Positions 1 through 64,000 of a DNA stretch of 64,000 bases are shown piece by piece. Numbering within the stretch: the first letter of the stretch is position 1; each line of letters starts with the position of its first letter. The notes under the pieces were generated by a model. That model was given only the letters and a program-made list of their open reading frames with translations. It made no database searches and was not told the DNA's origin. The stretch is taken from positions 992,001 through 1,056,000 of the forward strand of contig NZ_CP041656.2 in assembly GCF_007290395.2 (NCBI RefSeq), read 5' to 3'. A program made the translations under genes and the position numbers. The stretch comes from Bradyrhizobium cosmicum (GTDB lineage: Bacteria > Pseudomonadota > Alphaproteobacteria > Rhizobiales > Xanthobacteraceae).

Positions 1-239
1 ATGCCGGAATTGCTGACGAAGGAACCCATCAGTAGGAACATCGGGATCACGCCGAACGTGTAGTCGGTGACCGTGCGCATCGTGACCTGGCCGACCATCT
101 TCAGGGCCGGTGTCGCGCCGACGAGATAGCTGAAGCCGGACACGCCGACGAGGCCCATCGCCATGCCGACCGGCACGCGCAGCAGCATCAGGGCGAACAG
201 GGATACGAAGCCGAGGACGGCGACGGCGTCGGTACTCAT
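1..239 (-). CDS. dctM: TRAP transporter large permease DctM (partial, N-terminal end only)
   Basis: Reading leftwards from an ATG at 239, the frame stays open to the window edge and gives a hydrophobic N-terminus (MSTDAVAVLGFVSLFALMLL...), with the Gly- and Pro-rich loops usual for the large membrane subunit of tripartite (TRAP) transporters. This subunit forms the sodium-coupled translocation channel. The start lies 2 bases past the stop of the small-subunit gene, so the two are one operon. Only about 79 codons are present; the rest lies outside the window. The assignment rests on the hydrophobic profile and on the adjacent dctQ and dctP genes. Confidence 0.8.
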   Translation of the reverse strand, partial: MSTDAVAVLGFVSLFALMLLRVPVGMAMGLVGVSGFSYLVGATPALKMVGQVTMRTVTDYTFGVIPMFLLMGSFVSNSG

Positions 240-241
240 GG

Positions 242-751
242 TCACTCGGTCACCTTGATCTTGGGTTCATGCATGTCTTCGGGATGGAAGATCAGCCGGT
301 ATGTGCGGATCGCGATCAGCAGCACGGCGCAGACGTCGCCGATCCAGGCGACGAGGAAGAACGGCCAGGTCGGCATGTGCAGATCGAAGGTTTGCACATT
401 GTCGTTGTAGGTCAGGCGGACCTTGTCGAACAGCGTCCAGGTCTGCACCGTAACGACGAACAGCAGGACCAGGGTCGCGAAGACGTCGATCATGCGCTGG
501 TGGCGCGGCCCGACGTTGCCCCAGACCAGGTCGACCGTGATGTGAGTGCCGCGATAGGAGGTCGCGGCGATGCCCCAGAAGATGAGAATGCCGAGCAGCA
601 AGCGGCCGATGTCGAAGGAATCGGGTATCGAATAGTTCAGCGTGTTGCGCAGCAGCACCGACACGAAGATGTCGAGCGCGACGATGCCGACGAACGCCGC
701 CGCGATCCATTCGATCGAGTCGATGACGCGGTCCATCCAGGAGCGCTTCAT
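242..751 (-). CDS. dctQ: TRAP transporter small permease DctQ
   Basis: 169-aa integral membrane protein with about four predicted hydrophobic segments, including one near residues 13-35 after MKRSWMDRVIDS. This is the size and profile of the DctQ small membrane subunit, which pairs with DctM and docks the DctP binding protein. The open frame reaches back to 892, but those 47 extra codons run through an intergenic hairpin repeat; the ATG at 751 has an AGGA-type ribosome site about 10 bases upstream and starts the conserved sequence. It lies between dctM (2-base gap) and dctP (about 226 bases, holding repeats). Confidence 0.87.
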   Translation of the reverse strand: MKRSWMDRVIDSIEWIAAAFVGIVALDIFVSVLLRNTLNYSIPDSFDIGRLLLGILIFWGIAATSYRGTHITVDLVWGNVGPRHQRMIDVFATLVLLFVVTVQTWTLFDKVRLTYNDNVQTFDLHMPTWPFFLVAWIGDVCAVLLIAIRTYRLIFHPEDMHEPKIKVTE

Positions 752-807
752 GGGGAGGTCCTGTCGAGTGATGCCATGCATTTGGTCCAGATGTCGCCGC
801 GGGCTTC

Positions 808-950
808 GCCTCTCCCCGCGTGCGGGGAGAGGCCGCAACGCATCGAAGATGCGATGCGGGTGAGGGGGACTCTCCGCGAGTCCGTCTGCCACTAGTTTTG
901 CGGAAGCAGCCCCTCACCCCAACCCTCTCCCCGTAAGGACGGGGAGAGGG
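808..950. repeat. Pair of intergenic hairpins (CTCTCCCC...GGGGAGAG family)
   Basis: Two perfect stems sit between dctP and dctQ: 808-819 pairs with 822-833, and 923-934 pairs with 939-950. The core CCTCTCCCCGC/GCGGGGAGAGG recurs near 5885, 23908 and 35150, so it belongs to a dispersed palindromic family and is not a gene-specific terminator. Lying inside an operon, it could stabilise the dctP message or reduce expression of dctQM, as REP elements do elsewhere (inference). Confidence 0.7.
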
Positions 951-977
951 GGAGGAAGAGCCGATCGCGTCGCGGCG

Positions 978-1994
978 TCACTCCGCCAGCGCGTTGTACT
1001 TCTTCAGCGAGGCCTTCAGATCCGCCATCGCGGCGTCGGGATCGGCCCCGGCTTTCTTGGCGCCATCGCCCCAGGTCTTGACCAGCGGTTCGGCGGCCTT
1101 CTTCCACGCGGCGGTCTGGTCGGGCGTGAGCTTGTAGACCTCCTGGCCGGCTTCGGCCTTGACCTTGTCGATGCCGGCGTCCTCGAACTTGCCCCAATAC
1201 TCGCCGACCACGCCCGCCATCTCGGTCGAGCAGTTCTTGTCGACGGCCGCCTTCTGCTTGTCGGACATCGAATTGTACTTGTCCTTGTTCATCACGAACA
1301 CGAAGGTCGTGACATAGAGCGGCGCGTCCATGTGGAATTTGGTCACCTTGTCGACGCCGAACAGGACCAGAGAGCCCCACGGGAAAGTCACGCCGTCGGC
1401 GACGCCGCGCTCGATGATGTCGCGCACTTCAGGTGCGGAGGACTGCACGTTGGTGCCGCCCAGCGCGGTGACGAAGTTCGCCATCGTGGCGTGAGCCGGG
1501 CGGATCTTCATGCCTTTGACGTCCTCGGGCGTCACGATCTTCTTGGTGCGTACATGGAAGGACGACGGCGAGTGGACGAAGGCGAGGCAGTATTTGACGT
1601 CCTTCATCTCCTTCTCGGCATATTTTCGATACCAGGCGTCCAGTCCCATCGAGCCGCCCTTGGCGTCCGAGATCAGGAACGGCAGTTCGCCGGCGCCGAT
1701 GATCGGGAAGCGGCCGGGCTGGTAGCCGGGATTGACATAAGTGACGTCGGCGATGCCGTCGCGCGCCATGTCGTAGTGGTCGAATGCCTTGCCGAGCTGC
1801 TGGGCGGGAAACACCTTGCCCGTGATGGTGCCGCCGGAATCCTTGTTCACCGCGGCTACCCAGTCTTCCAGCGACTTTTGCAGCGGATGCGAGGCCGGCA
1901 CCCAGTGCGAGACCTTCAGGTCGAAGGTCTTGTCTTGTGCGAACGCAGGCGTCACGCTTGCTGCGAGCAGCAAAGCCAGACAGGCTTTCTTCAT
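978..1994 (-). CDS. dctP: TRAP transporter substrate-binding protein DctP
   Basis: 338-aa periplasmic binding protein. The ATG at 1994 begins MKKACLALLLAASVTPAFA, a clear Sec signal peptide cut near residue 19-20; the frame extends 20 codons further but those residues precede the signal. The mature part (DLKVSHWVPASHPLQKSLEDW..., GMKIRPAHATMANFVTALGG) matches the DctP/SBP_bac_7 fold, whose members bind organic acids. It is the first gene of the dctP-dctQ-dctM operon, divergent from pobA, so an aromatic or other carboxylate ligand is plausible but not shown by sequence. Confidence 0.9.
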   Translation of the reverse strand: MKKACLALLLAASVTPAFAQDKTFDLKVSHWVPASHPLQKSLEDWVAAVNKDSGGTITGKVFPAQQLGKAFDHYDMARDGIADVTYVNPGYQPGRFPIIGAGELPFLISDAKGGSMGLDAWYRKYAEKEMKDVKYCLAFVHSPSSFHVRTKKIVTPEDVKGMKIRPAHATMANFVTALGGTNVQSSAPEVRDIIERGVADGVTFPWGSLVLFGVDKVTKFHMDAPLYVTTFVFVMNKDKYNSMSDKQKAAVDKNCSTEMAGVVGEYWGKFEDAGIDKVKAEAGQEVYKLTPDQTAAWKKAAEPLVKTWGDGAKKAGADPDAAMADLKASLKKYNALAE

Positions 1995-2047
1995 CGGTCG
2001 TCTCTCCCTGTTTTCGACGGCGGGCTTCGATGGCCCGGTCTCTTTAA

Positions 2048-3418
<1,371 letters not shown>

Positions 3419-3444
3419 GGGAAACGTGGCAGCGCCGCATACTC

Positions 3445-3532
3445 CGTCATTGCGAGCGAAGCGAAGCAATCCAGGAATCTCTCCGCGGAGACAGTCTGGA
3501 TTGCTTCGTCGCAAGGGCTCCTCGCAATGACG
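3445..3532. repeat. Intergenic palindromic repeat, family A (CGTCATTGCGAGCGAAGCG...)
   Basis: An imperfect hairpin of about 88 bases: it opens CGTCATTGCGAGCGAAGCG, has AAGCAATCCAG paired with CTGGATTGCTT, an internal CTCCGCGGAG palindrome, and closes TCGCAATGACG. Near-identical copies lie at 28312-28398 and 32376-32454. It follows pobA and could act as a 3' hairpin, but its dispersal marks it as a REP-like element. Confidence 0.85.
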
Positions 3533-3644
3533 ACGGAGGCCGTTTCAAACGCCCGCGCAAATGCCGTTTAAAACTTTGTAGGTGATGCAGCCGTCGCGTC
3601 CCTCGCGTTCAATGCTGCTCGAACACAGCAACGCGAGACACCCC

Positions 3645-4064
3645 ATGACCAGCACCGACATTCCCGCCGGCTTCGAGCCGCATTTCCGCAAGGCCCCGCT
3701 GACCGATCCCTGGGAGCCGCTCTATTCCAGAAAGACCGACAAGGCTGTGACGATCGGCCTGCGCCTGGCGACGCCGCACACCAATGCGCGGGGGCTGATC
3801 CATGGCGGTCTGATCGCGGCGCTGGCCGATGCCGCCATGGGCTACAGCTGCGCACAGGCGATGGGCTGGACGACGTCGTTTGTCACGATCTCGCTCTCGG
3901 TCGACTATGTCGGCTCCGCCGGGATCGGCCAGTGGCTCGCGATCGAGGGCGAGGCGATCAAGACCGGCAGCACGATCTGCTTCGCGCAGTGCCTGGCGAA
4001 GGCCGACGATGCCGTGATAGCGCGCGCCAGCGGGACGTTTCGGGTGGTGCCGAAGAAGGGATAG
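3645..4064 (+). CDS. PaaI-family hotdog-fold acyl-CoA thioesterase
   Basis: 139-aa single hotdog-domain protein. The HGGLIAALADAAMG segment near residues 53-66 carries the HGG signature of PaaI/acyl-CoA thioesterase II-type enzymes, and the C-terminal strand (ARASGTFRVVP) is typical. Such enzymes hydrolyse aryl- or acyl-CoA thioesters and often prevent CoA trapping in aromatic catabolism. The ATG at 3645 is preferred over an upstream in-frame ATG at 3582, which would add 21 unrelated residues. The exact substrate cannot be read from the sequence. Confidence 0.85.
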   Translation: MTSTDIPAGFEPHFRKAPLTDPWEPLYSRKTDKAVTIGLRLATPHTNARGLIHGGLIAALADAAMGYSCAQAMGWTTSFVTISLSVDYVGSAGIGQWLAIEGEAIKTGSTICFAQCLAKADDAVIARASGTFRVVPKKG

Positions 4065-4077
4065 CCTCGCCCTCTCC

Positions 4078-4199
4078 GGGCCCCGGACGCGGTGCGGCGC
4101 GAAGTGCCGCTCCGCAGAGCCGGGGCCCATCCATCGATACGAGCTTCCAAGCCCCGGCTCAGCAGCGCATCACTACGTGCTGCGCTGCGTCCGGGGCTC
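4078..4199. repeat. Intergenic repeat, family B (CCCCGGACGCGG...CGTCCGGGG)
   Basis: The stretch begins with GGCCCCGGACGCGGTGCGG and ends with GCTGCGTCCGGGGCTCG, so its ends pair, with further GC-rich pairs inside. A related copy fills the gap at 42978-43092. It lies between two convergent genes, where such hairpins can also end transcription. Confidence 0.7.
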
Positions 4200-4204
4200 G
4201 AGAA

Positions 4205-5089
4205 TCACCCAAACCTCCACTCCGCGGTCTCCACCACGAGATCGACGAACGCGCGCACCTTGGCCGAGAGCAGGCGCGAGGTCGGATAGACGATGTGGAT
4301 CGGCAGCGGCGGCTGCTCATATTTTGCCAGCACGATTCTGAGCCGGCCGTGCTTCAGCCCCTCGGCCGTCTGATAGGCCAGCACGCGCGTGATGCCGCCG
4401 CCGGCCTCGGCGTATTGCAGGGCGGCGTCAGCGCTGTTGCTGGTAAATCGAGGCGTCGGCATCACCTCGACCTCGCGGCCGTCCTGCACGAAGCGCCAAC
4501 TGGCGGATGGGCCGAACTGGATGATCTGATGCGCGAGCAGCGCTTGCGGCGTCTTGGGCTCGCCGTGACGCTTCAGATAGCCCGGCGTTGCCACCACGAT
4601 CCGCCGCATCTCGCCGACCTGGCGGGCGACCAGCGAGGAATCGGCGAGATGGCCGATGCGGACGGCGGCGTCGACAGCATCCTCGACGAGGTTGACGAGG
4701 TTGTCCGACAACCGCAACTCGCAGGTCACCTCCGGATAGCGTTTGAGGTAGGCGGTCATGATAGGGCCGACATGGAGCCGGCCGAAACCCACCGGTGCCG
4801 ACACCACGAGACGCCCGCTCGGCCGGTTGCGCTCCTCGCGCGCGGACCCGTCGGCCTCCTCGACATCGGCAAGGATGCGCCGGGCGCGCTCGAGATAGCG
4901 CGCGCCGACGTCGGTCAAGGTCACCTGCCGCGTTGTCCGCTGCAGCAGCCGCGCGCCGAGATGCTCCTCCAGCGCCGCGATCAGCCGGGTCACGGCCGAG
5001 GGCGACAGGTGCAGCTTGCGTGCCGCCGGCGCAAAGCCGCGCAGGTCGGCGACGGTGACGAAGACATGCATGGCTTCAAGGCGGTCCAT
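4205..5089 (-). CDS. LysR-family transcriptional regulator
   Basis: 294 aa. The N-terminus holds the LysR winged helix-turn-helix (MDRLEAMHVFVTVADLRGF..., with SPSAVTRLIAALEEHLGARLL near residues 30-50); the rest is a substrate-binding-like effector domain ending in AKVRAFVDLVV. It is divergent from the flavoprotein gene at 5213, the standard arrangement for a LysR regulator and its target, with a 17-base inverted repeat 8 bases upstream of its own start. It probably controls itself and the divergent gene; the inducer is unknown. Confidence 0.93.
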   Translation of the reverse strand: MDRLEAMHVFVTVADLRGFAPAARKLHLSPSAVTRLIAALEEHLGARLLQRTTRQVTLTDVGARYLERARRILADVEEADGSAREERNRPSGRLVVSAPVGFGRLHVGPIMTAYLKRYPEVTCELRLSDNLVNLVEDAVDAAVRIGHLADSSLVARQVGEMRRIVVATPGYLKRHGEPKTPQALLAHQIIQFGPSASWRFVQDGREVEVMPTPRFTSNSADAALQYAEAGGGITRVLAYQTAEGLKHGRLRIVLAKYEQPPLPIHIVYPTSRLLSAKVRAFVDLVVETAEWRFG

Positions 5090-5096
5090 GGAAATT

Positions 5097-5113
5097 ATTG
5101 CATATATTGCAAT
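5097..5113. promoter_or_regulatory. Probable LysR operator
   Basis: ATTGCA-N5-TGCAAT is a perfect inverted repeat (ATTGCATATATTGCAAT) of the T-N11-A type that LysR proteins bind. It lies 8 bases before the LysR start and 100 bases before the divergent flavoprotein gene, so occupancy would affect both promoters. Confidence 0.6.
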
Positions 5114-5212
5114 GATGAAGTGTCAATGAGGCCGATTGTTTTAATCGTAGAAAAGGCCATTTTAGCGAGGCAAAGACGCAGAGATGCGCCGGAATCTTCA
5201 GGAGATGTTCCG

Positions 5213-5842
5213 ATGACGACAGCAGCCCATACCTATGCCAGCGACGTGGCATTTACGCCCGCGGTGAAGGCGATCCAGGCGCGAAAGGGGTCGCGCGAGG
5301 CCTACGCCCGCGCCGAACAACATGGCTGGCGGACCGAGGTCGATGAGAAGCTGGCCGGCTTCCTCACTGAGGCCAACAGCTTCTATTTCGCCACCGCGGC
5401 AGCGGACGGCCAGCCCTACATCCAGCACCGCGGCGGCCCGAAGGGGTTCCTGAAGGTGCTGGACAAGCAGACGCTGGCCTTTGCCGACTACGCCGGTAAC
5501 CAGCAATTCATCACGCAGGGCAATCTGACGGAGAATCCAAAGGCCTACATCTTCGTCATGGACTACGCCCACCGCCGCCGGGTGAAGATCTGGGGCGAGG
5601 CGCGCGTGGTCGAGGATGACGAGGCGCTGACGGCATCACTGATGCCCAAGGGCTATCGGGCGCGACCGGAGCAGGTGATCCTGTTCAAGATCGCGGCGTG
5701 GGACACCAACTGCCCGCAGCACATTCCGCAAAAATTCGACGCGTCGGATGTCGCGACCGCGCTTGCGGCACGGGATCAGCGGATCGCGGAGCTTGAGGCG
5801 GAGGTCGCAGCGCTGAAGGAACAGGCCACCGCGACAGCATAA
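5213..5842 (+). CDS. Pyridoxamine 5'-phosphate oxidase-related flavin-binding protein
   Basis: 209 aa. The sequence FYFATAAADGQPYIQHRGGPKGFLKV followed by LAFADYAGNQQFITQGNLTENP is the split-barrel FMN-binding fold of the PNPOx-like superfamily; RRVKIWGEARVV is its later strand. The C-terminus (LAARDQRIAELEAEVAALKEQ) should form a short coiled coil. Members are uncharacterised oxidoreductases or general stress proteins. The ATG at 5213 has AGGAG 9 bases upstream; a much longer frame upstream is read-through of the antisense LysR gene. It is divergent from, and probably controlled by, that regulator. Confidence 0.85.
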   Translation: MTTAAHTYASDVAFTPAVKAIQARKGSREAYARAEQHGWRTEVDEKLAGFLTEANSFYFATAAADGQPYIQHRGGPKGFLKVLDKQTLAFADYAGNQQFITQGNLTENPKAYIFVMDYAHRRRVKIWGEARVVEDDEALTASLMPKGYRARPEQVILFKIAAWDTNCPQHIPQKFDASDVATALAARDQRIAELEAEVAALKEQATATA

Positions 5843-5884
5843 AGCTGACGCGGACGATTGAAGCCCGGCGCCATAACGGCATTA

Positions 5885-5941
5885 CCCTCTCCACCCACTG
5901 GAGAGGGCGAGTCGTCGCGAAGCGGCGAGAGGGGTGAGGGG
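5885..5941. repeat. Intergenic hairpin repeat, CTCTCC family
   Basis: CCCTCTCCA (5885-5893) pairs with TGGAGAGGG (5899-5907), followed by a GC-rich tail ending in GAGAGGGGTGAGGGG. It fills the space between the convergent flavoprotein and livF-like genes and may serve as a shared 3' hairpin. Confidence 0.6.
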
Positions 5942-6034
5942 TCTTCTCCGCGTGACAGCTGTCCCACGTTGTCATTTGCGGATGGAGACCCCTCATCATG
6001 GGATCGCCTGCATAGAGCGTCATCTGCGACGAGG

Positions 6035-6766
6035 TTACAGAACGCTCGCGCCTTCGTGTTGGAAGCCGAGATAACTCGCCGCGACGCGCTCGTTTGCAGC
6101 GACGTCGCTGGCCCTGCCGCTGAGCACGAATTCGCCGAGCTCCATCACATAGGCATGGTCAGCGATCTTCAGCGCGGCCTGCGCGTTCTGCTCGACCAGC
6201 AGCACGGAGACGCCGGCGGCACGCAGCTCGGTGATGATGCGAAAGATATCGGCGACGATGATCGGCGCAAGCCCGAGGCTCGGCTCGTCCAGCATCAGCA
6301 GCTTCGGCTCGCCCATCAGCGCACGGCCCATGGCGAGCATCTGCTGCTCGCCGCCGGACAGCGTGCCGGCGAGCTGCTTACGGCGCTCCTTAAGTCGCGG
6401 AAATAACGTGTAGACGTGCTCCATAGAGGCTTTCGCCTTGCGCTTCTCAATGCGGAAGGCGCCGAGCTCAAGATTATCCTCGACATTCATGGTCACGAAC
6501 AATTCGCGGTGCTCCGGCACGAGGCCAAGCCCCATCGCGACGCGGTCCTCGATCTCGAGCCGGGCGAGGTCCTGGCCGGCGAACGACACGCGGCCCTTCA
6601 GCGGCAGGATGCCCATGATGGCCGACAGCAGCGTGGTCTTGCCGGCGCCATTGGCGCCGACGATGGTGACGATCTGGTTTTGGCCGACCTCGAGCGAGAC
6701 CGAGCGCACCGCCTCGACCTTGCCATAGGCGACATGCGCATCCGCGACGGACAACAGCGCGCTCAT
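6035..6766 (-). CDS. livF: Branched-chain amino acid/organic acid ABC transporter ATPase, LivF type
   Basis: 243-aa ABC ATPase with Walker A GANGAGKTT (about residues 37-45), signature LSGGEQQM, Walker B LLMLDEPSLGLAP, and the QNAQAALKIADHAYVMELG ending of the LivF subfamily. It energises import through the LivH/LivM pore. Its ATG overlaps the stop of the fused permease-ATPase gene by 4 bases, so it is the last gene of this operon. The symbol reflects the subfamily; with a MarR regulator and catabolic genes nearby, aromatic or other acids are as likely a substrate as amino acids. Confidence 0.92.
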   Translation of the reverse strand: MSALLSVADAHVAYGKVEAVRSVSLEVGQNQIVTIVGANGAGKTTLLSAIMGILPLKGRVSFAGQDLARLEIEDRVAMGLGLVPEHRELFVTMNVEDNLELGAFRIEKRKAKASMEHVYTLFPRLKERRKQLAGTLSGGEQQMLAMGRALMGEPKLLMLDEPSLGLAPIIVADIFRIITELRAAGVSVLLVEQNAQAALKIADHAYVMELGEFVLSGRASDVAANERVAASYLGFQHEGASVL

Positions 6767-8532
6767 GCCGCCACTCCCAGATAGGCCTTGATCACTTCGG
6801 GGTTGGTCTTGATCGTGGCGGGCGTGCCTTCCGCGATCTTGGTGCCGAAATCGAGCACCACGATACGGTCGGCGAGGTTCATGACGAAGCCCATGTCGTG
6901 CTCGACCAGCAGCACGCTCATGCCGCCGTCACGCAATTCGCGCAGCAGCGTCGCGAGGCGCTGCTTCTCCATGTGGCGCAGGCCCGCTGCCGGCTCGTCG
7001 AGCAGCAGGAGCATCGGATCGACGCAGAGCGCGCGTGCGATCTCGACGATGCGTTGCTGGCCGAGCGACAGGCTGCCCGCGAGCTGATGCATCTGGTCGG
7101 CAAGGCCGACCCGCTCGATCTGGCGCGCGGCTTCCGCCAGCAGCCTGGCCTCATCGGCGCGATCGAGCCTCAGCATCGAGGAGATCGGACCGGAATGGCC
7201 GCGCAGATGCGCGCCGATCGCGACATTCTCCAGCACGGTCATGTCGGGGACGAGCTTCACATGCTGGAAGGTGCGGGAGATGCCGAGCTTGACGATCTCC
7301 TGCGGCGGCGCATTGTCGACCTTCTTGCCCTGCACCGAGATCGAGCCCGAGCTCGCCGACAGCACGCCGGTGATCAGGTTGAATGTCGTGCTCTTGCCGG
7401 CGCCGTTCGGTCCGATCAACGCGACGATCTCGCGGGCCTGGACGTCGAACGAGACGTTGTTGACCGCAACCACGCCGCCGAATTGCTTGCGCGCCTTTTC
7501 GACCTGCAGCAGCACGCCGGCCTCTCCGGCCGAGCGGGTGCGTTGTTCGAGTGCCAGGGAGGTGTCCGGCTTCCTGCCCCCGGTACGTTCGGGCAGGAAC
7601 GATATCAGCCATGGCCAGATGCCGCCGGGTGCGAGCTGGAGCAGGGCCACCAGCATGATGCCGAACACGATGGTCTCGACCTGGCCGGAGCCGGGCAGGA
7701 TCAGCGGCAGGTAGCTTTGCAGCACCTCCTTCAGGACCACGACGATCGCCGCGCCCAGCACGCCGCCCCAGACGTAGCCGGCGCCGCCGACCACCGCGAT
7801 GAAGAGATATTCGATGCCGGCCTGCGCGCCGAACGGCGTCGGGTTCACCGCGCGCTGAAGATGCGCGTAGAGCCAGCCGGACAGGCCGGCGAGCACGGCG
7901 GCGTGAATGAACACCAGCAGCTTTGCGCGCGGGGTGTGCACGCCGAATGCTTCGGCCGCGACATGCCCGCGGCGCAGCGCGCGAATGGCGCGGCCGGTGC
8001 GGGAGTCCAGCAGGTTCATCGTGAGCAGGGCCGAGACGATCACGGCGATCCAGATCGCGTAATAGATCGAACCGGGTGAGAGCATCTTCAACGAGCCGAT
8101 CGACAGCGGCGGGATCGCCGAGATGCCGTCGTTGCGCCCGAGGAATTCCAGCTTGCTGAACAGGTAGAACAGGCCGAGCCCCCAGGCCAGCGTGCCGAGC
8201 GGCAGATAGTGGCCGGAGAGACGGACCGTGACGAGGCCGAGCAGCACGGCCAGCGATCCGCTGACCAATAGCGACAGCGGCAGGGTCAGCCAGGGCGACA
8301 GGCCATAGGTCGTCGACAGCACCGCGGTGGTGTAGGCGCCGAAGCCGACGAAAGCTGCCTGTCCAAACGAGGTGAGGCCGCCGACGCCGGTCAGCAGCAC
8401 GAGGCCCATCGCGACCAGCGCGGCAAGGCCGATATTGTCGAGCAGCACGATCCAGAACGGCGGCATGCCGGGGACGAACGGAATCGCCGCCATGACGAGT
8501 GCGAAGACGATGATGGGAAGCCGGTTCTGCAT
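6763..8532 (-). CDS. Fused Liv permease (LivM) and ATPase (LivG)
   Basis: 589 aa. Residues 1 to about 315 are a LivM-type permease with many hydrophobic segments and the Liv motif RTGRAIRALRRGHVAAEAFG; residues about 340-589 are a LivG-type ATPase with Walker A GPNGAGKST near residue 372, signature LSLGQQR, Walker B LLLLDEPAAGLRH and a switch VEHDMGFV. A charged linker joins them. The same two functions are separate genes in the second Liv cluster at 17-20.7 kb. The single frame runs without a stop across the joint, so the fusion is real and fixes 1:1 stoichiometry. It lies between livH (7-base gap) and livF (4-base overlap). Confidence 0.92.
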   Translation of the reverse strand: MQNRLPIIVFALVMAAIPFVPGMPPFWIVLLDNIGLAALVAMGLVLLTGVGGLTSFGQAAFVGFGAYTTAVLSTTYGLSPWLTLPLSLLVSGSLAVLLGLVTVRLSGHYLPLGTLAWGLGLFYLFSKLEFLGRNDGISAIPPLSIGSLKMLSPGSIYYAIWIAVIVSALLTMNLLDSRTGRAIRALRRGHVAAEAFGVHTPRAKLLVFIHAAVLAGLSGWLYAHLQRAVNPTPFGAQAGIEYLFIAVVGGAGYVWGGVLGAAIVVVLKEVLQSYLPLILPGSGQVETIVFGIMLVALLQLAPGGIWPWLISFLPERTGGRKPDTSLALEQRTRSAGEAGVLLQVEKARKQFGGVVAVNNVSFDVQAREIVALIGPNGAGKSTTFNLITGVLSASSGSISVQGKKVDNAPPQEIVKLGISRTFQHVKLVPDMTVLENVAIGAHLRGHSGPISSMLRLDRADEARLLAEAARQIERVGLADQMHQLAGSLSLGQQRIVEIARALCVDPMLLLLDEPAAGLRHMEKQRLATLLRELRDGGMSVLLVEHDMGFVMNLADRIVVLDFGTKIAEGTPATIKTNPEVIKAYLGVAA

Positions 8533-8539
8533 CTTGGCC

Positions 8540-9580
8540 TCAGTCCTTCTCTTCCTCGACCGCGGGGGCTGCGAGCGAGCGCAGCAGCAGCACGGGGATC
8601 AAGAGCATGAAAACAATCACCTCCTTGTAGTTCGAGGCGTAGAAGGACGAGAACGCCTCGACGATGCCGACCACCAGCGCGGCAATCGCGGTGAGGGGAT
8701 AGCTGACGAGGCCGCCGATGATGGCGGCGACGAAGCCTTTCAGGCCGATCAGGAAGCCGCTGTCATAGTAGAGCGTCGTGATCGGCACGATCATGATGCC
8801 CGACAGCGCGCCGATGACGGACGCCAGCAGGAAGGCGATCTGCCCCGACAGCGTGGTGCGGATGCCGGCGAGCCGAGCGCCGAGCCGGTTGACAGCGGTC
8901 GCACGCAGCGCCTTGCCGTAAAGCGTCAGGCCGAAGAACAGCCAGAGCCCGACGATGAAGGCGATGGTGATGCCGTAGACGGTGAGGCTCTGGCCGGTGA
9001 AGCGCAACGCGCCGGCGGTGAAGGAGCCGGACAGCACGGCAGGCCCGCGCTGGCCTTCGGCGCCGAAGAACAGCAGGCCCAGTCCCTGCAGCGCCAGGTG
9101 CACGCCCACGGATGCGATCAGCAGCACCAGCACGGAGGTGTGCGCCAGCGGCTGGAACGCGACCCGGTAGAGGAACAGGCCGATCATCGCGACGATCACC
9201 AGCGAGAGCGCGATGCAGATGGCGACCGGCGGCTTCTGGGCGGCGAAATAGACGGTCAGCGCCAGCACGGCGGCCGGCAGCACGATATTGGTGAGGAAGC
9301 TGCGTACGACCAGGCGTCCGTGCAGCGCCTTGCGGGCCACGAACAGGTCGAAGGCGAAGGCGCCGATGCCGAGGGCCAGCGCGAGCTTTGCCGTGCCCGG
9401 CATCTGGCCCGCCGCCAGCGAGGCGTAGGTCAGCGCGCCATAGGTGACGAATTCGCCCTGGGGAATCAGGATCACCCGGGTGACGGCGAACACCAGCACC
9501 AGCGCCAGGCCGAGCAGCGCGTAGATCGCGCCATTGGTGATGCCGTCCTGCACCAGGAACAGCATGATGGTGGTGTTCAA
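8540..9580 (-). CDS. livH: Branched-chain amino acid/organic acid ABC transporter permease, LivH type
   Basis: 346-aa multi-spanning permease. The N-terminal QDGITNGAIYALLGLALVLVF and the C-terminal GLKGFVAAIIGGLVSYPLTA are LivH signatures. I prefer the TTG at 9580 because GAGGGGGAG lies 9-11 bases upstream; an ATG at 9565 is the alternative. It is the first gene of the livH-livMG-livF operon and is divergent from a MarR regulator. No binding protein is encoded within the operon itself; the tandem binding-protein genes further along could serve it. Confidence 0.9.
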   Translation of the reverse strand: MNTTIMLFLVQDGITNGAIYALLGLALVLVFAVTRVILIPQGEFVTYGALTYASLAAGQMPGTAKLALALGIGAFAFDLFVARKALHGRLVVRSFLTNIVLPAAVLALTVYFAAQKPPVAICIALSLVIVAMIGLFLYRVAFQPLAHTSVLVLLIASVGVHLALQGLGLLFFGAEGQRGPAVLSGSFTAGALRFTGQSLTVYGITIAFIVGLWLFFGLTLYGKALRATAVNRLGARLAGIRTTLSGQIAFLLASVIGALSGIMIVPITTLYYDSGFLIGLKGFVAAIIGGLVSYPLTAIAALVVGIVEAFSSFYASNYKEVIVFMLLIPVLLLRSLAAPAVEEEKD

Positions 9581-9665
9581 GACCGGACGCTCCCCCTCAA
9601 GATGGCGGACCGGTCTCCGCGATTGCGGTGGATGGTCCGCTCACAGCCATTGAAATACGACGGCG

Positions 9666-9699
9666 ATATTTGATATGGTCCATAACAATTATCAAATAT
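9666..9699. promoter_or_regulatory. Perfect 10-bp inverted repeat between livH and marR (likely operator)
   Basis: ATATTTGATA at 9666-9675 is exactly mirrored by TATCAAATAT at 9690-9699, with 14 bases between the arms. It lies in the 176-base divergent spacer, 86 bases from the livH start and 58 from the marR start. MarR-family proteins bind AT-rich inverted repeats in just this position, so it is the best candidate operator for the divergent regulator. Confidence 0.65.
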
Positions 9700-9756
9700 A
9701 ACTTCAAGGGTGGCGGACGACCTTCCCGAATTTAGCGGGATTACGAGCACGAGGCG

Positions 9757-10278
9757 ATGACCGTTTCCAAAACTGCTGAAAAATCCGGTGACGCGACCAG
9801 GGGCCGCAAGGACGCGGGCGACGCCCAAGGCCAGGGTCACGCCGAAGTCCTCCAGCTCGGCGAGCTCTCGGAGCAGCTCGGTTACGTGCTCAAGCGCGCC
9901 CAGCTCAAGGTGTTCGAGAACTTCCTGCGCTGCATGGCCACGCTCCAGCTCACGCCCGCGCAGTTCTCCGTACTGCTGCTGGTCGAGAAAAACCCCGGCC
10001 GTAACCAGACCGAGATCGCCTCCACCCTCGGCATCCTGCGTCCGAATTTCGTGGCCCTGCTCGACAATCTCGAAAGCCGCGACCTTTGCGCGCGGATCCG
10101 CTCCACCAACGACCGCCGCTCGCACATCCTGGTCCTGACCGACAAGGGCAAGGCCGTGCTGACGCGCGCCAAGAAGCTCGTCGCCACCAAGCACGAGTCG
10201 CGGCTGAACACGCTGCTCGGGCAAGCCAACCGCGAGGCCCTGCTCGAGATGCTCTCGAAGATCGCCAACGAGTTTTGA
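9757..10278 (+). CDS. MarR-family transcriptional regulator
   Basis: 173 aa. After a charged, low-complexity tail of about 30 residues comes a winged helix-turn-helix: LTPAQFSVLLLVEKNPGRNQTEIASTLGI, then RPNFVALLDNLESRDLCARI and the wing STNDRRSHILVLTDKGKAVL, all diagnostic for MarR. Members usually repress a divergent operon until an aromatic acid or CoA ester binds. Divergence from the liv operon and the inverted repeat between them suggest that it controls that transporter. The ligand is unknown. Confidence 0.92.
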   Translation: MTVSKTAEKSGDATRGRKDAGDAQGQGHAEVLQLGELSEQLGYVLKRAQLKVFENFLRCMATLQLTPAQFSVLLLVEKNPGRNQTEIASTLGILRPNFVALLDNLESRDLCARIRSTNDRRSHILVLTDKGKAVLTRAKKLVATKHESRLNTLLGQANREALLEMLSKIANEF

Positions 10279-10285
10279 CTCTTAC

Positions 10286-10304
10286 CCTCCCCCTCCAGGG
10301 GAGG
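10286..10304. repeat. Hairpin between convergent marR and glycerate kinase genes
   Basis: CCTCCCC (10286-10292) pairs with GGGGAGG (10298-10304) around CTCCA. It lies in the 37-base gap between two convergent stop codons. There is no T-run on either side, so it is the CCCTCCCC repeat family and only possibly a terminator. Confidence 0.55.
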
Positions 10305-10315
10305 ATAAGAACAGC

Positions 10316-11599
10316 TCAATCCACCAGAATCACCCTGATGTCGTTCACGTTCGTCAGCGTCGGTCCCGGCTGCAGCAGATCCCCGGTCGCCTCGAAGAAC
10401 GTCGTCGCATCGTTGTTGTCCAGATACGCCTGCGGCTGAAGCGCCAGCGCCTTCATCTTCGCAAACGTCGCCGCATCGATCAGGGCGCCGGCGGGGTCGG
10501 TGGGATGGCCGGCGCCGCCGTCGGCGCCGTCGGTGTCGCCGGCGAGCGCCGAAATGTCGGGCGTGTCCTTCAGCAGTGCGGCCAGCGCCAGCGCATATTC
10601 CTGGTTCGGGCCGCCGCGGCCGTTGCCGCGCACGGTCACCGTCAGCTCGCCGCCGGAGAGGATCGCGAGGCGCTTGCCTTGCGCGCGCGCTGCAAGCGCT
10701 AGCCTGGCGTGATCGGCGGCGACCTCGCGCGCCTCGCCTTCGAGATCAGCGCCGAGATCGATGATCTCGTAGCCGGCGTTCTTGGCGAGCTTCACCGCGG
10801 CGTCGAGCGACTGTTTTGGGCGCGCGATCAGCTCGAACGAGGCGCGCGCGAAGGCAGCATCGCCCGGCTTGGCACTTTCATTGGCGGGATCGTCCAGCGC
10901 GCGGCGGACGGCGTCGTCGATGTCGAGCTTGTACTTCGCGACGATGGCGCGCGCGTCGGCGAGCGTGGTCGGATCCGGCACCGTGGGGCCGGAAGCGATC
11001 GCGGAGGGATCGTCATGCGGCACGTCGGAGATCGCGAGCGTGACGATCTCCGCGGCGTTTCTGCCGGCGCGCGCGAGGCGGCCGCCCTTGATGCGGGAGA
11101 GGTGCTTGCGCACGACGTTCATCTCGCCGATCGGTGCGCCGGAACGGAGCAGCGCCTTGTTGACCGCCTGCTTCTGCGCGAAGCTGATGCCGTCCACCGG
11201 CGCGATCCAGTTCGCCGAACCGCCGCCGGTGAGCAGCACCAGCAGCAGATCGTCGGGGCCGGCCTCGCCCGCCAGCGCCAGCGTGTCGGCCGCGCCCTTG
11301 AGGCCGGCCTCGTCGGGCACGGGATGGCCGGCCTCGACCACGCGGATGCGGCGCGTCGGCACGCCGTAGCCATGGCGGGTGGTGGCGATGCCGACGAGGC
11401 GCTCCGGCGCGAGCTTGAGCGTGTCGAGATAATGCCGCTCCGCGGCAGCGGCCATCGCGCCCGCGCCCTTGCCGGCGGCAAGGCAGATCACCCGTCCCCT
11501 CGGCGCGGGCCGCAGATGCGGCGCCAGAATCGTGTTCGGATGGGCGGCGGCAACGGCGGCATCATAGAGCGCGCGGAGCAGGGGACGTCGGTCGGTCAT
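10316..11599 (-). CDS. Glycerate 2-kinase, MOFRL/GckA family
   Basis: 427 aa. The N-terminal two thirds (GRVICLAAGKGAGAMAAAAERHY, then LLLVLLTGGGSANW) form the DUF4147 kinase domain, and the C-terminus (LAILSGGELTVTVRGNGRGGPNQEYALALA..., ALAGDTDGADGG) is the MOFRL domain. These enzymes phosphorylate D-glycerate, often to 2-phosphoglycerate, in glyoxylate or tartrate use. The ATG at 11599 starts MTDRRPLLRAL; about 45 further in-frame codons upstream look like non-coding read-through. It stands alone, convergent with marR and downstream of the binding-protein array. Confidence 0.9.
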   Translation of the reverse strand: MTDRRPLLRALYDAAVAAAHPNTILAPHLRPAPRGRVICLAAGKGAGAMAAAAERHYLDTLKLAPERLVGIATTRHGYGVPTRRIRVVEAGHPVPDEAGLKGAADTLALAGEAGPDDLLLVLLTGGGSANWIAPVDGISFAQKQAVNKALLRSGAPIGEMNVVRKHLSRIKGGRLARAGRNAAEIVTLAISDVPHDDPSAIASGPTVPDPTTLADARAIVAKYKLDIDDAVRRALDDPANESAKPGDAAFARASFELIARPKQSLDAAVKLAKNAGYEIIDLGADLEGEAREVAADHARLALAARAQGKRLAILSGGELTVTVRGNGRGGPNQEYALALAALLKDTPDISALAGDTDGADGGAGHPTDPAGALIDAATFAKMKALALQPQAYLDNNDATTFFEATGDLLQPGPTLTNVNDIRVILVD

Positions 11600-11739
11600 G
11601 ACGAAAAGCCTTCGGCGGACGGAAGCAGCGGCGAGGAACTCGCCATCGGCATGCCTACCGCATCGCGCGCCAAAGCGTAAGCAGGCTCTGCCGTCATTCG
11701 AATATGCAATCGCGTGATCATCATCGCGACGCAAGCAAA

Positions 11740-11767
11740 AGCCCCCTGCGATGGCTCGCAGGGGGCT
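11740..11767 (-). terminator. Rho-independent terminator of binding-protein gene 1
   Basis: A perfect 12-bp stem (11740-11751 with 11756-11767, loop TGGC) rich in GC, followed on the minus strand by TTTTGC. It is 25 bases past the stop of the gene at 11793-13022. Confidence 0.85.
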
Positions 11768-11792
11768 CGTTGTCGCGGTGCGGCCGAGGCGG

Positions 11793-13022
11793 CTAGCCGC
11801 CTGCGTCGGCGCTGATCACGTCACCGAACAGCTCCCAGCGCTCGCCCTTGAAGCGCTGGAGCTGGAGCGAGCTGATCGGCGCGAAGTCGCCCGGCCCGGT
11901 GTTGATCTTGATGCCGGGCAGCAGCATCTCGGTGCGAAAGTCCTTCAGGCTGGCGGCCTGCTTCATGACGTTCTCACGCGTGAGATCGTCGCCACACTGT
12001 TTCAGGACCTGAACCAGTGTCTGTGCGACGCCGTAGCCGACGACCGTGCCGTTGTCGGTCTTGTCGCCTTCCGGAAAGTACTTCGTCATGAACTCGACAT
12101 AGGCCTTCATGCCGGCGTCGTTGTCCCACTGCTTGTCGGTGGTGTCCTTCAGATATGCGGCCGAAACCACGTCCTGCGCGGCGTCGAAGCCCGCCGGCTT
12201 GATCACGCTGCCGACCGACGCCGAGACGTTGTTGAGGAAGTGCAGCGGCTTCCAGCCGATCTCGGCATTCTTCTTGATGGCCTGAGCGGCAAATTTCGGC
12301 GTCGTGATGTTCATGAAGACGTCGGCGCCGGTGGCCTTCAGCTTGATGATGTGGTTGTCGATCGTCGGCTCCGAGGTCTCGTAGCTCTCTTCCATGACGA
12401 TCATCGAGGCGGCCTTGGACCCGAGGCCGTCCTTCAGGCCCTTGAGGTAGTCCTTGCCGTAGTCGTCGTTCTGGAACAACACCGCGATCTTGGCGTCCGG
12501 CTTGTTCTTGAGCAGCCATTTCGCATAGATCTGCGTCTCGCTCTGGTAGGAGGGCTGCCAGCCCATGGTCCAGGGGAAGTTCTGCGGATCGTTCCACTTG
12601 GTGGCGCCGGTGGCGACGAACAGCTGCGGCACCTTCTTCGAGTTCATGTATTTCTGGATCGCCGAGTTCGACGGCGTGCCGAGCGAGTTGAAGATGAACA
12701 GCACCTCGTCGCTCTCGACCAGCTTGCGGGCCTGCTCCACCGCCTTCGGCGGCGAATAGGCGTCGTCATAGCTGATGAAGTTGATCTTGCGGCCGTTGAT
12801 GCCGCCCTCTTCGTTGATCTTCTTGAAATAAGCGGCTTCGGTCCGTCCGATGATGCCGTAGGCGGAGGCGGGTCCGCTGTAGGGCATGATGTTGCCGATC
12901 TTGATCTCGGTGTCGGTCGCGCCGGAATCGTATTTCTTCTGGGCCGATGCAGTGGAGGTCGAGGCCGCAATGAGCGCGAGCGCGAACGACGCGGCCGCGA
13001 GTTTGCCGGTGACAGCAGGCAT
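11793..13022 (-). CDS. ABC transporter periplasmic substrate-binding protein, LivK-like (array copy 1)
   Basis: 409 aa. A Sec signal peptide (cut near residue 27, TASA/QKKYDSG) precedes a Peripla_BP_6 domain: TEIKIGNIMPYSGPASAYG near residue 36, then INEEGGINGRKINFISYDDAYSPPK. This fold binds branched-chain amino acids, amides, or aromatic and fatty acids in many Bradyrhizobium systems. It is the first of four tandem, clearly paralogous genes, each starting its mature part with QKKYD and sharing KWNDPQNFPWTMGWQPSYQSE-like segments. It has its own terminator, and the 155-base gap upstream allows its own promoter. Confidence 0.92.
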   Translation of the reverse strand: MPAVTGKLAAASFALALIAASTSTASAQKKYDSGATDTEIKIGNIMPYSGPASAYGIIGRTEAAYFKKINEEGGINGRKINFISYDDAYSPPKAVEQARKLVESDEVLFIFNSLGTPSNSAIQKYMNSKKVPQLFVATGATKWNDPQNFPWTMGWQPSYQSETQIYAKWLLKNKPDAKIAVLFQNDDYGKDYLKGLKDGLGSKAASMIVMEESYETSEPTIDNHIIKLKATGADVFMNITTPKFAAQAIKKNAEIGWKPLHFLNNVSASVGSVIKPAGFDAAQDVVSAAYLKDTTDKQWDNDAGMKAYVEFMTKYFPEGDKTDNGTVVGYGVAQTLVQVLKQCGDDLTRENVMKQAASLKDFRTEMLLPGIKINTGPGDFAPISSLQLQRFKGERWELFGDVISADAGG

Positions 13023-13126
13023 TCCTATCTCCCTATTTTCTTGGTGTGTGCGTCCCTTTTCTTGTCTGATTGTTTTTGGCGACGCGGCCGCAATTCAATA
13101 CGATTTGCGCGAAAGCTTCAAGGAAA

Positions 13127-13153
13127 AGCCCCCGCGGCAAGGCCGCGAGGGTT
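13127..13153 (-). terminator. Terminator of binding-protein gene 2
   Basis: A stem (13127-13138 with 13142-13153, loop AAG, one mismatch) followed on the minus strand by TTTTCC, 25 bases past the stop of the gene at 13178. Design and distance match the terminator of copy 1. Confidence 0.75.
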
Positions 13154-13177
13154 GCGTCTTTAGTTGACTGCTCGAGG

Positions 13178-14407
13178 TCAGCCGCCGACGTCGGCGCTCA
13201 GGATTTCACCAAACCGCTCCCAGGTCTCGCCCTTGAACCTGATCAATTGCAACTGCGAGAGCGGCGCGAAATCGGTGGCGGAGGTGTTAACCTTGATGCC
13301 CGGCAACAGGCCGGCCGGCTCGTAGTCCTTGATGTTGGCCGCCTGCTTCATGACGTTCTCGCGGGTAAGATCGTCACCGCAGGCCTTGAGCACGTGCACG
13401 AGGCCCTGGCTCACGATGTAGGCATACATCACCGACGCATCGGCGCGGTTGGCTTCTGGATAGTATTTGTCCAGGAACTGGTTCCAGCCGATCATCGCCG
13501 GGTCGTTCTTCCATTGCGCGTCGGTCGGGTCCTTGAAGTACTGAGACGAGATGATCTCCTGCGCGTTCTCGAATCCGGCCGGCTTGATGACGCTGCCGAT
13601 CGAGCCCGAGACGTTGTTGAGGAAATGCAGCGGTTTCCAGCCGAGCTCGGCGTTTTTCTTGATCGCCTGCGCCGCGAATTTCGGCGTGGTGATGTTCATG
13701 AAGACGTCGGCGCCCGAGGCCTTCAGCTTCACGATGTGCGAGTCGATGGTCGGCTCGGAAACCTCATAGCTGTCCTCGATGATGATCAGCGAGGCTGCCT
13801 TGGCGCCGAGCCCGTCCTTGAAGCCCTTCAGATAGTCCTTGCCGTAATCATCGTTCTGATAGAGCACCGCGATCTTGGCGTCCGGCTTGTTCTTCAAAAT
13901 GTACTTCGCGTAGATGATTGTCTCGCTCTGGTAGTTGGGCTGCCAGCCCATCGTCCAGGGGAAGTTCTGCGGGTCGTTCCACTTGGTGGCGCCGGTGGCG
14001 ACGAACAGTTGCGGCACCTTCTTCTGGTTCAGATATTTTTGGATCGCCGAGTTCGGCGGTGTGCCGAGCGGGTTGAAGACCATGAGCACTTCGTCGCTCT
14101 CGACCAGCTTGCGCGCCTGTTCCACGGTTTTCGGCGGCGAGTAGGCGTCGTCATAGCTGACATAGTTGATCTTGCGGCCGTTGATGCCGCCTTCCGCGTT
14201 GATCTTGCGGAAATAGGCCTCCTCGGTCTTGCCGATCACCCCGTAGGCGGAGGCGGGTCCGCTGTAGGGCATGATGTTGCCGATCTTGATTTCGGTGTCG
14301 GAGGCGCCGGTGTCGTATTTCTTTTGTGCCGATGCTGCCGTGGACAGGGCGGCAGCCAGCAGGAGGGCAGCCGAGAAGGCCCCCAACCGCACATGCATTG
14401 CAGGCAT
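13178..14407 (-). CDS. ABC transporter periplasmic substrate-binding protein, LivK-like (array copy 2)
   Basis: 409 aa, the same length as copy 1 and very similar throughout: signal peptide ending in STAASA/QKKYDTG, then KIGNIMPYSGPASAYG and GINGRKINYVSYDDAYSPPK. The C-terminal third differs more (KYYPEANRADASVMYAYIVSQGL), the part most likely to tune ligand choice or domain contacts. The start ATG at 14407 has AGGGAGAT about 7 bases upstream. It probably forms a single-gene unit, with a terminator behind it and a 254-base gap in front of it. Confidence 0.92.
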   Translation of the reverse strand: MPAMHVRLGAFSAALLLAAALSTAASAQKKYDTGASDTEIKIGNIMPYSGPASAYGVIGKTEEAYFRKINAEGGINGRKINYVSYDDAYSPPKTVEQARKLVESDEVLMVFNPLGTPPNSAIQKYLNQKKVPQLFVATGATKWNDPQNFPWTMGWQPNYQSETIIYAKYILKNKPDAKIAVLYQNDDYGKDYLKGFKDGLGAKAASLIIIEDSYEVSEPTIDSHIVKLKASGADVFMNITTPKFAAQAIKKNAELGWKPLHFLNNVSGSIGSVIKPAGFENAQEIISSQYFKDPTDAQWKNDPAMIGWNQFLDKYYPEANRADASVMYAYIVSQGLVHVLKACGDDLTRENVMKQAANIKDYEPAGLLPGIKVNTSATDFAPLSQLQLIRFKGETWERFGEILSADVGG

Positions 14408-14661
14408 CTTGATCTCCCTAGAAGAGGTTTGAATGTGTCGATTGTTCTTGATTGGGAGCGATCGTTGCGCGTCGCTCCATCCTCACATTCAATACCCATC
14501 CATCGCCGGCAGCAAGGAGAACGCCCCGGCAGAACCGTCACGGGATGCGCGATCTCTTTGAGGCAGTGCGGAATATTCCGGCGCGCGAGATCAGGTGCGC
14601 CGTTAATAAGTGGCGCTTAAGTTGCCGGAGAGAGATACAGCTATCTTGGCTTGTTCCGCGT

Positions 14662-15888
14662 TCAGTGCCCGATCTCGCTCGAGATGATGTCGCCGAACAA
14701 TTCCCATTTTTTGCCCTTGAAGCGCATCATCTGCAGTTGCTCGATCGGGGCGAAATTGTCGGCTGCGGTGTTGATCTTGATGCCGGGAAGCAGCGTATCG
14801 GGCGCGAAATCCTTCAAGGAAGCGGCCTGCTTCATGACGTTCTCGCGGGTGAGGTCGTCGCCGCACTGCTGCAGCGTCTTCACCATGGTCTGCGCCGCTG
14901 CATAGCCGAACACCACGCCGGCATCGAGCTTGTTGGCCTTGGGGTCGTATTGCGCGATGAAGTTGTAGAACTTCTTCATGCCGTCGTCGGCGTTCCATTG
15001 CGGGTCGGAGCCGTCCTTGGTGTAGCTCGCGGACAGGATGCCTTGCGAGATCTCGATCCCCGCTGGCTCGAGCACGCCGCCGACCGAGGCCGAGACGTTG
15101 GAGATGATGTGCACCGGGTGCCAGTTGATCTCGGCCGCCTTCTTGATCGCTTGGGCTGCGAATTTCGGCGTGGTAATGCTGATGAAGACGTCGGCGCCCG
15201 AGGCCTTCAATTTCACGACGTGCTCGTCGATCGCAGGCTCGGAGGTGTCGTAGCTGTCCTCCATTGCGATCATCGACGTCCTGGCGCCGAGGCCCTCCTT
15301 CAGGCCTTTCAGGTAGTCCTTGCCGAAATCGTCGTTCTGGTAGAGCACGCCGATCTTCGCGTCGGGCTTTTCCTTCACGATGTATTTGGCGTAGATGCGT
15401 GCCTCGCTGGCGTAGCTCGGCTGCCAGCCCATGGTCCACGGATATTGCCTGGGGTCGTTCCACTTCGAGGCGCCGCTCGCCACGAACAATTGCGGCACCT
15501 TCTTCTCGTTCATGTACTTGCGGATGGCTCCGTTGGTGGAGGTGCCGAGCGAGCCGAAGATCAGCAGCACGCCGTCGCTCTCGACCAGCTTGCGCGCCTG
15601 TTCCACCGTCTTCGGCGGCGAATAGCCGTCGTCATAGGAGATGAACTTGATCTTGCGGCCGTTGATGCCGCCCTCGGCGTTGACCTTGTTGAAATAGGCC
15701 TCCTCGGCCTTGCCGATCGCGGCATAGGCGGAGGCCGGCCCGCTATAGGGCATGATGTTGCCGATCTTGATCTCGGTATCGGATGCGCCGCTGTCATACT
15801 TCTTTTGCGCCAGCACCGGGCTGTTCATCGCAGTGCACAACGCGAGCGCGCCCAAGACGGACGCAACCTGAAATCGAACGGCAGTCAT
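14662..15888 (-). CDS. ABC transporter periplasmic substrate-binding protein, LivK-like (array copy 3)
   Basis: 408 aa, third paralogue: signal peptide to about residue 28 (SPVLA/QKKYDSG), then KIGNIMPYSGPASAYA and GINGRKIKFISYDDGYSPPK. It is the most diverged of the four: a different loop after LLIFGSLGTSTNGAIRKYM and KWNDPRQYPWTMGWQPSYAS. ATG 15888 is chosen because GGGAGAAAG lies just upstream and a normal signal peptide follows; the open frame runs 12 codons further. No convincing terminator follows in the 254-base gap to copy 2. Confidence 0.92.
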   Translation of the reverse strand: MTAVRFQVASVLGALALCTAMNSPVLAQKKYDSGASDTEIKIGNIMPYSGPASAYAAIGKAEEAYFNKVNAEGGINGRKIKFISYDDGYSPPKTVEQARKLVESDGVLLIFGSLGTSTNGAIRKYMNEKKVPQLFVASGASKWNDPRQYPWTMGWQPSYASEARIYAKYIVKEKPDAKIGVLYQNDDFGKDYLKGLKEGLGARTSMIAMEDSYDTSEPAIDEHVVKLKASGADVFISITTPKFAAQAIKKAAEINWHPVHIISNVSASVGGVLEPAGIEISQGILSASYTKDGSDPQWNADDGMKKFYNFIAQYDPKANKLDAGVVFGYAAAQTMVKTLQQCGDDLTRENVMKQAASLKDFAPDTLLPGIKINTAADNFAPIEQLQMMRFKGKKWELFGDIISSEIGH

Positions 15889-15954
15889 CTTTCTCCCACC
15901 CCGGAATGGATCGGCGCGCCGCATTGAACAAGATTGCGGCCTGACGTCAACAAA

Positions 15955-15982
15955 AAGCCCCCGCGGCTGCCCGCGGGGGCTT
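15955..15982 (-). terminator. Rho-independent terminator of the livGFHM-binding protein 4 operon
   Basis: A perfect 12-bp stem (15955-15966 with 15971-15982, loop CTGC) of CCCCCGCGG type, followed on the minus strand by a T-run (TTTTTG with the arm). It is 37 bases past the stop of the gene ending at 16020. Confidence 0.87.
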
Positions 15983-16019
15983 GGTCATTTCGGACCAGAT
16001 CTAGACTATGGCACCAGTG

Positions 16020-17249
16020 TCATTCGGAGGCGACGTCGCCGCTGATGATCTCTCCGAACAGTTCCCACTTCTCGCCCTTGAAGCGCTGCATCTGGAGCTG
16101 CGAAATCGGGGCGAAGTCGGTGGCGCTGGTGTTGATCTTGACGCCGGGCAGCAGGGTGTCCGGTGCAAAATCCTTCAACGAAGCGGCCTGCTTCATCAGG
16201 TTGGCGCGGGTGAGGTCGTCACCGCACATCTCCAGCGTCTTGACCAGGGTCGAAGCCGCGCCATAGCCGTAGACCATGCCGGTGTCGGTCTTGTCGGCGC
16301 CGGGCATGTACTTGTCGACGAACTCGTTCCACCTCTTCATGCCGGGATCGTTGCTCCACTGCGGGTCGGTGGAATCCTTGGCATAGGCCGCCGACAGCAC
16401 GCCCTGCGACGCCTCGAAGCCGGCGGGCTTCATCACGCTGCCGACCGAGATCGACACGTTGGTGAGAATCTGGAGCGGCTTCCAGCTGAGCTCGGCGGTC
16501 TTCTTGATGGTCTGGGCCGCGAACTTCGGCGTCGCGTAGATCAGGAGAACGTCGGGATTGGCGGCCTTGATCTTGACGATATGACCGTCGATCGACGGCT
16601 CCGAGATCTCATAGCTCTCTTCCATGATGATCATGGACGCGCCCTTGGCGCCGAGACCGTCCTTGGTGCCCTTGAGGTAGTCTTTGCCGAAATCGTCGTT
16701 CTGATAGAGGATCGCGACCTTGGCGGTCGGCTTTTCCTTCATCAGCCATTTCGCGTAGATTTGCGCTTCGCTCTGGTAGGAGGGCTGCCAGCCGATGGTC
16801 CAGGGGAAGTTCTTCGGGTCGTTCCACTTGGTCGCGCCGGTGGCGACGAACAGCTGCGGGATCTTCTTGGCGTTCAGATACTTCTGGATCGCCGTGTTCG
16901 AGGGGGTGCCGAGCGGATTGTAGACGGCCAGCACCTCGTCGCTCTCGACCAGCTTGCGGACCTGCTCGACGGCCTTCGGCGGCGAATAGGCGTCGTCATA
17001 GGTGACGAAGTTGATCTTGCGGCCGTTGATGCCGCCCTTGTCGTTGATCATCTTGAAATAGGCTTCTTCGGTCTTGCCGATGATGCCATAGGCCGACGCC
17101 GGACCGCTGTACGGCATGATGTTGCCGATCTTGATCTCGGTATCGGACGCGCCGGTGTCGTATTTCTTCTGGGCAAGTGCTGCGCCGGAGGTGAGGGTCG
17201 CGACCGCCGTTACGAGCGCGGTGGTTCGCAGTATTCTTTCGAGAAGCAA
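16020..17249 (-). CDS. ABC transporter periplasmic substrate-binding protein, LivK-like (array copy 4)
   Basis: 409 aa. The frame is open to 17651 but that part is antisense-frame read-through of the livM gene. The TTG at 17249 has GGAAGGAG 8 bases upstream, gives a normal signal peptide (LLERILRTTALVTAVATLTSGAALA/QKKYDTG) and yields exactly the length of copies 1 and 2. The mature part repeats the family landmarks (KIGNIMPYSGPASAYG, GINGRKINFVTYDDAYSPPK). It lies 25 bases after livM, so this copy is the dedicated binding protein of the second Liv operon. Confidence 0.9.
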   Translation of the reverse strand: MLLERILRTTALVTAVATLTSGAALAQKKYDTGASDTEIKIGNIMPYSGPASAYGIIGKTEEAYFKMINDKGGINGRKINFVTYDDAYSPPKAVEQVRKLVESDEVLAVYNPLGTPSNTAIQKYLNAKKIPQLFVATGATKWNDPKNFPWTIGWQPSYQSEAQIYAKWLMKEKPTAKVAILYQNDDFGKDYLKGTKDGLGAKGASMIIMEESYEISEPSIDGHIVKIKAANPDVLLIYATPKFAAQTIKKTAELSWKPLQILTNVSISVGSVMKPAGFEASQGVLSAAYAKDSTDPQWSNDPGMKRWNEFVDKYMPGADKTDTGMVYGYGAASTLVKTLEMCGDDLTRANLMKQAASLKDFAPDTLLPGVKINTSATDFAPISQLQMQRFKGEKWELFGEIISGDVASE

Positions 17250-17274
17250 AATGAGGTCTCCTTCCGTGTGGGGT

Positions 17275-18291
17275 TCAGTTCTTTCTGAGCTTACCGGCGA
17301 GTTGTTGGCCCAGGATCGCGACTTGCCTTGCGCCGTGCGGCACGAGGTAGATGACGAGGAACAGCAGCACGCCGAACACGGCGCCGGAGAGGCCCTTGGA
17401 GATGCCCTCCGCGATGTTCGGCACGAAGATGATGAAGGCGGCGCCGACGATCGAGCCGGGCAGCCAGCCCACACCGCCGACGACCATGCCGAGGAACAGC
17501 GAGATCGCGAGCGTGATGGTGTAGCTGTCGGGCGCGACGAACTGCACCGCGATGGCGCCGAGCGAGCCGGCGATGCCGGTGATCGCAGCCGACACGCCGA
17601 AGGCCAGCGTCTTGTACAACGCGACGTCGACGCCCATGGCGGAGGCTGCAATCTCGTTGTCGCGGATCGCCATGAAGGCGCGACCCGAGCGGGAGCGCAG
17701 CAGGTTCACGGAGAAGATGTAGATCGCGATCACGACGGCGAGCGAGAAGTAGTACAGCCACATGTCCTGCGACATCGGCAGGCCGAACGGCGCATCGGGC
17801 TTGGTGACGACGAGGCCTTGCACGCCGCCGGTCCAGTGCTCGAGGAAGTTCAGCTTGAGGAGTTGCGGCATCGCGGTGGCGAGCGCGAAGGTCGCAAGCG
17901 CGAGGTACACGCCGGAGAGCCGCAGCGCCGGCTTGCCGAACAGATACCCGAAGCCGAAGCAGACGACGCCCGCGATCGGCAGGGTCAGTGCATAGTTGAT
18001 GTTGAAGTGCTCCATCAGCACCGCGGTCGTATAGGCGCCGACCGCGTAGAACGCGCTCTGGCCGAGCGAGAACTGGCCGGAGCCGCCTGTGAGGATGTTC
18101 AGCGCCAGCACCGCGAGCCCGTAGATCAGAAGCATCGTCATCTGGAAGATGATGAAGTTCTTGACGAAGATCGGCATGATGACCAGCGCGGCGAGCACCA
18201 CCAGCGAAGTGCCCATGCCCAGCGTCATGGACCGCTTCGGAACCGCCTCGACGGCCGGGGCTTCCGTGACGACGTCTTCTGCTGCGCTCAT
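17275..18291 (-). CDS. livM: ABC transporter permease, LivM type
   Basis: 338-aa multi-spanning permease with LivM landmarks: NILTGGSGQFSLGQSAFYAVGAYTTA and LLRSRSGRAFMAIRDNEIAASAMGV. It forms the membrane pore with LivH. The ATG at 18291 follows the livH stop by 2 bases; a TTG at 18297 in the same frame overlaps that stop and is an alternative start. It is the fourth gene of livG-livF-livH-livM-binding protein. Confidence 0.92.
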   Translation of the reverse strand: MSAAEDVVTEAPAVEAVPKRSMTLGMGTSLVVLAALVIMPIFVKNFIIFQMTMLLIYGLAVLALNILTGGSGQFSLGQSAFYAVGAYTTAVLMEHFNINYALTLPIAGVVCFGFGYLFGKPALRLSGVYLALATFALATAMPQLLKLNFLEHWTGGVQGLVVTKPDAPFGLPMSQDMWLYYFSLAVVIAIYIFSVNLLRSRSGRAFMAIRDNEIAASAMGVDVALYKTLAFGVSAAITGIAGSLGAIAVQFVAPDSYTITLAISLFLGMVVGGVGWLPGSIVGAAFIIFVPNIAEGISKGLSGAVFGVLLFLVIYLVPHGARQVAILGQQLAGKLRKN

Positions 18292-18293
18292 GA

Positions 18294-19172
18294 TCAAACT
18301 CGCTTGATAATGGGCCGGCCGAACAGGCCAGCGGGTTTGACGACCAGGACGGAAATGATCAGCGCGAGCGCGATCGGAAGTTTCAGCTCGTTGCCGACGC
18401 CGGGGATGTAGGTGCCCGCGAGATTCTCGAAGACACCGACCAGGAAGCCGCCGACCACGGCGCCGAACGGGCTGGTCAGCCCGCCGAGCACCGCCGCGGC
18501 AAAGCCGTAGATCAGCACGCCGCCCATCATGTTGGGCTCGAGGAACACGACCGGAGCGATCAGCATGCCGGCGATCGAGCCGATCGCGGTCGCCATGCCC
18601 CAGCCGAGCGCGATCATCCAGGACGTGTTGATGCCGACCAGCCGGGCCGATTCAGGCACGGAAGCCGCCGCGCGCATGGCAAGACCAATTCGGGTGTACT
18701 GGAAGAAGAAATAGAGGCCGAGCAGCAGCAGCACCGTGACGCCGATCATGCCGGCCTGGTGGGTCGAGATCAGCTGGCTGCCCAGGAACGGCGCGGAGCC
18801 GAACGGGGTCGGATACTGCTTGATGGTGAAGTCCCAGATCAGGCCGGCCGACGAGTTGATGATCGCAAACAGCGCGATGAAGCCGGCGACGTTTGTCAGC
18901 ACCGGCGCCTTCGTCAGCGGCTTGAACAGGATGCGCTCGATCGCGATGCCGGCGACAAAGGAGAAGGCCAGCGTCACCAGGAAGGCGACCCAGTAGGACA
19001 AGCCCCACTGCATCAACTGCCAGGAGATGAAGGTCGAGAACATCGCCATCTCGCCCTGCGCGAAGTTGAGATGGTCGATGGCCTGGTAGATCATGACCAC
19101 GGCGAGCGCCATGCAGGCGTAGATCGCTCCCGTGGCGATGCCGGCCAGCACTTGGTTGGTAAACAGTTCCAT
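18294..19172 (-). CDS. livH: ABC transporter permease, LivH type
   Basis: 292-aa permease. TNQVLAGIATGAIYACMALAVVMIYQAIDHLNFAQGEMAMFSTF is the LivH N-terminus, and VNTSW..., VFLEPNMMGGVLIYGFAAAVLGGLTSPFGAVVGG the conserved C-terminal region. It pairs with LivM and lies 12 bases after livF in the operon. It is more divergent from the livH at 8540 than expected of a recent duplication, so the two Liv systems are probably of independent origin. Confidence 0.92.
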   Translation of the reverse strand: MELFTNQVLAGIATGAIYACMALAVVMIYQAIDHLNFAQGEMAMFSTFISWQLMQWGLSYWVAFLVTLAFSFVAGIAIERILFKPLTKAPVLTNVAGFIALFAIINSSAGLIWDFTIKQYPTPFGSAPFLGSQLISTHQAGMIGVTVLLLLGLYFFFQYTRIGLAMRAAASVPESARLVGINTSWMIALGWGMATAIGSIAGMLIAPVVFLEPNMMGGVLIYGFAAAVLGGLTSPFGAVVGGFLVGVFENLAGTYIPGVGNELKLPIALALIISVLVVKPAGLFGRPIIKRV

Positions 19173-19184
19173 CGTGCCGGCTCC

Positions 19185-19898
19185 TCAGTAACCCAGATAG
19201 GATTTGCGGATTTCTTCGTTGTTCGCGATGTCCTTGGCATTGCCCGACATCACGATGCGTCCGGTCTCGATCACATAGGCCTGGTCGGCGAGTTCGAGCG
19301 CGAGCTGGGCGTTCTGCTCGACCACCAGGATCGACACCTTGTCCTCGCGATTGATCTTGCCGAGGATACCGAACAGGTCGCGCACGACCAGCGGCGCGAG
19401 GCCGAAGGACGGTTCGTCCAGCAGCATCAGCCGCGGCCGCAGCATCAGCGCGCGGGCGACAGCGAGCATCTGCTGCTCGCCGCCCGAGAGGGTGCCGGCC
19501 TGCTGGGTGTGGCGCTGCTTGAGCACCGGGAAGTGCGCATACATCCGCTCGATGTCGGAGACGATGCCGGCGCTGTCCTTGCGCGTGATGGCCCCGAGCT
19601 GCAGGTTCTCTTCCACCGTCATGGTGGTGAAGGTGCCGCGGCCCTGCGGCACATGGGCGATGCCGAACCGCACGATGCTTTCTGTGGAGCGGTTGTTTAG
19701 CGGCTTGCCGTCGAACTCGATCCCGCCGGTGGAGCGCACCATGTTGCAGATCGCGCGCAGCGTGGTGGTCTTGCCGGCGCCGTTGGCGCCGAGCAGTGTC
19801 GTCAGCGATCCCTCGTTGAGCGAGAAGGACAGGCCGTGGAGCGCCTGGACCTGGCCGTAATAGGCGCGCAGGTCCTTGACGTTGAGCAGCGTCGTCAT
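19185..19898 (-). CDS. livF: ABC transporter ATPase, LivF type
   Basis: 237-aa ABC ATPase: Walker A GANGAGKTT near residue 37, signature LSGGEQQML, Walker B LMLLDEPSFGLAP, and the ending QNAQLALELADQAYVIETGRIVMSG. Its ATG overlaps the livG stop by 4 bases. It forms the ATPase pair with LivG for the livHM pore. Confidence 0.93.
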   Translation of the reverse strand: MTTLLNVKDLRAYYGQVQALHGLSFSLNEGSLTTLLGANGAGKTTTLRAICNMVRSTGGIEFDGKPLNNRSTESIVRFGIAHVPQGRGTFTTMTVEENLQLGAITRKDSAGIVSDIERMYAHFPVLKQRHTQQAGTLSGGEQQMLAVARALMLRPRLMLLDEPSFGLAPLVVRDLFGILGKINREDKVSILVVEQNAQLALELADQAYVIETGRIVMSGNAKDIANNEEIRKSYLGY

Positions 19899-20692
19899 TG
19901 GTCCTTGCTCCCGAGATAGGCCTTGATGACGTCGGGGTCCACCTGCACCTGGGCCGGCGTGCCTTCCGCGAGCTTCTTGCCGAAGTTCAGCGCCACGACG
20001 TGATCGGCGATCGACATCACGAGGCCCATGTGGTGCTCGACCAGCAGGACGGTCATGTGTCGTTCGTCGCGGATGCGCCGGATGAGGTCGCCAAGCACGT
20101 AGACTTCCTCGTGGTTGAGGCCGCCGGCGGGCTCGTCGAGCAGCAGGATCTTCGGATCGGCCGCGAGCGCACGCGCCAGCTCGACGCGTTTCTGCGTGCC
20201 GAACGGCAGGCCGGACACGACGGTGTGGGCGACGTCCTCGAGCTTGAGATAGGCGAGGATCTCGTTGACCTTCTTGTTGACGTCGGCCTCGCTGCGCCGG
20301 ACCCAGGCCAGTCTCAGCGAATCGCTGATGATGTCGCTGGAGGTCTTCGAATGAGCACCGACGCGGACGTTGTCCATCACCGTGAGGTTCGGAAACAGCG
20401 CCACGTTCTGGAAGGTGCGGCCGATGCCGATTTCGGCGATCCGGTGCGGCGGTCGCGACAGGATGCTCACGCCATCCATCAGGATGTCGCCGGACGACGG
20501 CTGGTATAGCCGCGAGAGACAGTTGAAGAGTGTGGTCTTGCCGGCGCCGTTGGGGCCGATCAATCCGAGGATCTGGCCCTTGTGCATGTCGAAGGACACG
20601 CCGTTGAGCGCGACGATGCCGCCGAACACGACGCTGACGTCGCGAACCGCGAGCAGGGGCGATGTCCCCCGCGCGAGCTGTGCCTGCGTCAT
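19895..20692 (-). CDS. livG: ABC transporter ATPase, LivG type
   Basis: 265-aa ABC ATPase with Walker A GPNGAGKTT near residue 43, the long LivG insert (VRVGAHSKTSSDIISDSLRLAWVRR), signature VSGLPFGTQKRVELARALA and Walker B ILLLDEPAGGLNHEE. It is the first gene of the five-gene Liv operon, 66 bases after the iclR stop. A 9-bp-stem hairpin ends 6 bases before its ATG and would cover the ribosome-binding region. Confidence 0.93.
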   Translation of the reverse strand: MTQAQLARGTSPLLAVRDVSVVFGGIVALNGVSFDMHKGQILGLIGPNGAGKTTLFNCLSRLYQPSSGDILMDGVSILSRPPHRIAEIGIGRTFQNVALFPNLTVMDNVRVGAHSKTSSDIISDSLRLAWVRRSEADVNKKVNEILAYLKLEDVAHTVVSGLPFGTQKRVELARALAADPKILLLDEPAGGLNHEEVYVLGDLIRRIRDERHMTVLLVEHHMGLVMSIADHVVALNFGKKLAEGTPAQVQVDPDVIKAYLGSKDQ

Positions 20693-20698
20693 GTCGTC

Positions 20699-20722
20699 TC
20701 GCCCACTATGTACAGTGGGCGA
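20699..20722 (-). promoter_or_regulatory. Hairpin covering the livG translation start region
   Basis: TCGCCCACT (20699-20707) and AGTGGGCGA (20714-20722) are perfect 9-bp arms around ATGTAC. On the minus strand the stem ends 6 bases before the livG ATG and includes the only purine-rich stretch that could act as ribosome site. There is no T-run, so it is not a normal terminator of iclR. It could be an operator palindrome or a translational control hairpin. Confidence 0.5.
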
Positions 20723-20758
20723 AGGGGCGATGCGAACCGCTCCCGGCTATGACAAAGG

Positions 20759-21625
20759 CTATCTGAACCCCTCGGCCACTCGAGCAACTTTCCCTCCTGA
20801 TTTCAGCTTTTTGCTGACTTCTTTTTTGGATTGCGGCATCAGTCCACCGAGTGCCGCTTCGATGTTCCTTACCATCGCAAGCAGACGCGGTCCAATGTCG
20901 TTGATCAAACGCTCTTCCGTGAAGCGGAATGCGGGCGCGCCGCAATTGAATGCGTAAGGTCCGGTTCCATCGTTGAGCCTGAGCGCGACGCCGGCGGCAC
21001 CGATGTCGTCATGCCAGTCGCCGACGGAAATCGCGAAGCCGTGTTTCGCGACGGTTTCGCCGGAGCGCTCAAGCCCGTCGCGCATCTTGGGCCAGCGGCT
21101 GCCGTAATGTTCGCGCAGGATGCGGGACACTTCGGCGCGGCCGTCTTCGTCGAGTGCCCAGAAATAGGCGCGGCCCATCGCGCTGGTTGCAATCGGCACG
21201 CGAGAGCCGACGTCCAGTTGAACGCCGACGGTCTCGCTGCCGCGGCTTTGCCCGAAATAGATCATGCTGTGACGGTCGCGGCCGCCGATTGCGACGGCGC
21301 CTCCCGTCGCGCGCATCATTTCCTCGCGGAACGGTTCGGACAAATGCCGAACACCGAGATTGGCCAACGCCGCGTAACCAAGCGCCATCGCAGCCGGCGC
21401 GAGCTGATATTTCTCGAAACGGGGAACCGGCGTCAGGTAGCCGAGCTTCGTCAACGTGTAGGTCAGCCGCGACACTGTCGGTTTCGGCAGATTCGTGCGG
21501 GCCGCGATTTCCTGGTTGCCGAGAAGGCCGTCGCTGGGGTGGAATGCGCGCAATACATCAAGTCCGCGGGAAAGCGCGACGACGAAATTCCGGTCGGTCG
21601 CTGTCTTCTTTCCTGTACGCTTCAT
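20759..21625 (-). CDS. IclR-family transcriptional regulator
   Basis: 288 aa. Residues about 12-75 form the IclR winged helix-turn-helix (LSRGLDVLRAFHPSDGLLGNQEIAARTNLPKPTVSRLTYTL); the rest is the effector-binding domain (VGSRVPIATSAMGRAYFWAL, near residue 140). The Lys/Arg-rich C-terminus (SKKEVSKKLKSGGKVARVAEGFR) is unusual for the family. ATG 21625 is chosen; 49 in-frame codons upstream overlap the divergent promoter and the start of the neighbouring gene. It sits between the Liv operon and the divergent acyl-CoA operon and probably links uptake with degradation. Confidence 0.92.
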   Translation of the reverse strand: MKRTGKKTATDRNFVVALSRGLDVLRAFHPSDGLLGNQEIAARTNLPKPTVSRLTYTLTKLGYLTPVPRFEKYQLAPAAMALGYAALANLGVRHLSEPFREEMMRATGGAVAIGGRDRHSMIYFGQSRGSETVGVQLDVGSRVPIATSAMGRAYFWALDEDGRAEVSRILREHYGSRWPKMRDGLERSGETVAKHGFAISVGDWHDDIGAAGVALRLNDGTGPYAFNCGAPAFRFTEERLINDIGPRLLAMVRNIEAALGGLMPQSKKEVSKKLKSGGKVARVAEGFR

Positions 21626-21692
21626 CCCTGATCTGCTTCTTGCGCGGAGTCGTTGACAACGTCCGTGCTTCAAAATAACCCTGCCGTCAAGA

Positions 21693-21711
21693 TGCGGAAT
21701 TAAATTCCGCA
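21693..21711. promoter_or_regulatory. Probable IclR operator
   Basis: TGCGGAATT-A-AATTCCGCA is a perfect 9-bp inverted repeat around one base. Its core GGAATTAAATTCC resembles the classic IclR-family site (GGAAATNATTTCC). It lies between the divergent iclR (68 bases away) and the fadB-like gene (44 bases away). Confidence 0.65.
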
Positions 21712-21755
21712 CCGCGAAATCGAACAAAAGTACATCCCCACCAAGGAGGGACACC

Positions 21756-23852
<2,097 letters not shown>

Positions 23853-23907
23853 TGGGATTGGGTGCTGTGGCTGCCGATCTTTCGTCCGAGGTAGGGCTCT
23901 TTCCGTT

Positions 23908-24012
23908 CCCTCCCCCCTTGCGGGGGAGGGTCAGGGAGGGGGGTAGCCCCGGGCGAGACCGGAGTGCGTGGCACCCCTCTCCCCAACCCTTCCCCGCAAG
24001 GGGGGAGGGAGC
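23908..24012. repeat. GC-rich hairpin repeats between operon genes
   Basis: CCCTCCCCC (23908-23916) pairs with GGGGGAGGG (23922-23930), and a second, degenerate hairpin (CCCCTCTCCCCAACCCTTCC... with GCAAGGGGGGAGG) follows up to 24012. They fill most of the 223-base gap between the pimF-like and ligase genes, which is long for an operon, and may separate the two genes' expression. Confidence 0.65.
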
Positions 24013-24075
24013 CCATCCGCCGGTGCCCGCCTCACACGACCCGGCTGCTATCGCTCTGCAGAGTATCGATCGTTA

Positions 24076-25737
24076 ATGACCCATCCCGGCGAACAGTTTT
24101 ATCCCGAAGGCGTGCATTGGGACGACACCATCGTCCAGGGTACGCTGCCTGACCTGTTGTCGAGCGCCGCCGCGAGCTACGGCCAGCGCACCGCGCTGGA
24201 ATTCCGGGAGCGTCCGATCACCTATGCCGGGCTCGCCTCGATGGCCGAGCGCGCGGCCGCCGCCTTTCTCCGCGCCGGCTGCGGCAAGGACAGCTCCGTC
24301 GCGCTGTTCCTCGGCAACACGCCCGATCATCCCGTCAATTTCTTCGGCGCGCTGAAGGCAGGCGCCCGCGTCGCGCATCTCTCCCCGCTCGACGGCGAGA
24401 TCGCGCTGACCCACAAGGTTTCGGACTCAGGTTCGCGTCTGCTGGTCACGTCCAATCTCGCCGCGCTGCTGCCGACCGCGCTGAAGTTCCTGGAGAAGGG
24501 CCTGATCGACCGCCTGGTCGTCTGCGAGGACGACAATTGGGGCAAGGTCGGCACGCCGCAGGCCGCGATTCCCAGCGATCCCCGCATCGTCACCTTCAAG
24601 GCCTTCGTCGAGGGCGCGGTCGCGCCGGCGCGATGGCCTGTTGTCACGGCCGATGACGTCGCGCTGCTGCAATATACCGGCGGCACCACCGGCCTGCCCA
24701 AGGGCGCGATGCTCACCCACGGCAACCTCACTTCGGCGGTGTCGATCTACGACGTCTGGGGCAAGCCGACGCGCGCGGCGCGTGGCGACGTCGTCGAGCG
24801 CGTGATCTGCGTGCTGCCGCTGTTCCACATCTACGCGCTCACCGTCGTGCTGCTGTCCTCGCTCAGCCGCGGCAATCTGATCTCGCTGCACCAGCGCTTC
24901 GACGTCGAAGCCGTGATGCGCGACATCGAAGTGAAACGGGCGACCTATTTCCCGGGCGTGCCGACGATGTGGATCGCGATCGCGGCGCTGCCTGATCTGG
25001 ACAAGCGCGACTTCTCCTCGCTCGCCAGCGTCGGCTCCGGCGGCGCGCCGCTGCCGGTCGAGATCGCAAGCCTGTTCGAACGCAAGGTCGGCAAGAAGCT
25101 GAAGAGCGGCTGGGGCATGACCGAGACGTGCTCGCCCGGCACCGGCCATCCGCCCACAGGCCCGGACAAGCCGGGCTCGATCGGCCTGATGCTGCCCGGC
25201 ATCGAGCTCGACGTGGTCTCGCTGGACGACCCGACCAGGGTGCTGCCGCCGGGCGAAGTCGGCGAGATCCGCATCAAGGGGCCGAACGTCACCAAAGGCT
25301 ACTGGAACAAGCCGAAGGAATCCGCGGAGTCCTTCGCCGACGGCCGCTTCCTCACCGGCGACATCGGCTATGTCGACACCGACGGCTATTTCTTCCTGGT
25401 CGACCGCAAGAAGGACATGATCATCTCCGGCGGCTTCAACGTCTATCCGCAGATGATCGAGCAGGCGATCTACACCATATCGGGCGTGCACGAGGTGATC
25501 GTGCTCGGCATCCCCGACCAGTATCGCGGCGAAGCCGCCAAGGCCTTCATCAAGCTCAAGCCGGACGCAAAGCCGTTCTCGCTCGACGATCTGCGCGCGC
25601 AGCTCGCCGGCAAGGTCGGCAAGCACGAATTGCCGGCCGAGGTCGAATTCGTCGACGAACTGCCGCGCACGCCGGTCGGAAAGCTGTCGCGCCACGAATT
25701 GCGCCAGCGGCAGAAACCGGCACAATCCACTCCATAA
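24076..25737 (+). CDS. pimA: Acyl-CoA synthetase, AMP-forming (PimA-like)
   Basis: 553-aa AMP-binding enzyme. Phosphate loop LQYTGGTTGLPKGAMLTHGN near residue 200, GWGMTE near residue 350, LTGDIGYVD and DRKKDMIISGGFNVYP, and the C-terminal catalytic Lys in TPVGKLSRHEL near residue 535. It activates a carboxylic acid to its CoA thioester. The frame is open 36 codons upstream through a repeat, but ATG 24076 starts the conserved protein. In the pim operon the equivalent gene activates medium-chain dicarboxylates; fatty acids are the alternative. Confidence 0.88.
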   Translation: MTHPGEQFYPEGVHWDDTIVQGTLPDLLSSAAASYGQRTALEFRERPITYAGLASMAERAAAAFLRAGCGKDSSVALFLGNTPDHPVNFFGALKAGARVAHLSPLDGEIALTHKVSDSGSRLLVTSNLAALLPTALKFLEKGLIDRLVVCEDDNWGKVGTPQAAIPSDPRIVTFKAFVEGAVAPARWPVVTADDVALLQYTGGTTGLPKGAMLTHGNLTSAVSIYDVWGKPTRAARGDVVERVICVLPLFHIYALTVVLLSSLSRGNLISLHQRFDVEAVMRDIEVKRATYFPGVPTMWIAIAALPDLDKRDFSSLASVGSGGAPLPVEIASLFERKVGKKLKSGWGMTETCSPGTGHPPTGPDKPGSIGLMLPGIELDVVSLDDPTRVLPPGEVGEIRIKGPNVTKGYWNKPKESAESFADGRFLTGDIGYVDTDGYFFLVDRKKDMIISGGFNVYPQMIEQAIYTISGVHEVIVLGIPDQYRGEAAKAFIKLKPDAKPFSLDDLRAQLAGKVGKHELPAEVEFVDELPRTPVGKLSRHELRQRQKPAQSTP

Positions 25738-25762
25738 ACAAGAGAGCTCACAGGAGGATCCG

Positions 25763-26953
25763 ATGGATCTCGCATTCACGAAAGAAGAACAGGCGTTTCG
25801 CGAGGAAGTGCGTTCGTTCTTCCGCGACAACGTGCCGCCGGACACGCGGCGCAAGCTGGTCGAGGGCCGTCACCTCTCGAAGGACGAGATGGTGACGTGG
25901 TGGCGCATCCTCAACAAGAAGGGCTGGGGCGTCACGCATTGGCCGAAGGAATTTGGCGGCACCGGCTGGAGCGCCGTGCAGCACTACATCTTCAACGAGG
26001 AACTGCAGGCCTATCCGGCGCCGCAGCCGCTCGCCTTTGGCGTCAGCATGGTCGGCCCGGTCATCTACACCTTCGGCAACGAGGCGCAGAAGAAACAGTA
26101 CCTGCCGCGCATCGCCAATGTCGACGACTGGTGGTGCCAGGGCTTCTCCGAGCCCGGCTCCGGCTCCGACCTCGCCTCGCTCAAGACCAAGGCCGAGCGC
26201 AAGGGCGACAAGTGGATCATCAACGGCCAGAAGACCTGGACCACGCTGGCCCAGCACGCCGACATGATCTTTTGCCTCTGCCGCACCGACACCAATGCCA
26301 AGAAGCAGATGGGCATCTCCTTCATCGTGTTCCCGATGAAGTCGAAGGGCGTCACGGTGCGCCCGATCCAGACCATCGACGGCGGCCATGAGGTCAACGA
26401 GGTCTTCTTCGACGACGTCGAGGTGCCCTACGAGAACCTGATCGGCGAGGAGAACAAGGGCTGGGATTACGCAAAATTCCTGCTCGGCAACGAGCGCACC
26501 GGCATTGCCCGGGTCGGCGTCTCCAAGGAGCGGCTGCGCCGCATCCGCGATCTCGCCGGCAAGGTCGAATCCGGCGGCAAGCCGATCATCCAGGACGCCG
26601 CCTTCCGCGAGAAGCTGGCCGCCTGCGAGATCGAGCTGAAGGCGCTCGAGCTCACCCAGCTGCGCGTCGTCGCCGACGAAGGCAAGCACGGCAAGGGCAA
26701 GCCTAATCCGGCCTCCTCGGTGCTGAAGATCAAGGGCTCCGAGATCCAGCAGACCACCACCGAGCTCCTGATGGAAGTGATCGGCCCGTTCGCCGCGCCC
26801 TACGACGTGCACGGCGACGACGGCTCCAACGAAGCCATGGACTGGACCGCCCAGATCGCGCCGAGCTACTTCAACAACCGCAAGGTCTCGATCTACGGCG
26901 GCTCCAACGAGATCCAGCGCAACATCATCGCCAAGGCGGTGCTGGGGCTGTGA
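25763..26953 (+). CDS. pimC: Acyl-CoA dehydrogenase (pimeloyl-CoA dehydrogenase large-subunit-like)
   Basis: 396-aa FAD enzyme. It starts MDLAFTKEEQAFREEVRSFF, has the FAD/substrate segment WWCQGFSEPGSGSDLASLKTKAER near residue 130, WIINGQKTWTTLAQ, and the ending VSIYGGSNEIQRNIIAKAVLGL. It introduces the alpha,beta double bond into an acyl-CoA. AGGAGG lies 6 bases upstream. It is 25 bases after the ligase gene and is followed by a second, shorter acyl-CoA dehydrogenase, the large/small pair known for pimeloyl-CoA dehydrogenase. Confidence 0.9.
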   Translation: MDLAFTKEEQAFREEVRSFFRDNVPPDTRRKLVEGRHLSKDEMVTWWRILNKKGWGVTHWPKEFGGTGWSAVQHYIFNEELQAYPAPQPLAFGVSMVGPVIYTFGNEAQKKQYLPRIANVDDWWCQGFSEPGSGSDLASLKTKAERKGDKWIINGQKTWTTLAQHADMIFCLCRTDTNAKKQMGISFIVFPMKSKGVTVRPIQTIDGGHEVNEVFFDDVEVPYENLIGEENKGWDYAKFLLGNERTGIARVGVSKERLRRIRDLAGKVESGGKPIIQDAAFREKLAACEIELKALELTQLRVVADEGKHGKGKPNPASSVLKIKGSEIQQTTTELLMEVIGPFAAPYDVHGDDGSNEAMDWTAQIAPSYFNNRKVSIYGGSNEIQRNIIAKAVLGL

Positions 26954-26978
26954 TGTCGCGCTATCACCACGCACTCGC

Positions 26979-27086
26979 CGTCATGGCCGGGCTAAAGCGC
27001 GAAGCGCGTCTTCGCAAAAATGACCCGGCCATCCACGCCTAGCGGCACGAAAGAACGTGGATGCCCGGCACAAGGCCGGGCATGAC
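26979..27086. repeat. Intergenic repeat, family C (TCATGGCCGGG...CCCGGCATGAC)
   Basis: The gap between the two acyl-CoA dehydrogenase genes holds GTCATGGCCGGGCTAAAGCG at one end and CACAAGGCCGGGCATGACG at the other, with pairing blocks inside (GCGAAGCGCG; TCCACG/CGTGGA). Related pieces occur near 28265 and 31560-31712. It lies within an operon. Confidence 0.65.
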
Positions 27087-27113
27087 GAAATAGATACCCG
27101 GAGAGCAAAGAAC

Positions 27114-28256
27114 ATGGATTTTGATTTGACCGAGGAGCAGCGGCTTCTCAAGGACAGCATCGACGGACTCTTGACCGACTCCTACGATTTCGAGAGCCGC
27201 AAGAAGTACATGAAGGAGAAGGGCGGCTGGAGCAAAGCCGTCTGGGGCAAGCTCGCCGAGCAGGGCCTGCTCGGACTTCCCTTCACGGAGGCCGATGGCG
27301 GCTTCGGCGGCGGCGGCGTCGAGACCATGATCGTGATGGAAGCGCTCGGCAAGGCGCTGGTGCTCGAGCCGTATCTCGCGACGGTGGTGATCGGCGGCGG
27401 CTTCCTGCGCCACGCCGGCACCGACGCGCAGAAGGCCGCGCATGTGCCCGGGATCATCGACGGCAGCAAGACGCTCGCTTTCGCCCAGCTCGAGAAGAAC
27501 TCGCGCTATGATCTGTTCGACGTCACCACGACCGCGAAGAAGAAGGGCGACGGCTGGGTCATCGACGGCGAAAAATTCGTCGTGCTCAACGGCGAGAACG
27601 CCGACACGCTTGTCGTCACCGCGCGCACCAAGGGCAGCCGCCGCGACACCAGCGGCATCGGCGTGTTCCTGGTGCCGGCGAACGCGAAGGGCGTGACCAG
27701 GAAGTCGTACCCGACCCAGGACGGCCTGCACGCCGCCGACATCACCTTCACCGGTGTCGAAGTCGGCAGCGATGCCGCGCTCGGCAATCCCGAGGACGGC
27801 CTCGCGCTGATCGAGCGCGTGGTGGACGAGGCCCGCATCGCGCTCTGCGCCGAGGCGGTCGGGCTGATGGACGAATCGCTCAAGACCACGGTCGAGTACA
27901 TCAAGACGCGCAAGCAGTTCGGCGTCGCTATCGGCTCGTTCCAGAGCCTGCAGCATCGCGCCTCCGACATGTTCGTCGCCGCCGAGCAGGCGCGCTCGAT
28001 GTCGATGTTCGCGACCATGGCCGGTGATTTCGAGGACGCCAAGGAGCGTTCCAACGCGATCGCCGCGGCCAAGGTGCAGATCGGCAAGTCGCTGAAGTTC
28101 GTGGGACAGCAGGCGATCCAGCTCCACGGCGGCATCGGCATGACCATGGAGGCGAAGATCGGCCACTACTTCAAGCGCCTCACCATGATCGAGAACTCGT
28201 TCGGCGATACCGACTATCACCAGCGCCGCGTCGCGGATGCGGGTGGGTTGATCTAG
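27114..28256 (+). CDS. pimD: Acyl-CoA dehydrogenase (pimeloyl-CoA dehydrogenase small-subunit-like)
   Basis: 380 aa. MDFDLTEEQRLLKDSIDGLL begins the N-terminal helical domain; the C-terminal domain holds TRKQFGVAIGSFQSLQHRASDMFVAAEQARSM and QAIQLHGGIGMTMEAKIGHYFKRLTMIE. The canonical central FAD motif is weaker than in the partner (FAQLEKNSRYDLFDV), typical of the small subunit of paired dehydrogenases. ATG 27114 has GGAGAGC upstream; the frame is open 19 codons further but through a repeat. It probably works as a heteromer with the protein encoded at 25763. Confidence 0.88.
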   Translation: MDFDLTEEQRLLKDSIDGLLTDSYDFESRKKYMKEKGGWSKAVWGKLAEQGLLGLPFTEADGGFGGGGVETMIVMEALGKALVLEPYLATVVIGGGFLRHAGTDAQKAAHVPGIIDGSKTLAFAQLEKNSRYDLFDVTTTAKKKGDGWVIDGEKFVVLNGENADTLVVTARTKGSRRDTSGIGVFLVPANAKGVTRKSYPTQDGLHAADITFTGVEVGSDAALGNPEDGLALIERVVDEARIALCAEAVGLMDESLKTTVEYIKTRKQFGVAIGSFQSLQHRASDMFVAAEQARSMSMFATMAGDFEDAKERSNAIAAAKVQIGKSLKFVGQQAIQLHGGIGMTMEAKIGHYFKRLTMIENSFGDTDYHQRRVADAGGLI

Positions 28257-28311
28257 CCGCCACCATCGTCATCCCGGGGCATTGCGAGATGTATCCGGGA
28301 TCTCGCCCTAC

Positions 28312-28398
28312 CGTCATTGCGAGCGAAGCGAAGCAATCCAGTCTGTTTCCACAACAACATTTCTGGATTGCTTCGTCGCTTCGCTCCTCGCAATGACG
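28312..28398. repeat. Intergenic palindromic repeat, family A (second copy)
   Basis: About 87 bases opening CGTCATTGCGAGCGAAGCG and closing CTCGCAATGACG, with AATCCAG/CTGGATT paired inside. It matches the element at 3445-3532 at both ends; the loop differs. It lies between the second acyl-CoA dehydrogenase and the SDR gene and makes a false 38-codon extension of the SDR frame. Confidence 0.85.
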
Positions 28399-28430
28399 GA
28401 GCAAGCGGAATCAGCGGAGCCCAAACGACA

Positions 28431-29204
28431 GTGAAAAACACCCCGTTCGATCTCACCGGCAAGGTCGCCATCGTCACCGGCTCCAGCCGCGGCATCGGTC
28501 GCTCCTCCGCCGAACTGCTCGCAAAGCTCGGCGCCAAGGTCGTGGTGTCATCGCGCAAGGCCGACGCCTGCAAGGAAGTCGCCGACGGCATCAACGCTTC
28601 CGGCGGCGACGCCACCGTCATCCCCTGCAACATCGCGCGCAAGGCCGAGGTCGAGGCGCTGGTCGCGGGCACGATCAAGCACTACGGCAAGATCGACATC
28701 CTGGTCTGCAATGCCGCGGTCAATCCCTATTACGGCCCGCTGCTCGACATCACGGATGAAGCCTTCGACAAGATCATGGGCAGCAACGTCAAGAGCAACA
28801 TCTGGCTCTCGGCGCTGACGATCCCGCAAATGGCCGAGCGCGGCAACGGCTCCGTCGTCATCATCTCGTCGATCGGCGGCCTGCGCGGCTCCACCGTGAT
28901 CGGCGCCTACGGCATCTCCAAGGCCGCCGACTTCGCGCTGTGCCGCTCGCTCGCTGGCGAGTGGGGCCCGAAAGGCGTCCGCGTCAACTGCATCGCTCCC
29001 GGCCTCGTCAAGACCGATTTCGCCCGCGCCCTCTGGGAAGACGAAGCCAACCTCAAGCGCCGCACCGCCACCACGCCGCTCCGCCGCATCGGCGAGCCCG
29101 ACGAAATCGCAGGTGCCGTGGCCTATCTCGCCTCGGACGCGTCGAGCTTCATGACGGGCCAGACCATCGTCATCGACGGCGGCGTGACGACGGCGGCGGT
29201 GTAA
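28431..29204 (+). CDS. SDR-family oxidoreductase
   Basis: 257-aa short-chain dehydrogenase/reductase. NAD(P)-binding VTGSSRGIG near residues 14-22, CNAAVNP near residue 90, catalytic Ser in IISSIGG near residue 145 and YGISK (Tyr-x3-Lys) near residue 160; the C-terminus ASSFMTGQTIVIDGG is the classic ending. I place the start at GTG 28431 (VKNTPFDLTGKVA); the upstream in-frame ATG at 28317 lies in a dispersed repeat. Last gene of the acyl-CoA operon; a 3-hydroxyacyl or alcohol dehydrogenase role is likely but the substrate is unknown. Confidence 0.88.
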   Translation: MKNTPFDLTGKVAIVTGSSRGIGRSSAELLAKLGAKVVVSSRKADACKEVADGINASGGDATVIPCNIARKAEVEALVAGTIKHYGKIDILVCNAAVNPYYGPLLDITDEAFDKIMGSNVKSNIWLSALTIPQMAERGNGSVVIISSIGGLRGSTVIGAYGISKAADFALCRSLAGEWGPKGVRVNCIAPGLVKTDFARALWEDEANLKRRTATTPLRRIGEPDEIAGAVAYLASDASSFMTGQTIVIDGGVTTAAV

Positions 29205-29242
29205 CCGCTACCACTTGCAATTGCACCGCGACGCGGCTTCAC

Positions 29243-29327
29243 TTACCCTCCCCTGGAGGGGTCCGAGACGAGCGTAGCTCGCTCGTGGGTCGCTCACGCG
29301 GTAGCGTGAGCGGGGTGGGGTGAAGCC
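29243..29327. repeat. Left repeat next to the DUF559 gene (family D, forward)
   Basis: Starts TTACCCTCCCCTGGAGGGG (29243-29261) and ends GAGCGGGGTGGGGTGAAGCC (29308-29327), with internal hairpins CGAGCGTAGCTCGCTCG and GCTCACGCGGTAGCGTGAGC. Both end sequences recur exactly, in the same orientation, at 29743-29761 and 29784-29803, on the other side of the DUF559 gene. Confidence 0.85.
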
Positions 29328-29333
29328 AGGCAA

Positions 29334-29726
29334 ATGGTCTCAACATCAATCCGCCGCGCCGCCGCGAAGAGGCTGAGGGCGAACACGACGCCGCATGAGC
29401 GGGTGTTGTGGCGCGCGTTGAAAGAGCTTCCGATCGAAGGCTCCCACTTCCGTCGACAAGCTCCCATCGGCCCTTACGTCGTCGACTTCTTCTGCCCGGC
29501 CAAGAGTCTCATTGTTGAACTTGATGGTGGCCACCACAACGAAGACGAGACAGCAAAGCGAGACGGTGCGCGGCAGAGCTGGCTCGAGAACGAAGGCTAT
29601 CGCGTCATCCGCTTCTGGAACTCGGAGATCACGGCCGATCTGACGGCCGTGCTCGAGCGAATCTATGTAGAGCTCTATGGATCGCGCGAGGCAGAAGCTA
29701 CACCGTTGAAACACCGTCGCACCTAG
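29334..29726 (+). CDS. DUF559 domain protein (restriction endonuclease-like fold)
   Basis: 130 aa, almost entirely a DUF559 domain: ANTTPHERVLWRALKE near residues 16-31, then FRRQAPIGPYVVDFFCPAKSLIVELDG near residues 39-65, and YRVIRFWNSEITADL near residue 88. The Asp (VVDF) and Glu (IVELDG) fit the D-ExD active site of Vsr/PD-(D/E)xK-type nucleases, so DNA cleavage or repair is plausible; no member of this type has a role I can name with certainty. It starts 6 bases after one copy of an intergenic repeat and ends 16 bases before another. Confidence 0.85.
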   Translation: MVSTSIRRAAAKRLRANTTPHERVLWRALKELPIEGSHFRRQAPIGPYVVDFFCPAKSLIVELDGGHHNEDETAKRDGARQSWLENEGYRVIRFWNSEITADLTAVLERIYVELYGSREAEATPLKHRRT

Positions 29727-29742
29727 ACGGGACGCGCCTTGT

Positions 29743-29942
29743 TTACCCTCCCCTGGAGGGGGAGGGTCGATCGCGCGTAGCGCGAGCGGGGTGGGGTGAA
29801 GCCGCAAAGGCGGTATCACCGGATCGAAGAAACGCTGCAGACAATAAGGAGCAACACATTCGCGGATAGTCTGTCACCCCACCCCGGTTCGCATTCCGCT
29901 TCGCTGCATGCGACCCGACCCTCCCCCTCCAGGGGAGGGTAA
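29743..29942. repeat. Composite inverted element (family D forward copy plus inverted copy)
   Basis: A forward copy (29743-29803) and, after 69 bases, an inverted copy (29873-29942: TCACCCCACCCCGG... to CTCCAGGGGAGGGTAA). The ends pair (TTACCCTCCCC with GGGGAGGGTAA), so the unit of about 200 bases could fold into one large structure. A very similar unit lies at 35339-35515. No transposase gene is inside. Confidence 0.75.
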
Positions 29943-30042
29943 GCGAGAGCCCTACCTTGACCTTCCGCCTCCAATCCGCTCCCTTTGGCCCGACAAATGA
30001 TCCCCCCGGGGAAACGCCGAGCCAAACGCCAGGGTAGCTACC

Positions 30043-31548
30043 ATGTCTTTCGTCCTCGCCATCGACCAGGGCACCACCTCGTCGCGCGCCATCGTTTTTC
30101 GCAGCGATATCTCGATCGCCGCCCGCGCGCAGCAGGAGTTTCCGCAGCATTTTCCGGCCTCGGGCTGGGTCGAGCACGAGCCGGAGGACATCTGGACCTC
30201 GACCGTGATGGTCTGCCGCGATGCGATCGAACAGGCCGGCATCACCGCGAAGGACATCGCCGCGATCGGCATCACCAACCAGCGCGAGACCACCGTGGTG
30301 TGGGACCGCGCCACCGGCCAGGCCGTGCACCGCGCCATCGTCTGGCAGGACCGCCGCACCGCCGACATTTGCGCAAAACTGAAAGCCGACGGCCACGAGC
30401 CGGTGATCTCGGAAAAAACCGGCCTGATCATCGATCCCTATTTCTCCGGCACCAAGGTCGCCTGGATCCTCGATCACGTCCCCGGCGCGCGGGGGCGCGC
30501 CGCGCGCGGCGAGCTGATGTTCGGCACCGTCGATTGCTACCTGCTCTGGCGCCTCACCGGCGGCAAGGTGCACGCCACCGACGCCACCAACGCCTCGCGC
30601 ACGCTGCTGTTCAACATCCACACCGGCCAGTGGGACGACCAGCTGCTGGAGATCATCGGCGTGCCGCGTTCGATGCTGCCTGAGGTGAAGGATTCCTCCG
30701 CCCATTTCGGCGAAAGCACGCCGGACCTGTTCGGCGGCGCCATCGCCATTTCAGGCATCGCCGGCGACCAGCAGGCCGCGACCATCGGCCAGGCCTGCTT
30801 CCGCCCGGGCATGATGAAGTCGACCTACGGCACCGGCTGCTTCGCGCTGCTCAACACCGGCACCACGCCGGTCGTGTCGAAGAACAAGCTGCTCACCACC
30901 ATCGCCTATCAGCTCGACGGCAAACGCACCTACGCGCTCGAAGGCTCGATCTTCGTCGCGGGCAGCGCGGTGCAGTGGCTGCGCGACGGCCTCGGCATCA
31001 TCAAGCACGCCGCCGAGACGGGCCCGCTCGCCGATCAGTCCGACTCCCTGCAGAGCGTCTATCTCGTCCCGGCCTTCGTCGGCATGGGCGCGCCTTACTG
31101 GAATCCGCGCGTGCGCGGCGCGCTGTTCGGCCTCACCCGCAACACCGGCCCGGCCGAGCTCGCCCACGCCGCGCTGGAGAGCGTCTGCTACCAGACGTTT
31201 GATCTGTGGGCCGCGATGCGCGCCGACTGGCCGAGTTCGGAAACCGCCAGCGTCGTGCTCCGCGTCGACGGCGGCATGACCGCGTCGGACTGGACCATGC
31301 AGCGCCTCGCTGATCTCCTCAATGCACCGGTTGATCGCCCGGTTATTCAGGAGACCACGGCACTCGGTGCCGCCTATCTCGCCGGCCTCCAGGCCGGCGT
31401 CTATCCCGAGCCGACCAAGTTCGCCGACAACTGGCGCCTCGAGCACCGCTTCAAGCCAGCCATGAGCCAGGCGACACGCGAGCGGAAGCTGGCCGGCTGG
31501 GCGCGCGCGGTGAAGGGCGTGCTGGCGAGTGACGAGGGGGAGGGGTAG
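30043..31548 (+). CDS. glpK: Glycerol kinase
   Basis: 501 aa, normal length for GlpK. Phosphate-binding [14 protein letters not shown] near residues 6-19, [14 protein letters not shown] near residue 76, IVWQDRRTA near 100, and the C-terminal ATP-binding [17 protein letters not shown] near residue 410. It phosphorylates glycerol to sn-glycerol 3-phosphate in the cytoplasm. No glycerol facilitator or glpD is next to it. The upstream 100 bases end in the repeat at 29743-29942. Confidence 0.95.
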
Positions 31549-31559
31549 CGCGCCTCTAT

Positions 31560-31712
31560 CCACGCCGTCGTCCCTGCGAAAGCAGGGACCCATACCGCGG
31601 AATCGATCTGGAGATTGCGGTAGGAGTACCGAACTCGGAGTCTTCGCCAAACTGCTCCCTGTGGCTATGGATCCCGGATCTGCGCTCCGCTTGTCCGGGA
31701 CGACGACGGAGT
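31560..31712. repeat. Intergenic repeat, family C-like
   Basis: CACGCCGTCGTCCCTGCGAAAGCAGGGACCC forms a hairpin (GTCCCTGC/GCAGGGAC) and the far end GGATCCCGGATCTGCGCTCCGCTTGTCCGGGACGACG another (TCCCGGA...TCCGGGA); the outer GTCGTCCC and GGGACGAC also pair. It fills most of the 214-base gap between glpK and the GNAT gene. Confidence 0.65.
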
Positions 31713-31762
31713 GTGTAGCGCCAATTCTGGAACGTTCCCGCAATGAAATCGAGCAAACAAGG

Positions 31763-32356
31763 ATGATCCTCCCCGACGGATATTCCGACGTCCCGGTCGG
31801 CAAGATCGCCGCCGTCGTCACCCATCTGGAGATGACGACGCGTCCAGCGCGCCGTGACGATCCGCCGGGTAGCTGGACCCTGCGCAAGGCCGATGCGCCC
31901 GCGCTTCATTGGTACCGCGATCTCCACCGCCGCGCCGGTGAGGAATGGCTGTGGTTTTCGCGGGCGCGCATGAACGACGCCGAGCTTGCCGCGATCATCC
32001 ACGCGCCGGGAATTGAAGTCCATGCACTGGTCGTGGGCGGCCGCGATGAAGGCCTGCTCGAATTGGACTTCCGCGAGGCCGGCCAGTGCGAGCTGGTCTA
32101 TTTCGGCGTCGCCGCCGGGCTGATCGGCACCGGCGCCGCCCGCTTCCTGATGAACCGCGCGCTGGAGATGGCATGGTCACGCGATGTCAGTCGCGTCTGG
32201 GTCCACACCTGCACCTTCGATCATCCGTCGGCCGTGGCGTTCTACCAGCGCTCCGGCTTCCGCCCGTTCCGCCGCCAGATCGAGATCGCCGACGATCCAC
32301 GCCTCGACGGCACCGCGCCGCGTGATGCGGCAAGGCATGTGCCAATCATCGAGTAG
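31763..32356 (+). CDS. GNAT-family N-acetyltransferase
   Basis: 197 aa. The acetyl-CoA-binding region FGVAAGLIGTGAARFLMNRALEMA near residues 115-138 (here V-A-A-G-L-I-G-T-G, a variant of Q/RxxGxG/A) is followed by VWVHTCTFDHPSAVAFYQRSGFRPF, the usual C-terminal GNAT motif. The protein is probably a small-molecule or amine acetyltransferase; the substrate is not evident. ATG 31763 has AAGGATG around it and no upstream conserved residues; the frame runs 78 codons further through a repeat. Confidence 0.85.
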   Translation: MILPDGYSDVPVGKIAAVVTHLEMTTRPARRDDPPGSWTLRKADAPALHWYRDLHRRAGEEWLWFSRARMNDAELAAIIHAPGIEVHALVVGGRDEGLLELDFREAGQCELVYFGVAAGLIGTGAARFLMNRALEMAWSRDVSRVWVHTCTFDHPSAVAFYQRSGFRPFRRQIEIADDPRLDGTAPRDAARHVPIIE

Positions 32357-32375
32357 TGTGCATCTGCTTCCCCGC

Positions 32376-32454
32376 CGTCACTGCGAGCACAGCGGAGCAA
32401 TCCAGAATCCCTCCGCGGAGACAGTCTGGATTGCTTCGCTGCGCTCGCAATGAC
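32376..32454. repeat. Intergenic palindromic repeat, family A (third copy)
   Basis: Opens CGTCACTGCGAGCACAGCG and ends CGCTCGCAATGAC, with CAATCCAGAATCCCTCCGCGG and CCGCGGAGACAGTCTGGATTG shared almost letter for letter with 3445-3532. It marks the boundary between the GNAT gene and the lower-GC DUF262/HEPN segment. Nothing recognisable lies in the 142 bases between it and 32597. Confidence 0.85.
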
Positions 32455-32596
32455 CGAGTGCGGTGCTGCGGTCGTTCTTCGAAAAGGCACACACGTGCGA
32501 CGGCATCGTAGCCTCGGATCGAGGGCGGCATAATCCGGGACAGTAGGCGCGTGCAGTGAAGGGGGCGAACGATGAAGGAGGGGAAAGTGCTAAGAG

Positions 32597-33010
32597 TCAT
32601 GTCCAGCAAACGACGCCACCATGTCTCGCTACGTGCCGGAAAAAAACACGATCGATGCACCGCACCAAGCGATCCATGTCTGTAAGATTATTCTTGACGT
32701 CAAGTAGCGTGAGCGCAGGAGGTGATGAATGAGCTAGTGCAGTTCGAATGCTCTGAAAGTTCTCGACCAGAGTTTCTACGTCCCCCCTTAACAAGCGATT
32801 CATCTGCGCTTGGAAGTTGTCAATGCCTACGCGGAGGAATAGCCGCCTAAGATTCTTGAAAGATGGATACGCGGTCTTTTCATGAAAGAGCTTTCCGTCG
32901 AAGTACGGAGGGAACAGGAAGTTCGGATCGAAGATCGGCCAAGCTTGATATTCGCGCGGAATACTTTTCAAAATCTGCGCCTCATCGCCAGTATAAACTC
33001 GTTGCTCCAC
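32597..33010 (-). CDS. HEPN-like protein fragment, partner of the DUF262 gene
   Basis: 137 aa from GTG 33010. The C-terminal half (PSFKNLRRLFLRVGID..., then SIRTALAHSS near residues 87-96) has the R-x4-H motif of HEPN RNases and the lead-in helix seen in MAE_28990/RiboL-PSP-type HEPN proteins. Those are about 200-230 aa, so the N-terminal helices seem to be missing. It overlaps the end of the DUF262 gene by 43 bases in another frame. Either it is a compact overlapping partner, or a deletion or frameshift joined two truncated genes. Base composition is clearly lower in GC than the neighbours. Confidence 0.5.
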   Translation of the reverse strand: MEQRVYTGDEAQILKSIPREYQAWPIFDPNFLFPPYFDGKLFHEKTAYPSFKNLRRLFLRVGIDNFQAQMNRLLRGDVETLVENFQSIRTALAHSSPPALTLLDVKNNLTDMDRLVRCIDRVFFRHVARHGGVVCWT

Positions 33011-33840
33011 TGTGACATCTGCGTGTCGTCAATGTTCCGGTGCGAAGCACTGAATTGGTCGAGGAAACTCGATAGAGGTTTGGTATACGACGCACGTTCA
33101 TGGCGAAATGCGAAAAAACGGAGGGCGAGTTCAGCGCCCTTCATGCGTTTGTCGCCTCTGAATCCTGTCGCCTTCCTCCAAGCTTCTCGCTTCACCAAAT
33201 CATCGATGCGAGCCATCAAGACACCGTGATTCAGGCCGTGCCGAAGCTCTTGCGCGTTCAGCTTAACTGAGCCGGTATTCAAACGTTCGAATACGTCGAA
33301 TTTGATTTGTGGGTGTGTGTCCTTCAAGATCGTAATGCAACGTATTGTTCGATTATTTATGTGATCTCTAAACCGCGGATCTAGGCTGCTCCAAGTAAAT
33401 CCATTTAGCTCGGGATAGGTTGTCAGACCTTGGAGCTCGAATGCGTCATTGAGAAAGAATTTTATCGTCAGTAGCCGCTGGTTGCCGTCGATAACGATCA
33501 GTTTGTTATCCGGGCTTTGGCTGAAATAGACCACTGGTATTGGGCATTGGATGATCAAAGATTCAATCAGGCGAGAAGCTTGATTCCTTGTCCAAACATA
33601 GCCACGCTGAAATTCCGGAATCTCGATCTTTCCAGACGTAACGTATTGATGTAGCGACGCTACTGTTAGGTCTGCGGTCTCGGTATGAAGGCGCCGTTGT
33701 TCGGGGGGGACGTTCTTTAGCTCGACTTCTTCTGGCTCCGTCACGATCGGAAAGAGCTTGTCCGCTAGCGATTTCTGCGTTTCCACCAATTGCCTCGTCT
33801 TGTGCTGACCAGAGCATGCGCTTCGCGCTGCAACTGCCAA
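32968..33840 (-). CDS. DUF262 (GmrSD N-terminal-like, ParB-fold) protein
   Basis: 290 aa. IPEFQRGYVWTRNQASRLIESLI near residues 73-95 and LIVIDGNQRLLTIKFFL near residues 111-127 carry the DGxQR motif of DUF262; FERLNTGSVKLNAQELRHGLNHG near residue 180 is the second conserved block. DUF262 is the nucleotide-dependent part of GmrSD type IV restriction and of other defence proteins. Start TTG 33840 has AAAGG 5 bases upstream; GTG 33786 is the alternative. The usual C-terminal helical tail of about 70 aa after LALRFFAFRHE... seems shortened. Low-GC segment, probably acquired. Confidence 0.8.
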   Translation of the reverse strand: MAVAARSACSGQHKTRQLVETQKSLADKLFPIVTEPEEVELKNVPPEQRRLHTETADLTVASLHQYVTSGKIEIPEFQRGYVWTRNQASRLIESLIIQCPIPVVYFSQSPDNKLIVIDGNQRLLTIKFFLNDAFELQGLTTYPELNGFTWSSLDPRFRDHINNRTIRCITILKDTHPQIKFDVFERLNTGSVKLNAQELRHGLNHGVLMARIDDLVKREAWRKATGFRGDKRMKGAELALRFFAFRHERASYTKPLSSFLDQFSASHRNIDDTQMSQWSNEFILAMRRRF

Positions 33841-33887
33841 TACTACCTTTAATTCTAACTATGGAGAAGAGGAGACCAAGCAGGCCC

Positions 33888-34301
33888 TCAAAACACCTCC
33901 TGCTTCGCCCTTGCCAGCGAAAACCCCCGCTGCATCGCATTGAAGCACGTCAGTCCCCTCTGCTCCGACCGGCACGTAAACCCCGCGCGCTGCCACACCT
34001 CGCCATATGCCAGCACCGGCAGTGACGGGTCCATCACCGTGTCGCCGGCGCAGATGCGCCCCGCAGCTCCTTTCGCGCTCATCTCGAAGGCGTTGCCCCA
34101 TTCGAGTTCGCAATCGGCGGGCCGGCGCGGGCGGCTTTCCAGGTTCATGATATCGCAACGAAGAACACCCTGTCCGTTGTCGGTGAAGAACTGGCAGGCG
34201 ATGTTCTTGGACGGCGTCTGGAAGCCGATCGGACGGTCCTGGGCGTGGGCCGCGCTTGCCGTGGCGATCAGGGCAAGCGCAGTGAGACATCGCAGATACA
34301 T
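33888..34301 (-). CDS. Small secreted protein (DUF6636-like)
   Basis: 137 aa. Signal peptide MYLRCLTALALIATASAAHA (cut near residue 20), then a Cys-containing domain: FQTPSKNIACQFFTD, GVLRCDIMN, PADCELEWG, AGRICAGDT, GEVWQRAGFTCRSEQRGLTCFNA, giving six mature cysteines likely paired in the periplasm. The pattern of SNIxC, LxC, C..W, GFxCxS..GLTC is that of small uncharacterised actinobacterial/alphaproteobacterial exported proteins. The frame is open far upstream but the signal sequence fixes the start. Function unknown. Confidence 0.75.
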   Translation of the reverse strand: MYLRCLTALALIATASAAHAQDRPIGFQTPSKNIACQFFTDNGQGVLRCDIMNLESRPRRPADCELEWGNAFEMSAKGAAGRICAGDTVMDPSLPVLAYGEVWQRAGFTCRSEQRGLTCFNAMQRGFSLARAKQEVF

Positions 34302-34451
34302 GACATGGCCCCGGCTGATAGGTTGTGCATTGATTCCGCTTTGCTGCGTCGAGCGCAATGCTCTCCTTCCAAGATTTTTGTTGCGACGGGCTCGCAATGG
34401 CGATGAACTGGATGACCGTGCCTTATCCAGAGACAGAGAGGAGCGCGAACC

Positions 34452-35081
34452 ATGTTCCTGATCGGCCAATACGATTCCCCCTTCGTCCGCCGCGTCGCGA
34501 TTGCTCTGCGGCTTTACGGCACCGCCTTCGAGCACAGGCCGTGGTCGACCTTCGGCGATGCCGACAAGATCGCGCCGTACAATCCGCTGCGCCGTGTGCC
34601 GACGCTGGTGCTGGACGACGGCGAGGCGCTGATCGAGAGCGCGTTCATTCTCGACCATCTCGATGAGCTTGTCGGTCCCGACAAGGCGATGCTGCCGCGC
34701 GCGGGCGCCGAACGACGTCGGCATCTGCGCATCTGCGCCCTGGCCTCCGGCCTCGGCGACAAGGCCGTGAGCCTGGTCTATGAGCGCGTGCTGCGAAAGG
34801 AGCAATTGGCGCTGTGGGTCGCGCGCTGCGAGGCGCAGATCAACGACGTGCTCAGGGTGCTGGAAGACGAACGGGCGAAGGTGCCGACGCCGTATTTCCT
34901 CGGCGAGCGCATCGGCCACGCAGACGTGATCGTGGCCTGCGTCCTCCGCTTCACTGGCGAAGCGCATCCGCAACTCTTCGATGCCGCCCGCTATCCTGCG
35001 CTCGCGGCGCATGCCGAGCGTTGCGAGGCGCTGGCGCCGTTCCGGGAGATCGTGCAGCCGCTGGCGCCGCCGAGCGGCTAG
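34452..35081 (+). CDS. Glutathione S-transferase family protein
   Basis: 209 aa. The N-terminal thioredoxin-fold domain begins MFLIGQYDSPFVRRVAIALRLYG (Ser rather than Cys at the usual active-site region) and contains the glutathione-binding PTLVLDDGEALIESAFILDHLDE near residues 50-72; the rest is the all-helical C-terminal domain with FLGERIGHADVIVACVLRF. A detoxification or thiol-transfer role is likely; the substrate cannot be told. Start at ATG 34452, preceded by GAGAGGAGCG. Confidence 0.9.
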   Translation: MFLIGQYDSPFVRRVAIALRLYGTAFEHRPWSTFGDADKIAPYNPLRRVPTLVLDDGEALIESAFILDHLDELVGPDKAMLPRAGAERRRHLRICALASGLGDKAVSLVYERVLRKEQLALWVARCEAQINDVLRVLEDERAKVPTPYFLGERIGHADVIVACVLRFTGEAHPQLFDAARYPALAAHAERCEALAPFREIVQPLAPPSG

Positions 35082-35091
35082 GCCGCCTACC

Positions 35092-35515
35092 CTCCCCGGG
35101 AGGGCAGGGCAATCGCATATGGTGTGATGCGGCGGTATCGGCAGTGTGCTCCCTCTCCCGCTTGCGGGGAGGGCTGGGGTGGGGGGGCGCCGCGTCGGGA
35201 TCGTCGAGAATTGCGAAGAATGTCCCGGTGTGGTGAGAGCCCTCACCCGCCGCGCTCTGCGAGCGCGTCGGCCTCTCCCGCAAGCGGGAGAGGCGGAGCA
35301 AGCCTGCGCAGTCTTCGTGAACCATATGCGATTGCCCTGCCCTGGAGGGGGAGGGTCGATCGCGCGTAGCGCGAGCGGGTGGGGTGATCTCTCAATTCGG
35401 GCAGCGCTTCGGTGGAGAGACTGTCACCCCAGCCCGCTTCGCATTGCGCTACTCCATGCGAAGCGAGCCACGAGCGAACTGCGCTCGTCTCGGACCCCAC
35501 CAGGGAGGGTGGCAT
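35092..35515. repeat. Composite repeat block with nested inverted repeats
   Basis: The 446-base gap after the GST gene is almost all repeat. A perfect 23-bp inverted repeat joins 35101-35123 to 35321-35343 (core GCAATCGCATATGGT). Between its arms lie CTCTCCCGC-type hairpins. From 35339 to about 35386 comes a family D forward copy nearly identical to 29750-29800, and from 35421 to 35515 an inverted copy whose far half (CGAGCGAACTGCGCTCGTCTCGGACCCC) corresponds to the left repeat of the DUF559 gene. No open frame here has coding character. Confidence 0.8.
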
Positions 35516-35527
35516 ACGTGACGCGGG

Positions 35528-36316
35528 CTATTTCCGCGTGCAGGGGTTGACCTCGCCCGCCGCCGTTTTCATGACGATCGGATTTGGCGACAGCCTGATG
35601 CCGAAGAACAATTGAGACCCGGACACCTTGTCGTCCGCGCCCTCGTGGACGTCGAGGTCGAGCTTCGCTGCGATCTCGGATGTCAGCTTGGCCTTCTCCT
35701 CCATCGAGATCTTGTTGCTGTATTTGATCTCATAGACGACATCGGCCTCCAGGACGGACCGCGTCTGGCACACGACGCCGCCGCTGGAAATGTTCTGGGC
35801 GACCGCGTCCTCGCATTCGGACTTCAGCAATGCGTTCCGGGTCGAGATCAGCGACTCGTCGGAAATCAGCAGAATGTTGGCGTTCTCAAGCTTGAGCTTG
35901 ACCGCCTCGACCTGCTGCATCCCGGCGACGGCCGACAGCTTCTCCGTGACCTGGGCCGACACGTCGAGCTTCTTCTCGAGCGACTGCTTCAGGTCCCGGT
36001 CCACGGTCCGGGATTTCTGGATCTTGTTGACCAGCAATGTCGGATCGACTTCGCAGGTCGGATGCAATTCGAGCCTGCCGTTGCTCAGATATTCGATCGT
36101 GTTGATGGTGCCGGGACCGCCGAACGTGCTTGGCGGCACGACCTCGAAATATCCGGTCTCGGAGAGGATGGCGGTGATCGTCTGTTTCTTTCGCGGGTAT
36201 CCGGCGTAGACAGCAACCATCACCAGCGCGATCGCGACACAGACGCCGCTACCTAGCCAAAACCACCCGCGGCCAACTACTTTCCCGGGCAGCACAACTG
36301 ATTTTTCTCGCCGCAT
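35528..36316 (-). CDS. Membrane-anchored protein of unknown function
   Basis: 262 aa, family not recognised. One transmembrane segment near residues 18-41 (WFWLGSGVCVAIALVMVAVYAGY) follows a basic N-terminus, so most of the protein is probably periplasmic. Visible features: a Gly-rich FGGPGTINTIEYL near residue 65, a Lys/Glu-rich helical stretch (VDRDLKQSLEKKLDVSAQVTEKLSAV) near residue 105, and four non-N-terminal cysteines, one near the C-terminus (NPCTRK). Its first 40 bases overlap the end of the small Cys-rich gene, suggesting one transcript. Confidence 0.65.
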   Translation of the reverse strand: MRREKSVVLPGKVVGRGWFWLGSGVCVAIALVMVAVYAGYPRKKQTITAILSETGYFEVVPPSTFGGPGTINTIEYLSNGRLELHPTCEVDPTLLVNKIQKSRTVDRDLKQSLEKKLDVSAQVTEKLSAVAGMQQVEAVKLKLENANILLISDESLISTRNALLKSECEDAVAQNISSGGVVCQTRSVLEADVVYEIKYSNKISMEEKAKLTSEIAAKLDLDVHEGADDKVSGSQLFFGIRLSPNPIVMKTAAGEVNPCTRK

Positions 36317-36408
36317 GGCACGTAGCCTTTCGGACAGTCCGCCGCGGCAATCGTGGGCAGCACGACGAGAGCGATCGCGGCGACGAACAGTGCAATGAAC
36401 TGCTTCAT
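36277..36408 (-). CDS. Tiny secreted cysteine-rich peptide
   Basis: 43 aa. MKQFIALFVAAIALVVLPTIAAA is a clean Sec signal peptide, leaving a mature peptide of about 20 residues, DCPKGYVPCGEKNQLCCPGK, with four cysteines. The frame is open 24 codons upstream, but the ATG at 36408 starts the signal. It overlaps the downstream gene by 40 bases (36277-36316), so the two are probably co-expressed. No family recognised. Confidence 0.6.
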   Translation of the reverse strand: MKQFIALFVAAIALVVLPTIAAADCPKGYVPCGEKNQLCCPGK

Positions 36409-36480
36409 ATGTTCGATCCCAAGCAAATCGTCGGTTTGGTAGTACACCGATAGACTAACCAACCGAGGTTGAGTGGACAA

Positions 36481-36784
36481 GTGAACGAGTTCACAGGTGC
36501 GCGGTTCCCGCGAGATAAAAAAACCGTGCGCATCTCATCGCGTTCTCGGGTGCCGCCTTCTGGGTCCCGGGTCGCGCTTGGCGCGTCCGAGACAGGAGAT
36601 TGCAGCGCACAGCATCTGGCGAAGTCCGAAACGCGCGGCTGGCGATGATGGAATATTACAGGTGTTTTGCCCGACGGAGCAAGCAAATTCGCCAAAACAG
36701 AAATCTACTAGACCTTTCAACCCCATCCTTACTGTGCATGGGGTTGTTTTAGACCTTTTGGTTTTTTTCGAACGAAGGCGGGGC
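36481..36784. other. Intergenic region with repeat remnants and a stem-loop
   Basis: No gene seen. 36543-36596 is a partial GC-rich repeat (TCTGGGTCCCGGGTCGCGC... CGCGTCCGAGACAGG). From 36655 to 36770 the DNA is AT-richer; AACCCCAT (36719-36726) pairs with ATGGGGTT (36738-36745) and is followed by TTGTTTT, the form of a plus-strand terminator although no plus-strand gene precedes it. This second part looks like a dispersed repeat (from memory, low certainty). Confidence 0.5.
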
Positions 36785-40642
<3,858 letters not shown>

Positions 40643-40647
40643 TTCGA

Positions 40648-41571
40648 TTACGCCGCCTTCTGCGCGCTCTTGGCGCGGATGCCGAGCAAATGGCTGATCG
40701 CGAACACGAGATCGGCGCGGTTCATGGTGTAGAAATGGAAGGTGTCGACGCCGCGCTTCGCCAGCTTCTGCACCTGGCCGGCTGCGACGGTCGCGGCCAC
40801 CAGCTTGCGGGTCTCGGCGTCGTCGTCGAGGCCGTCGAACTTGGCGGCGAACCAGTCCGGCACGCTGGTGCCGGCGCGGGTGACGAAGGCTCTCGCCTGC
40901 TTGAAATTGTGCATGGGCATGATGCCGGGCACGATCGGGATGTTGATCCCGCGCGCGCGGACGCGGTCGAGATAGCGGAAGTAGAGGTCGTTATCGAAGA
41001 AGACCTGCGTGATCGCGCGGGTCGCGCCGGAATCGACCTTGGCCTTCAGCGTGTCGATGTCGGCGTCGAAGTCGCGCGCTTCGGGGTGCTTTTCGGGGTA
41101 GGCCGAGACCGAGACTTCGATATCCGCATGCCGCTTCTTGATCCCCGCGACGAGATCGGCCGAGCTCTGGTAGCCGTCGGGATGGCTGGAATAGGGCGTG
41201 CCGATGCCGCCGGCCGGATCGCCGCGCAAGGCGACGATGTGGCGGACGCCGACCTCGTGATAGCGGTCGACGATCTCGTCGATCTCGCCGCGCGAGGCGC
41301 CGACACAGGTCAGATGCGCGGCCGGCAGCAGCGCGGTCTCCTTCAGGATGCGTGCGATGGTGGAATGAGTGCGCTCACGGGTCGAGCCGCCGGCGCCATA
41401 GGTCACCGAGACGAATTTCGGATCGAGCGGGGCCAGCCGGTTGATGGTGTCCCAGAGATTGCGTTCCATATCTTCCGTCTTGGGCGGAAAGAACTCGAAG
41501 GAGATCGCAGGCCGCTGGACGGCAAGGTGCCCGTCTTGCCCGGCGTGGGCAGGCGTCGTCGGATCGGTCAT
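40648..41571 (-). CDS. metF: Methylenetetrahydrofolate reductase
   Basis: 307-aa FAD TIM-barrel enzyme that makes 5-methyltetrahydrofolate for MetH. Visible: [18 protein letters not shown] (with the catalytic Glu of EFFPP) near residue 23, [18 protein letters not shown] near 53, HIVALRGDP near 112, [15 protein letters not shown] near 188, and [11 protein letters not shown] near the end. ATG 41571 is preferred to GTG 41583, which would sit directly on the GGAG ribosome site. First gene of metF-metH. Confidence 0.96.
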
Positions 41572-41955
41572 GGCACCACTCACTCCAGATTTTGGCGGCC
41601 GTCGGTCAGCGCTAATTGGGAGAGGCTAAGATAGGGCAAAGAGGGGCCTCTCGACAGCCCATCGGATGTGGGAAATGGCCCACCTATTGCGGATATATGC
41701 CGAATATTGCACTGCATCCAATTCGAGTGGGAAGCGTTCCAGAGGAATAATATTAGAAATATCATGTGTATAGTCGAGTGCTTGAGGGTAATGGGCCGGC
41801 CTCTCTTGGGTGGGCAATGTGTGCGTCGTGTTATGGAGGTGAATTCTGTCCCAACATTGCGTTTCGAGCAGGCTGACGGGTTCGCGGCCGGCACACGTCA
41901 GACCTGCGTTGTCTGCCCATTGCCGCTCCGCCAGCCTCCACTACGTTAGCGCGCC
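41572..41955. other. Divergent intergenic region metF / LLM oxidoreductase
   Basis: 384 bases with no convincing gene. 41690-41790 is AT-rich (GGAATAATATTAGAAATATC) and should hold promoters. GTGGG (41668-41672) pairs with CCCAC (41679-41683). I looked for a SAM or SAH riboswitch on the metF strand and found no pattern I could match. The metF ribosome site GGAG is at its left edge. Confidence 0.5.
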
Positions 41956-42969
41956 ATGATCCCGCTCTCAGTCCTCGACCTCTCCGTCGTCACCACAGGC
42001 ACAAGACCCGCCGCGGCGCTGCGCAACAGCATCGATCTGGCGCGTCACGTCGATGGGCTCGGCTATGTCCGCTACTGGCTCGCCGAGCATCACAACCTCG
42101 CCTCCGTCGCGAGCCCCGCGCCCGACGTGATGATTGGGCAGATCGCGGCGGTGACGAAGCATCTCCGGGTCGGCTCAGGCGGGGTGATGCTGCCGAACCA
42201 CGCGCCGCTGGTCGTGGCCGAGCGCTTCAAGATGCTGGAGGCGCTGTTTCCCGGCCGCATCGACCTTGGCCTCGGCCGCGCGCCCGGCACCGACGGCGCC
42301 ACGGCGTATGCGCTTCGCAGCCGGCTCGACCGCCGCGAGGGCGATGATTTCCTGGAGCGGCTGCACGAGCTGATCTTGTGGCAGACCCGAGAATTCCCCG
42401 CAGGACATCCCTATCACAACGTCGTCGCGATGCCCGACGACACGCCGTTGCCGCCGATCTGGCTGCTCGGCTCCAGCGATTATTCGTCGGACTTGGCGGC
42501 GCAAGTCGGCATGGGATTCGCCTTTGCCCATCACTTTGCATCCCATGATGCGATCGATGCGATGGTGCATTACCGCAACCGATTTCAGCCCTCGGCCTGG
42601 AGCGCGAGCCCGCACGCGATCCTCGCGGTTGCTGTCATCGCGGCCGACACTGACGAGGAGGCCGAAAAGCTCGCGGCGTCCTTCGACCTCAACCGGCTTC
42701 GCCGCGACCGCGGCCAATATCTGCCGCTGCCGAGCGTCGAAGAGGCGCTGGCCTATCCGTACTCCGACGCCGAGCGCACCTTGATCCTCCGCAACCGCTC
42801 GCGCCTGTTCGTCGGCAGCCCTGCGACGGTACAGAGGAAGCTTCAGCCGCTGCTCGATTCCAGCAAGCCGGATGAGCTGATGGTGATCACGGCGGTGTAC
42901 GACCACGACGCGCGGAAGAGGTCGTATTCGCTGCTGGCGGAAGCATTCGGGCTCAAGGCGGCTGCGTAG
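41956..42969 (+). CDS. LLM-class flavin-dependent oxidoreductase (luciferase-like)
   Basis: 337 aa. [34 protein letters not shown] near residues 28-60, [44 protein letters not shown] near residues 74-115, and [28 protein letters not shown] near residue 173 are the hallmarks of the bacterial-luciferase-like (MsnO8-type) family, FMN-dependent enzymes acting on unknown substrates. Starts ATG 41956 after GTTAGCGCGCC, with no good ribosome site. It is divergent from metF and not obviously linked to its neighbours. Confidence 0.9.
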
Positions 42970-42977
42970 AAGCTCTC

Positions 42978-43092
42978 ATGCCCCGGACGCGGCGCAGCAC
43001 GCAGTGATGCGCTGCAGAGCCCGGGCCCGTCGCGCTGCGAGCATCGCAGTCTCTGGGTCCCAGCTCGCGCTACGCGCGTCCGGGACACGAGA
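42978..43092. repeat. Intergenic repeat, family B (second copy)
   Basis: ATGCCCCGGACGCGGCGCAGCACGCAGTGATGCGCTGC forms internal hairpins (GCAGC.../GCTGC), and the far end GCTCGCGCTACGCGCGTCCGGGAC pairs with the first arm (CCCCGGACGCG). It resembles 4078-4199 and fills the convergent gap between the LLM gene and pheA. Confidence 0.7.
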
Positions 43093-43938
43093 TCATTCCA
43101 TCGTCGCGCGGAACGGGTGAGCGGGATACACGCCGACGATGCGGAATTCGCGCGAGAAGAATTTCAGTTCTTCGATCGCGAAGGCGAGCCCCTTGTCGTC
43201 GGGGTGGCCATCAACGTCGGCGTAAAACTGCGTGGCGAAGAAATTGCCGTCGACCATGTAGCTCTCGAGCTTGGTCATGTTGACGCCATTGGTGGCAAAG
43301 CCGCCGAGCGCCTTGTAAAGCGCGGCGGGAAGGTTGCGCACCCGGAAGACAAAAGTGGTGACCAGCGGGCCCGAACCTTGCGCCGCCCATTTCGGCTCAC
43401 GCGCCAGCACCACGAAGCGCGTGGTGTTGTGCGCCTCGTCCTCGATGTCCTCCGCCAGAATGTCGAGGCCGTAAATCTTTGCGGCGAGGCGAGAGGCGAT
43501 CGCTGCGACTGTCTTGTCGTTGCGCTCAGAGATGTCGCGAGCGCTGCCGGCTGTGTCGGCGTGCACGATCGGCTTGATGCCGAGCTTTCGGATGATGCGC
43601 CGGCACTGGCCGAGCGCGTGGACGTGGCTCTCGACGCTCTTGATGTCTTCGAGCTTGGTCCCCTTCACCGCCATCAGTTGATGCCGGACCGGCAGAAACC
43701 ACTCGCCGACGATGAAAAGGCCGGAGGCCGGGAGCAGATGGTGGATGTCGGCGACCCGGCCCGCGACCGAATTCTCGATCGGGATCATGCCGAGATCGGC
43801 CTCGCCCGACGAGATCGCCGACAGCGCGTCCTCGAAGGTGGCGCAGGGCATCGGCTCGGCGTCGGGATAGGCCTCGACGATGGCGATGTGGGAATTGGCG
43901 CCAGGCTCGCCCTGGAATGCGATTTTCAGCTTGCTCAT
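43093..43938 (-). CDS. pheA: Prephenate dehydratase
   Basis: 281 aa, monofunctional type. The PDT catalytic domain spans about residues 1-180 (IAFQGEPGANSHIAIVEAYP; LGMIPIENSVAGRVADIHHLL; and NTTRFVVLAREP near residue 170, with the catalytic Thr of TRF); the ACT regulatory domain follows (TTFVFRVRNLPAALYKALGGF..., NMTKLESYMVDGNFFATQFY), the phenylalanine-sensing part. It converts prephenate to phenylpyruvate. It lies 21 bases after kdsB on the same strand. Confidence 0.95.
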   Translation of the reverse strand: MSKLKIAFQGEPGANSHIAIVEAYPDAEPMPCATFEDALSAISSGEADLGMIPIENSVAGRVADIHHLLPASGLFIVGEWFLPVRHQLMAVKGTKLEDIKSVESHVHALGQCRRIIRKLGIKPIVHADTAGSARDISERNDKTVAAIASRLAAKIYGLDILAEDIEDEAHNTTRFVVLAREPKWAAQGSGPLVTTFVFRVRNLPAALYKALGGFATNGVNMTKLESYMVDGNFFATQFYADVDGHPDDKGLAFAIEELKFFSREFRIVGVYPAHPFRATME

Positions 43939-43959
43939 GACGGGCCTTGTAACAGCGGA

Positions 43960-44700
43960 TCAGGATTTGGAAAGGATGCTGCGGGCGGTCTCGAGGTCCG
44001 CGGGCGTGTCGACCCCGCGGGGCACGGTGTCGACGATGGTGAAGTCGATCCGCATGCCGGCCTCCAGCGCCCGGAGTTGCTCGAGCTTTTCCTGCAATTC
44101 CAGCGGCGAGGGCGGAAGCCGGACGTAGCGCTCCAGCGCGGCGCGGCGATAGGCGTAGAGGCCGATGTGATGGTAGCGCGGTCCGTCGCCGGTCGGGGCG
44201 GTCGCGCGGGTGAAATAAAGTGCGCGCATCCGCCGGCCGCCCACCGAAGTCCCCACCGCTTTCACGACGCTCGGCGCGAGGTCCTCCTCCGCGGTATGGA
44301 TCTGCGAGGCCAGCGTCGCGATGTCCACGGCCGGATCGTCCAGCGGCGGCAGCACCTCGCGGATATTGTCGATCGTGATCGTCGGGAAGTCTCCCTGGAG
44401 ATTGACCACGATCTCGGCCTTGCCCGAGGGGTCGAGCTTCTGCATCGCCTCGTGGATGCGGTCGGAGCCGGATGGGTGGTCGGAGCGGGTCATCACGGCC
44501 TCGCCGCCATGGGCGGTCACGACGGACGCGATCTCGGCCGTGTCGGTTGCCACCGCCACCCGGCCGATTCCGGCGGCCTCGGCGCGCCGCATCACATGAA
44601 CGATCATGGGCAGGCCCGCGATGTCGGCGAGCGGCTTGCCGGGCAGGCGGGTGGCTGCCATGCGGGCCGGGATCAGCACCAGGATGCGAGGGTCGGTCAT
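43960..44700 (-). CDS. kdsB: 3-deoxy-manno-octulosonate cytidylyltransferase (CMP-Kdo synthetase)
   Basis: 246 aa. [20 protein letters not shown] near residues 8-27, [30 protein letters not shown] near residue 70 and [11 protein letters not shown] near residue 99 are the conserved CTP- and Kdo-binding blocks; [14 protein letters not shown] and [15 protein letters not shown] complete the family pattern. It activates Kdo for lipopolysaccharide inner-core synthesis. Two-gene unit with pheA downstream; divergent from cycM. Confidence 0.95.
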
Positions 44701-44934
44701 TGGTTCAAAGGCTTGAGTTCAAGGGCCCGGAAACGGGACGTTTTCCGCGCCGAGAAATGGAATGGGGATGGCCTGAAAGCCGGGTCGCTTATACGGGTTG
44801 CCAGACCCCGGGCAAACCGATATCTCAATGGCAAAACTCGGGGAAACAATAAGGAACGTTTGATTCTCCCGAGGCTCGTCCTGGCGGCCGTTTGGGCCGC
44901 TGTTTCCTTCTTGCGGTGTGGGGCCTGGCCGGAA

Positions 44935-45489
44935 ATGGACTCTTTCGAACTCAACAAGATTCTCGGTGCCGTGCTCGGCACCTGTCTCATCCTGCTGGTG
45001 ACGAGCTTCACCGCCAACGCGCTGTTCTCGCCCAAGCTGCCGGAAAAGCCGGGCTTCGAGATCGCCGTGAAGGAAGATGCCGGTCATGGTAAGGAAGGCG
45101 GGGCTGCTGCCGCGGCCTCCGAGCCGATCGAAAAGCTGCTCCAGACGGCCTCCGTCGAGAAGGGCGCTGCCGCTGCCAAGAAGTGCGGCGCCTGCCACAC
45201 TTTCGAGAAGGGCGGCCCGAATCGCGTCGGTCCTAACCTTTATGGCGTCGTCGGCGAGGCCAGGGGCCAGGGCCGTGGCGGCTTCAACTTCTCGGCCGCG
45301 ATGAAGGGCAAGGGCGGCAACTGGACGTTCGACGACCTCAACAAGTTCATCGCCAATCCGAAGGGCTTCATCCCCGGCACGGCGATGGGCTTCGCCGGCA
45401 TTCCCAAGGATTCCGAGCGCGCCGACGTCATCGCCTATCTCAATTCGCTGTCGGAGCATCCGCAGCCGCTGCCGACGGCGTCGAAGTAA
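44935..45489 (+). CDS. cycM: Membrane-anchored cytochrome c (CycM, c552)
   Basis: 184 aa, the length known for Bradyrhizobium CycM. Residues about 9-30 (ILGAVLGTCLILLVTSFTANALF) form an uncleaved membrane anchor; an Ala/Gly/Glu-rich linker leads to class I cytochrome c with heme motif CGACH at residues 84-88 and the Met ligand in GTAMGFAG near residue 151. It passes electrons from the bc1 complex to the aa3-type oxidase in rhizobial aerobic respiration (family knowledge). The frame is open far upstream; ATG 44935 starts the anchor. A strong hairpin follows. Confidence 0.93.
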   Translation: MDSFELNKILGAVLGTCLILLVTSFTANALFSPKLPEKPGFEIAVKEDAGHGKEGGAAAAASEPIEKLLQTASVEKGAAAAKKCGACHTFEKGGPNRVGPNLYGVVGEARGQGRGGFNFSAAMKGKGGNWTFDDLNKFIANPKGFIPGTAMGFAGIPKDSERADVIAYLNSLSEHPQPLPTASK

Positions 45490-45516
45490 CGCCTCAAGAA
45501 CCGATCTTGGACGATG

Positions 45517-45543
45517 CGGCCAGGCTGAAAAGCCTGGCCGTTT
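45517..45543 (+). terminator. cycM terminator
   Basis: CGGCCAGGCT (45517-45526) pairs perfectly with AGCCTGGCCG (45531-45540) around a GAAA tetraloop and is followed by TTT. It lies 27 bases after the cycM stop. Confidence 0.85.
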
Positions 45544-45701
45544 CCGTATCCGGGCCTCGCGGTGAGTTTATCGGGGCGTTTGGCCGCATCGGACGGGCCG
45601 TCCGGGCTTCCAAGATGAGGAAAAAGCAACATATTCGGTCGAAACCTCGCCTATATTGAGCCCTTAAAGGGGTAACCTCCTTCAAGACTAGGGATGTTGA
45701 T

Positions 45702-47618
45702 TTGGCCATTACCCGACGCGATCTCCTGCTCACCGGCACAGCTGCCGTAGCACTCCCCGCTTTTGGTTCCCTCGCGGGCGTCCCCGTCATCGGCGCCGCT
45801 CATGCTCAATCTGCCGGCGAGGCGGCTTCAAATGCGCTGCCTTGGCGCCATGCCTTGTCGTTGTTCGGAAAGGTCAAGTACCCCGCCGATTTCAAGCGCT
45901 TCGACTACGTCAATCCGGACGCGCCCAAAGGCGGTGTCGCGCGCCAGATTGCGGTCGGCACCTTCGACAATTTCAACATCGTGGTCTCAGGGGTGAAGGG
46001 GCAGGTCGCCGGCGCCGTCGCATTCATCTACGAATCCCTGCTCACGCCCGCGCTCGACGAAGTCTCGACCGAGTACGGCGCGCTTGCGGAAGCGGTCAGC
46101 CACCCGGACGACTTTTCCTTCGTCTCATATCGCTTACGGCCGCAGGCCAAATGGCACGACGGCAAGCCTGTCACCGCGGACGACGTGATCTTCTCGCTGG
46201 ATTCCTTCAAGAAGCATCACCCGATGTATTCGGCCTATTACAGCCATGTGGTGAAGGCCGAGAAGGTCGGCGAGCGCGAGGTGAAGTTCGTATTCGACGC
46301 GCCCGGCAACCGCGAATTGCCGCAGATCGTTGGGCAGCTCACGGTCTTGCCGAAGCATTGGTGGGAGGGCACGGACGCGCAGGGCCGCAAGCGCGATGTC
46401 TCCGCCACCACGCTCGAAGTGCCGCTTGGGTCCGGGCCCTACAAGGTCAAGGAGTTCGTTGCCGGGCGGTCGATGACGCTGGAGCGCGTTAGGGATTATT
46501 GGGGGCGCGATCTCGCCGCCAATGTGGGCCGCAATAATTTCGACGAGATGCGCTACGAATATTTCCGCGACGCCACCGTGGCGATCGAGGCCTTCAAAGC
46601 CGATCAGGTCGATTGGCGCACCGAGAACAGCGCGAAGAACTGGGCGACGGCCTACGACTTCCCGGCGGTGACGGAAAAGCGGGTCATCCTCGAGGAATTC
46701 GCCAATCGCAGCTCGGGCGTCATGCAGGCTTTCGTGCCGAACCTGCGCCGCGCCAAGTTCAGTGATCCCCGCGTACGACGTGCGCTCAACTACGCGTTCG
46801 ACTTCGAGGAGATGAACAAGCAGATCTTCTACGGCCAGTACAAGCGCGTCAGCAGCTATTTCGACGGCATCGACGAGCTCATGGCGACCGGTCTGCCTCA
46901 GGGCAAAGAACTCGATATACTCGAGACCGTTCGCTCTGAAGTCCCGCCCGAAGTCTTCACGACCGCCTACACCAATCCGGTCGGCGGCAGTCCGGAAGCC
47001 GTGCGCGACAATCTGCGCGAGGCGTTGCGCCTGTTCAAGGAGGCCGGCTACGAGGTGCGCGACCGCAAGCTGGTCGACGTCAAGACCGGTGCGCAGTTCA
47101 CCATGGAGCTGCTGAACCAGGATCCGAGCTTCGAGCGGGTCACGCTGTTCTACAAGCCGTCGCTGGAGCGCCTCGGCATCGCCGTGAGCGTGAGGACGGT
47201 CGATCCGACGCAATACGAGAACCGGACGCGCGAATGGGATTTCGACGTCGTCACCAACTCCTGGGGCGAGTCGCAGTCGCCGGGCAACGAGCAGCGCGAG
47301 TTCTGGTCGTCCAAGACCGCCGATATTCCCGGGTCGCGCAACATCAGCGGCATCAAGAACCCTGCGATCGACAAGCTGATCGAGCGGGTGATCTACGCCA
47401 GGGATCGCGACGATCTCGTCGCCGCAACCAAGGCGCTCGACCGCGTGCTGCTGTGGAATCATTATGTCGTGCCGCAATGGACCTATTCGAAGGTGCGCAC
47501 CGCGCGCTGGGACCGCTTCGGCCGGCCGGCGGAATTGCCCAGATACGGTCAGTCCGGCTTCCCGTTCGTGTGGTGGTACGACGCAGACAAGGCGGCGCGG
47601 ATCGCAAAGAAGTCGTGA
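45702..47618 (+). CDS. Peptide ABC transporter substrate-binding protein, YejA-like (copy 1)
   Basis: 638 aa, family 5 extracellular solute-binding protein. The N-terminus ITRRDLLLTGTAAVALPAFG has a twin-arginine (Tat) export signal. Domain landmarks: VNPDAPKGGVARQIAVGTFDNFN near residue 75, SYRLRPQAKWHDGKPVTADDVIFSLDSFK near residue 140, RRALNYAFDFEEMNKQIFYGQYKR near residue 365. The start is TTG 45702, as no in-frame ATG is near; the ribosome site is weak. It begins a five-gene operon with a second paralogue and yejB-E-F. YejA-type proteins bind oligopeptides, microcin C and, in relatives, murein peptides. Confidence 0.9.
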   Translation: MAITRRDLLLTGTAAVALPAFGSLAGVPVIGAAHAQSAGEAASNALPWRHALSLFGKVKYPADFKRFDYVNPDAPKGGVARQIAVGTFDNFNIVVSGVKGQVAGAVAFIYESLLTPALDEVSTEYGALAEAVSHPDDFSFVSYRLRPQAKWHDGKPVTADDVIFSLDSFKKHHPMYSAYYSHVVKAEKVGEREVKFVFDAPGNRELPQIVGQLTVLPKHWWEGTDAQGRKRDVSATTLEVPLGSGPYKVKEFVAGRSMTLERVRDYWGRDLAANVGRNNFDEMRYEYFRDATVAIEAFKADQVDWRTENSAKNWATAYDFPAVTEKRVILEEFANRSSGVMQAFVPNLRRAKFSDPRVRRALNYAFDFEEMNKQIFYGQYKRVSSYFDGIDELMATGLPQGKELDILETVRSEVPPEVFTTAYTNPVGGSPEAVRDNLREALRLFKEAGYEVRDRKLVDVKTGAQFTMELLNQDPSFERVTLFYKPSLERLGIAVSVRTVDPTQYENRTREWDFDVVTNSWGESQSPGNEQREFWSSKTADIPGSRNISGIKNPAIDKLIERVIYARDRDDLVAATKALDRVLLWNHYVVPQWTYSKVRTARWDRFGRPAELPRYGQSGFPFVWWYDADKAARIAKKS

Positions 47619-47632
47619 AGGACACCTCCCGC

Positions 47633-49519
47633 ATGACGCAGATGTCACGCCGCCATGTGCTGGCCTTAGGGGCCGGCGGCGCCTTCGGGGTGTCACTCGG
47701 CGCACCGCTGTCGCGCGGTGCGCAGGCTTCGGAAGGGGGAGGCGAGGCGCACGGCATCTCGGCGTTCGGCGATCTCAAGTACCCGGCCGACTTTCACCAT
47801 TTCGAGCACGTCAATCTCGATGCGCCGAAGGGAGGTATGTTCTCCCTCATTCCGTCGGTGCGCGCTTACAATCAGTCCTACCAGACCTTCAACTCGCTCA
47901 ATGCCTACATCCTGAAGGGTGACGGCGCGCAAGGCATGGACATGACGTTTGTGCCGCTGATGGTGCGCGCAAACGACGAGCCTGACGCAATGTACGGGCT
48001 TGCCGCCAGATCCGTGCAGATATCGCCGGACAGGCTCGTCTATCGCTTCACGATGCGACCCGAAGCGAAATTCCACGACGGCACGAAGCTCACCGCGCAC
48101 GACGCGGCGTTCTCGTTGACGTCGCTGAAGACCAAGGGCCATCCGCTGATCATCGTGCAGATGCGTGACTTCGTCAGCGCAGAGGCTCTCGACGATGCGA
48201 CGCTGGTCGTCACTTTCGCCAAGGGACGGGCGCGCGACGTGCCGCTCTATGTCGCGAGCCTGCCGATCTTCTCGAAGGCTTATTATGCGTCTCGCCCGTT
48301 CGACGAATCGTCCCTGGAGATTCCGCTCGGCTCGGGTCCGTACAGGGTCGGCAAGTTCGAGGTCAATCGCTACGTCGAATTCGAGCGGGTGAAGGATTGG
48401 TGGGCTGCCGATCTTCCGGTTTGCCGCGGCAGCTACAATTTCGATGTCGTGCGCTATGAATTCTATCGCGATCGCGACGTTGCCTTCGAAGGCTTCACCG
48501 GCAAGAACTACCTCTATCGCGAGGAGTTCACCTCGCGCATATGGGCGACGCGCTATGACTTTCCGGCCGTGAAGGACGGTCGGGTCAAGATGGAGGTCGT
48601 GCCCGACGATACGCCGTCCGGCGCGCAAGGCTGGTTCATCAACACGCGGCGTGACAAGTTCAAAGACCCTCGCGTGCGCGAGGCACTGACCAATGCCTTC
48701 GACTTCGAGTGGACCAACAAGACCATCATGTACGGCGCCTATGCCCGTACCGTGTCGCCGTTCCAGAACTCCGACCTCATGGCGGGCAACTCGCCTCCTC
48801 CGCCGGAAGAGCTGAAGCTCCTGGAGCCGTTTCGCGGTCAGGTTCCCGACGAAGTGTTCGCCGCGCCGTTCTCGCCTCCGGTCTCTGATGGCTCCGGCCA
48901 GGATCGCGCCCTGTTGCGCAAGGCGCAGCAATTGCTGACCGAGGCCGGTGTGCCCATCAAGGACGGCAAGCGGGTGCTGCCGAATGGCGAGGTGTTCAGG
49001 ATCGAGTTCTTGCTGGACGAGCCTTCGTTCCAGCCGCATCACGCGCCCTACATCAAGAACCTGGGCACGCTCGGCATCGAAGCGAGCGTGCGTCTCGTCG
49101 ATGCCGTGCAATACAAGGTGCGCCAGGAAGATTTCGATTTCGACATGACGATCCAGCGCTTCAGCATGTCGGCGACGCCGGGCGATGCCATGCGCTCGTT
49201 CTTCTCCTCCCAGGTCGCGGCAACCAAGGGCTCATACAATCTCGCGGGCATCGCCAGCCCAGCCATCGACGCCATGATCGAGAAGATCATGACGGCCGAC
49301 AGCCGCGAGGAGTTGACCATCGCCTGCCGCGCCTTCGACCGTCTGTTCCGCGCCGGCCGCTATTGGGTGCCGCAATGGTATAACAAGACGCACCGGCTGG
49401 CCTATTGGGACCAGTTCGGCCACCCGCAGAAGCTGCCGCGCTATGCCAACGGCGTCGGTGCTCCCGATATCTGGTGGCATGATGGCGCCAAGGCCGCCAA
49501 GCTCGAGCAGGCGAAATAA
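47633..49519 (+). CDS. Peptide ABC transporter substrate-binding protein, YejA-like (copy 2)
   Basis: 628 aa, a paralogue of the preceding gene. Tat-type signal SRRHVLALGAGGAFGVSLGAPL; landmarks VNLDAPKGGMFSLIPSVRAYNQSYQTFNSLN near residue 62, YRFTMRPEAKFHDGTKLTAHDAAFSL near residue 140, REALTNAFDFEWTNKTIMYGAYAR near residue 350. It differs from copy 1 enough to suggest another ligand. ATG 47633 has GAAGGA 10 bases upstream; GTG 47615 overlapping the previous stop is possible. It precedes yejB by 2 bases. Confidence 0.9.
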   Translation: MTQMSRRHVLALGAGGAFGVSLGAPLSRGAQASEGGGEAHGISAFGDLKYPADFHHFEHVNLDAPKGGMFSLIPSVRAYNQSYQTFNSLNAYILKGDGAQGMDMTFVPLMVRANDEPDAMYGLAARSVQISPDRLVYRFTMRPEAKFHDGTKLTAHDAAFSLTSLKTKGHPLIIVQMRDFVSAEALDDATLVVTFAKGRARDVPLYVASLPIFSKAYYASRPFDESSLEIPLGSGPYRVGKFEVNRYVEFERVKDWWAADLPVCRGSYNFDVVRYEFYRDRDVAFEGFTGKNYLYREEFTSRIWATRYDFPAVKDGRVKMEVVPDDTPSGAQGWFINTRRDKFKDPRVREALTNAFDFEWTNKTIMYGAYARTVSPFQNSDLMAGNSPPPPEELKLLEPFRGQVPDEVFAAPFSPPVSDGSGQDRALLRKAQQLLTEAGVPIKDGKRVLPNGEVFRIEFLLDEPSFQPHHAPYIKNLGTLGIEASVRLVDAVQYKVRQEDFDFDMTIQRFSMSATPGDAMRSFFSSQVAATKGSYNLAGIASPAIDAMIEKIMTADSREELTIACRAFDRLFRAGRYWVPQWYNKTHRLAYWDQFGHPQKLPRYANGVGAPDIWWHDGAKAAKLEQAK

Positions 49520-49521
49520 TC

Positions 49522-50631
49522 ATGAGTGCCTATATCGCCCGCCGCATCCTCCTGATGATCCCGACCCTGCTCGGGATTCTCTTCGTCTCCTTCATCGTCG
49601 TGCAGTTCGCGCCGGGCGGCCCAGTCGAGCGCGTGATCGCGCAGCTTTCGGGCGCCGACACCGGCGGGACCTCGCGCATTTCGGGCGGTAGCGATTTTGC
49701 GCAGCGCGCGCCGGGACAGGTCGGCGCCGGCGCGGATGCCATCAACTCGAAATATCGGGGTGCGCAGGGCCTCGACCCCGATTTCATCAAGAAGCTCGAG
49801 GTGCAATTCGGTTTCGACAAGCCTGCGCCGGAACGCTTCGCGCTGATGGTGTGGAATTTTGCCCGCTTCGACTTCGGCAAGAGCTATTTTCGCGACGTCA
49901 GCGTACTCCAGCTCGTCAAGGAGAAGCTGCCGGTCTCGATCTCGCTTGGCATCTGGCTGACGCTCCTGACCTATTTGATCTCGATCCCGCTCGGCATCCG
50001 CAAGGCAGTCAAGGACGGATCGCGCTTCGACACCTGGACGTCGTCCGTGCTCGTGCTTGGCTATGCCATACCCGGCTTCCTGTTCGCGATCCTCCTGATT
50101 ATCCTGTTTGCCGGGGGCTCGTTCTTCAACTGGTTCCCGCTGCGCGGACTGACGTCGGACGGCTGGTCGCAGTTTCCCTGGTACTGGAAGATCATCGACT
50201 ACTTCTGGCATCTGACGCTGCCGCTGATCGCCATGGGGCTCGGCGCGTTCACCACCATGACGTTCCTGACCAAGAACTCGTTCCTGGACGAGATCCGCAA
50301 GCAATATGTGATGACCGCGCGCGCGAAGGGCTGCAGCGAGAACCAGGTGCTATACGGCCACATCTTCCGCAACGCGATGCTGATCGTGATCGCAGGCTTT
50401 CCCAGCACCTTCATTCACGCCTTCTTTTCAGGCTCGCTTCTGATCGAGACCATCTTCTCGCTGGACGGGTTGGGATTGCTCAGCTTCGAAAGCGTTCTCA
50501 ACCGCGACTACCCCGTGGTGTTCGGCACGCTCTTCATCTTTTCGCTCGTCGGCCTCGTCGTCAACCTCATCTCGGATCTGACCTACATGTGGATCGATCC
50601 GCGGATCGATTTCGAGGCACGGGAGGTCTGA
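49522..50631 (+). CDS. yejB: Peptide ABC transporter permease YejB
   Basis: 369 aa. MSAYIARRILLMIPTLLGILFVSFIVVQFAPGGPVERVIAQL is the typical OppB/YejB N-terminus; a long periplasmic loop holding a GLDPDFIKKLEVQFGFDKPA segment near residue 84 follows, then the transmembrane domain with the EAA loop (ARAKGCSENQVLYGHIFRNAM near residue 265). Forms the inner-membrane pore with YejE. Overlaps yejE by one base (TGATG). Confidence 0.93.
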   Translation: MSAYIARRILLMIPTLLGILFVSFIVVQFAPGGPVERVIAQLSGADTGGTSRISGGSDFAQRAPGQVGAGADAINSKYRGAQGLDPDFIKKLEVQFGFDKPAPERFALMVWNFARFDFGKSYFRDVSVLQLVKEKLPVSISLGIWLTLLTYLISIPLGIRKAVKDGSRFDTWTSSVLVLGYAIPGFLFAILLIILFAGGSFFNWFPLRGLTSDGWSQFPWYWKIIDYFWHLTLPLIAMGLGAFTTMTFLTKNSFLDEIRKQYVMTARAKGCSENQVLYGHIFRNAMLIVIAGFPSTFIHAFFSGSLLIETIFSLDGLGLLSFESVLNRDYPVVFGTLFIFSLVGLVVNLISDLTYMWIDPRIDFEAREV

Positions 50632-51809
50632 TGACGCTGACCGCCCCCACCCCGATCGAGACCACTGCGAAGTCGCCCCTCGGCGACGCCGTGCCGATCA
50701 CGCGCAAGCCGTTCGTGCCATCGCCGCTCAACAGGCGCCGCTGGCAGAATTTTAGGGCGAACCGGCGTGGCTACTGGTCGCTCTGGATCTTCATGTTCCT
50801 TTTCGTGGCCTCGCTGTTCGCCGAACTGATTGCCAACGACCGGCCATTCCTGGTCAAGTTTGACGGTCATCTCTACTGGCCGGCCTTCGTGACTTACTCC
50901 GAGACGACCTTCGGCGGCGATTTCGAAACCGCGGCCGACTATCGTGATCCCTATCTGCAGAAGCTGATCAAGGAGAAGGGCGGCAGCATCGTCTGGCCGC
51001 TGATCCGCTACTCCTACGACACCCATAATCTCGATCTGCCGACGCCAGCGCCGTCGCCGCCGACCTGGATGCTGACCGAAGCGCAGTGCAAGCCTGTGGT
51101 CGAGAAGAAGGGCCTCAAGAGCTGCCGCGACCTCGAATACAACTGGCTCGGGACCGACGATCAGGGCCGCGACGTGATCGCGCGCCTGATCTATGGTTTC
51201 CGTATCTCGGTGCTGTTCGGCCTCTGCCTGACCATCATCTCCTCCGTCGTCGGCATCGCCGCCGGCGCGGTGCAAGGCTATTTCGGCGGCTGGATCGACC
51301 TGCTGTTCCAGCGCTTCATCGAGATATGGACTGCGATCCCTTCGCTCTATCTGCTGCTGATCCTGTCGTCGGTGCTCGTGCCCGGCTTCTTCGTGCTTCT
51401 CGGCATCCTGCTGTTGTTTTCCTGGGTGTCGCTGGTCGGACTCGTGCGCGCGGAATTTCTGCGCGGGCGCAATTTCGAGTACATCCAGGCGGCGCGGGCA
51501 CTCGGCGTGTCGAATGCCGTGATCATGTTCAAGCATTTGCTGCCGAACGCCATGGTCGCGACGATGACGTTCCTGCCGTTCATCGTCTCCTCGTCGGTCA
51601 TGACGCTGACGGCACTCGACTTCCTTGGCTTCGGGCTGCCGCCCGGATCGCCGTCGCTCGGCGAGCTGCTGGCGCAGGGCAAGTCTAACGTGCAGGCGCC
51701 CTGGCTCGGCTTTTCCGGCTTCTTCTCGGTCGCGATCATGCTGTCGCTTTTGATCTTCATCGGCGAAGCCGTGCGCGACGCCTTCGATCCGCGCAAGACC
51801 TTCAGGTAG
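50631..51809 (+). CDS. yejE: Peptide ABC transporter permease YejE
   Basis: 392 aa. Basic N-terminus (PSPLNRRRWQNFRANRRGYWSLWIFMFLFVASLFAELIAND) with the DppC-type first membrane helix, a large periplasmic insertion (residues about 75-180), then LGTDDQGRDVIARLIYGFRISVLFG near residue 167 and the EAA loop AARALGVSNAVIMFKHLLPNAM near residue 285. Start ATG 50631 shares one base with the yejB stop and follows GGGAGG. It pairs with YejB. Confidence 0.93.
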   Translation: MTLTAPTPIETTAKSPLGDAVPITRKPFVPSPLNRRRWQNFRANRRGYWSLWIFMFLFVASLFAELIANDRPFLVKFDGHLYWPAFVTYSETTFGGDFETAADYRDPYLQKLIKEKGGSIVWPLIRYSYDTHNLDLPTPAPSPPTWMLTEAQCKPVVEKKGLKSCRDLEYNWLGTDDQGRDVIARLIYGFRISVLFGLCLTIISSVVGIAAGAVQGYFGGWIDLLFQRFIEIWTAIPSLYLLLILSSVLVPGFFVLLGILLLFSWVSLVGLVRAEFLRGRNFEYIQAARALGVSNAVIMFKHLLPNAMVATMTFLPFIVSSSVMTLTALDFLGFGLPPGSPSLGELLAQGKSNVQAPWLGFSGFFSVAIMLSLLIFIGEAVRDAFDPRKTFR

Positions 51810-51812
51810 ACG

Positions 51813-53450
51813 ATGGACGCGATCAACCAGCCGTTGCTTAGCGTGCACGACCTCTCGGTGGCCTTCCATCAGGGCGGCGCCACGACGCTTGCGGTCGACA
51901 AGGTCTCGTTTCAGATCAAGCGCGGCGAGTGCCTGGCGCTGGTCGGCGAATCCGGGTCCGGCAAGTCGGTCAGCGCGCTTTCGATCCTGAAGCTGCTGCC
52001 CTATCCGAACGCGTCGCATCCCTCGGGCAGCATCCGCTTCAAGGGGCGCGAGCTGATCGACCAGTCGGAGCAACAGATGCGGGAGATTCGCGGCAGCGAC
52101 ATCTCCATCATTTTCCAGGAGCCGATGACCTCGCTCAATCCGCTGCACACGATCGAGGCGCAGATCGGCGAGATCATCCAGCTGCACAATCCGACCAGCA
52201 ATGCGCAGGCGCGCCAGCGCACGCTGGAGCTGCTGACGCAGGTTGGCATTCCCGAGCCCGAGACACGGCTCAAGAGCTATCCGCATCAGCTTTCCGGCGG
52301 CCAGCGCCAGCGCGTGATGATCGCGATGGCGCTCGCCAACGAGCCGGACCTGCTGATCGCGGACGAGCCGACCACCGCGCTCGACGTTACCGTGCAGGCG
52401 CAGATCCTGGCGCTGCTTGCGGACATCCGCGCACGGCTCGGCATGAGCCTGCTGTTCATCACCCACGATCTCGGCATCGTGCGCCGCATCGCCGATCAGG
52501 TCTGTGTCATGAAGGGGGGCGAGATCGTCGAGCAGGGACCGGTCGAGCAGGTCTTCAAGACTCCGAAACATCCCTACACGCGGGACCTGCTGGCGGCGGA
52601 GCCGAAGCCGGATCCAGCGCCGCCGCAGCCGGATGCGCCCGTGGTGATGTCGGCCGACGATTTGAAGGTATGGTTTCCGATCAAGCGCGGCCTGATGCGC
52701 AAGACGGTGGGTCACATCAAGGCGGTCGACGGCGTCAGCCTCGCCGTACGCAAGGGCGAGACACTCGGTGTCGTCGGTGAATCCGGCTCGGGCAAGACGA
52801 CGCTGGGGCTCGCATTGCTGCGGCTGATCTCGTCGAATGGACGCATCGTATTCCTGGGCAAGGACATCCAGGGCCTGCGCTTCAAGGAGATGCGGCCTTT
52901 CAGGCGCGACATGCAGATCGTGTTCCAGGATCCGTTCGGTTCGCTCAGCCCACGCATGTCGATCGCGGACATCATCGCCGAAGGTCTCTCAGTGCACCAG
53001 CCAACGCTGTCGCGCGAGGAGCGCGAGGCGCGCGTCGTCAAGGCGCTCGAGGATGTCGGGATGAAGCCGGACACCCGCTACCGCTATCCGCACGAGTTCT
53101 CGGGCGGGCAGCGCCAGCGCATCAGCATCGCGCGGGCGGTGGTGCTGGAGCCGGATTTCGTCGTGCTGGACGAGCCGACCAGCGCGCTCGACATGTTGTT
53201 CCAGGCGCAGATGGTGGACCTGTTGCGCGAGCTCCAGCGCAAGCGCGAACTCACCTACATGTTCATCTCACACGATCTGCGCGTCGTGGCCTCGCTTGCG
53301 AGCCATCTCATCGTGATGCGCGGCGGCAAGGTGGTCGAGGAAGGCCAGGCGGCCGAGCTGTTCAAGAACCCGAAGACCGATTACACGCGCGCGCTGTTTG
53401 CAGCGGCGTTCCGGCTGGAGACGGCAGGGAAGGGGTCGGTTGCAACCTGA
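51813..53450 (+). CDS. yejF: Peptide ABC transporter duplicated ATPase YejF
   Basis: 545 aa with two complete ATPase halves. First half: Walker A GESGSGKS near residue 45, signature [16 protein letters not shown], Walker [14 protein letters not shown]. Second half (from about residue 285): GESGSGKTT near residue 325, [28 protein letters not shown]. It energises YejB/YejE. It starts 3 bases after yejE. In E. coli the Yej system imports microcin C; in rhizobia related systems affect tolerance of plant antimicrobial peptides and import murein peptides (family knowledge). Confidence 0.94.
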
Positions 53451-53452
53451 TT

Positions 53453-53466
53453 TTGCGTGATCGCAA
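53453..53466 (+). promoter_or_regulatory. FixK2/FNR-type box upstream of the leader-peptide gene
   Basis: TTGCGTGATCGCAA fits the rhizobial FixK2 consensus TTG(A/C)-N6-(T/G)CAA at every fixed position and is itself nearly palindromic. A possible -10 box TATTCT lies at 53493-53498, placing the box near -41 to -46 from transcription start, as in FixK-activated promoters. The next start codon is 53547. It begins 2 bases after the yejF stop. Confidence 0.5.
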
Positions 53467-53546
53467 TCACGGCGGCGGAGTGTTCGCCGCGATATTCTGT
53501 ACGCATGGACGCGAGGCAGTCTCGCGACAGCGACAGGAGTGCAGAA

Positions 53547-53741
53547 ATGACGTTTATTGCAATCGAAGCAGAGGCGATGCGGGAGCTGTCCGCGATCGAG
53601 CTCGACGGGGTCGTCGGTGGCGCGGCTCCGCGTGGAGGCTACGGCCATGTCTACGATGTGCCGCCGCCGCCGCGCGTCGTGAAAGCGCCCGTATTGGGTG
53701 GCGGCGGCCCGACGAACCTGCCGCACTTGCACGCGTTCTGA
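53547..53741 (+). CDS. Peptide precursor with a double-glycine (bacteriocin-type) leader
   Basis: 64 aa. Residues 1-25 end in MRELSAIELDGVVGG, matching the double-glycine leader pattern LSxxELxxIxGG cut by C39-type peptidase transporters. The 39-residue remainder is Pro-, Gly- and His-rich: AAPRGGYGHVYDVPPPPRVV, then KAPVLGGGGPTNLPHLHAF; it has no cysteine. AGGAG lies 8 bases upstream. The in-frame ATG at 53457 would precede this ribosome site and add 30 unrelated residues. It lies 96 bases after yejF. No modification enzyme or C39 exporter is in the window. Function unknown. Confidence 0.65.
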   Translation: MTFIAIEAEAMRELSAIELDGVVGGAAPRGGYGHVYDVPPPPRVVKAPVLGGGGPTNLPHLHAF

Positions 53742-53815
53742 GGCGGAGTCGAACTGGTATCGACAACGCGGGTAGGGCGGGCTTCGCTGCGCTCTACCCA
53801 TCCCGCCAGGTGTCG

Positions 53816-54670
53816 CTAGAGTCGCTTGATTGCGACGACTTCGCTGCCGGTCGCCTTGATCCGTGCAAGCGCCGGCTCGATCGGCTCGATCGCCGTTGCC
53901 ATATGATGCGCATTGGCGTGGACCATGGTGCCGCCGTCGCGGACGATCGCGACATGGCCCTTCCAGAAGATCAGATCGCCACGCCGCAAGCTGTTGCGCT
54001 CGTGCGGCTCCAATGCGCGGCCGAGCCCTGCCTGCTGCATGTCGCTGTCGCGGGGACAGCCGATGCCCGCGGCGGTCAGCGATACCTGCACCAGGCCCGA
54101 GCAATCGATGCCCAGACTGCTTTTGCCGCCCCAGAGATAGGGCGTGCCGACGAAGCGCTCGGCGACGGCGACGAAGTCCGGCTCGCGATGATCGAGCGGT
54201 GCAAGATGCGTTCTCGGCAGAAAGGCCCCGTTGGGCGTCACGGCGAAAATGCGGTCCTCGCGCGCCACCGCGATCCTGGAGCCAAGCACCAGCGCTTCGG
54301 CTGGCGGCAGCTTGATCGAAGGTCCGGGGAAGGCAAACGTCCGTAGCGCACTGACGACGTGGGTCGGGGCGGCCGTTGGCTTCATGAGCGCCGCATCCGG
54401 CAGCCAGCCGACATAGCCATCGCCGTCGAGCTGGCCCCAGGCCCAGCCCTCGCCGTTGCGATCATAGACTGTGACGCGCTCGCCCCGCAGCGCCTGCGTC
54501 ATCAGCATGGCGCTCGAGGACGGCTGCTCGCGCACCGGCGCGATCGGATCGACCACCTCGAACTCCTCGCCGGCGACGAAGCGGTCCGCTTTCACCTTGC
54601 CTTCGAGGTATTTCGCGGCGAGGTCGCCGCGCGCCGGCGTCAGCCTTGCATCGATTCCTGGATCACGCAT
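53816..54670 (-). CDS. NlpC/P60 family cysteine peptidase with SH3-like domains
   Basis: 284 aa. Residues about 35-160 contain bacterial SH3-type segments (VREQPSSSAMLMTQALRGERVTVYDRNGEGWAWGQLDGDGYVGWLPD). The catalytic domain has the nucleophile in GIDCSGLVQ near residue 190, KGHVAIVRDG (catalytic His) near residue 240 and HANAHHM near residue 252. This YkfC-like layout cleaves gamma-D-Glu-diaminopimelate bonds in murein peptides. No signal peptide, so probably cytoplasmic. Its ATG overlaps the stop of the upstream aminopeptidase gene by 8 bases, so the two are translationally linked. Confidence 0.9.
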   Translation of the reverse strand: MRDPGIDARLTPARGDLAAKYLEGKVKADRFVAGEEFEVVDPIAPVREQPSSSAMLMTQALRGERVTVYDRNGEGWAWGQLDGDGYVGWLPDAALMKPTAAPTHVVSALRTFAFPGPSIKLPPAEALVLGSRIAVAREDRIFAVTPNGAFLPRTHLAPLDHREPDFVAVAERFVGTPYLWGGKSSLGIDCSGLVQVSLTAAGIGCPRDSDMQQAGLGRALEPHERNSLRRGDLIFWKGHVAIVRDGGTMVHANAHHMATAIEPIEPALARIKATGSEVVAIKRL

Positions 54671-56036
54671 AGCGCTCACTCAGCAATGCGTAGATGGCGC
54701 GCGCGGCCTGGCACTCGCCGCCCTCGGGCCGCGCCGGCTTCGCCGACGGCGTCCAGCCGTAGATGTCGACATGCAACCAGCTTTTGGCCTGCTCGACGAA
54801 GCGTTGCAGGAACAGCGCGCAAATGATCGAGCCGGCAAAGCCGCCCGACGGCGCGTTGGTGATGGTGGCGGTCTTGGAATCCAGCCACGCATCGTAAGCC
54901 GGCCACAGCGGCATACGCCACAACGGATCGTTCTCCTTCACCGCGTAGCGCGCGACGTCGGCAGCAAGCGTCTCATCATTGGTGTAAAAGGGCGGTAAAT
55001 CCGGCCCCAGCGCGACGCGTGCGGCGCCGGTCAATGTGCCGAGATCGATCAGGAGGTCCGGCTTGTCCTCGTCGGCCAGTGCCAGCGCGTCGGCGAGCAC
55101 GAGGCGGCCTTCCGCGTCGGTGTTGCCGATCTCCACCGTGATGCCCTTGCGCGAGGTGAAGATGTCGAGCGGGCGGAAGGCGTTGCCCGCGACCGCGTTC
55201 TCGACCGCCGGAATCAGCACGCGCAGCCGCACCTTCAGCTTGGCGTCCATCACCATGCGCGCCAGCGCCAGCACGTTGGCGGCGCCGCCCATGTCCTTCT
55301 TCATGATCAGCATGCCGCTCGACGGCTTCAGGTCGAGCCCGCCGGTATCGAAGCAGACGCCCTTGCCGACCAGCGTCACCTTGGGGTGAGCCGGATTGCC
55401 CCAACCGATGTCGATCAGCCGCGGCGCGCGGTCGGAGGCCATGCCGACGGCGTGGATCAGCGGAAAGTTCTTCGCCAAATCCTCGCCGATGGTGCAGGCA
55501 AAGCTTGCGCCGAATTCGGCCGCGAGGTCCTGCGCGGCTACAGCCAGCTCCGCTGGCCCCATGTCGTTGGACGGCGTGTTGATGAGATCACGCGCCAGCA
55601 TCGCGGCTTCCGCGATGCGATCGATCTCGGCCGCATCGACGCCATCAGGCGGCACCAGCCGGACGTCGGGCCTGTCAGCCTTGCGGTAGCGCGCGAAGCG
55701 GTAGCAGCCCAGTGCAAAAGCGAGCGCCGCCAGCCGTGCATCGTGCGGTGCATTGGCAAAGCGGTAAATGCCCGGCGGCAGCAGGCCGGGCAGCGCGCCC
55801 GGCCGGAACAGGTCACGCGATCTGGCGTCGTCGTCCTCGAGGCCGAACAGGATCTGCGCAATCGCGCCGTCGGGCGCTGGCGGCGCGAGATAGCCGCCCG
55901 GCTTGGCGGTAAAGGCGCTGGCAGTGGCGAACTGGCACTGCGCCGGCGTCAGTGTCTCGCGCACCGCATCCCAACCCGACCTCGTGACGAAGGTGATCGG
56001 GGTGGCGGCGGACGATGTCTCGAAGACGGAAGGCAT
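54663..56036 (-). CDS. M17 leucyl aminopeptidase family protein
   Basis: 457 aa. Metal-binding and catalytic blocks of M17: VTLVGKGVCFDTGGLDLKPSSGMLIMKKDMGGAAN from about residue 218 and the NTDAEGRLVLADAL signature near residue 303. The N-terminal regulatory domain is short. The enzyme removes N-terminal residues from peptides using two metal ions. ATG 56036 starts MPSVFETSSAATP; upstream in-frame codons have no family sequence. First gene of a two-gene unit with the NlpC/P60 peptidase: together they would degrade imported (murein) peptides. Confidence 0.92.
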   Translation of the reverse strand: MPSVFETSSAATPITFVTRSGWDAVRETLTPAQCQFATASAFTAKPGGYLAPPAPDGAIAQILFGLEDDDARSRDLFRPGALPGLLPPGIYRFANAPHDARLAALAFALGCYRFARYRKADRPDVRLVPPDGVDAAEIDRIAEAAMLARDLINTPSNDMGPAELAVAAQDLAAEFGASFACTIGEDLAKNFPLIHAVGMASDRAPRLIDIGWGNPAHPKVTLVGKGVCFDTGGLDLKPSSGMLIMKKDMGGAANVLALARMVMDAKLKVRLRVLIPAVENAVAGNAFRPLDIFTSRKGITVEIGNTDAEGRLVLADALALADEDKPDLLIDLGTLTGAARVALGPDLPPFYTNDETLAADVARYAVKENDPLWRMPLWPAYDAWLDSKTATITNAPSGGFAGSIICALFLQRFVEQAKSWLHVDIYGWTPSAKPARPEGGECQAARAIYALLSERYA

Positions 56037-56240
56037 TGGCGGGTCCAAACAGGTCATACGAACGGACGAGACTTCGCAGAGTTTTGCCGCGCCCGCAATC
56101 GGCATTGCTGTCACCATGCGGCGAGCCGCTACTCGCGGCAAGGCGGCCATGCTAGGTTCCGGCAACGATTGCCGGATCTATCGAAAATTGTGCAGGAGAC
56201 CGCCGGCGACCGAAGACGGAGCCTGCCGGGAGGAAATACG

Positions 56241-56444
56241 ATGGAATTTTTGTGGAGCGTGGTCACATTCATCGGCCAGGCCGTCGAGGCGATTTTCGGC
56301 TATGTCGAGCATCACCATTGGATATTCGCATTCCTAGCCGGCGGTTACGTCTTCTATCTCCACGACCGCTCCGTCCACGCGCGGTTCGACGCGCTCGACA
56401 GGCGCGTCGACGAAATCCGCAAGCGGCTTGCCATCGAATATTGA
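56241..56444 (+). CDS. Small single-pass membrane protein
   Basis: 67 aa. A hydrophobic stretch MEFLWSVVTFIGQAVEAIFGYV, then HHHWIFAFLAGGYVFYLHDRSV with a probable transmembrane segment near residues 25-43, and a charged C-terminal helix HARFDALDRRVDEIRKRLAIEY. A strong ribosome site GGGAGGAAA lies 4 bases before ATG 56241. Divergent from the aminopeptidase gene. Family not recognised; the charged tail suggests a cytoplasmic partner-binding or coiled-coil segment. Confidence 0.65.
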   Translation: MEFLWSVVTFIGQAVEAIFGYVEHHHWIFAFLAGGYVFYLHDRSVHARFDALDRRVDEIRKRLAIEY

Positions 56445-56717
56445 TCGAGCGAGACGAAACCATCGCCGGGCGATCTCGTATTTCTTGCTTGAGAACTGCC
56501 GTTCACGAGAGCGCGGCCGCAGGGCTTTACTAGCGCTATGGTTGTGGCATTATCGGCGAATATTATAGATTGTGCCGCGCGGTTCTGCACGTCGAGCGCA
56601 AGGACGCTGCGGCAAATGGTCGATACCCACCTCAGTCGATAGCAGCCTGATCTCGTTCATCTATGGCATTTCTCTCAATCGTTTGGCCGACGCAGCATTC
56701 GCGATGAGCGGCGCAAA

Positions 56718-58220
56718 ATGGATAGATCGTTCGTCATTGCGCAGATCTCCGACCTGCATCTGGACGGGTCAGGCCGGCTGCTTGCGGCGATCGAGGCGCT
56801 CAGCGCCGAGATCGACCAGAGGATGGCGGCCTTTGCCGATGCTCCCGACCGCATTCTGCTGATCACGGGCGATCTCGTGGACGACCCGACGCCCCGCGCG
56901 CTCGACGAAGCGCTCGCCGTCATCGCGTCCTTCCGGCAGACCGGCCTGTTCACTGACATCCAGGCGATTGCCGGCAATCATGACATCAAGCGCCCCAACC
57001 AGCGCGCAGGCCTCCACGATGCCTATGACTACCTGCATCTGCCGCGGACCTCGAAGAGTATTTACTACCGCAAGGCCGGCCTCGATCTGGTGCTGCTGGA
57101 TTCCAACCGGGCGAGCCTGACGACGCTCGCGAGCGGCAATGTCGACGAGAACATATACAAGGCGATGGTTGCGGATTCCGCGCGGCTGAGCGTCGAGCTC
57201 GCAGGCAGCATGGGTTCGGCTGGACGCGCCGATTTTGCCGAGCCGGCGGAAAACCTGGTGCGCGTGCTCGCGATGCACCATCATCCGTTGCCGCAGGCGA
57301 CCGGAGAAGGAAAACGGTTTCTCGGTGTGCCCGACGAGCCGCTGATGTATCTGGCATCGCCCGCGACCTTCCTCGAAGCGGCAACCTCGCTCAACGTCAA
57401 TCTGGTCCTGCACGGACACCGGCATGTCGAGGGATTGACCCGCTATTCGATCCCCGATCCGCGCGCGACATGGAGCAAGAGCAGTGAAGTGTTCTGGCGC
57501 ACGATCTATGTGCTGTCCTGTCCGTCCTCGACTGGGCAGGCCGGTGACGATGCCGGTTTCAACATCATCCATTTTGGCCCATGGTCTCATGCCGGCCGCA
57601 CCGAGCATCGGTTCGCGATCACCCGCTACTCGCGGTCGCGCAACGATGGCGCCTTCAGGCCGCTCGACTCGAACCTTTCGGACGGCGTCATCAGGCTGCC
57701 GGCAGGACGGGATTTTTCCCGTGATCCGGCGGTCCAGTCGGCGATCGAGATCGGCTCATGCACAACGCTGAAGCGGGATCAGGTCGCAGCATTCGCCCGC
57801 CGGCTCTTGAGCCGCCGCGCCTTCTATGCCGACGGCGAGGTGGACTGGGCGAGCGCGCTCCACGTCTATCTCGTCACCTTACAGGCCTGGGGTGATCTCG
57901 AGGGCAAGGCCGCGACGTCCGCACGCAAGCACGACGTCGCGGCGCTTGCCACGGCGAAATTGCTGCTGCGCCGATTGATCGAGCTCTCCGCTGACGTGCT
58001 CGGCATTGATCGTGTTCAGCTCGACGAGCTTCGGACGAAGCGTCTGCTTAATCGCGACGATCTCCGGCGCGAATGGTCGGGCGCGCCGCGCGCGGGAATC
58101 GACGTCGCAGAGCAAGTGCGGCGAAGGCTGCAATTGCTGCGTGATCTGGACGGGCATGTGAGGGCGATCGGCCCGGACCTAGGCCTTGGCAGCGACCCGC
58201 CGCCGCAGACGCCGCCGTGA
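56718..58220 (+). CDS. Metallophosphoesterase with C-terminal extension
   Basis: 500 aa. All calcineurin-like phosphoesterase metal motifs are visible: QISDLHLDG near residues 9-17, TGDLVDD near 50, AGNHDIKRP near 91, VLAMHHHPLP near 190 and LVLHGHRHVEG near 230. Residues about 290-500 form an extra, mostly helical region (LLRRLIELSADVLGIDRVQLDELRTKRLL) that typical members of about 280 aa lack and whose role is unknown. The substrate could be a cyclic nucleotide or phosphodiester. Stands alone, 94 bases before tadD. The 273-base gap in front (56445-56717) holds no gene I can see. Confidence 0.85.
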   Translation: MDRSFVIAQISDLHLDGSGRLLAAIEALSAEIDQRMAAFADAPDRILLITGDLVDDPTPRALDEALAVIASFRQTGLFTDIQAIAGNHDIKRPNQRAGLHDAYDYLHLPRTSKSIYYRKAGLDLVLLDSNRASLTTLASGNVDENIYKAMVADSARLSVELAGSMGSAGRADFAEPAENLVRVLAMHHHPLPQATGEGKRFLGVPDEPLMYLASPATFLEAATSLNVNLVLHGHRHVEGLTRYSIPDPRATWSKSSEVFWRTIYVLSCPSSTGQAGDDAGFNIIHFGPWSHAGRTEHRFAITRYSRSRNDGAFRPLDSNLSDGVIRLPAGRDFSRDPAVQSAIEIGSCTTLKRDQVAAFARRLLSRRAFYADGEVDWASALHVYLVTLQAWGDLEGKAATSARKHDVAALATAKLLLRRLIELSADVLGIDRVQLDELRTKRLLNRDDLRREWSGAPRAGIDVAEQVRRRLQLLRDLDGHVRAIGPDLGLGSDPPPQTPP

Positions 58221-58238
58221 AAGAGCGAGACATACTGC

Positions 58239-58261
58239 GTTAACCGGCCGTTAGGGTTAAC
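58239..58261 (+). promoter_or_regulatory. CtrA-like site upstream of tadD
   Basis: GTTAACC and GGTTAAC form a 7-bp inverted repeat. Within it TTAA-N7-TTAG (58240-58254) misses the CtrA consensus TTAA-N7-TTAA by one base, and a further half-site TTAAC overlaps its end. It lies 54 bases before the tadD start. CtrA controls pilus genes in Caulobacter (family knowledge). Confidence 0.45.
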
Positions 58262-58314
58262 AGTCTATTGCTGGCGCGTTCGGCTCGATCAATCGGCTCG
58301 AGAGTCAAAGCGTC

Positions 58315-59127
58315 ATGCGTCAACGGTTCAGTCTTGCCCGGTTTCTCGCGTCCACCTCGTTGGTTGCGGTAGTAGCCATGGGCCTCGGCGGCTGCACGGC
58401 CATGTCGAAACTCTCCGATGTCACGGGCTCCGTCGGCCCGCGGGCGGAGGCCGCTCCGACCGATCCCGCGCGCGCCGTCGAAACTTATGGCGAGCGCTAT
58501 CGTGCCAATCCCAAGGACGCCGACGCGGCGCTCGGCTACGGCCAGGCCTTGCGTGCCAACGGCCAGCGCGCCCAGGCAGCCGCCGTGCTCGAGCAGGCCA
58601 CCATCGCCAATCCCGGCAACAAGGCGCTGCTCGCCCAATACGGCCGCGCGCTCGCTGATAACGGCAATTTCCAGCAGGCTTTCGACGTGCTGTCGAAAGC
58701 GCACTCGCCCGACAATCCGGACTGGCGCCTGCTCTCGGTGCAAGGCACCGCGCTCGATCAGATGGGGCGTCACGAGGAGGCGCGTTCCTATTATGCGAGC
58801 GCGCTGAGAATCGCACCGGGTGATCCCGGCGTGCTCTCCAATGTCGGCCTGTCCTACATGCTGTCGAAGGATCTACCGAAAGCCGAGGAGGCGCTGCGGC
58901 AGGCCTACGCGTCGCCGCGCGCCAGCAGCCGGGTGCGGCAGAATCTCGGTCTCGTCGTCGGACTCCAGGGTCGCTTCGCCGAAGCCGAGACCATCGTGAA
59001 GGCCGACCTGCCGCCCGACCAGGCCGCGGCCAATGTCGCCTACCTCAAGGACATGCTGAGCCGCAACGACGCCCCGCGCGGTGCGCCGAAGCGGACTCCG
59101 GTCGCCTCGCTCGGCCAGCCCGACTGA
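58315..59127 (+). CDS. tadD: Tad pilus lipoprotein TadD (TPR)
   Basis: 270 aa. Lipoprotein signal with lipobox LGGC, Cys at residue 27; then tetratricopeptide repeats (AVETYGERYRANPKDADAALGYGQALRANGQ; GNKALLAQYGRALADNGNFQQAFDVL; EEARSYYASALRIAPGDPGVLSNVGLSYM). TadD is the outer-membrane pilotin-like factor for the secretin of the tight-adherence pilus. It faces the rest of the tad genes: its stop is 57 bases from the tadC stop, convergent. Confidence 0.88.
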   Translation: MRQRFSLARFLASTSLVAVVAMGLGGCTAMSKLSDVTGSVGPRAEAAPTDPARAVETYGERYRANPKDADAALGYGQALRANGQRAQAAAVLEQATIANPGNKALLAQYGRALADNGNFQQAFDVLSKAHSPDNPDWRLLSVQGTALDQMGRHEEARSYYASALRIAPGDPGVLSNVGLSYMLSKDLPKAEEALRQAYASPRASSRVRQNLGLVVGLQGRFAEAETIVKADLPPDQAAANVAYLKDMLSRNDAPRGAPKRTPVASLGQPD

Positions 59128-59184
59128 TCATCCGATCTTCCACGCTGGAAGCCATCTGTGGATCGCGCGCGGTCCGCGACTGCG

Positions 59185-60159
59185 TCAGTGCAACTCGGAG
59201 ATCTTGATACCGGTCGGTCCGAGAATGACGACGAACAGCACCGGGAGGAAGAACAGGATCATCGGCACGGTCAGCTTCGGCGGCAGCGCGGCGGCCTTTT
59301 TCTCGGCCTCGTTCATCCGCATGTCGCGGTTTTCCTGCGCCATGACGCGCAGGGAATGGCCGAGCGGGGTGCCGTAACGTTCCGCCTGCTGGAGCGCCAG
59401 GCAGACCGACTTGACGCCCTCGAGCCCGGTTCGCCGCGCCAAGTTCTCATAGGCGACCTTGCGATCCTGCAGATAGGACAGCTCGGCAGTGGTCAGGGTG
59501 AACTCCTCCGACAGCGCGATCGACTGGCCGACGATTTCGGTGGCGACTTTCCGGAACGCCATTTCGACCGACATGCCGGATTCGATACAGATCAGCAGCA
59601 GATCGAGCGCGTCGGGGAAGGCGCGCTTGATCGAGAGCTGGCGTTTGGAGATCGCATTCCTGAGGAACAGCATCGGCGCCTGGAGGCCGAGATAGGCCGC
59701 GCCGACGCAGATGCCGATCTTGACCGGCATCGGCTTGTCCATGTGTGCGATCAGGAACACGTAGACGACCGAGCCGACGAACAGCACGATCGGCGCCACC
59801 ATGCGGGCAAACAGGAAGGTGACATAGGGCGCATGGCCTCGATAGCCCGCCATGATGAGCTTGTCCCGCGCAGCCTCCTGCGCGAGCCATTTGGTGAGGT
59901 TGAAGTCCTCGACCACCCTCGAGACGAGCTGCTTCGGCGTCTGGCGCAGCGTGACCTTCTCGTTCTTGTTGAGACGTTCGCGCTCGCGCTGCCGGATTCG
60001 CTCACGCTCGCTCGCCACCGCTTTCATCCGCTTCGAAAGGCCTTCGCCGGCGAACAGCGGCATAACCAGTGTATAGACGGTCGCGCTGGCGGCGATGGCC
60101 GCCAGCAGCATGGTCATGAAGTGGACGTCGTGCAGCTTCGTGACGAGTAGATCGACCAT
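59185..60159 (-). CDS. tadC: Tad pilus assembly membrane protein TadC
   Basis: 324-aa T2SSF-domain protein. Two hydrophobic segments near residues 13-35 and 100-140 flank a basic linker (SKRMKAVASERERIRQRERERLNKNEKV); the T2SF core follows (IKRAFPDALDLLLICIESGMSVEMAFRKVATEI; GTPLGHSLRVMAQENRDMRMNEAEKKAAALPPKLTVPMILFFLP). It forms the inner-membrane platform with TadB. 9 bases after tadB. Confidence 0.92.
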   Translation of the reverse strand: MVDLLVTKLHDVHFMTMLLAAIAASATVYTLVMPLFAGEGLSKRMKAVASERERIRQRERERLNKNEKVTLRQTPKQLVSRVVEDFNLTKWLAQEAARDKLIMAGYRGHAPYVTFLFARMVAPIVLFVGSVVYVFLIAHMDKPMPVKIGICVGAAYLGLQAPMLFLRNAISKRQLSIKRAFPDALDLLLICIESGMSVEMAFRKVATEIVGQSIALSEEFTLTTAELSYLQDRKVAYENLARRTGLEGVKSVCLALQQAERYGTPLGHSLRVMAQENRDMRMNEAEKKAAALPPKLTVPMILFFLPVLFVVILGPTGIKISELH

Positions 60160-60168
60160 ACGGCACCA

Positions 60169-61146
60169 TCAGAAATCGAAATTGATCATCTTCTTCATCA
60201 CCAGGATGCCGATCGACATCCAGACGACGCAGGCGACCAGCATCAGCTGGCCGGTGGGATGAGTCCACAGCAGCGAGATGTATTGCGGCGTCGAGAGATA
60301 GACGAGGAACATGACGATCGGCGGCAGCGAGCCGATGATGCCGGCCGAGGCCTTGGCCTCCATCGACATCGCCTGAATCTTCTCTTTCATCTTCTTGCGG
60401 TCGCGCAGCACTTTGGAGAGGTTGCCGAGCGCTTCGGAGAGGTTGCCGCCCGACTTCTGCTGAATCGACACCACGATACCGAAGAAATTGGCTTCCGGCA
60501 GCGGCATGCGATCATAGAGCCGCGTGCAGGCCTCGCCCAGCGGCATACCGATCGCCTGCGTCTCGATAATCTGGAGGAACTCGCTGCGCAGCGGTTCGGG
60601 CGAGTCGGCCGCGACGACTTTGATCGATTCGAACAGCGGCAGGCCGGCCTTGATGCCGCGGACGATGACATCGACCGCATCTGGCAGTGCCTTCAGGAAC
60701 TTCGCTTCGCGTCGATTCTTCAGATAGCCCAGTGCCCAGCGCGGCAAGCCGAAGCCGCCGGCGAAGGCGAGGCCGGCGGCACCGAGCAGGCCGCCTCCGC
60801 CCAGTAGAACGCCTGCGAAAAACGCGCCTGCCACGACAGCGGACACGATCCAGAATTTCTGCGGTGCCCAGTCGAGGCCTGCCTGTGACAGGCGGACGCT
60901 GAGTGGCACGCTCTTTTCCTGCTGGCGCCGCGCCTCGAGATCCTTGAGCGAGGTCTCGACCTGCTCGCGGCGCGATCGCTGGCTCTTTTCGGCCTGCTTG
61001 GCCGCAGGCGCGTCGGCGCGCGCGATCGACGCACGGCGGCCTTCCGCCTTCCGCTCACCGGACAGCAGCGGATAGAGGAATACCCAGGCGATGCCGCCGA
61101 CGGCGGCGGTGGCGAGGAAGGCGAGGGCGAGGACCTGGATGTTCAT
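60169..61146 (-). CDS. tadB: Tad pilus assembly membrane protein TadB
   Basis: 325-aa T2SSF-domain protein. N-terminal membrane helix (IQVLALAFLATAAVGGIAWVFLYPLL), a charged segment with a coiled-coil look (QAEKSQRSRREQVETSLKDLEARRQQE), then LPDAVDVIVRGIKAGLPLFESIKVVA near residue 165, MPLPEANFFGIVVSIQQKSGGNLSEALGNLSKVLRDR near residue 215, and two C-terminal helices. ATG 61146 is chosen; 20 in-frame codons upstream overlap cpaF's end. Partner of TadC. Confidence 0.92.
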   Translation of the reverse strand: MNIQVLALAFLATAAVGGIAWVFLYPLLSGERKAEGRRASIARADAPAAKQAEKSQRSRREQVETSLKDLEARRQQEKSVPLSVRLSQAGLDWAPQKFWIVSAVVAGAFFAGVLLGGGGLLGAAGLAFAGGFGLPRWALGYLKNRREAKFLKALPDAVDVIVRGIKAGLPLFESIKVVAADSPEPLRSEFLQIIETQAIGMPLGEACTRLYDRMPLPEANFFGIVVSIQQKSGGNLSEALGNLSKVLRDRKKMKEKIQAMSMEAKASAGIIGSLPPIVMFLVYLSTPQYISLLWTHPTGQLMLVACVVWMSIGILVMKKMINFDF

Positions 61147-61162
61147 GACTGCGCCGATCTCA

Positions 61163-62626
61163 TCATGTCTTCGGCGCGACTTCCGCCGCGTCGAGCGCCG
61201 CGGCAAGGCGTTTCTCGTCGCCGTAGTAGCGCGCGCGCTCCCAGAACTTCGGGCGGCCGATGCCGGTCGAGCGATGCCGGCCGATGATCTTGCCGTTGGC
61301 GTCCTCGCCGACCATGTCGTAGAGGAAGATGTCCTGGGTGATGATGGTGTCGCCCTCCATGCCCATCACCTCGGTGATGTGGGTGATGCGGCGCGAGCCG
61401 TCGCGCAGGCGCGCCGCCTGCACGATGACGTCGATAGAGGCGCAGATCATCTCGCGAATGGTGCGTGACGGCAGCGAGAAGCCGCCCATCGTGATCATGG
61501 ATTCGCAGCGCGAGAGGGCTTCGCGCGGATTATTGGCGTGCAGCGTGCCCATCGAGCCGTCATGGCCGGTGTTCATGGCCTGGAGCAGGTCGAACGCCTC
61601 GGGTCCGCGGACCTCGCCGACGATGATGCGTTCGGGACGCATACGCAGGCAGTTACGTACCAGCTCGCGCATGGTGACCTGTCCCTCACCCTCGATGTTG
61701 GGCGGTCGGGTTTCCAGCCGCACCACGTGGGGCTGCTGGAGCTGGAGCTCGGCGGCGTCCTCGCAGGTGATGACGCGCTCGTCGTGCTCGATATAATTGG
61801 TCAGGCAGTTGAGAAGTGTGGTCTTGCCCGAGCCGGTACCGCCGGAGATCAACACGTTGCAGCGGACGCGGCCGATGATCTGGAGGATCTCGGCGCCCTC
61901 CGGCGAGATCGCGCCGAACTTGACCAGCTGATCGAGCGTCAGCTTGTCCTTCTTGAATTTTCGAATGGTGAGCGTGGGCCCGTCAATCGACAGCGGGGGT
62001 ACGATGGCGTTGACGCGGGAGCCGTCTGCGAGGCGCGCGTCGCAGATCGGCGAGGATTCGTCGACGCGCCGGCCGACCTGGCTGACGATGCGCTGGCAGA
62101 TGTTGAGGAGCTGCTGGTTGTCGCGGAAGCGGATGCCGGTGCGCTGGATCTTGCCGGCGACTTCGATGTAGACGGTGTTGGCGCCGTTGACCATGATGTC
62201 GGCGATGTCGTCGCGCGACAGCAGGGGTTCGAGCGGACCGTAGCCGAGAACGTCGTTGCAGATGTCGTCGAGCAGCTCTTCCTGCTCGGCGATCGACATC
62301 ACGATGTTCTTGATCGCGATGATCTCGTTGACGATATCGCGGATTTCCTCGCGCGCAGATTCGGAGTCGAGCTTGGCGAGCTGGGCGAGGTCGATGGCCT
62401 CGATCAGCGCGCCGAAGATGGTTGCCTTGACCTCGTAGTAGTTGTCCGAGCGGCGGGATTCCATGGACGGCGCAGGCTTCGCCGGGGCGAGCGGCGGCGA
62501 GGCGATGGCCGGCGGGGGCGGCGCGCGCGAGACCGCGGGCGCCGGAGCCTGGACAGGCTCTGGCGACACGGCGCCGGGCTTGGGAGCCCGAGTATCGGTG
62601 TCTGTTCCGCTACGCTTACCGAACAC
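61163..62626 (-). CDS. cpaF: Tad pilus ATPase TadA/CpaF
   Basis: 487 aa. A Pro/Ala-rich N-terminus (about 60 residues) precedes the secretion ATPase: [20 protein letters not shown] (Walker A near residue 260), an Asp box ([15 protein letters not shown]), [39 protein letters not shown] (Walker B and His box near residue 335). It powers pilus assembly as a hexamer. 21 bases after cpaE and 16 before tadB in the cpaD-cpaE-cpaF-tadB-tadC operon. Confidence 0.95.
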
Positions 62627-62647
62627 TTAACCACTCCATGCGGCGGC

Positions 62648-63913
62648 TTATTTTCCCCGCAACTTGTCAATCAGGGGTGAAAACAGGGACGACTTTTGCT
62701 TCTTCGTCTCGCTGCGCCCGGTCAGGCGCTGGGCGATCTGAAGGAACATCTCGATCGATTTGTGGTTGGCCGAGATCTCCGCGATCATCTGACCGTTGTT
62801 CGCCGCGGAGCCGAATATCTGCGGCTCGAACGGGATCGAGACGACCGGCTGGCTCTCGATCGCCTTGGCGAACTCCGCCGCGGCGATTTCGGGCCGTTTC
62901 GGGACGCCGACCTGGTTCAGGCAGTAGAGTGGCGGCCGGTCGTTGGGCCGCGAGGCCTTCAGGAGGTCGAACAGGTTCTTGGTGTTGCGCAAATTGGCCA
63001 GATCCGGCGCCGCCACGATCAGGATGTCGTCCGCCCCGATCAGGGCGCGCTTGGTCCAGCCCGACCATTGATGCGGAACATCGAGCACGATGCAGGGCAT
63101 GGTGGAGCGCAACGTGTCGAACACGGCGTCGAAGGCGTCCGTGCCGAAATCATACACCCGGTCGAGCGTCGCGGGCGCCGCCAACAGGCTGAGATGATCG
63201 GTGCATTTCGACAGAAGGCGGTCAATGAAGGCCGTATCGACCCGATCCGGCGAGAACACGGCGTCCGCAATACCTTGCGGCGGGTCCTGATTGTAGTCGA
63301 GCCCGGCGGTACCGAAGGCAAGGTCGAGATCGGCAACGACCGCGTCCATCGCGAGATCGCGCGCGATCGCCCAGGCGACGTTGTGGGAGATGGTGGACGC
63401 GCCGACGCCGCCCTTGGCGCCGACCACTGCGATGATACGGCCGACTGCCTTGGCTTCCGGCGCCGAGAACAGGTTGCAGATCGAGCGTACGACGTCGATC
63501 GCGCCGACTGGCGCGAGCACATAGTCGCTGACGCCGCGGCGCACCAGTTCGCGATAGAGCGTGACGTCGTTGATGCGGCCGATCACGACCACGCGGGTGC
63601 CGGCGTCGCAGACCGTGGCGAGATGGTCGAGCCCGCCCAAAAGGTCGTTGCGGCCATCGCTCTCGAGTACGATCACATTCGGCGTGGGAGCCGAGCGGTA
63701 GGCTTCGATCGCGGCCGCCATGCCGCCCATCTGGATCTTCAGATGGGCCTTGCCGAGGCGGCGGTCCTCGCCGGCCGACTGCACTGCGGCTGCTGTCTCC
63801 ACGGTCTCGCAGAACGCCTGGACCGACACGCGCGGCGCGGGCGCAATATGCTCCTCGACCGGGGGAGGCGCATCCGGCTGCTCTTCTTGAGTCTGGCGAG
63901 CGTAGCTGATCAT
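62648..63913 (-). CDS. cpaE: Tad pilus localisation protein TadZ/CpaE
   Basis: 421 aa. An atypical receiver-like domain comes first (AYRSAPTPNVIVLESDGRNDLLGGL..., RVVVIGRINDVTLYRELVRRGVSDYVLAPVG); then a MinD/ParA-type ATPase with deviant Walker A VVGAKGGVGASTISHN near residue 163, VVADLDLAFGTAGLDYN and PHQWSGWTKRALIGADDILIVAAPDLANLRNTKNL. The second canonical lysine of the P-loop (KGG-x-GK-T) is replaced by Ala-Ser. It positions the pilus machine at the pole. Its ATG overlaps the cpaD stop (ATGA). Confidence 0.93.
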   Translation of the reverse strand: MISYARQTQEEQPDAPPPVEEHIAPAPRVSVQAFCETVETAAAVQSAGEDRRLGKAHLKIQMGGMAAAIEAYRSAPTPNVIVLESDGRNDLLGGLDHLATVCDAGTRVVVIGRINDVTLYRELVRRGVSDYVLAPVGAIDVVRSICNLFSAPEAKAVGRIIAVVGAKGGVGASTISHNVAWAIARDLAMDAVVADLDLAFGTAGLDYNQDPPQGIADAVFSPDRVDTAFIDRLLSKCTDHLSLLAAPATLDRVYDFGTDAFDAVFDTLRSTMPCIVLDVPHQWSGWTKRALIGADDILIVAAPDLANLRNTKNLFDLLKASRPNDRPPLYCLNQVGVPKRPEIAAAEFAKAIESQPVVSIPFEPQIFGSAANNGQMIAEISANHKSIEMFLQIAQRLTGRSETKKQKSSLFSPLIDKLRGK

Positions 63914-64000
63914 TTGCCGGTATCGCTGAGTTTGGCCTTGTCGGCTTCAGGATAGGTGGTCGCCGTCGTCATTCCCTTGCGATACTTCTCGAAGGCCGTG
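63910..64000 (-). CDS. cpaD: Pilus assembly protein CpaD (partial, C-terminal end only)
   Basis: Only the last 29 codons are in the window (from TAFEKYRKG to KLSDTGK, stop TGA at 63910-63912). The stop overlaps the cpaE start by 4 bases. The tail TAFEKYRKGMTTATTYPEAD resembles the ends of rhizobial CpaD lipoproteins, and cpaD precedes cpaE in tad/cpa operons. The call rests mainly on that gene order. Confidence 0.65.
   Translation of the reverse strand, partial: TAFEKYRKGMTTATTYPEADKAKLSDTGK

Follow-up and report, generated by a model that had tools for sequence, protein, structure and literature searches.

The NHLM export system, with its NHLP/Nif11 precursors (TIGR03793, TIGR03794, TIGR03796, TIGR03797 and TIGR03798), was described by Haft et al. 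(2010; PMC2887384), and precursors whose genes lie at a distance from their modification genes are described in the accessible part of it as well. The code by which C39 domains recognize a leader, L-12, E-8, L-7, V-4, G-2 and G-1, is given in the accessible text of PMC6363468. Other described systems to which the locus studied here can be compared are the double-glycine (C39/PCAT) class II bacteriocins and peptide pheromones, the CTB family bacteriocins of cyanobacteria (NF038167) and the FixK2 regulon of Bradyrhizobium. The locus lies in a 64-kb stretch of the Bradyrhizobium cosmicum genome, hereafter the window, whose positions are used throughout unless a locus (L) number is given; B. cosmicum is coded G000, and other genomes of the genus likewise bear G numbers. 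It carries a gene for a 64-residue peptide which, in our view, is probably expressed from a CRP-type class II promoter and exported in trans by an NHLM-type C39 exporter.

The coding sequence occupies positions 53547..53741 of the forward strand, from an ATG at 53547 to a stop codon at 53739-53741, and a Shine-Dalgarno sequence, AGGAG (53535..53539, +), stands 7 bases 5' of the ATG. The first 25 codons (53547..53621, +) specify a double-glycine leader, MTFIAIEAEAMRELSAIELDGVVGG, ending in MRELSAIELDGVVGG, and the next 39 (53622..53738, +) a cationic core rich in proline, glycine and histidine (8 Pro, 7 Gly, 3 His and 1 Thr, with neither Cys nor Ser; computed pI 9.7). The initial annotation, made from the letters alone, had reported this frame with its strong ribosome site, its double-glycine leader and its Cys-free core of 39 residues, and all of these were confirmed, coordinates included. 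Under a motif rule restricted to ORFs of 25-160 amino acids with an ATG start and a Shine-Dalgarno sequence, this is the sole ORF of the window with a double-glycine-like leader. The gene lies directly 3' of a gene for a yejF-type peptide-importer ATPase (51813..53450, +; ABC_tran and oligo_HPY domains), with no other gene between, and is faced by a convergent gene with NlpC/P60 and SH3 domain matches (53816..54679, -); both are context and stand outside the unit considered here. An alternative start at GTG 53457 would give a protein of 94 residues, and its frame is open in all seven copies of the family. It was rejected since variable columns 5' of the ATG are spread evenly over the three codon phases (12, 11 and 13 of 30), meaning that this region behaves as non-coding, and since no Shine-Dalgarno sequence is seen at the GTG, compared with the strong one at ATG 53547. 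A mobile origin was also discarded, there being no match to the gene in plasmid or phage records.

Homologues with a conserved leader and core indicate that the frame is more than a chance one. A single-sequence search of 5.8 billion proteins returned 6 homologues at 70-88% identity, and a profile search, in which the best 7988 candidates were scored, 19 related proteins including one 39-residue fragment; the two that bear an organism name are both from Bradyrhizobium (sp. Bra64 and manausense). Among 265 genomes of the genus, with at most the best 23 candidates per genome scored, 11 gave matches at E 0.01, and full-length members amount to seven copies in six genomes (G000, G071, G010, G229 with two, G230 and G137). 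Within that scope the family is rare. G025 retains a 3' remnant of the gene, and the four other matching genomes gave partial matches. Those of G124 and G287, like a match in G006 from another search, are partial and at other loci and were judged spurious, and the matches in G152 (L024) and G195 (L025) were set aside as unlinked peptides with similar leaders.

All seven full-length copies are located between yejF and the NlpC gene, so that the homologues with conserved leader and synteny proposed as a check in the initial annotation do exist. The comparison of core with leader that it also proposed gave, between B. cosmicum and its closest relative, G071, a dN/dS of 0.14 overall, 0.12 for the leader and 0.15 for the core, which is not neutral; the gene is real and under purifying selection. 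Between distant copies the constraint on the core is weak or the core is diversifying, as its dN/dS exceeds 1 in 5 of the 21 pairs of copies (the leader's in one), these being short and noisy comparisons.

Counted back from the two glycines, the leader displays V-4, L-7, E-8 and L-12, that is, the residues of the C39 code. Over 23 aligned sequences, L-12, V-4 and the glycine pair are present in all and L-7 in 22, G137 being the sole leader without it; E-8 is invariant in both leader alignments. This code is what the peptide shares with the double-glycine bacteriocins and pheromones and, together with the C39 exporter of the same genome (see below), it supports a function as an export leader, as had been proposed at the outset. 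The window peptide is set apart from those by its core, which is rich in Pro and Gly, has no Cys, bears a GGGG...PH..F pattern towards the C-terminus and matches no family, and by being encoded alone between yejF and the NlpC/P60 gene.

The statement that the peptide fits no known class thus holds for the core, which matches no Pfam or NCBIfam family at curated cut-offs, and fails for the leader. Some family members have sub-threshold Pfam and NCBIfam matches, which reach into the leader. Sub-threshold leader matches to NF038167 were found for 5 of 8 family members (E 0.01-0.13), but none for the window peptide itself; the best reaches 16.0 bits against a cut-off of 32 and the core is not matched. 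The likeness to the NHLM system resides in the exporter genes, TIGR03796 and TIGR03794 in B. cosmicum and TIGR03797 in G071, whereas the precursor differs in its length of 64 residues, its short leader and a core nearly devoid of Ser, Thr and Cys. The NHLP/Nif11 leaders (TIGR03793, TIGR03798) were not matched by any of 8 family members in an NCBIfam search to E 10, from which the program dropped most matches above 0.1. Of 19 cores, 7 are devoid of all three of Ser, Thr and Cys, which means that lanthionine or azole rings cannot be a general feature, and the window core, with its single Thr, does not offer the Ser, Thr and Cys that are modified in lanthipeptide or azole (TOMM) precursors. The AlphaFold model is of low confidence (mean pLDDT 60) and gives no confident fold for the 64 residues; its only helix, residues 16-22, is within the leader. 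Tentatively, the core would be unmodified and flexible and act outside the cell.

A conserved signal upstream of the gene is a CRP-type operator, GTGATCGCAATCAC (GTGA-N6-TCAC; 53457..53470, +), at -90 from the ATG. The stricter form GTGAT-N4-ATCAC is found at exactly -90 in all seven family copies (170 bases scanned upstream) and once in the window, where 0.05 are expected; GTGA-N6-TCAC occurs there four times, against 0.6 expected. We extended the comparison to other genes for double-glycine peptides, scanning 300 bases upstream. In a first group of 13 (from G000, G071, G010, G229, G230, G152 and G195), 12 have GTGA-N6-TCAC at -87 to -95. In a further group of 34, drawn from the matches of the leader model described below and with starts assigned by rule (ATG with a Shine-Dalgarno sequence preferred; two without a usable start, one with TTG only), 25 have it somewhere in the 300 bases and 23 at -80 to -100. 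By comparison, four control patterns gave 0/34, mononucleotide shuffles 0.13/34 on average, and some 0.6/34 would be expected from the raw rate of the window (4 per 64 kb). Altogether, the operator stands at -75 to -100 in 43 of 54 genes, some with unrelated cores, and is lacking at that distance from the other 11, counts in which related genomes are not independent. The 47 genes outside the window family form 22 core clusters, with the box in 14 and none in 8.

Aligning these 43 promoters on the box revealed a second conserved block, C A T N C T G, at box positions 37-43, in which 37 promoters share A38 and 35 share T42. In the window it corresponds to a -10-like element, TATTCT (53493..53498, +), which predicts a transcription start near 53505. 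The distance from the operator centre to this hexamer is 29.5 bp, and a separation of 29.5 bp is the geometry of class II CRP promoters. A regulator of the CRP/FNR superfamily would thus read GTGA-N6-TCAC and switch on the class II promoter; operator and spacing are conserved, while the regulator and the signal it answers to are our supposition. The strict form is not sufficient to delimit a regulon, since it has 20 sites in the genome and, of the 15 that were read, 10 lie inside called ORFs. The box was also considered as a terminator of yejF, and this was rejected, as it is absent from all 17 peptide-free yejF-NlpC intervals. A point against the shared switch is that none of the five exporter operons examined has the box in the 500 bases upstream of hlyD. 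In the vicinity of the exporters of G195 and G152 are found a CHASE2-cyclase, a cNMP-binding/patatin protein and a cNMP-binding protein; such neighbours fit a control by cyclic nucleotides and prove nothing. In G195, the CHASE2-type nucleotide cyclase and the cNMP-binding/patatin protein adjoin the NHLM exporter itself (L110:56-3960).

The initial annotation had given a different reading, in which the gene is driven by FixK2 at low oxygen or in nodules and the adjacent Yej transporter provides self-uptake or immunity. The FixK2 consensus in Bradyrhizobium is TTG(A/C)-N6-(T/G)CAA, from the accessible text of PMC5582078 and PMC6710368, and TTGCGTGATCGCAA (53453..53466, +), which overlaps the conserved operator, does fit it. 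The regulon so described shares with our locus the regulator superfamily and this single match, but the operator conserved here is GTGA-N6-TCAC. The match is not established as more than chance, the window containing six against 3.2 expected, and the FixK2 box is kept in only 1 of the 7 family copies and in none of the 13 and 34 other genes, hence in 1 of 54, which does not support the proposed control. Measured to the -10-like hexamer, the distance of its centre is 33.5 bp instead of 29.5, and TTGCGTGATCGCAA is probably a coincidental match.

As to Yej, the accessible part of PMC10128002 presents it as a promiscuous peptide transporter and reports that YejABEF takes up a peptide antibiotic in Sinorhizobium meliloti, and the position of the gene directly after yejF lends this part of the reading some appeal. 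We compared 30 yejF-NlpC loci, with yejF ends extrapolated from alignments. Both flanks were available in 19, namely 17 peptide-free loci, our own and the G025 remnant. In the 17 peptide-free loci yejF is in the same place, the flanks converging within 13 bases in 8 and flanking other DNA in 9. The peptide copies of G229 and G230 are 2.2-3.6 kb away from yejF, with other genes, among them a LysR gene and one for a lactonase-fold protein, in the interval. These two facts leave the suggested functional tie to Yej without support, and the adjacency looks incidental. The LysR and lactonase-fold genes of G229 and G230 adjoin the copies (L018:9002-12041, L019:7668-9955).

The nodule role fared no better: NodA, detected in 18 of the 36 genomes of the genus searched (two weakly), has no match in B. 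cosmicum, although nifH is present twice (C1:4748250-4749071 and 4774994-4775815, 27 kb apart). Control by FixK2 with a role for Yej is consequently, on all these counts, highly improbable, and the CRP-type class II promoter is the one retained below.

Between the -10-like block and the Shine-Dalgarno sequence, the predicted transcript would form a short stem-loop, CGCGAG-gcagt-CTCGCG (53510..53526, +), just before the strong ribosome site. A stem of at least five pairs is present in 38 of the 43 UTRs, against 17.7 in shuffles, which for the box in the 34 genes, the UTR energies and the UTR stems were all mononucleotide shuffles. A smaller set of 22 UTRs contained 12 compensatory cells, compared with 3.4 in shuffles (none of 500 as high), and 2 pairs with a compensatory change against 1.3 (158 of 500 shuffles), which is not unusual; these UTRs were hand-picked from 42 distinct ones, mostly for visible stems, so that the pairing test over all 43 is the fairer one. 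Folding-energy z-scores were unremarkable (13 of 43 below -1), and the stem accordingly rests on the pairing counts. A search of Rfam gave no match to a known RNA element at E up to 0.1.

A candidate exporter for such a leader was found far from the gene. The B. cosmicum genome has two PF03412 domains. One belongs to a TIGR03796 protein (NHLM_micro_ABC1, 1037 bits; 5525433-5527550, -) encoded beside a TIGR03794 HlyD gene, and keeps, as read by eye, the Cys and His motif of active C39 domains; the initial annotation had suggested looking for a C39 exporter elsewhere in the genome, and it is thus at about 5.53 Mb, unlinked to the peptide gene at 1.05 Mb. The other domain lacks the catalytic Cys and is near an ORF of 1849 codons; this C39-like ABC protein and the large ORF (L023:7648-18979) resemble a type I secretion pair.

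We then asked how far leader and exporter go together in the genus. A leader model of 12 rows (one duplicated), comprising the window family and one peptide each of G152 and G195, matched 26 of 265 genomes at E 0.001 with at most the best 31 candidates per genome scored, and TIGR03796 is above its cut-off in 67 of 265 with the best 4 scored, so that absences, resting on the best 4-31 candidates per genome, are not absolute. The exporter is present in 24 of the 26 genomes with such leaders and in 43 of the 239 others (p 3e-14). After removal of the 8 training genomes the exporter is present in 17 of 18 leader genomes, compared with 43 of 239 (p 4e-11); the remaining genome, G256, has an incomplete match to the exporter where a contig ends. 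Taken by itself, the window family gives 5 of 6 against 62 of 259 (p 0.004, or 0.048 with one of each close pair dropped). These tests share with the box counts the non-independence of related genomes. Of the 32 leader matches outside the training set, 20 are within 8 kb of such an exporter and 12 farther (distances to one exporter per genome, the partial one for G256).

In B. cosmicum itself, the model also found a peptide gene that lies 2.4 kb away from its exporter and has the leader MSVPENNDLASCELSLEELDSVAGGG, very like the DAQATCELSAGELEQVAGGG of the G010 copy of the window family, and a third peptide with such a leader is encoded at 6.19 Mb. Two genomes supply natural failures that support the link to the exporter. 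G137, the sole genome with a full frame and no catalytic C39 (the catalytic Cys is missing from all four of its C39-like domains), is the one that lost L-7, and G025, which has only the remnant, has one C39-like domain, without the Cys. That G137 nevertheless keeps a frame counts against the reading. The C39 domain of the NHLM exporter would accordingly be expected to read the 25-residue leader and to cut after Gly-Gly, and the 39-residue core would be exported with the HlyD partner; the leader code, the active-site residues and the co-occurrence are the observations that suggest these steps.

The exporter operon of B. cosmicum is not intact, which raises the alternative that the gene is a relic, a formerly exported peptide stranded by a damaged operon, possibly still expressed, with a product that no longer leaves the cell. 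Compared with G071 (L106), the second NHLM exporter gene (L022:6356-8424, about 5.523-5.525 Mb), homologous to the TIGR03797 gene of that genome, is truncated and has lost its 3' part, and the neighbouring GG-peptide gene behind it is missing, as is the greater part of a further ORF. B. cosmicum may therefore be impaired in export, and the G025 remnant and the leader change in G137 also favour the relic. Against this, neither HlyD nor the subunit with the C39 domain is shortened in B. cosmicum, the operator, -10 element, stem, Shine-Dalgarno sequence and leader code are all present, and dN/dS remains at 0.14 relative to G071, whose operon is intact, though this ratio averages both lineages. 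We hold the relic to be unlikely and retain the exported peptide.

What the core does outside the cell can be proposed more tentatively still. Most likely it would be a bacteriocin-like weapon against near relatives, with a signalling role less likely and close behind. The pheromone alternative, which differs from the preferred explanation in the function of the core only, is favoured by the use of double-glycine leaders for pheromones too, by sub-threshold BlpC and ComC matches of the G010 copy, and by a core that seems, by eye, to be without the helix-like pattern of exporter-adjacent peptides. It finds no receptor gene adjoining the peptide gene, however, and the differences between the cores of different species and the presence in G229 of two different copies 1.4 kb apart suit weapons at least equally; we regard it as possible, though somewhat doubtful. 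No immunity gene was recognised beside the window gene. In G229, two small hydrophobic-looking ORFs beside the peptide copies are candidate immunity genes with no family above cut-off. The cores of two other GG-leader peptides of B. cosmicum (L022:12788-13015, -, and L112:5583-5798, -) are tryptophan-rich and helix-like (GLWGWIKHEAS...) and by eye resemble class II bacteriocins.

Precursors of exported peptides are usually found through their adjacency to an exporter or a modifying enzyme. Here, peptides encoded at unlinked sites are tied to one exporter by the operator, spacing, UTR stem and leader that they share, and sequence alone could suffice to list the whole set, which would lend itself to a test with a single exporter deletion and a single regulator. 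The best reading of the window gene would make it an orphan member of a CRP-controlled set of exported peptides, whose members, scattered over the chromosome, combine a common leader type and promoter with unrelated cores; that such peptides have an on-switch and an export tag in common suggests that they form a hidden, co-regulated secreted set. Whether this extends to a genus-wide CRP-controlled secretome, in which a fixed module of promoter, UTR stem and leader, present at many chromosomal sites, carries unrelated, fast-changing cores to one NHLM exporter in trans, is to our mind an even question. If so, species would exchange their peptides but retain a single switch and a single way out, and CRP-type control would be tied to the secretion of peptides in an important genus of bacteria that live in soil and in symbiosis. 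A search of the open-access literature found no such CRP-controlled regulon of secreted peptides, prior publication being possible. In G195, 27 matches to the leader profile, a good number of them weak, were obtained with E up to 10 (L164-L173, L025). The cores of the 11 that were examined are mostly unrelated, and 5 of these 11 have the operator at -75 to -100.
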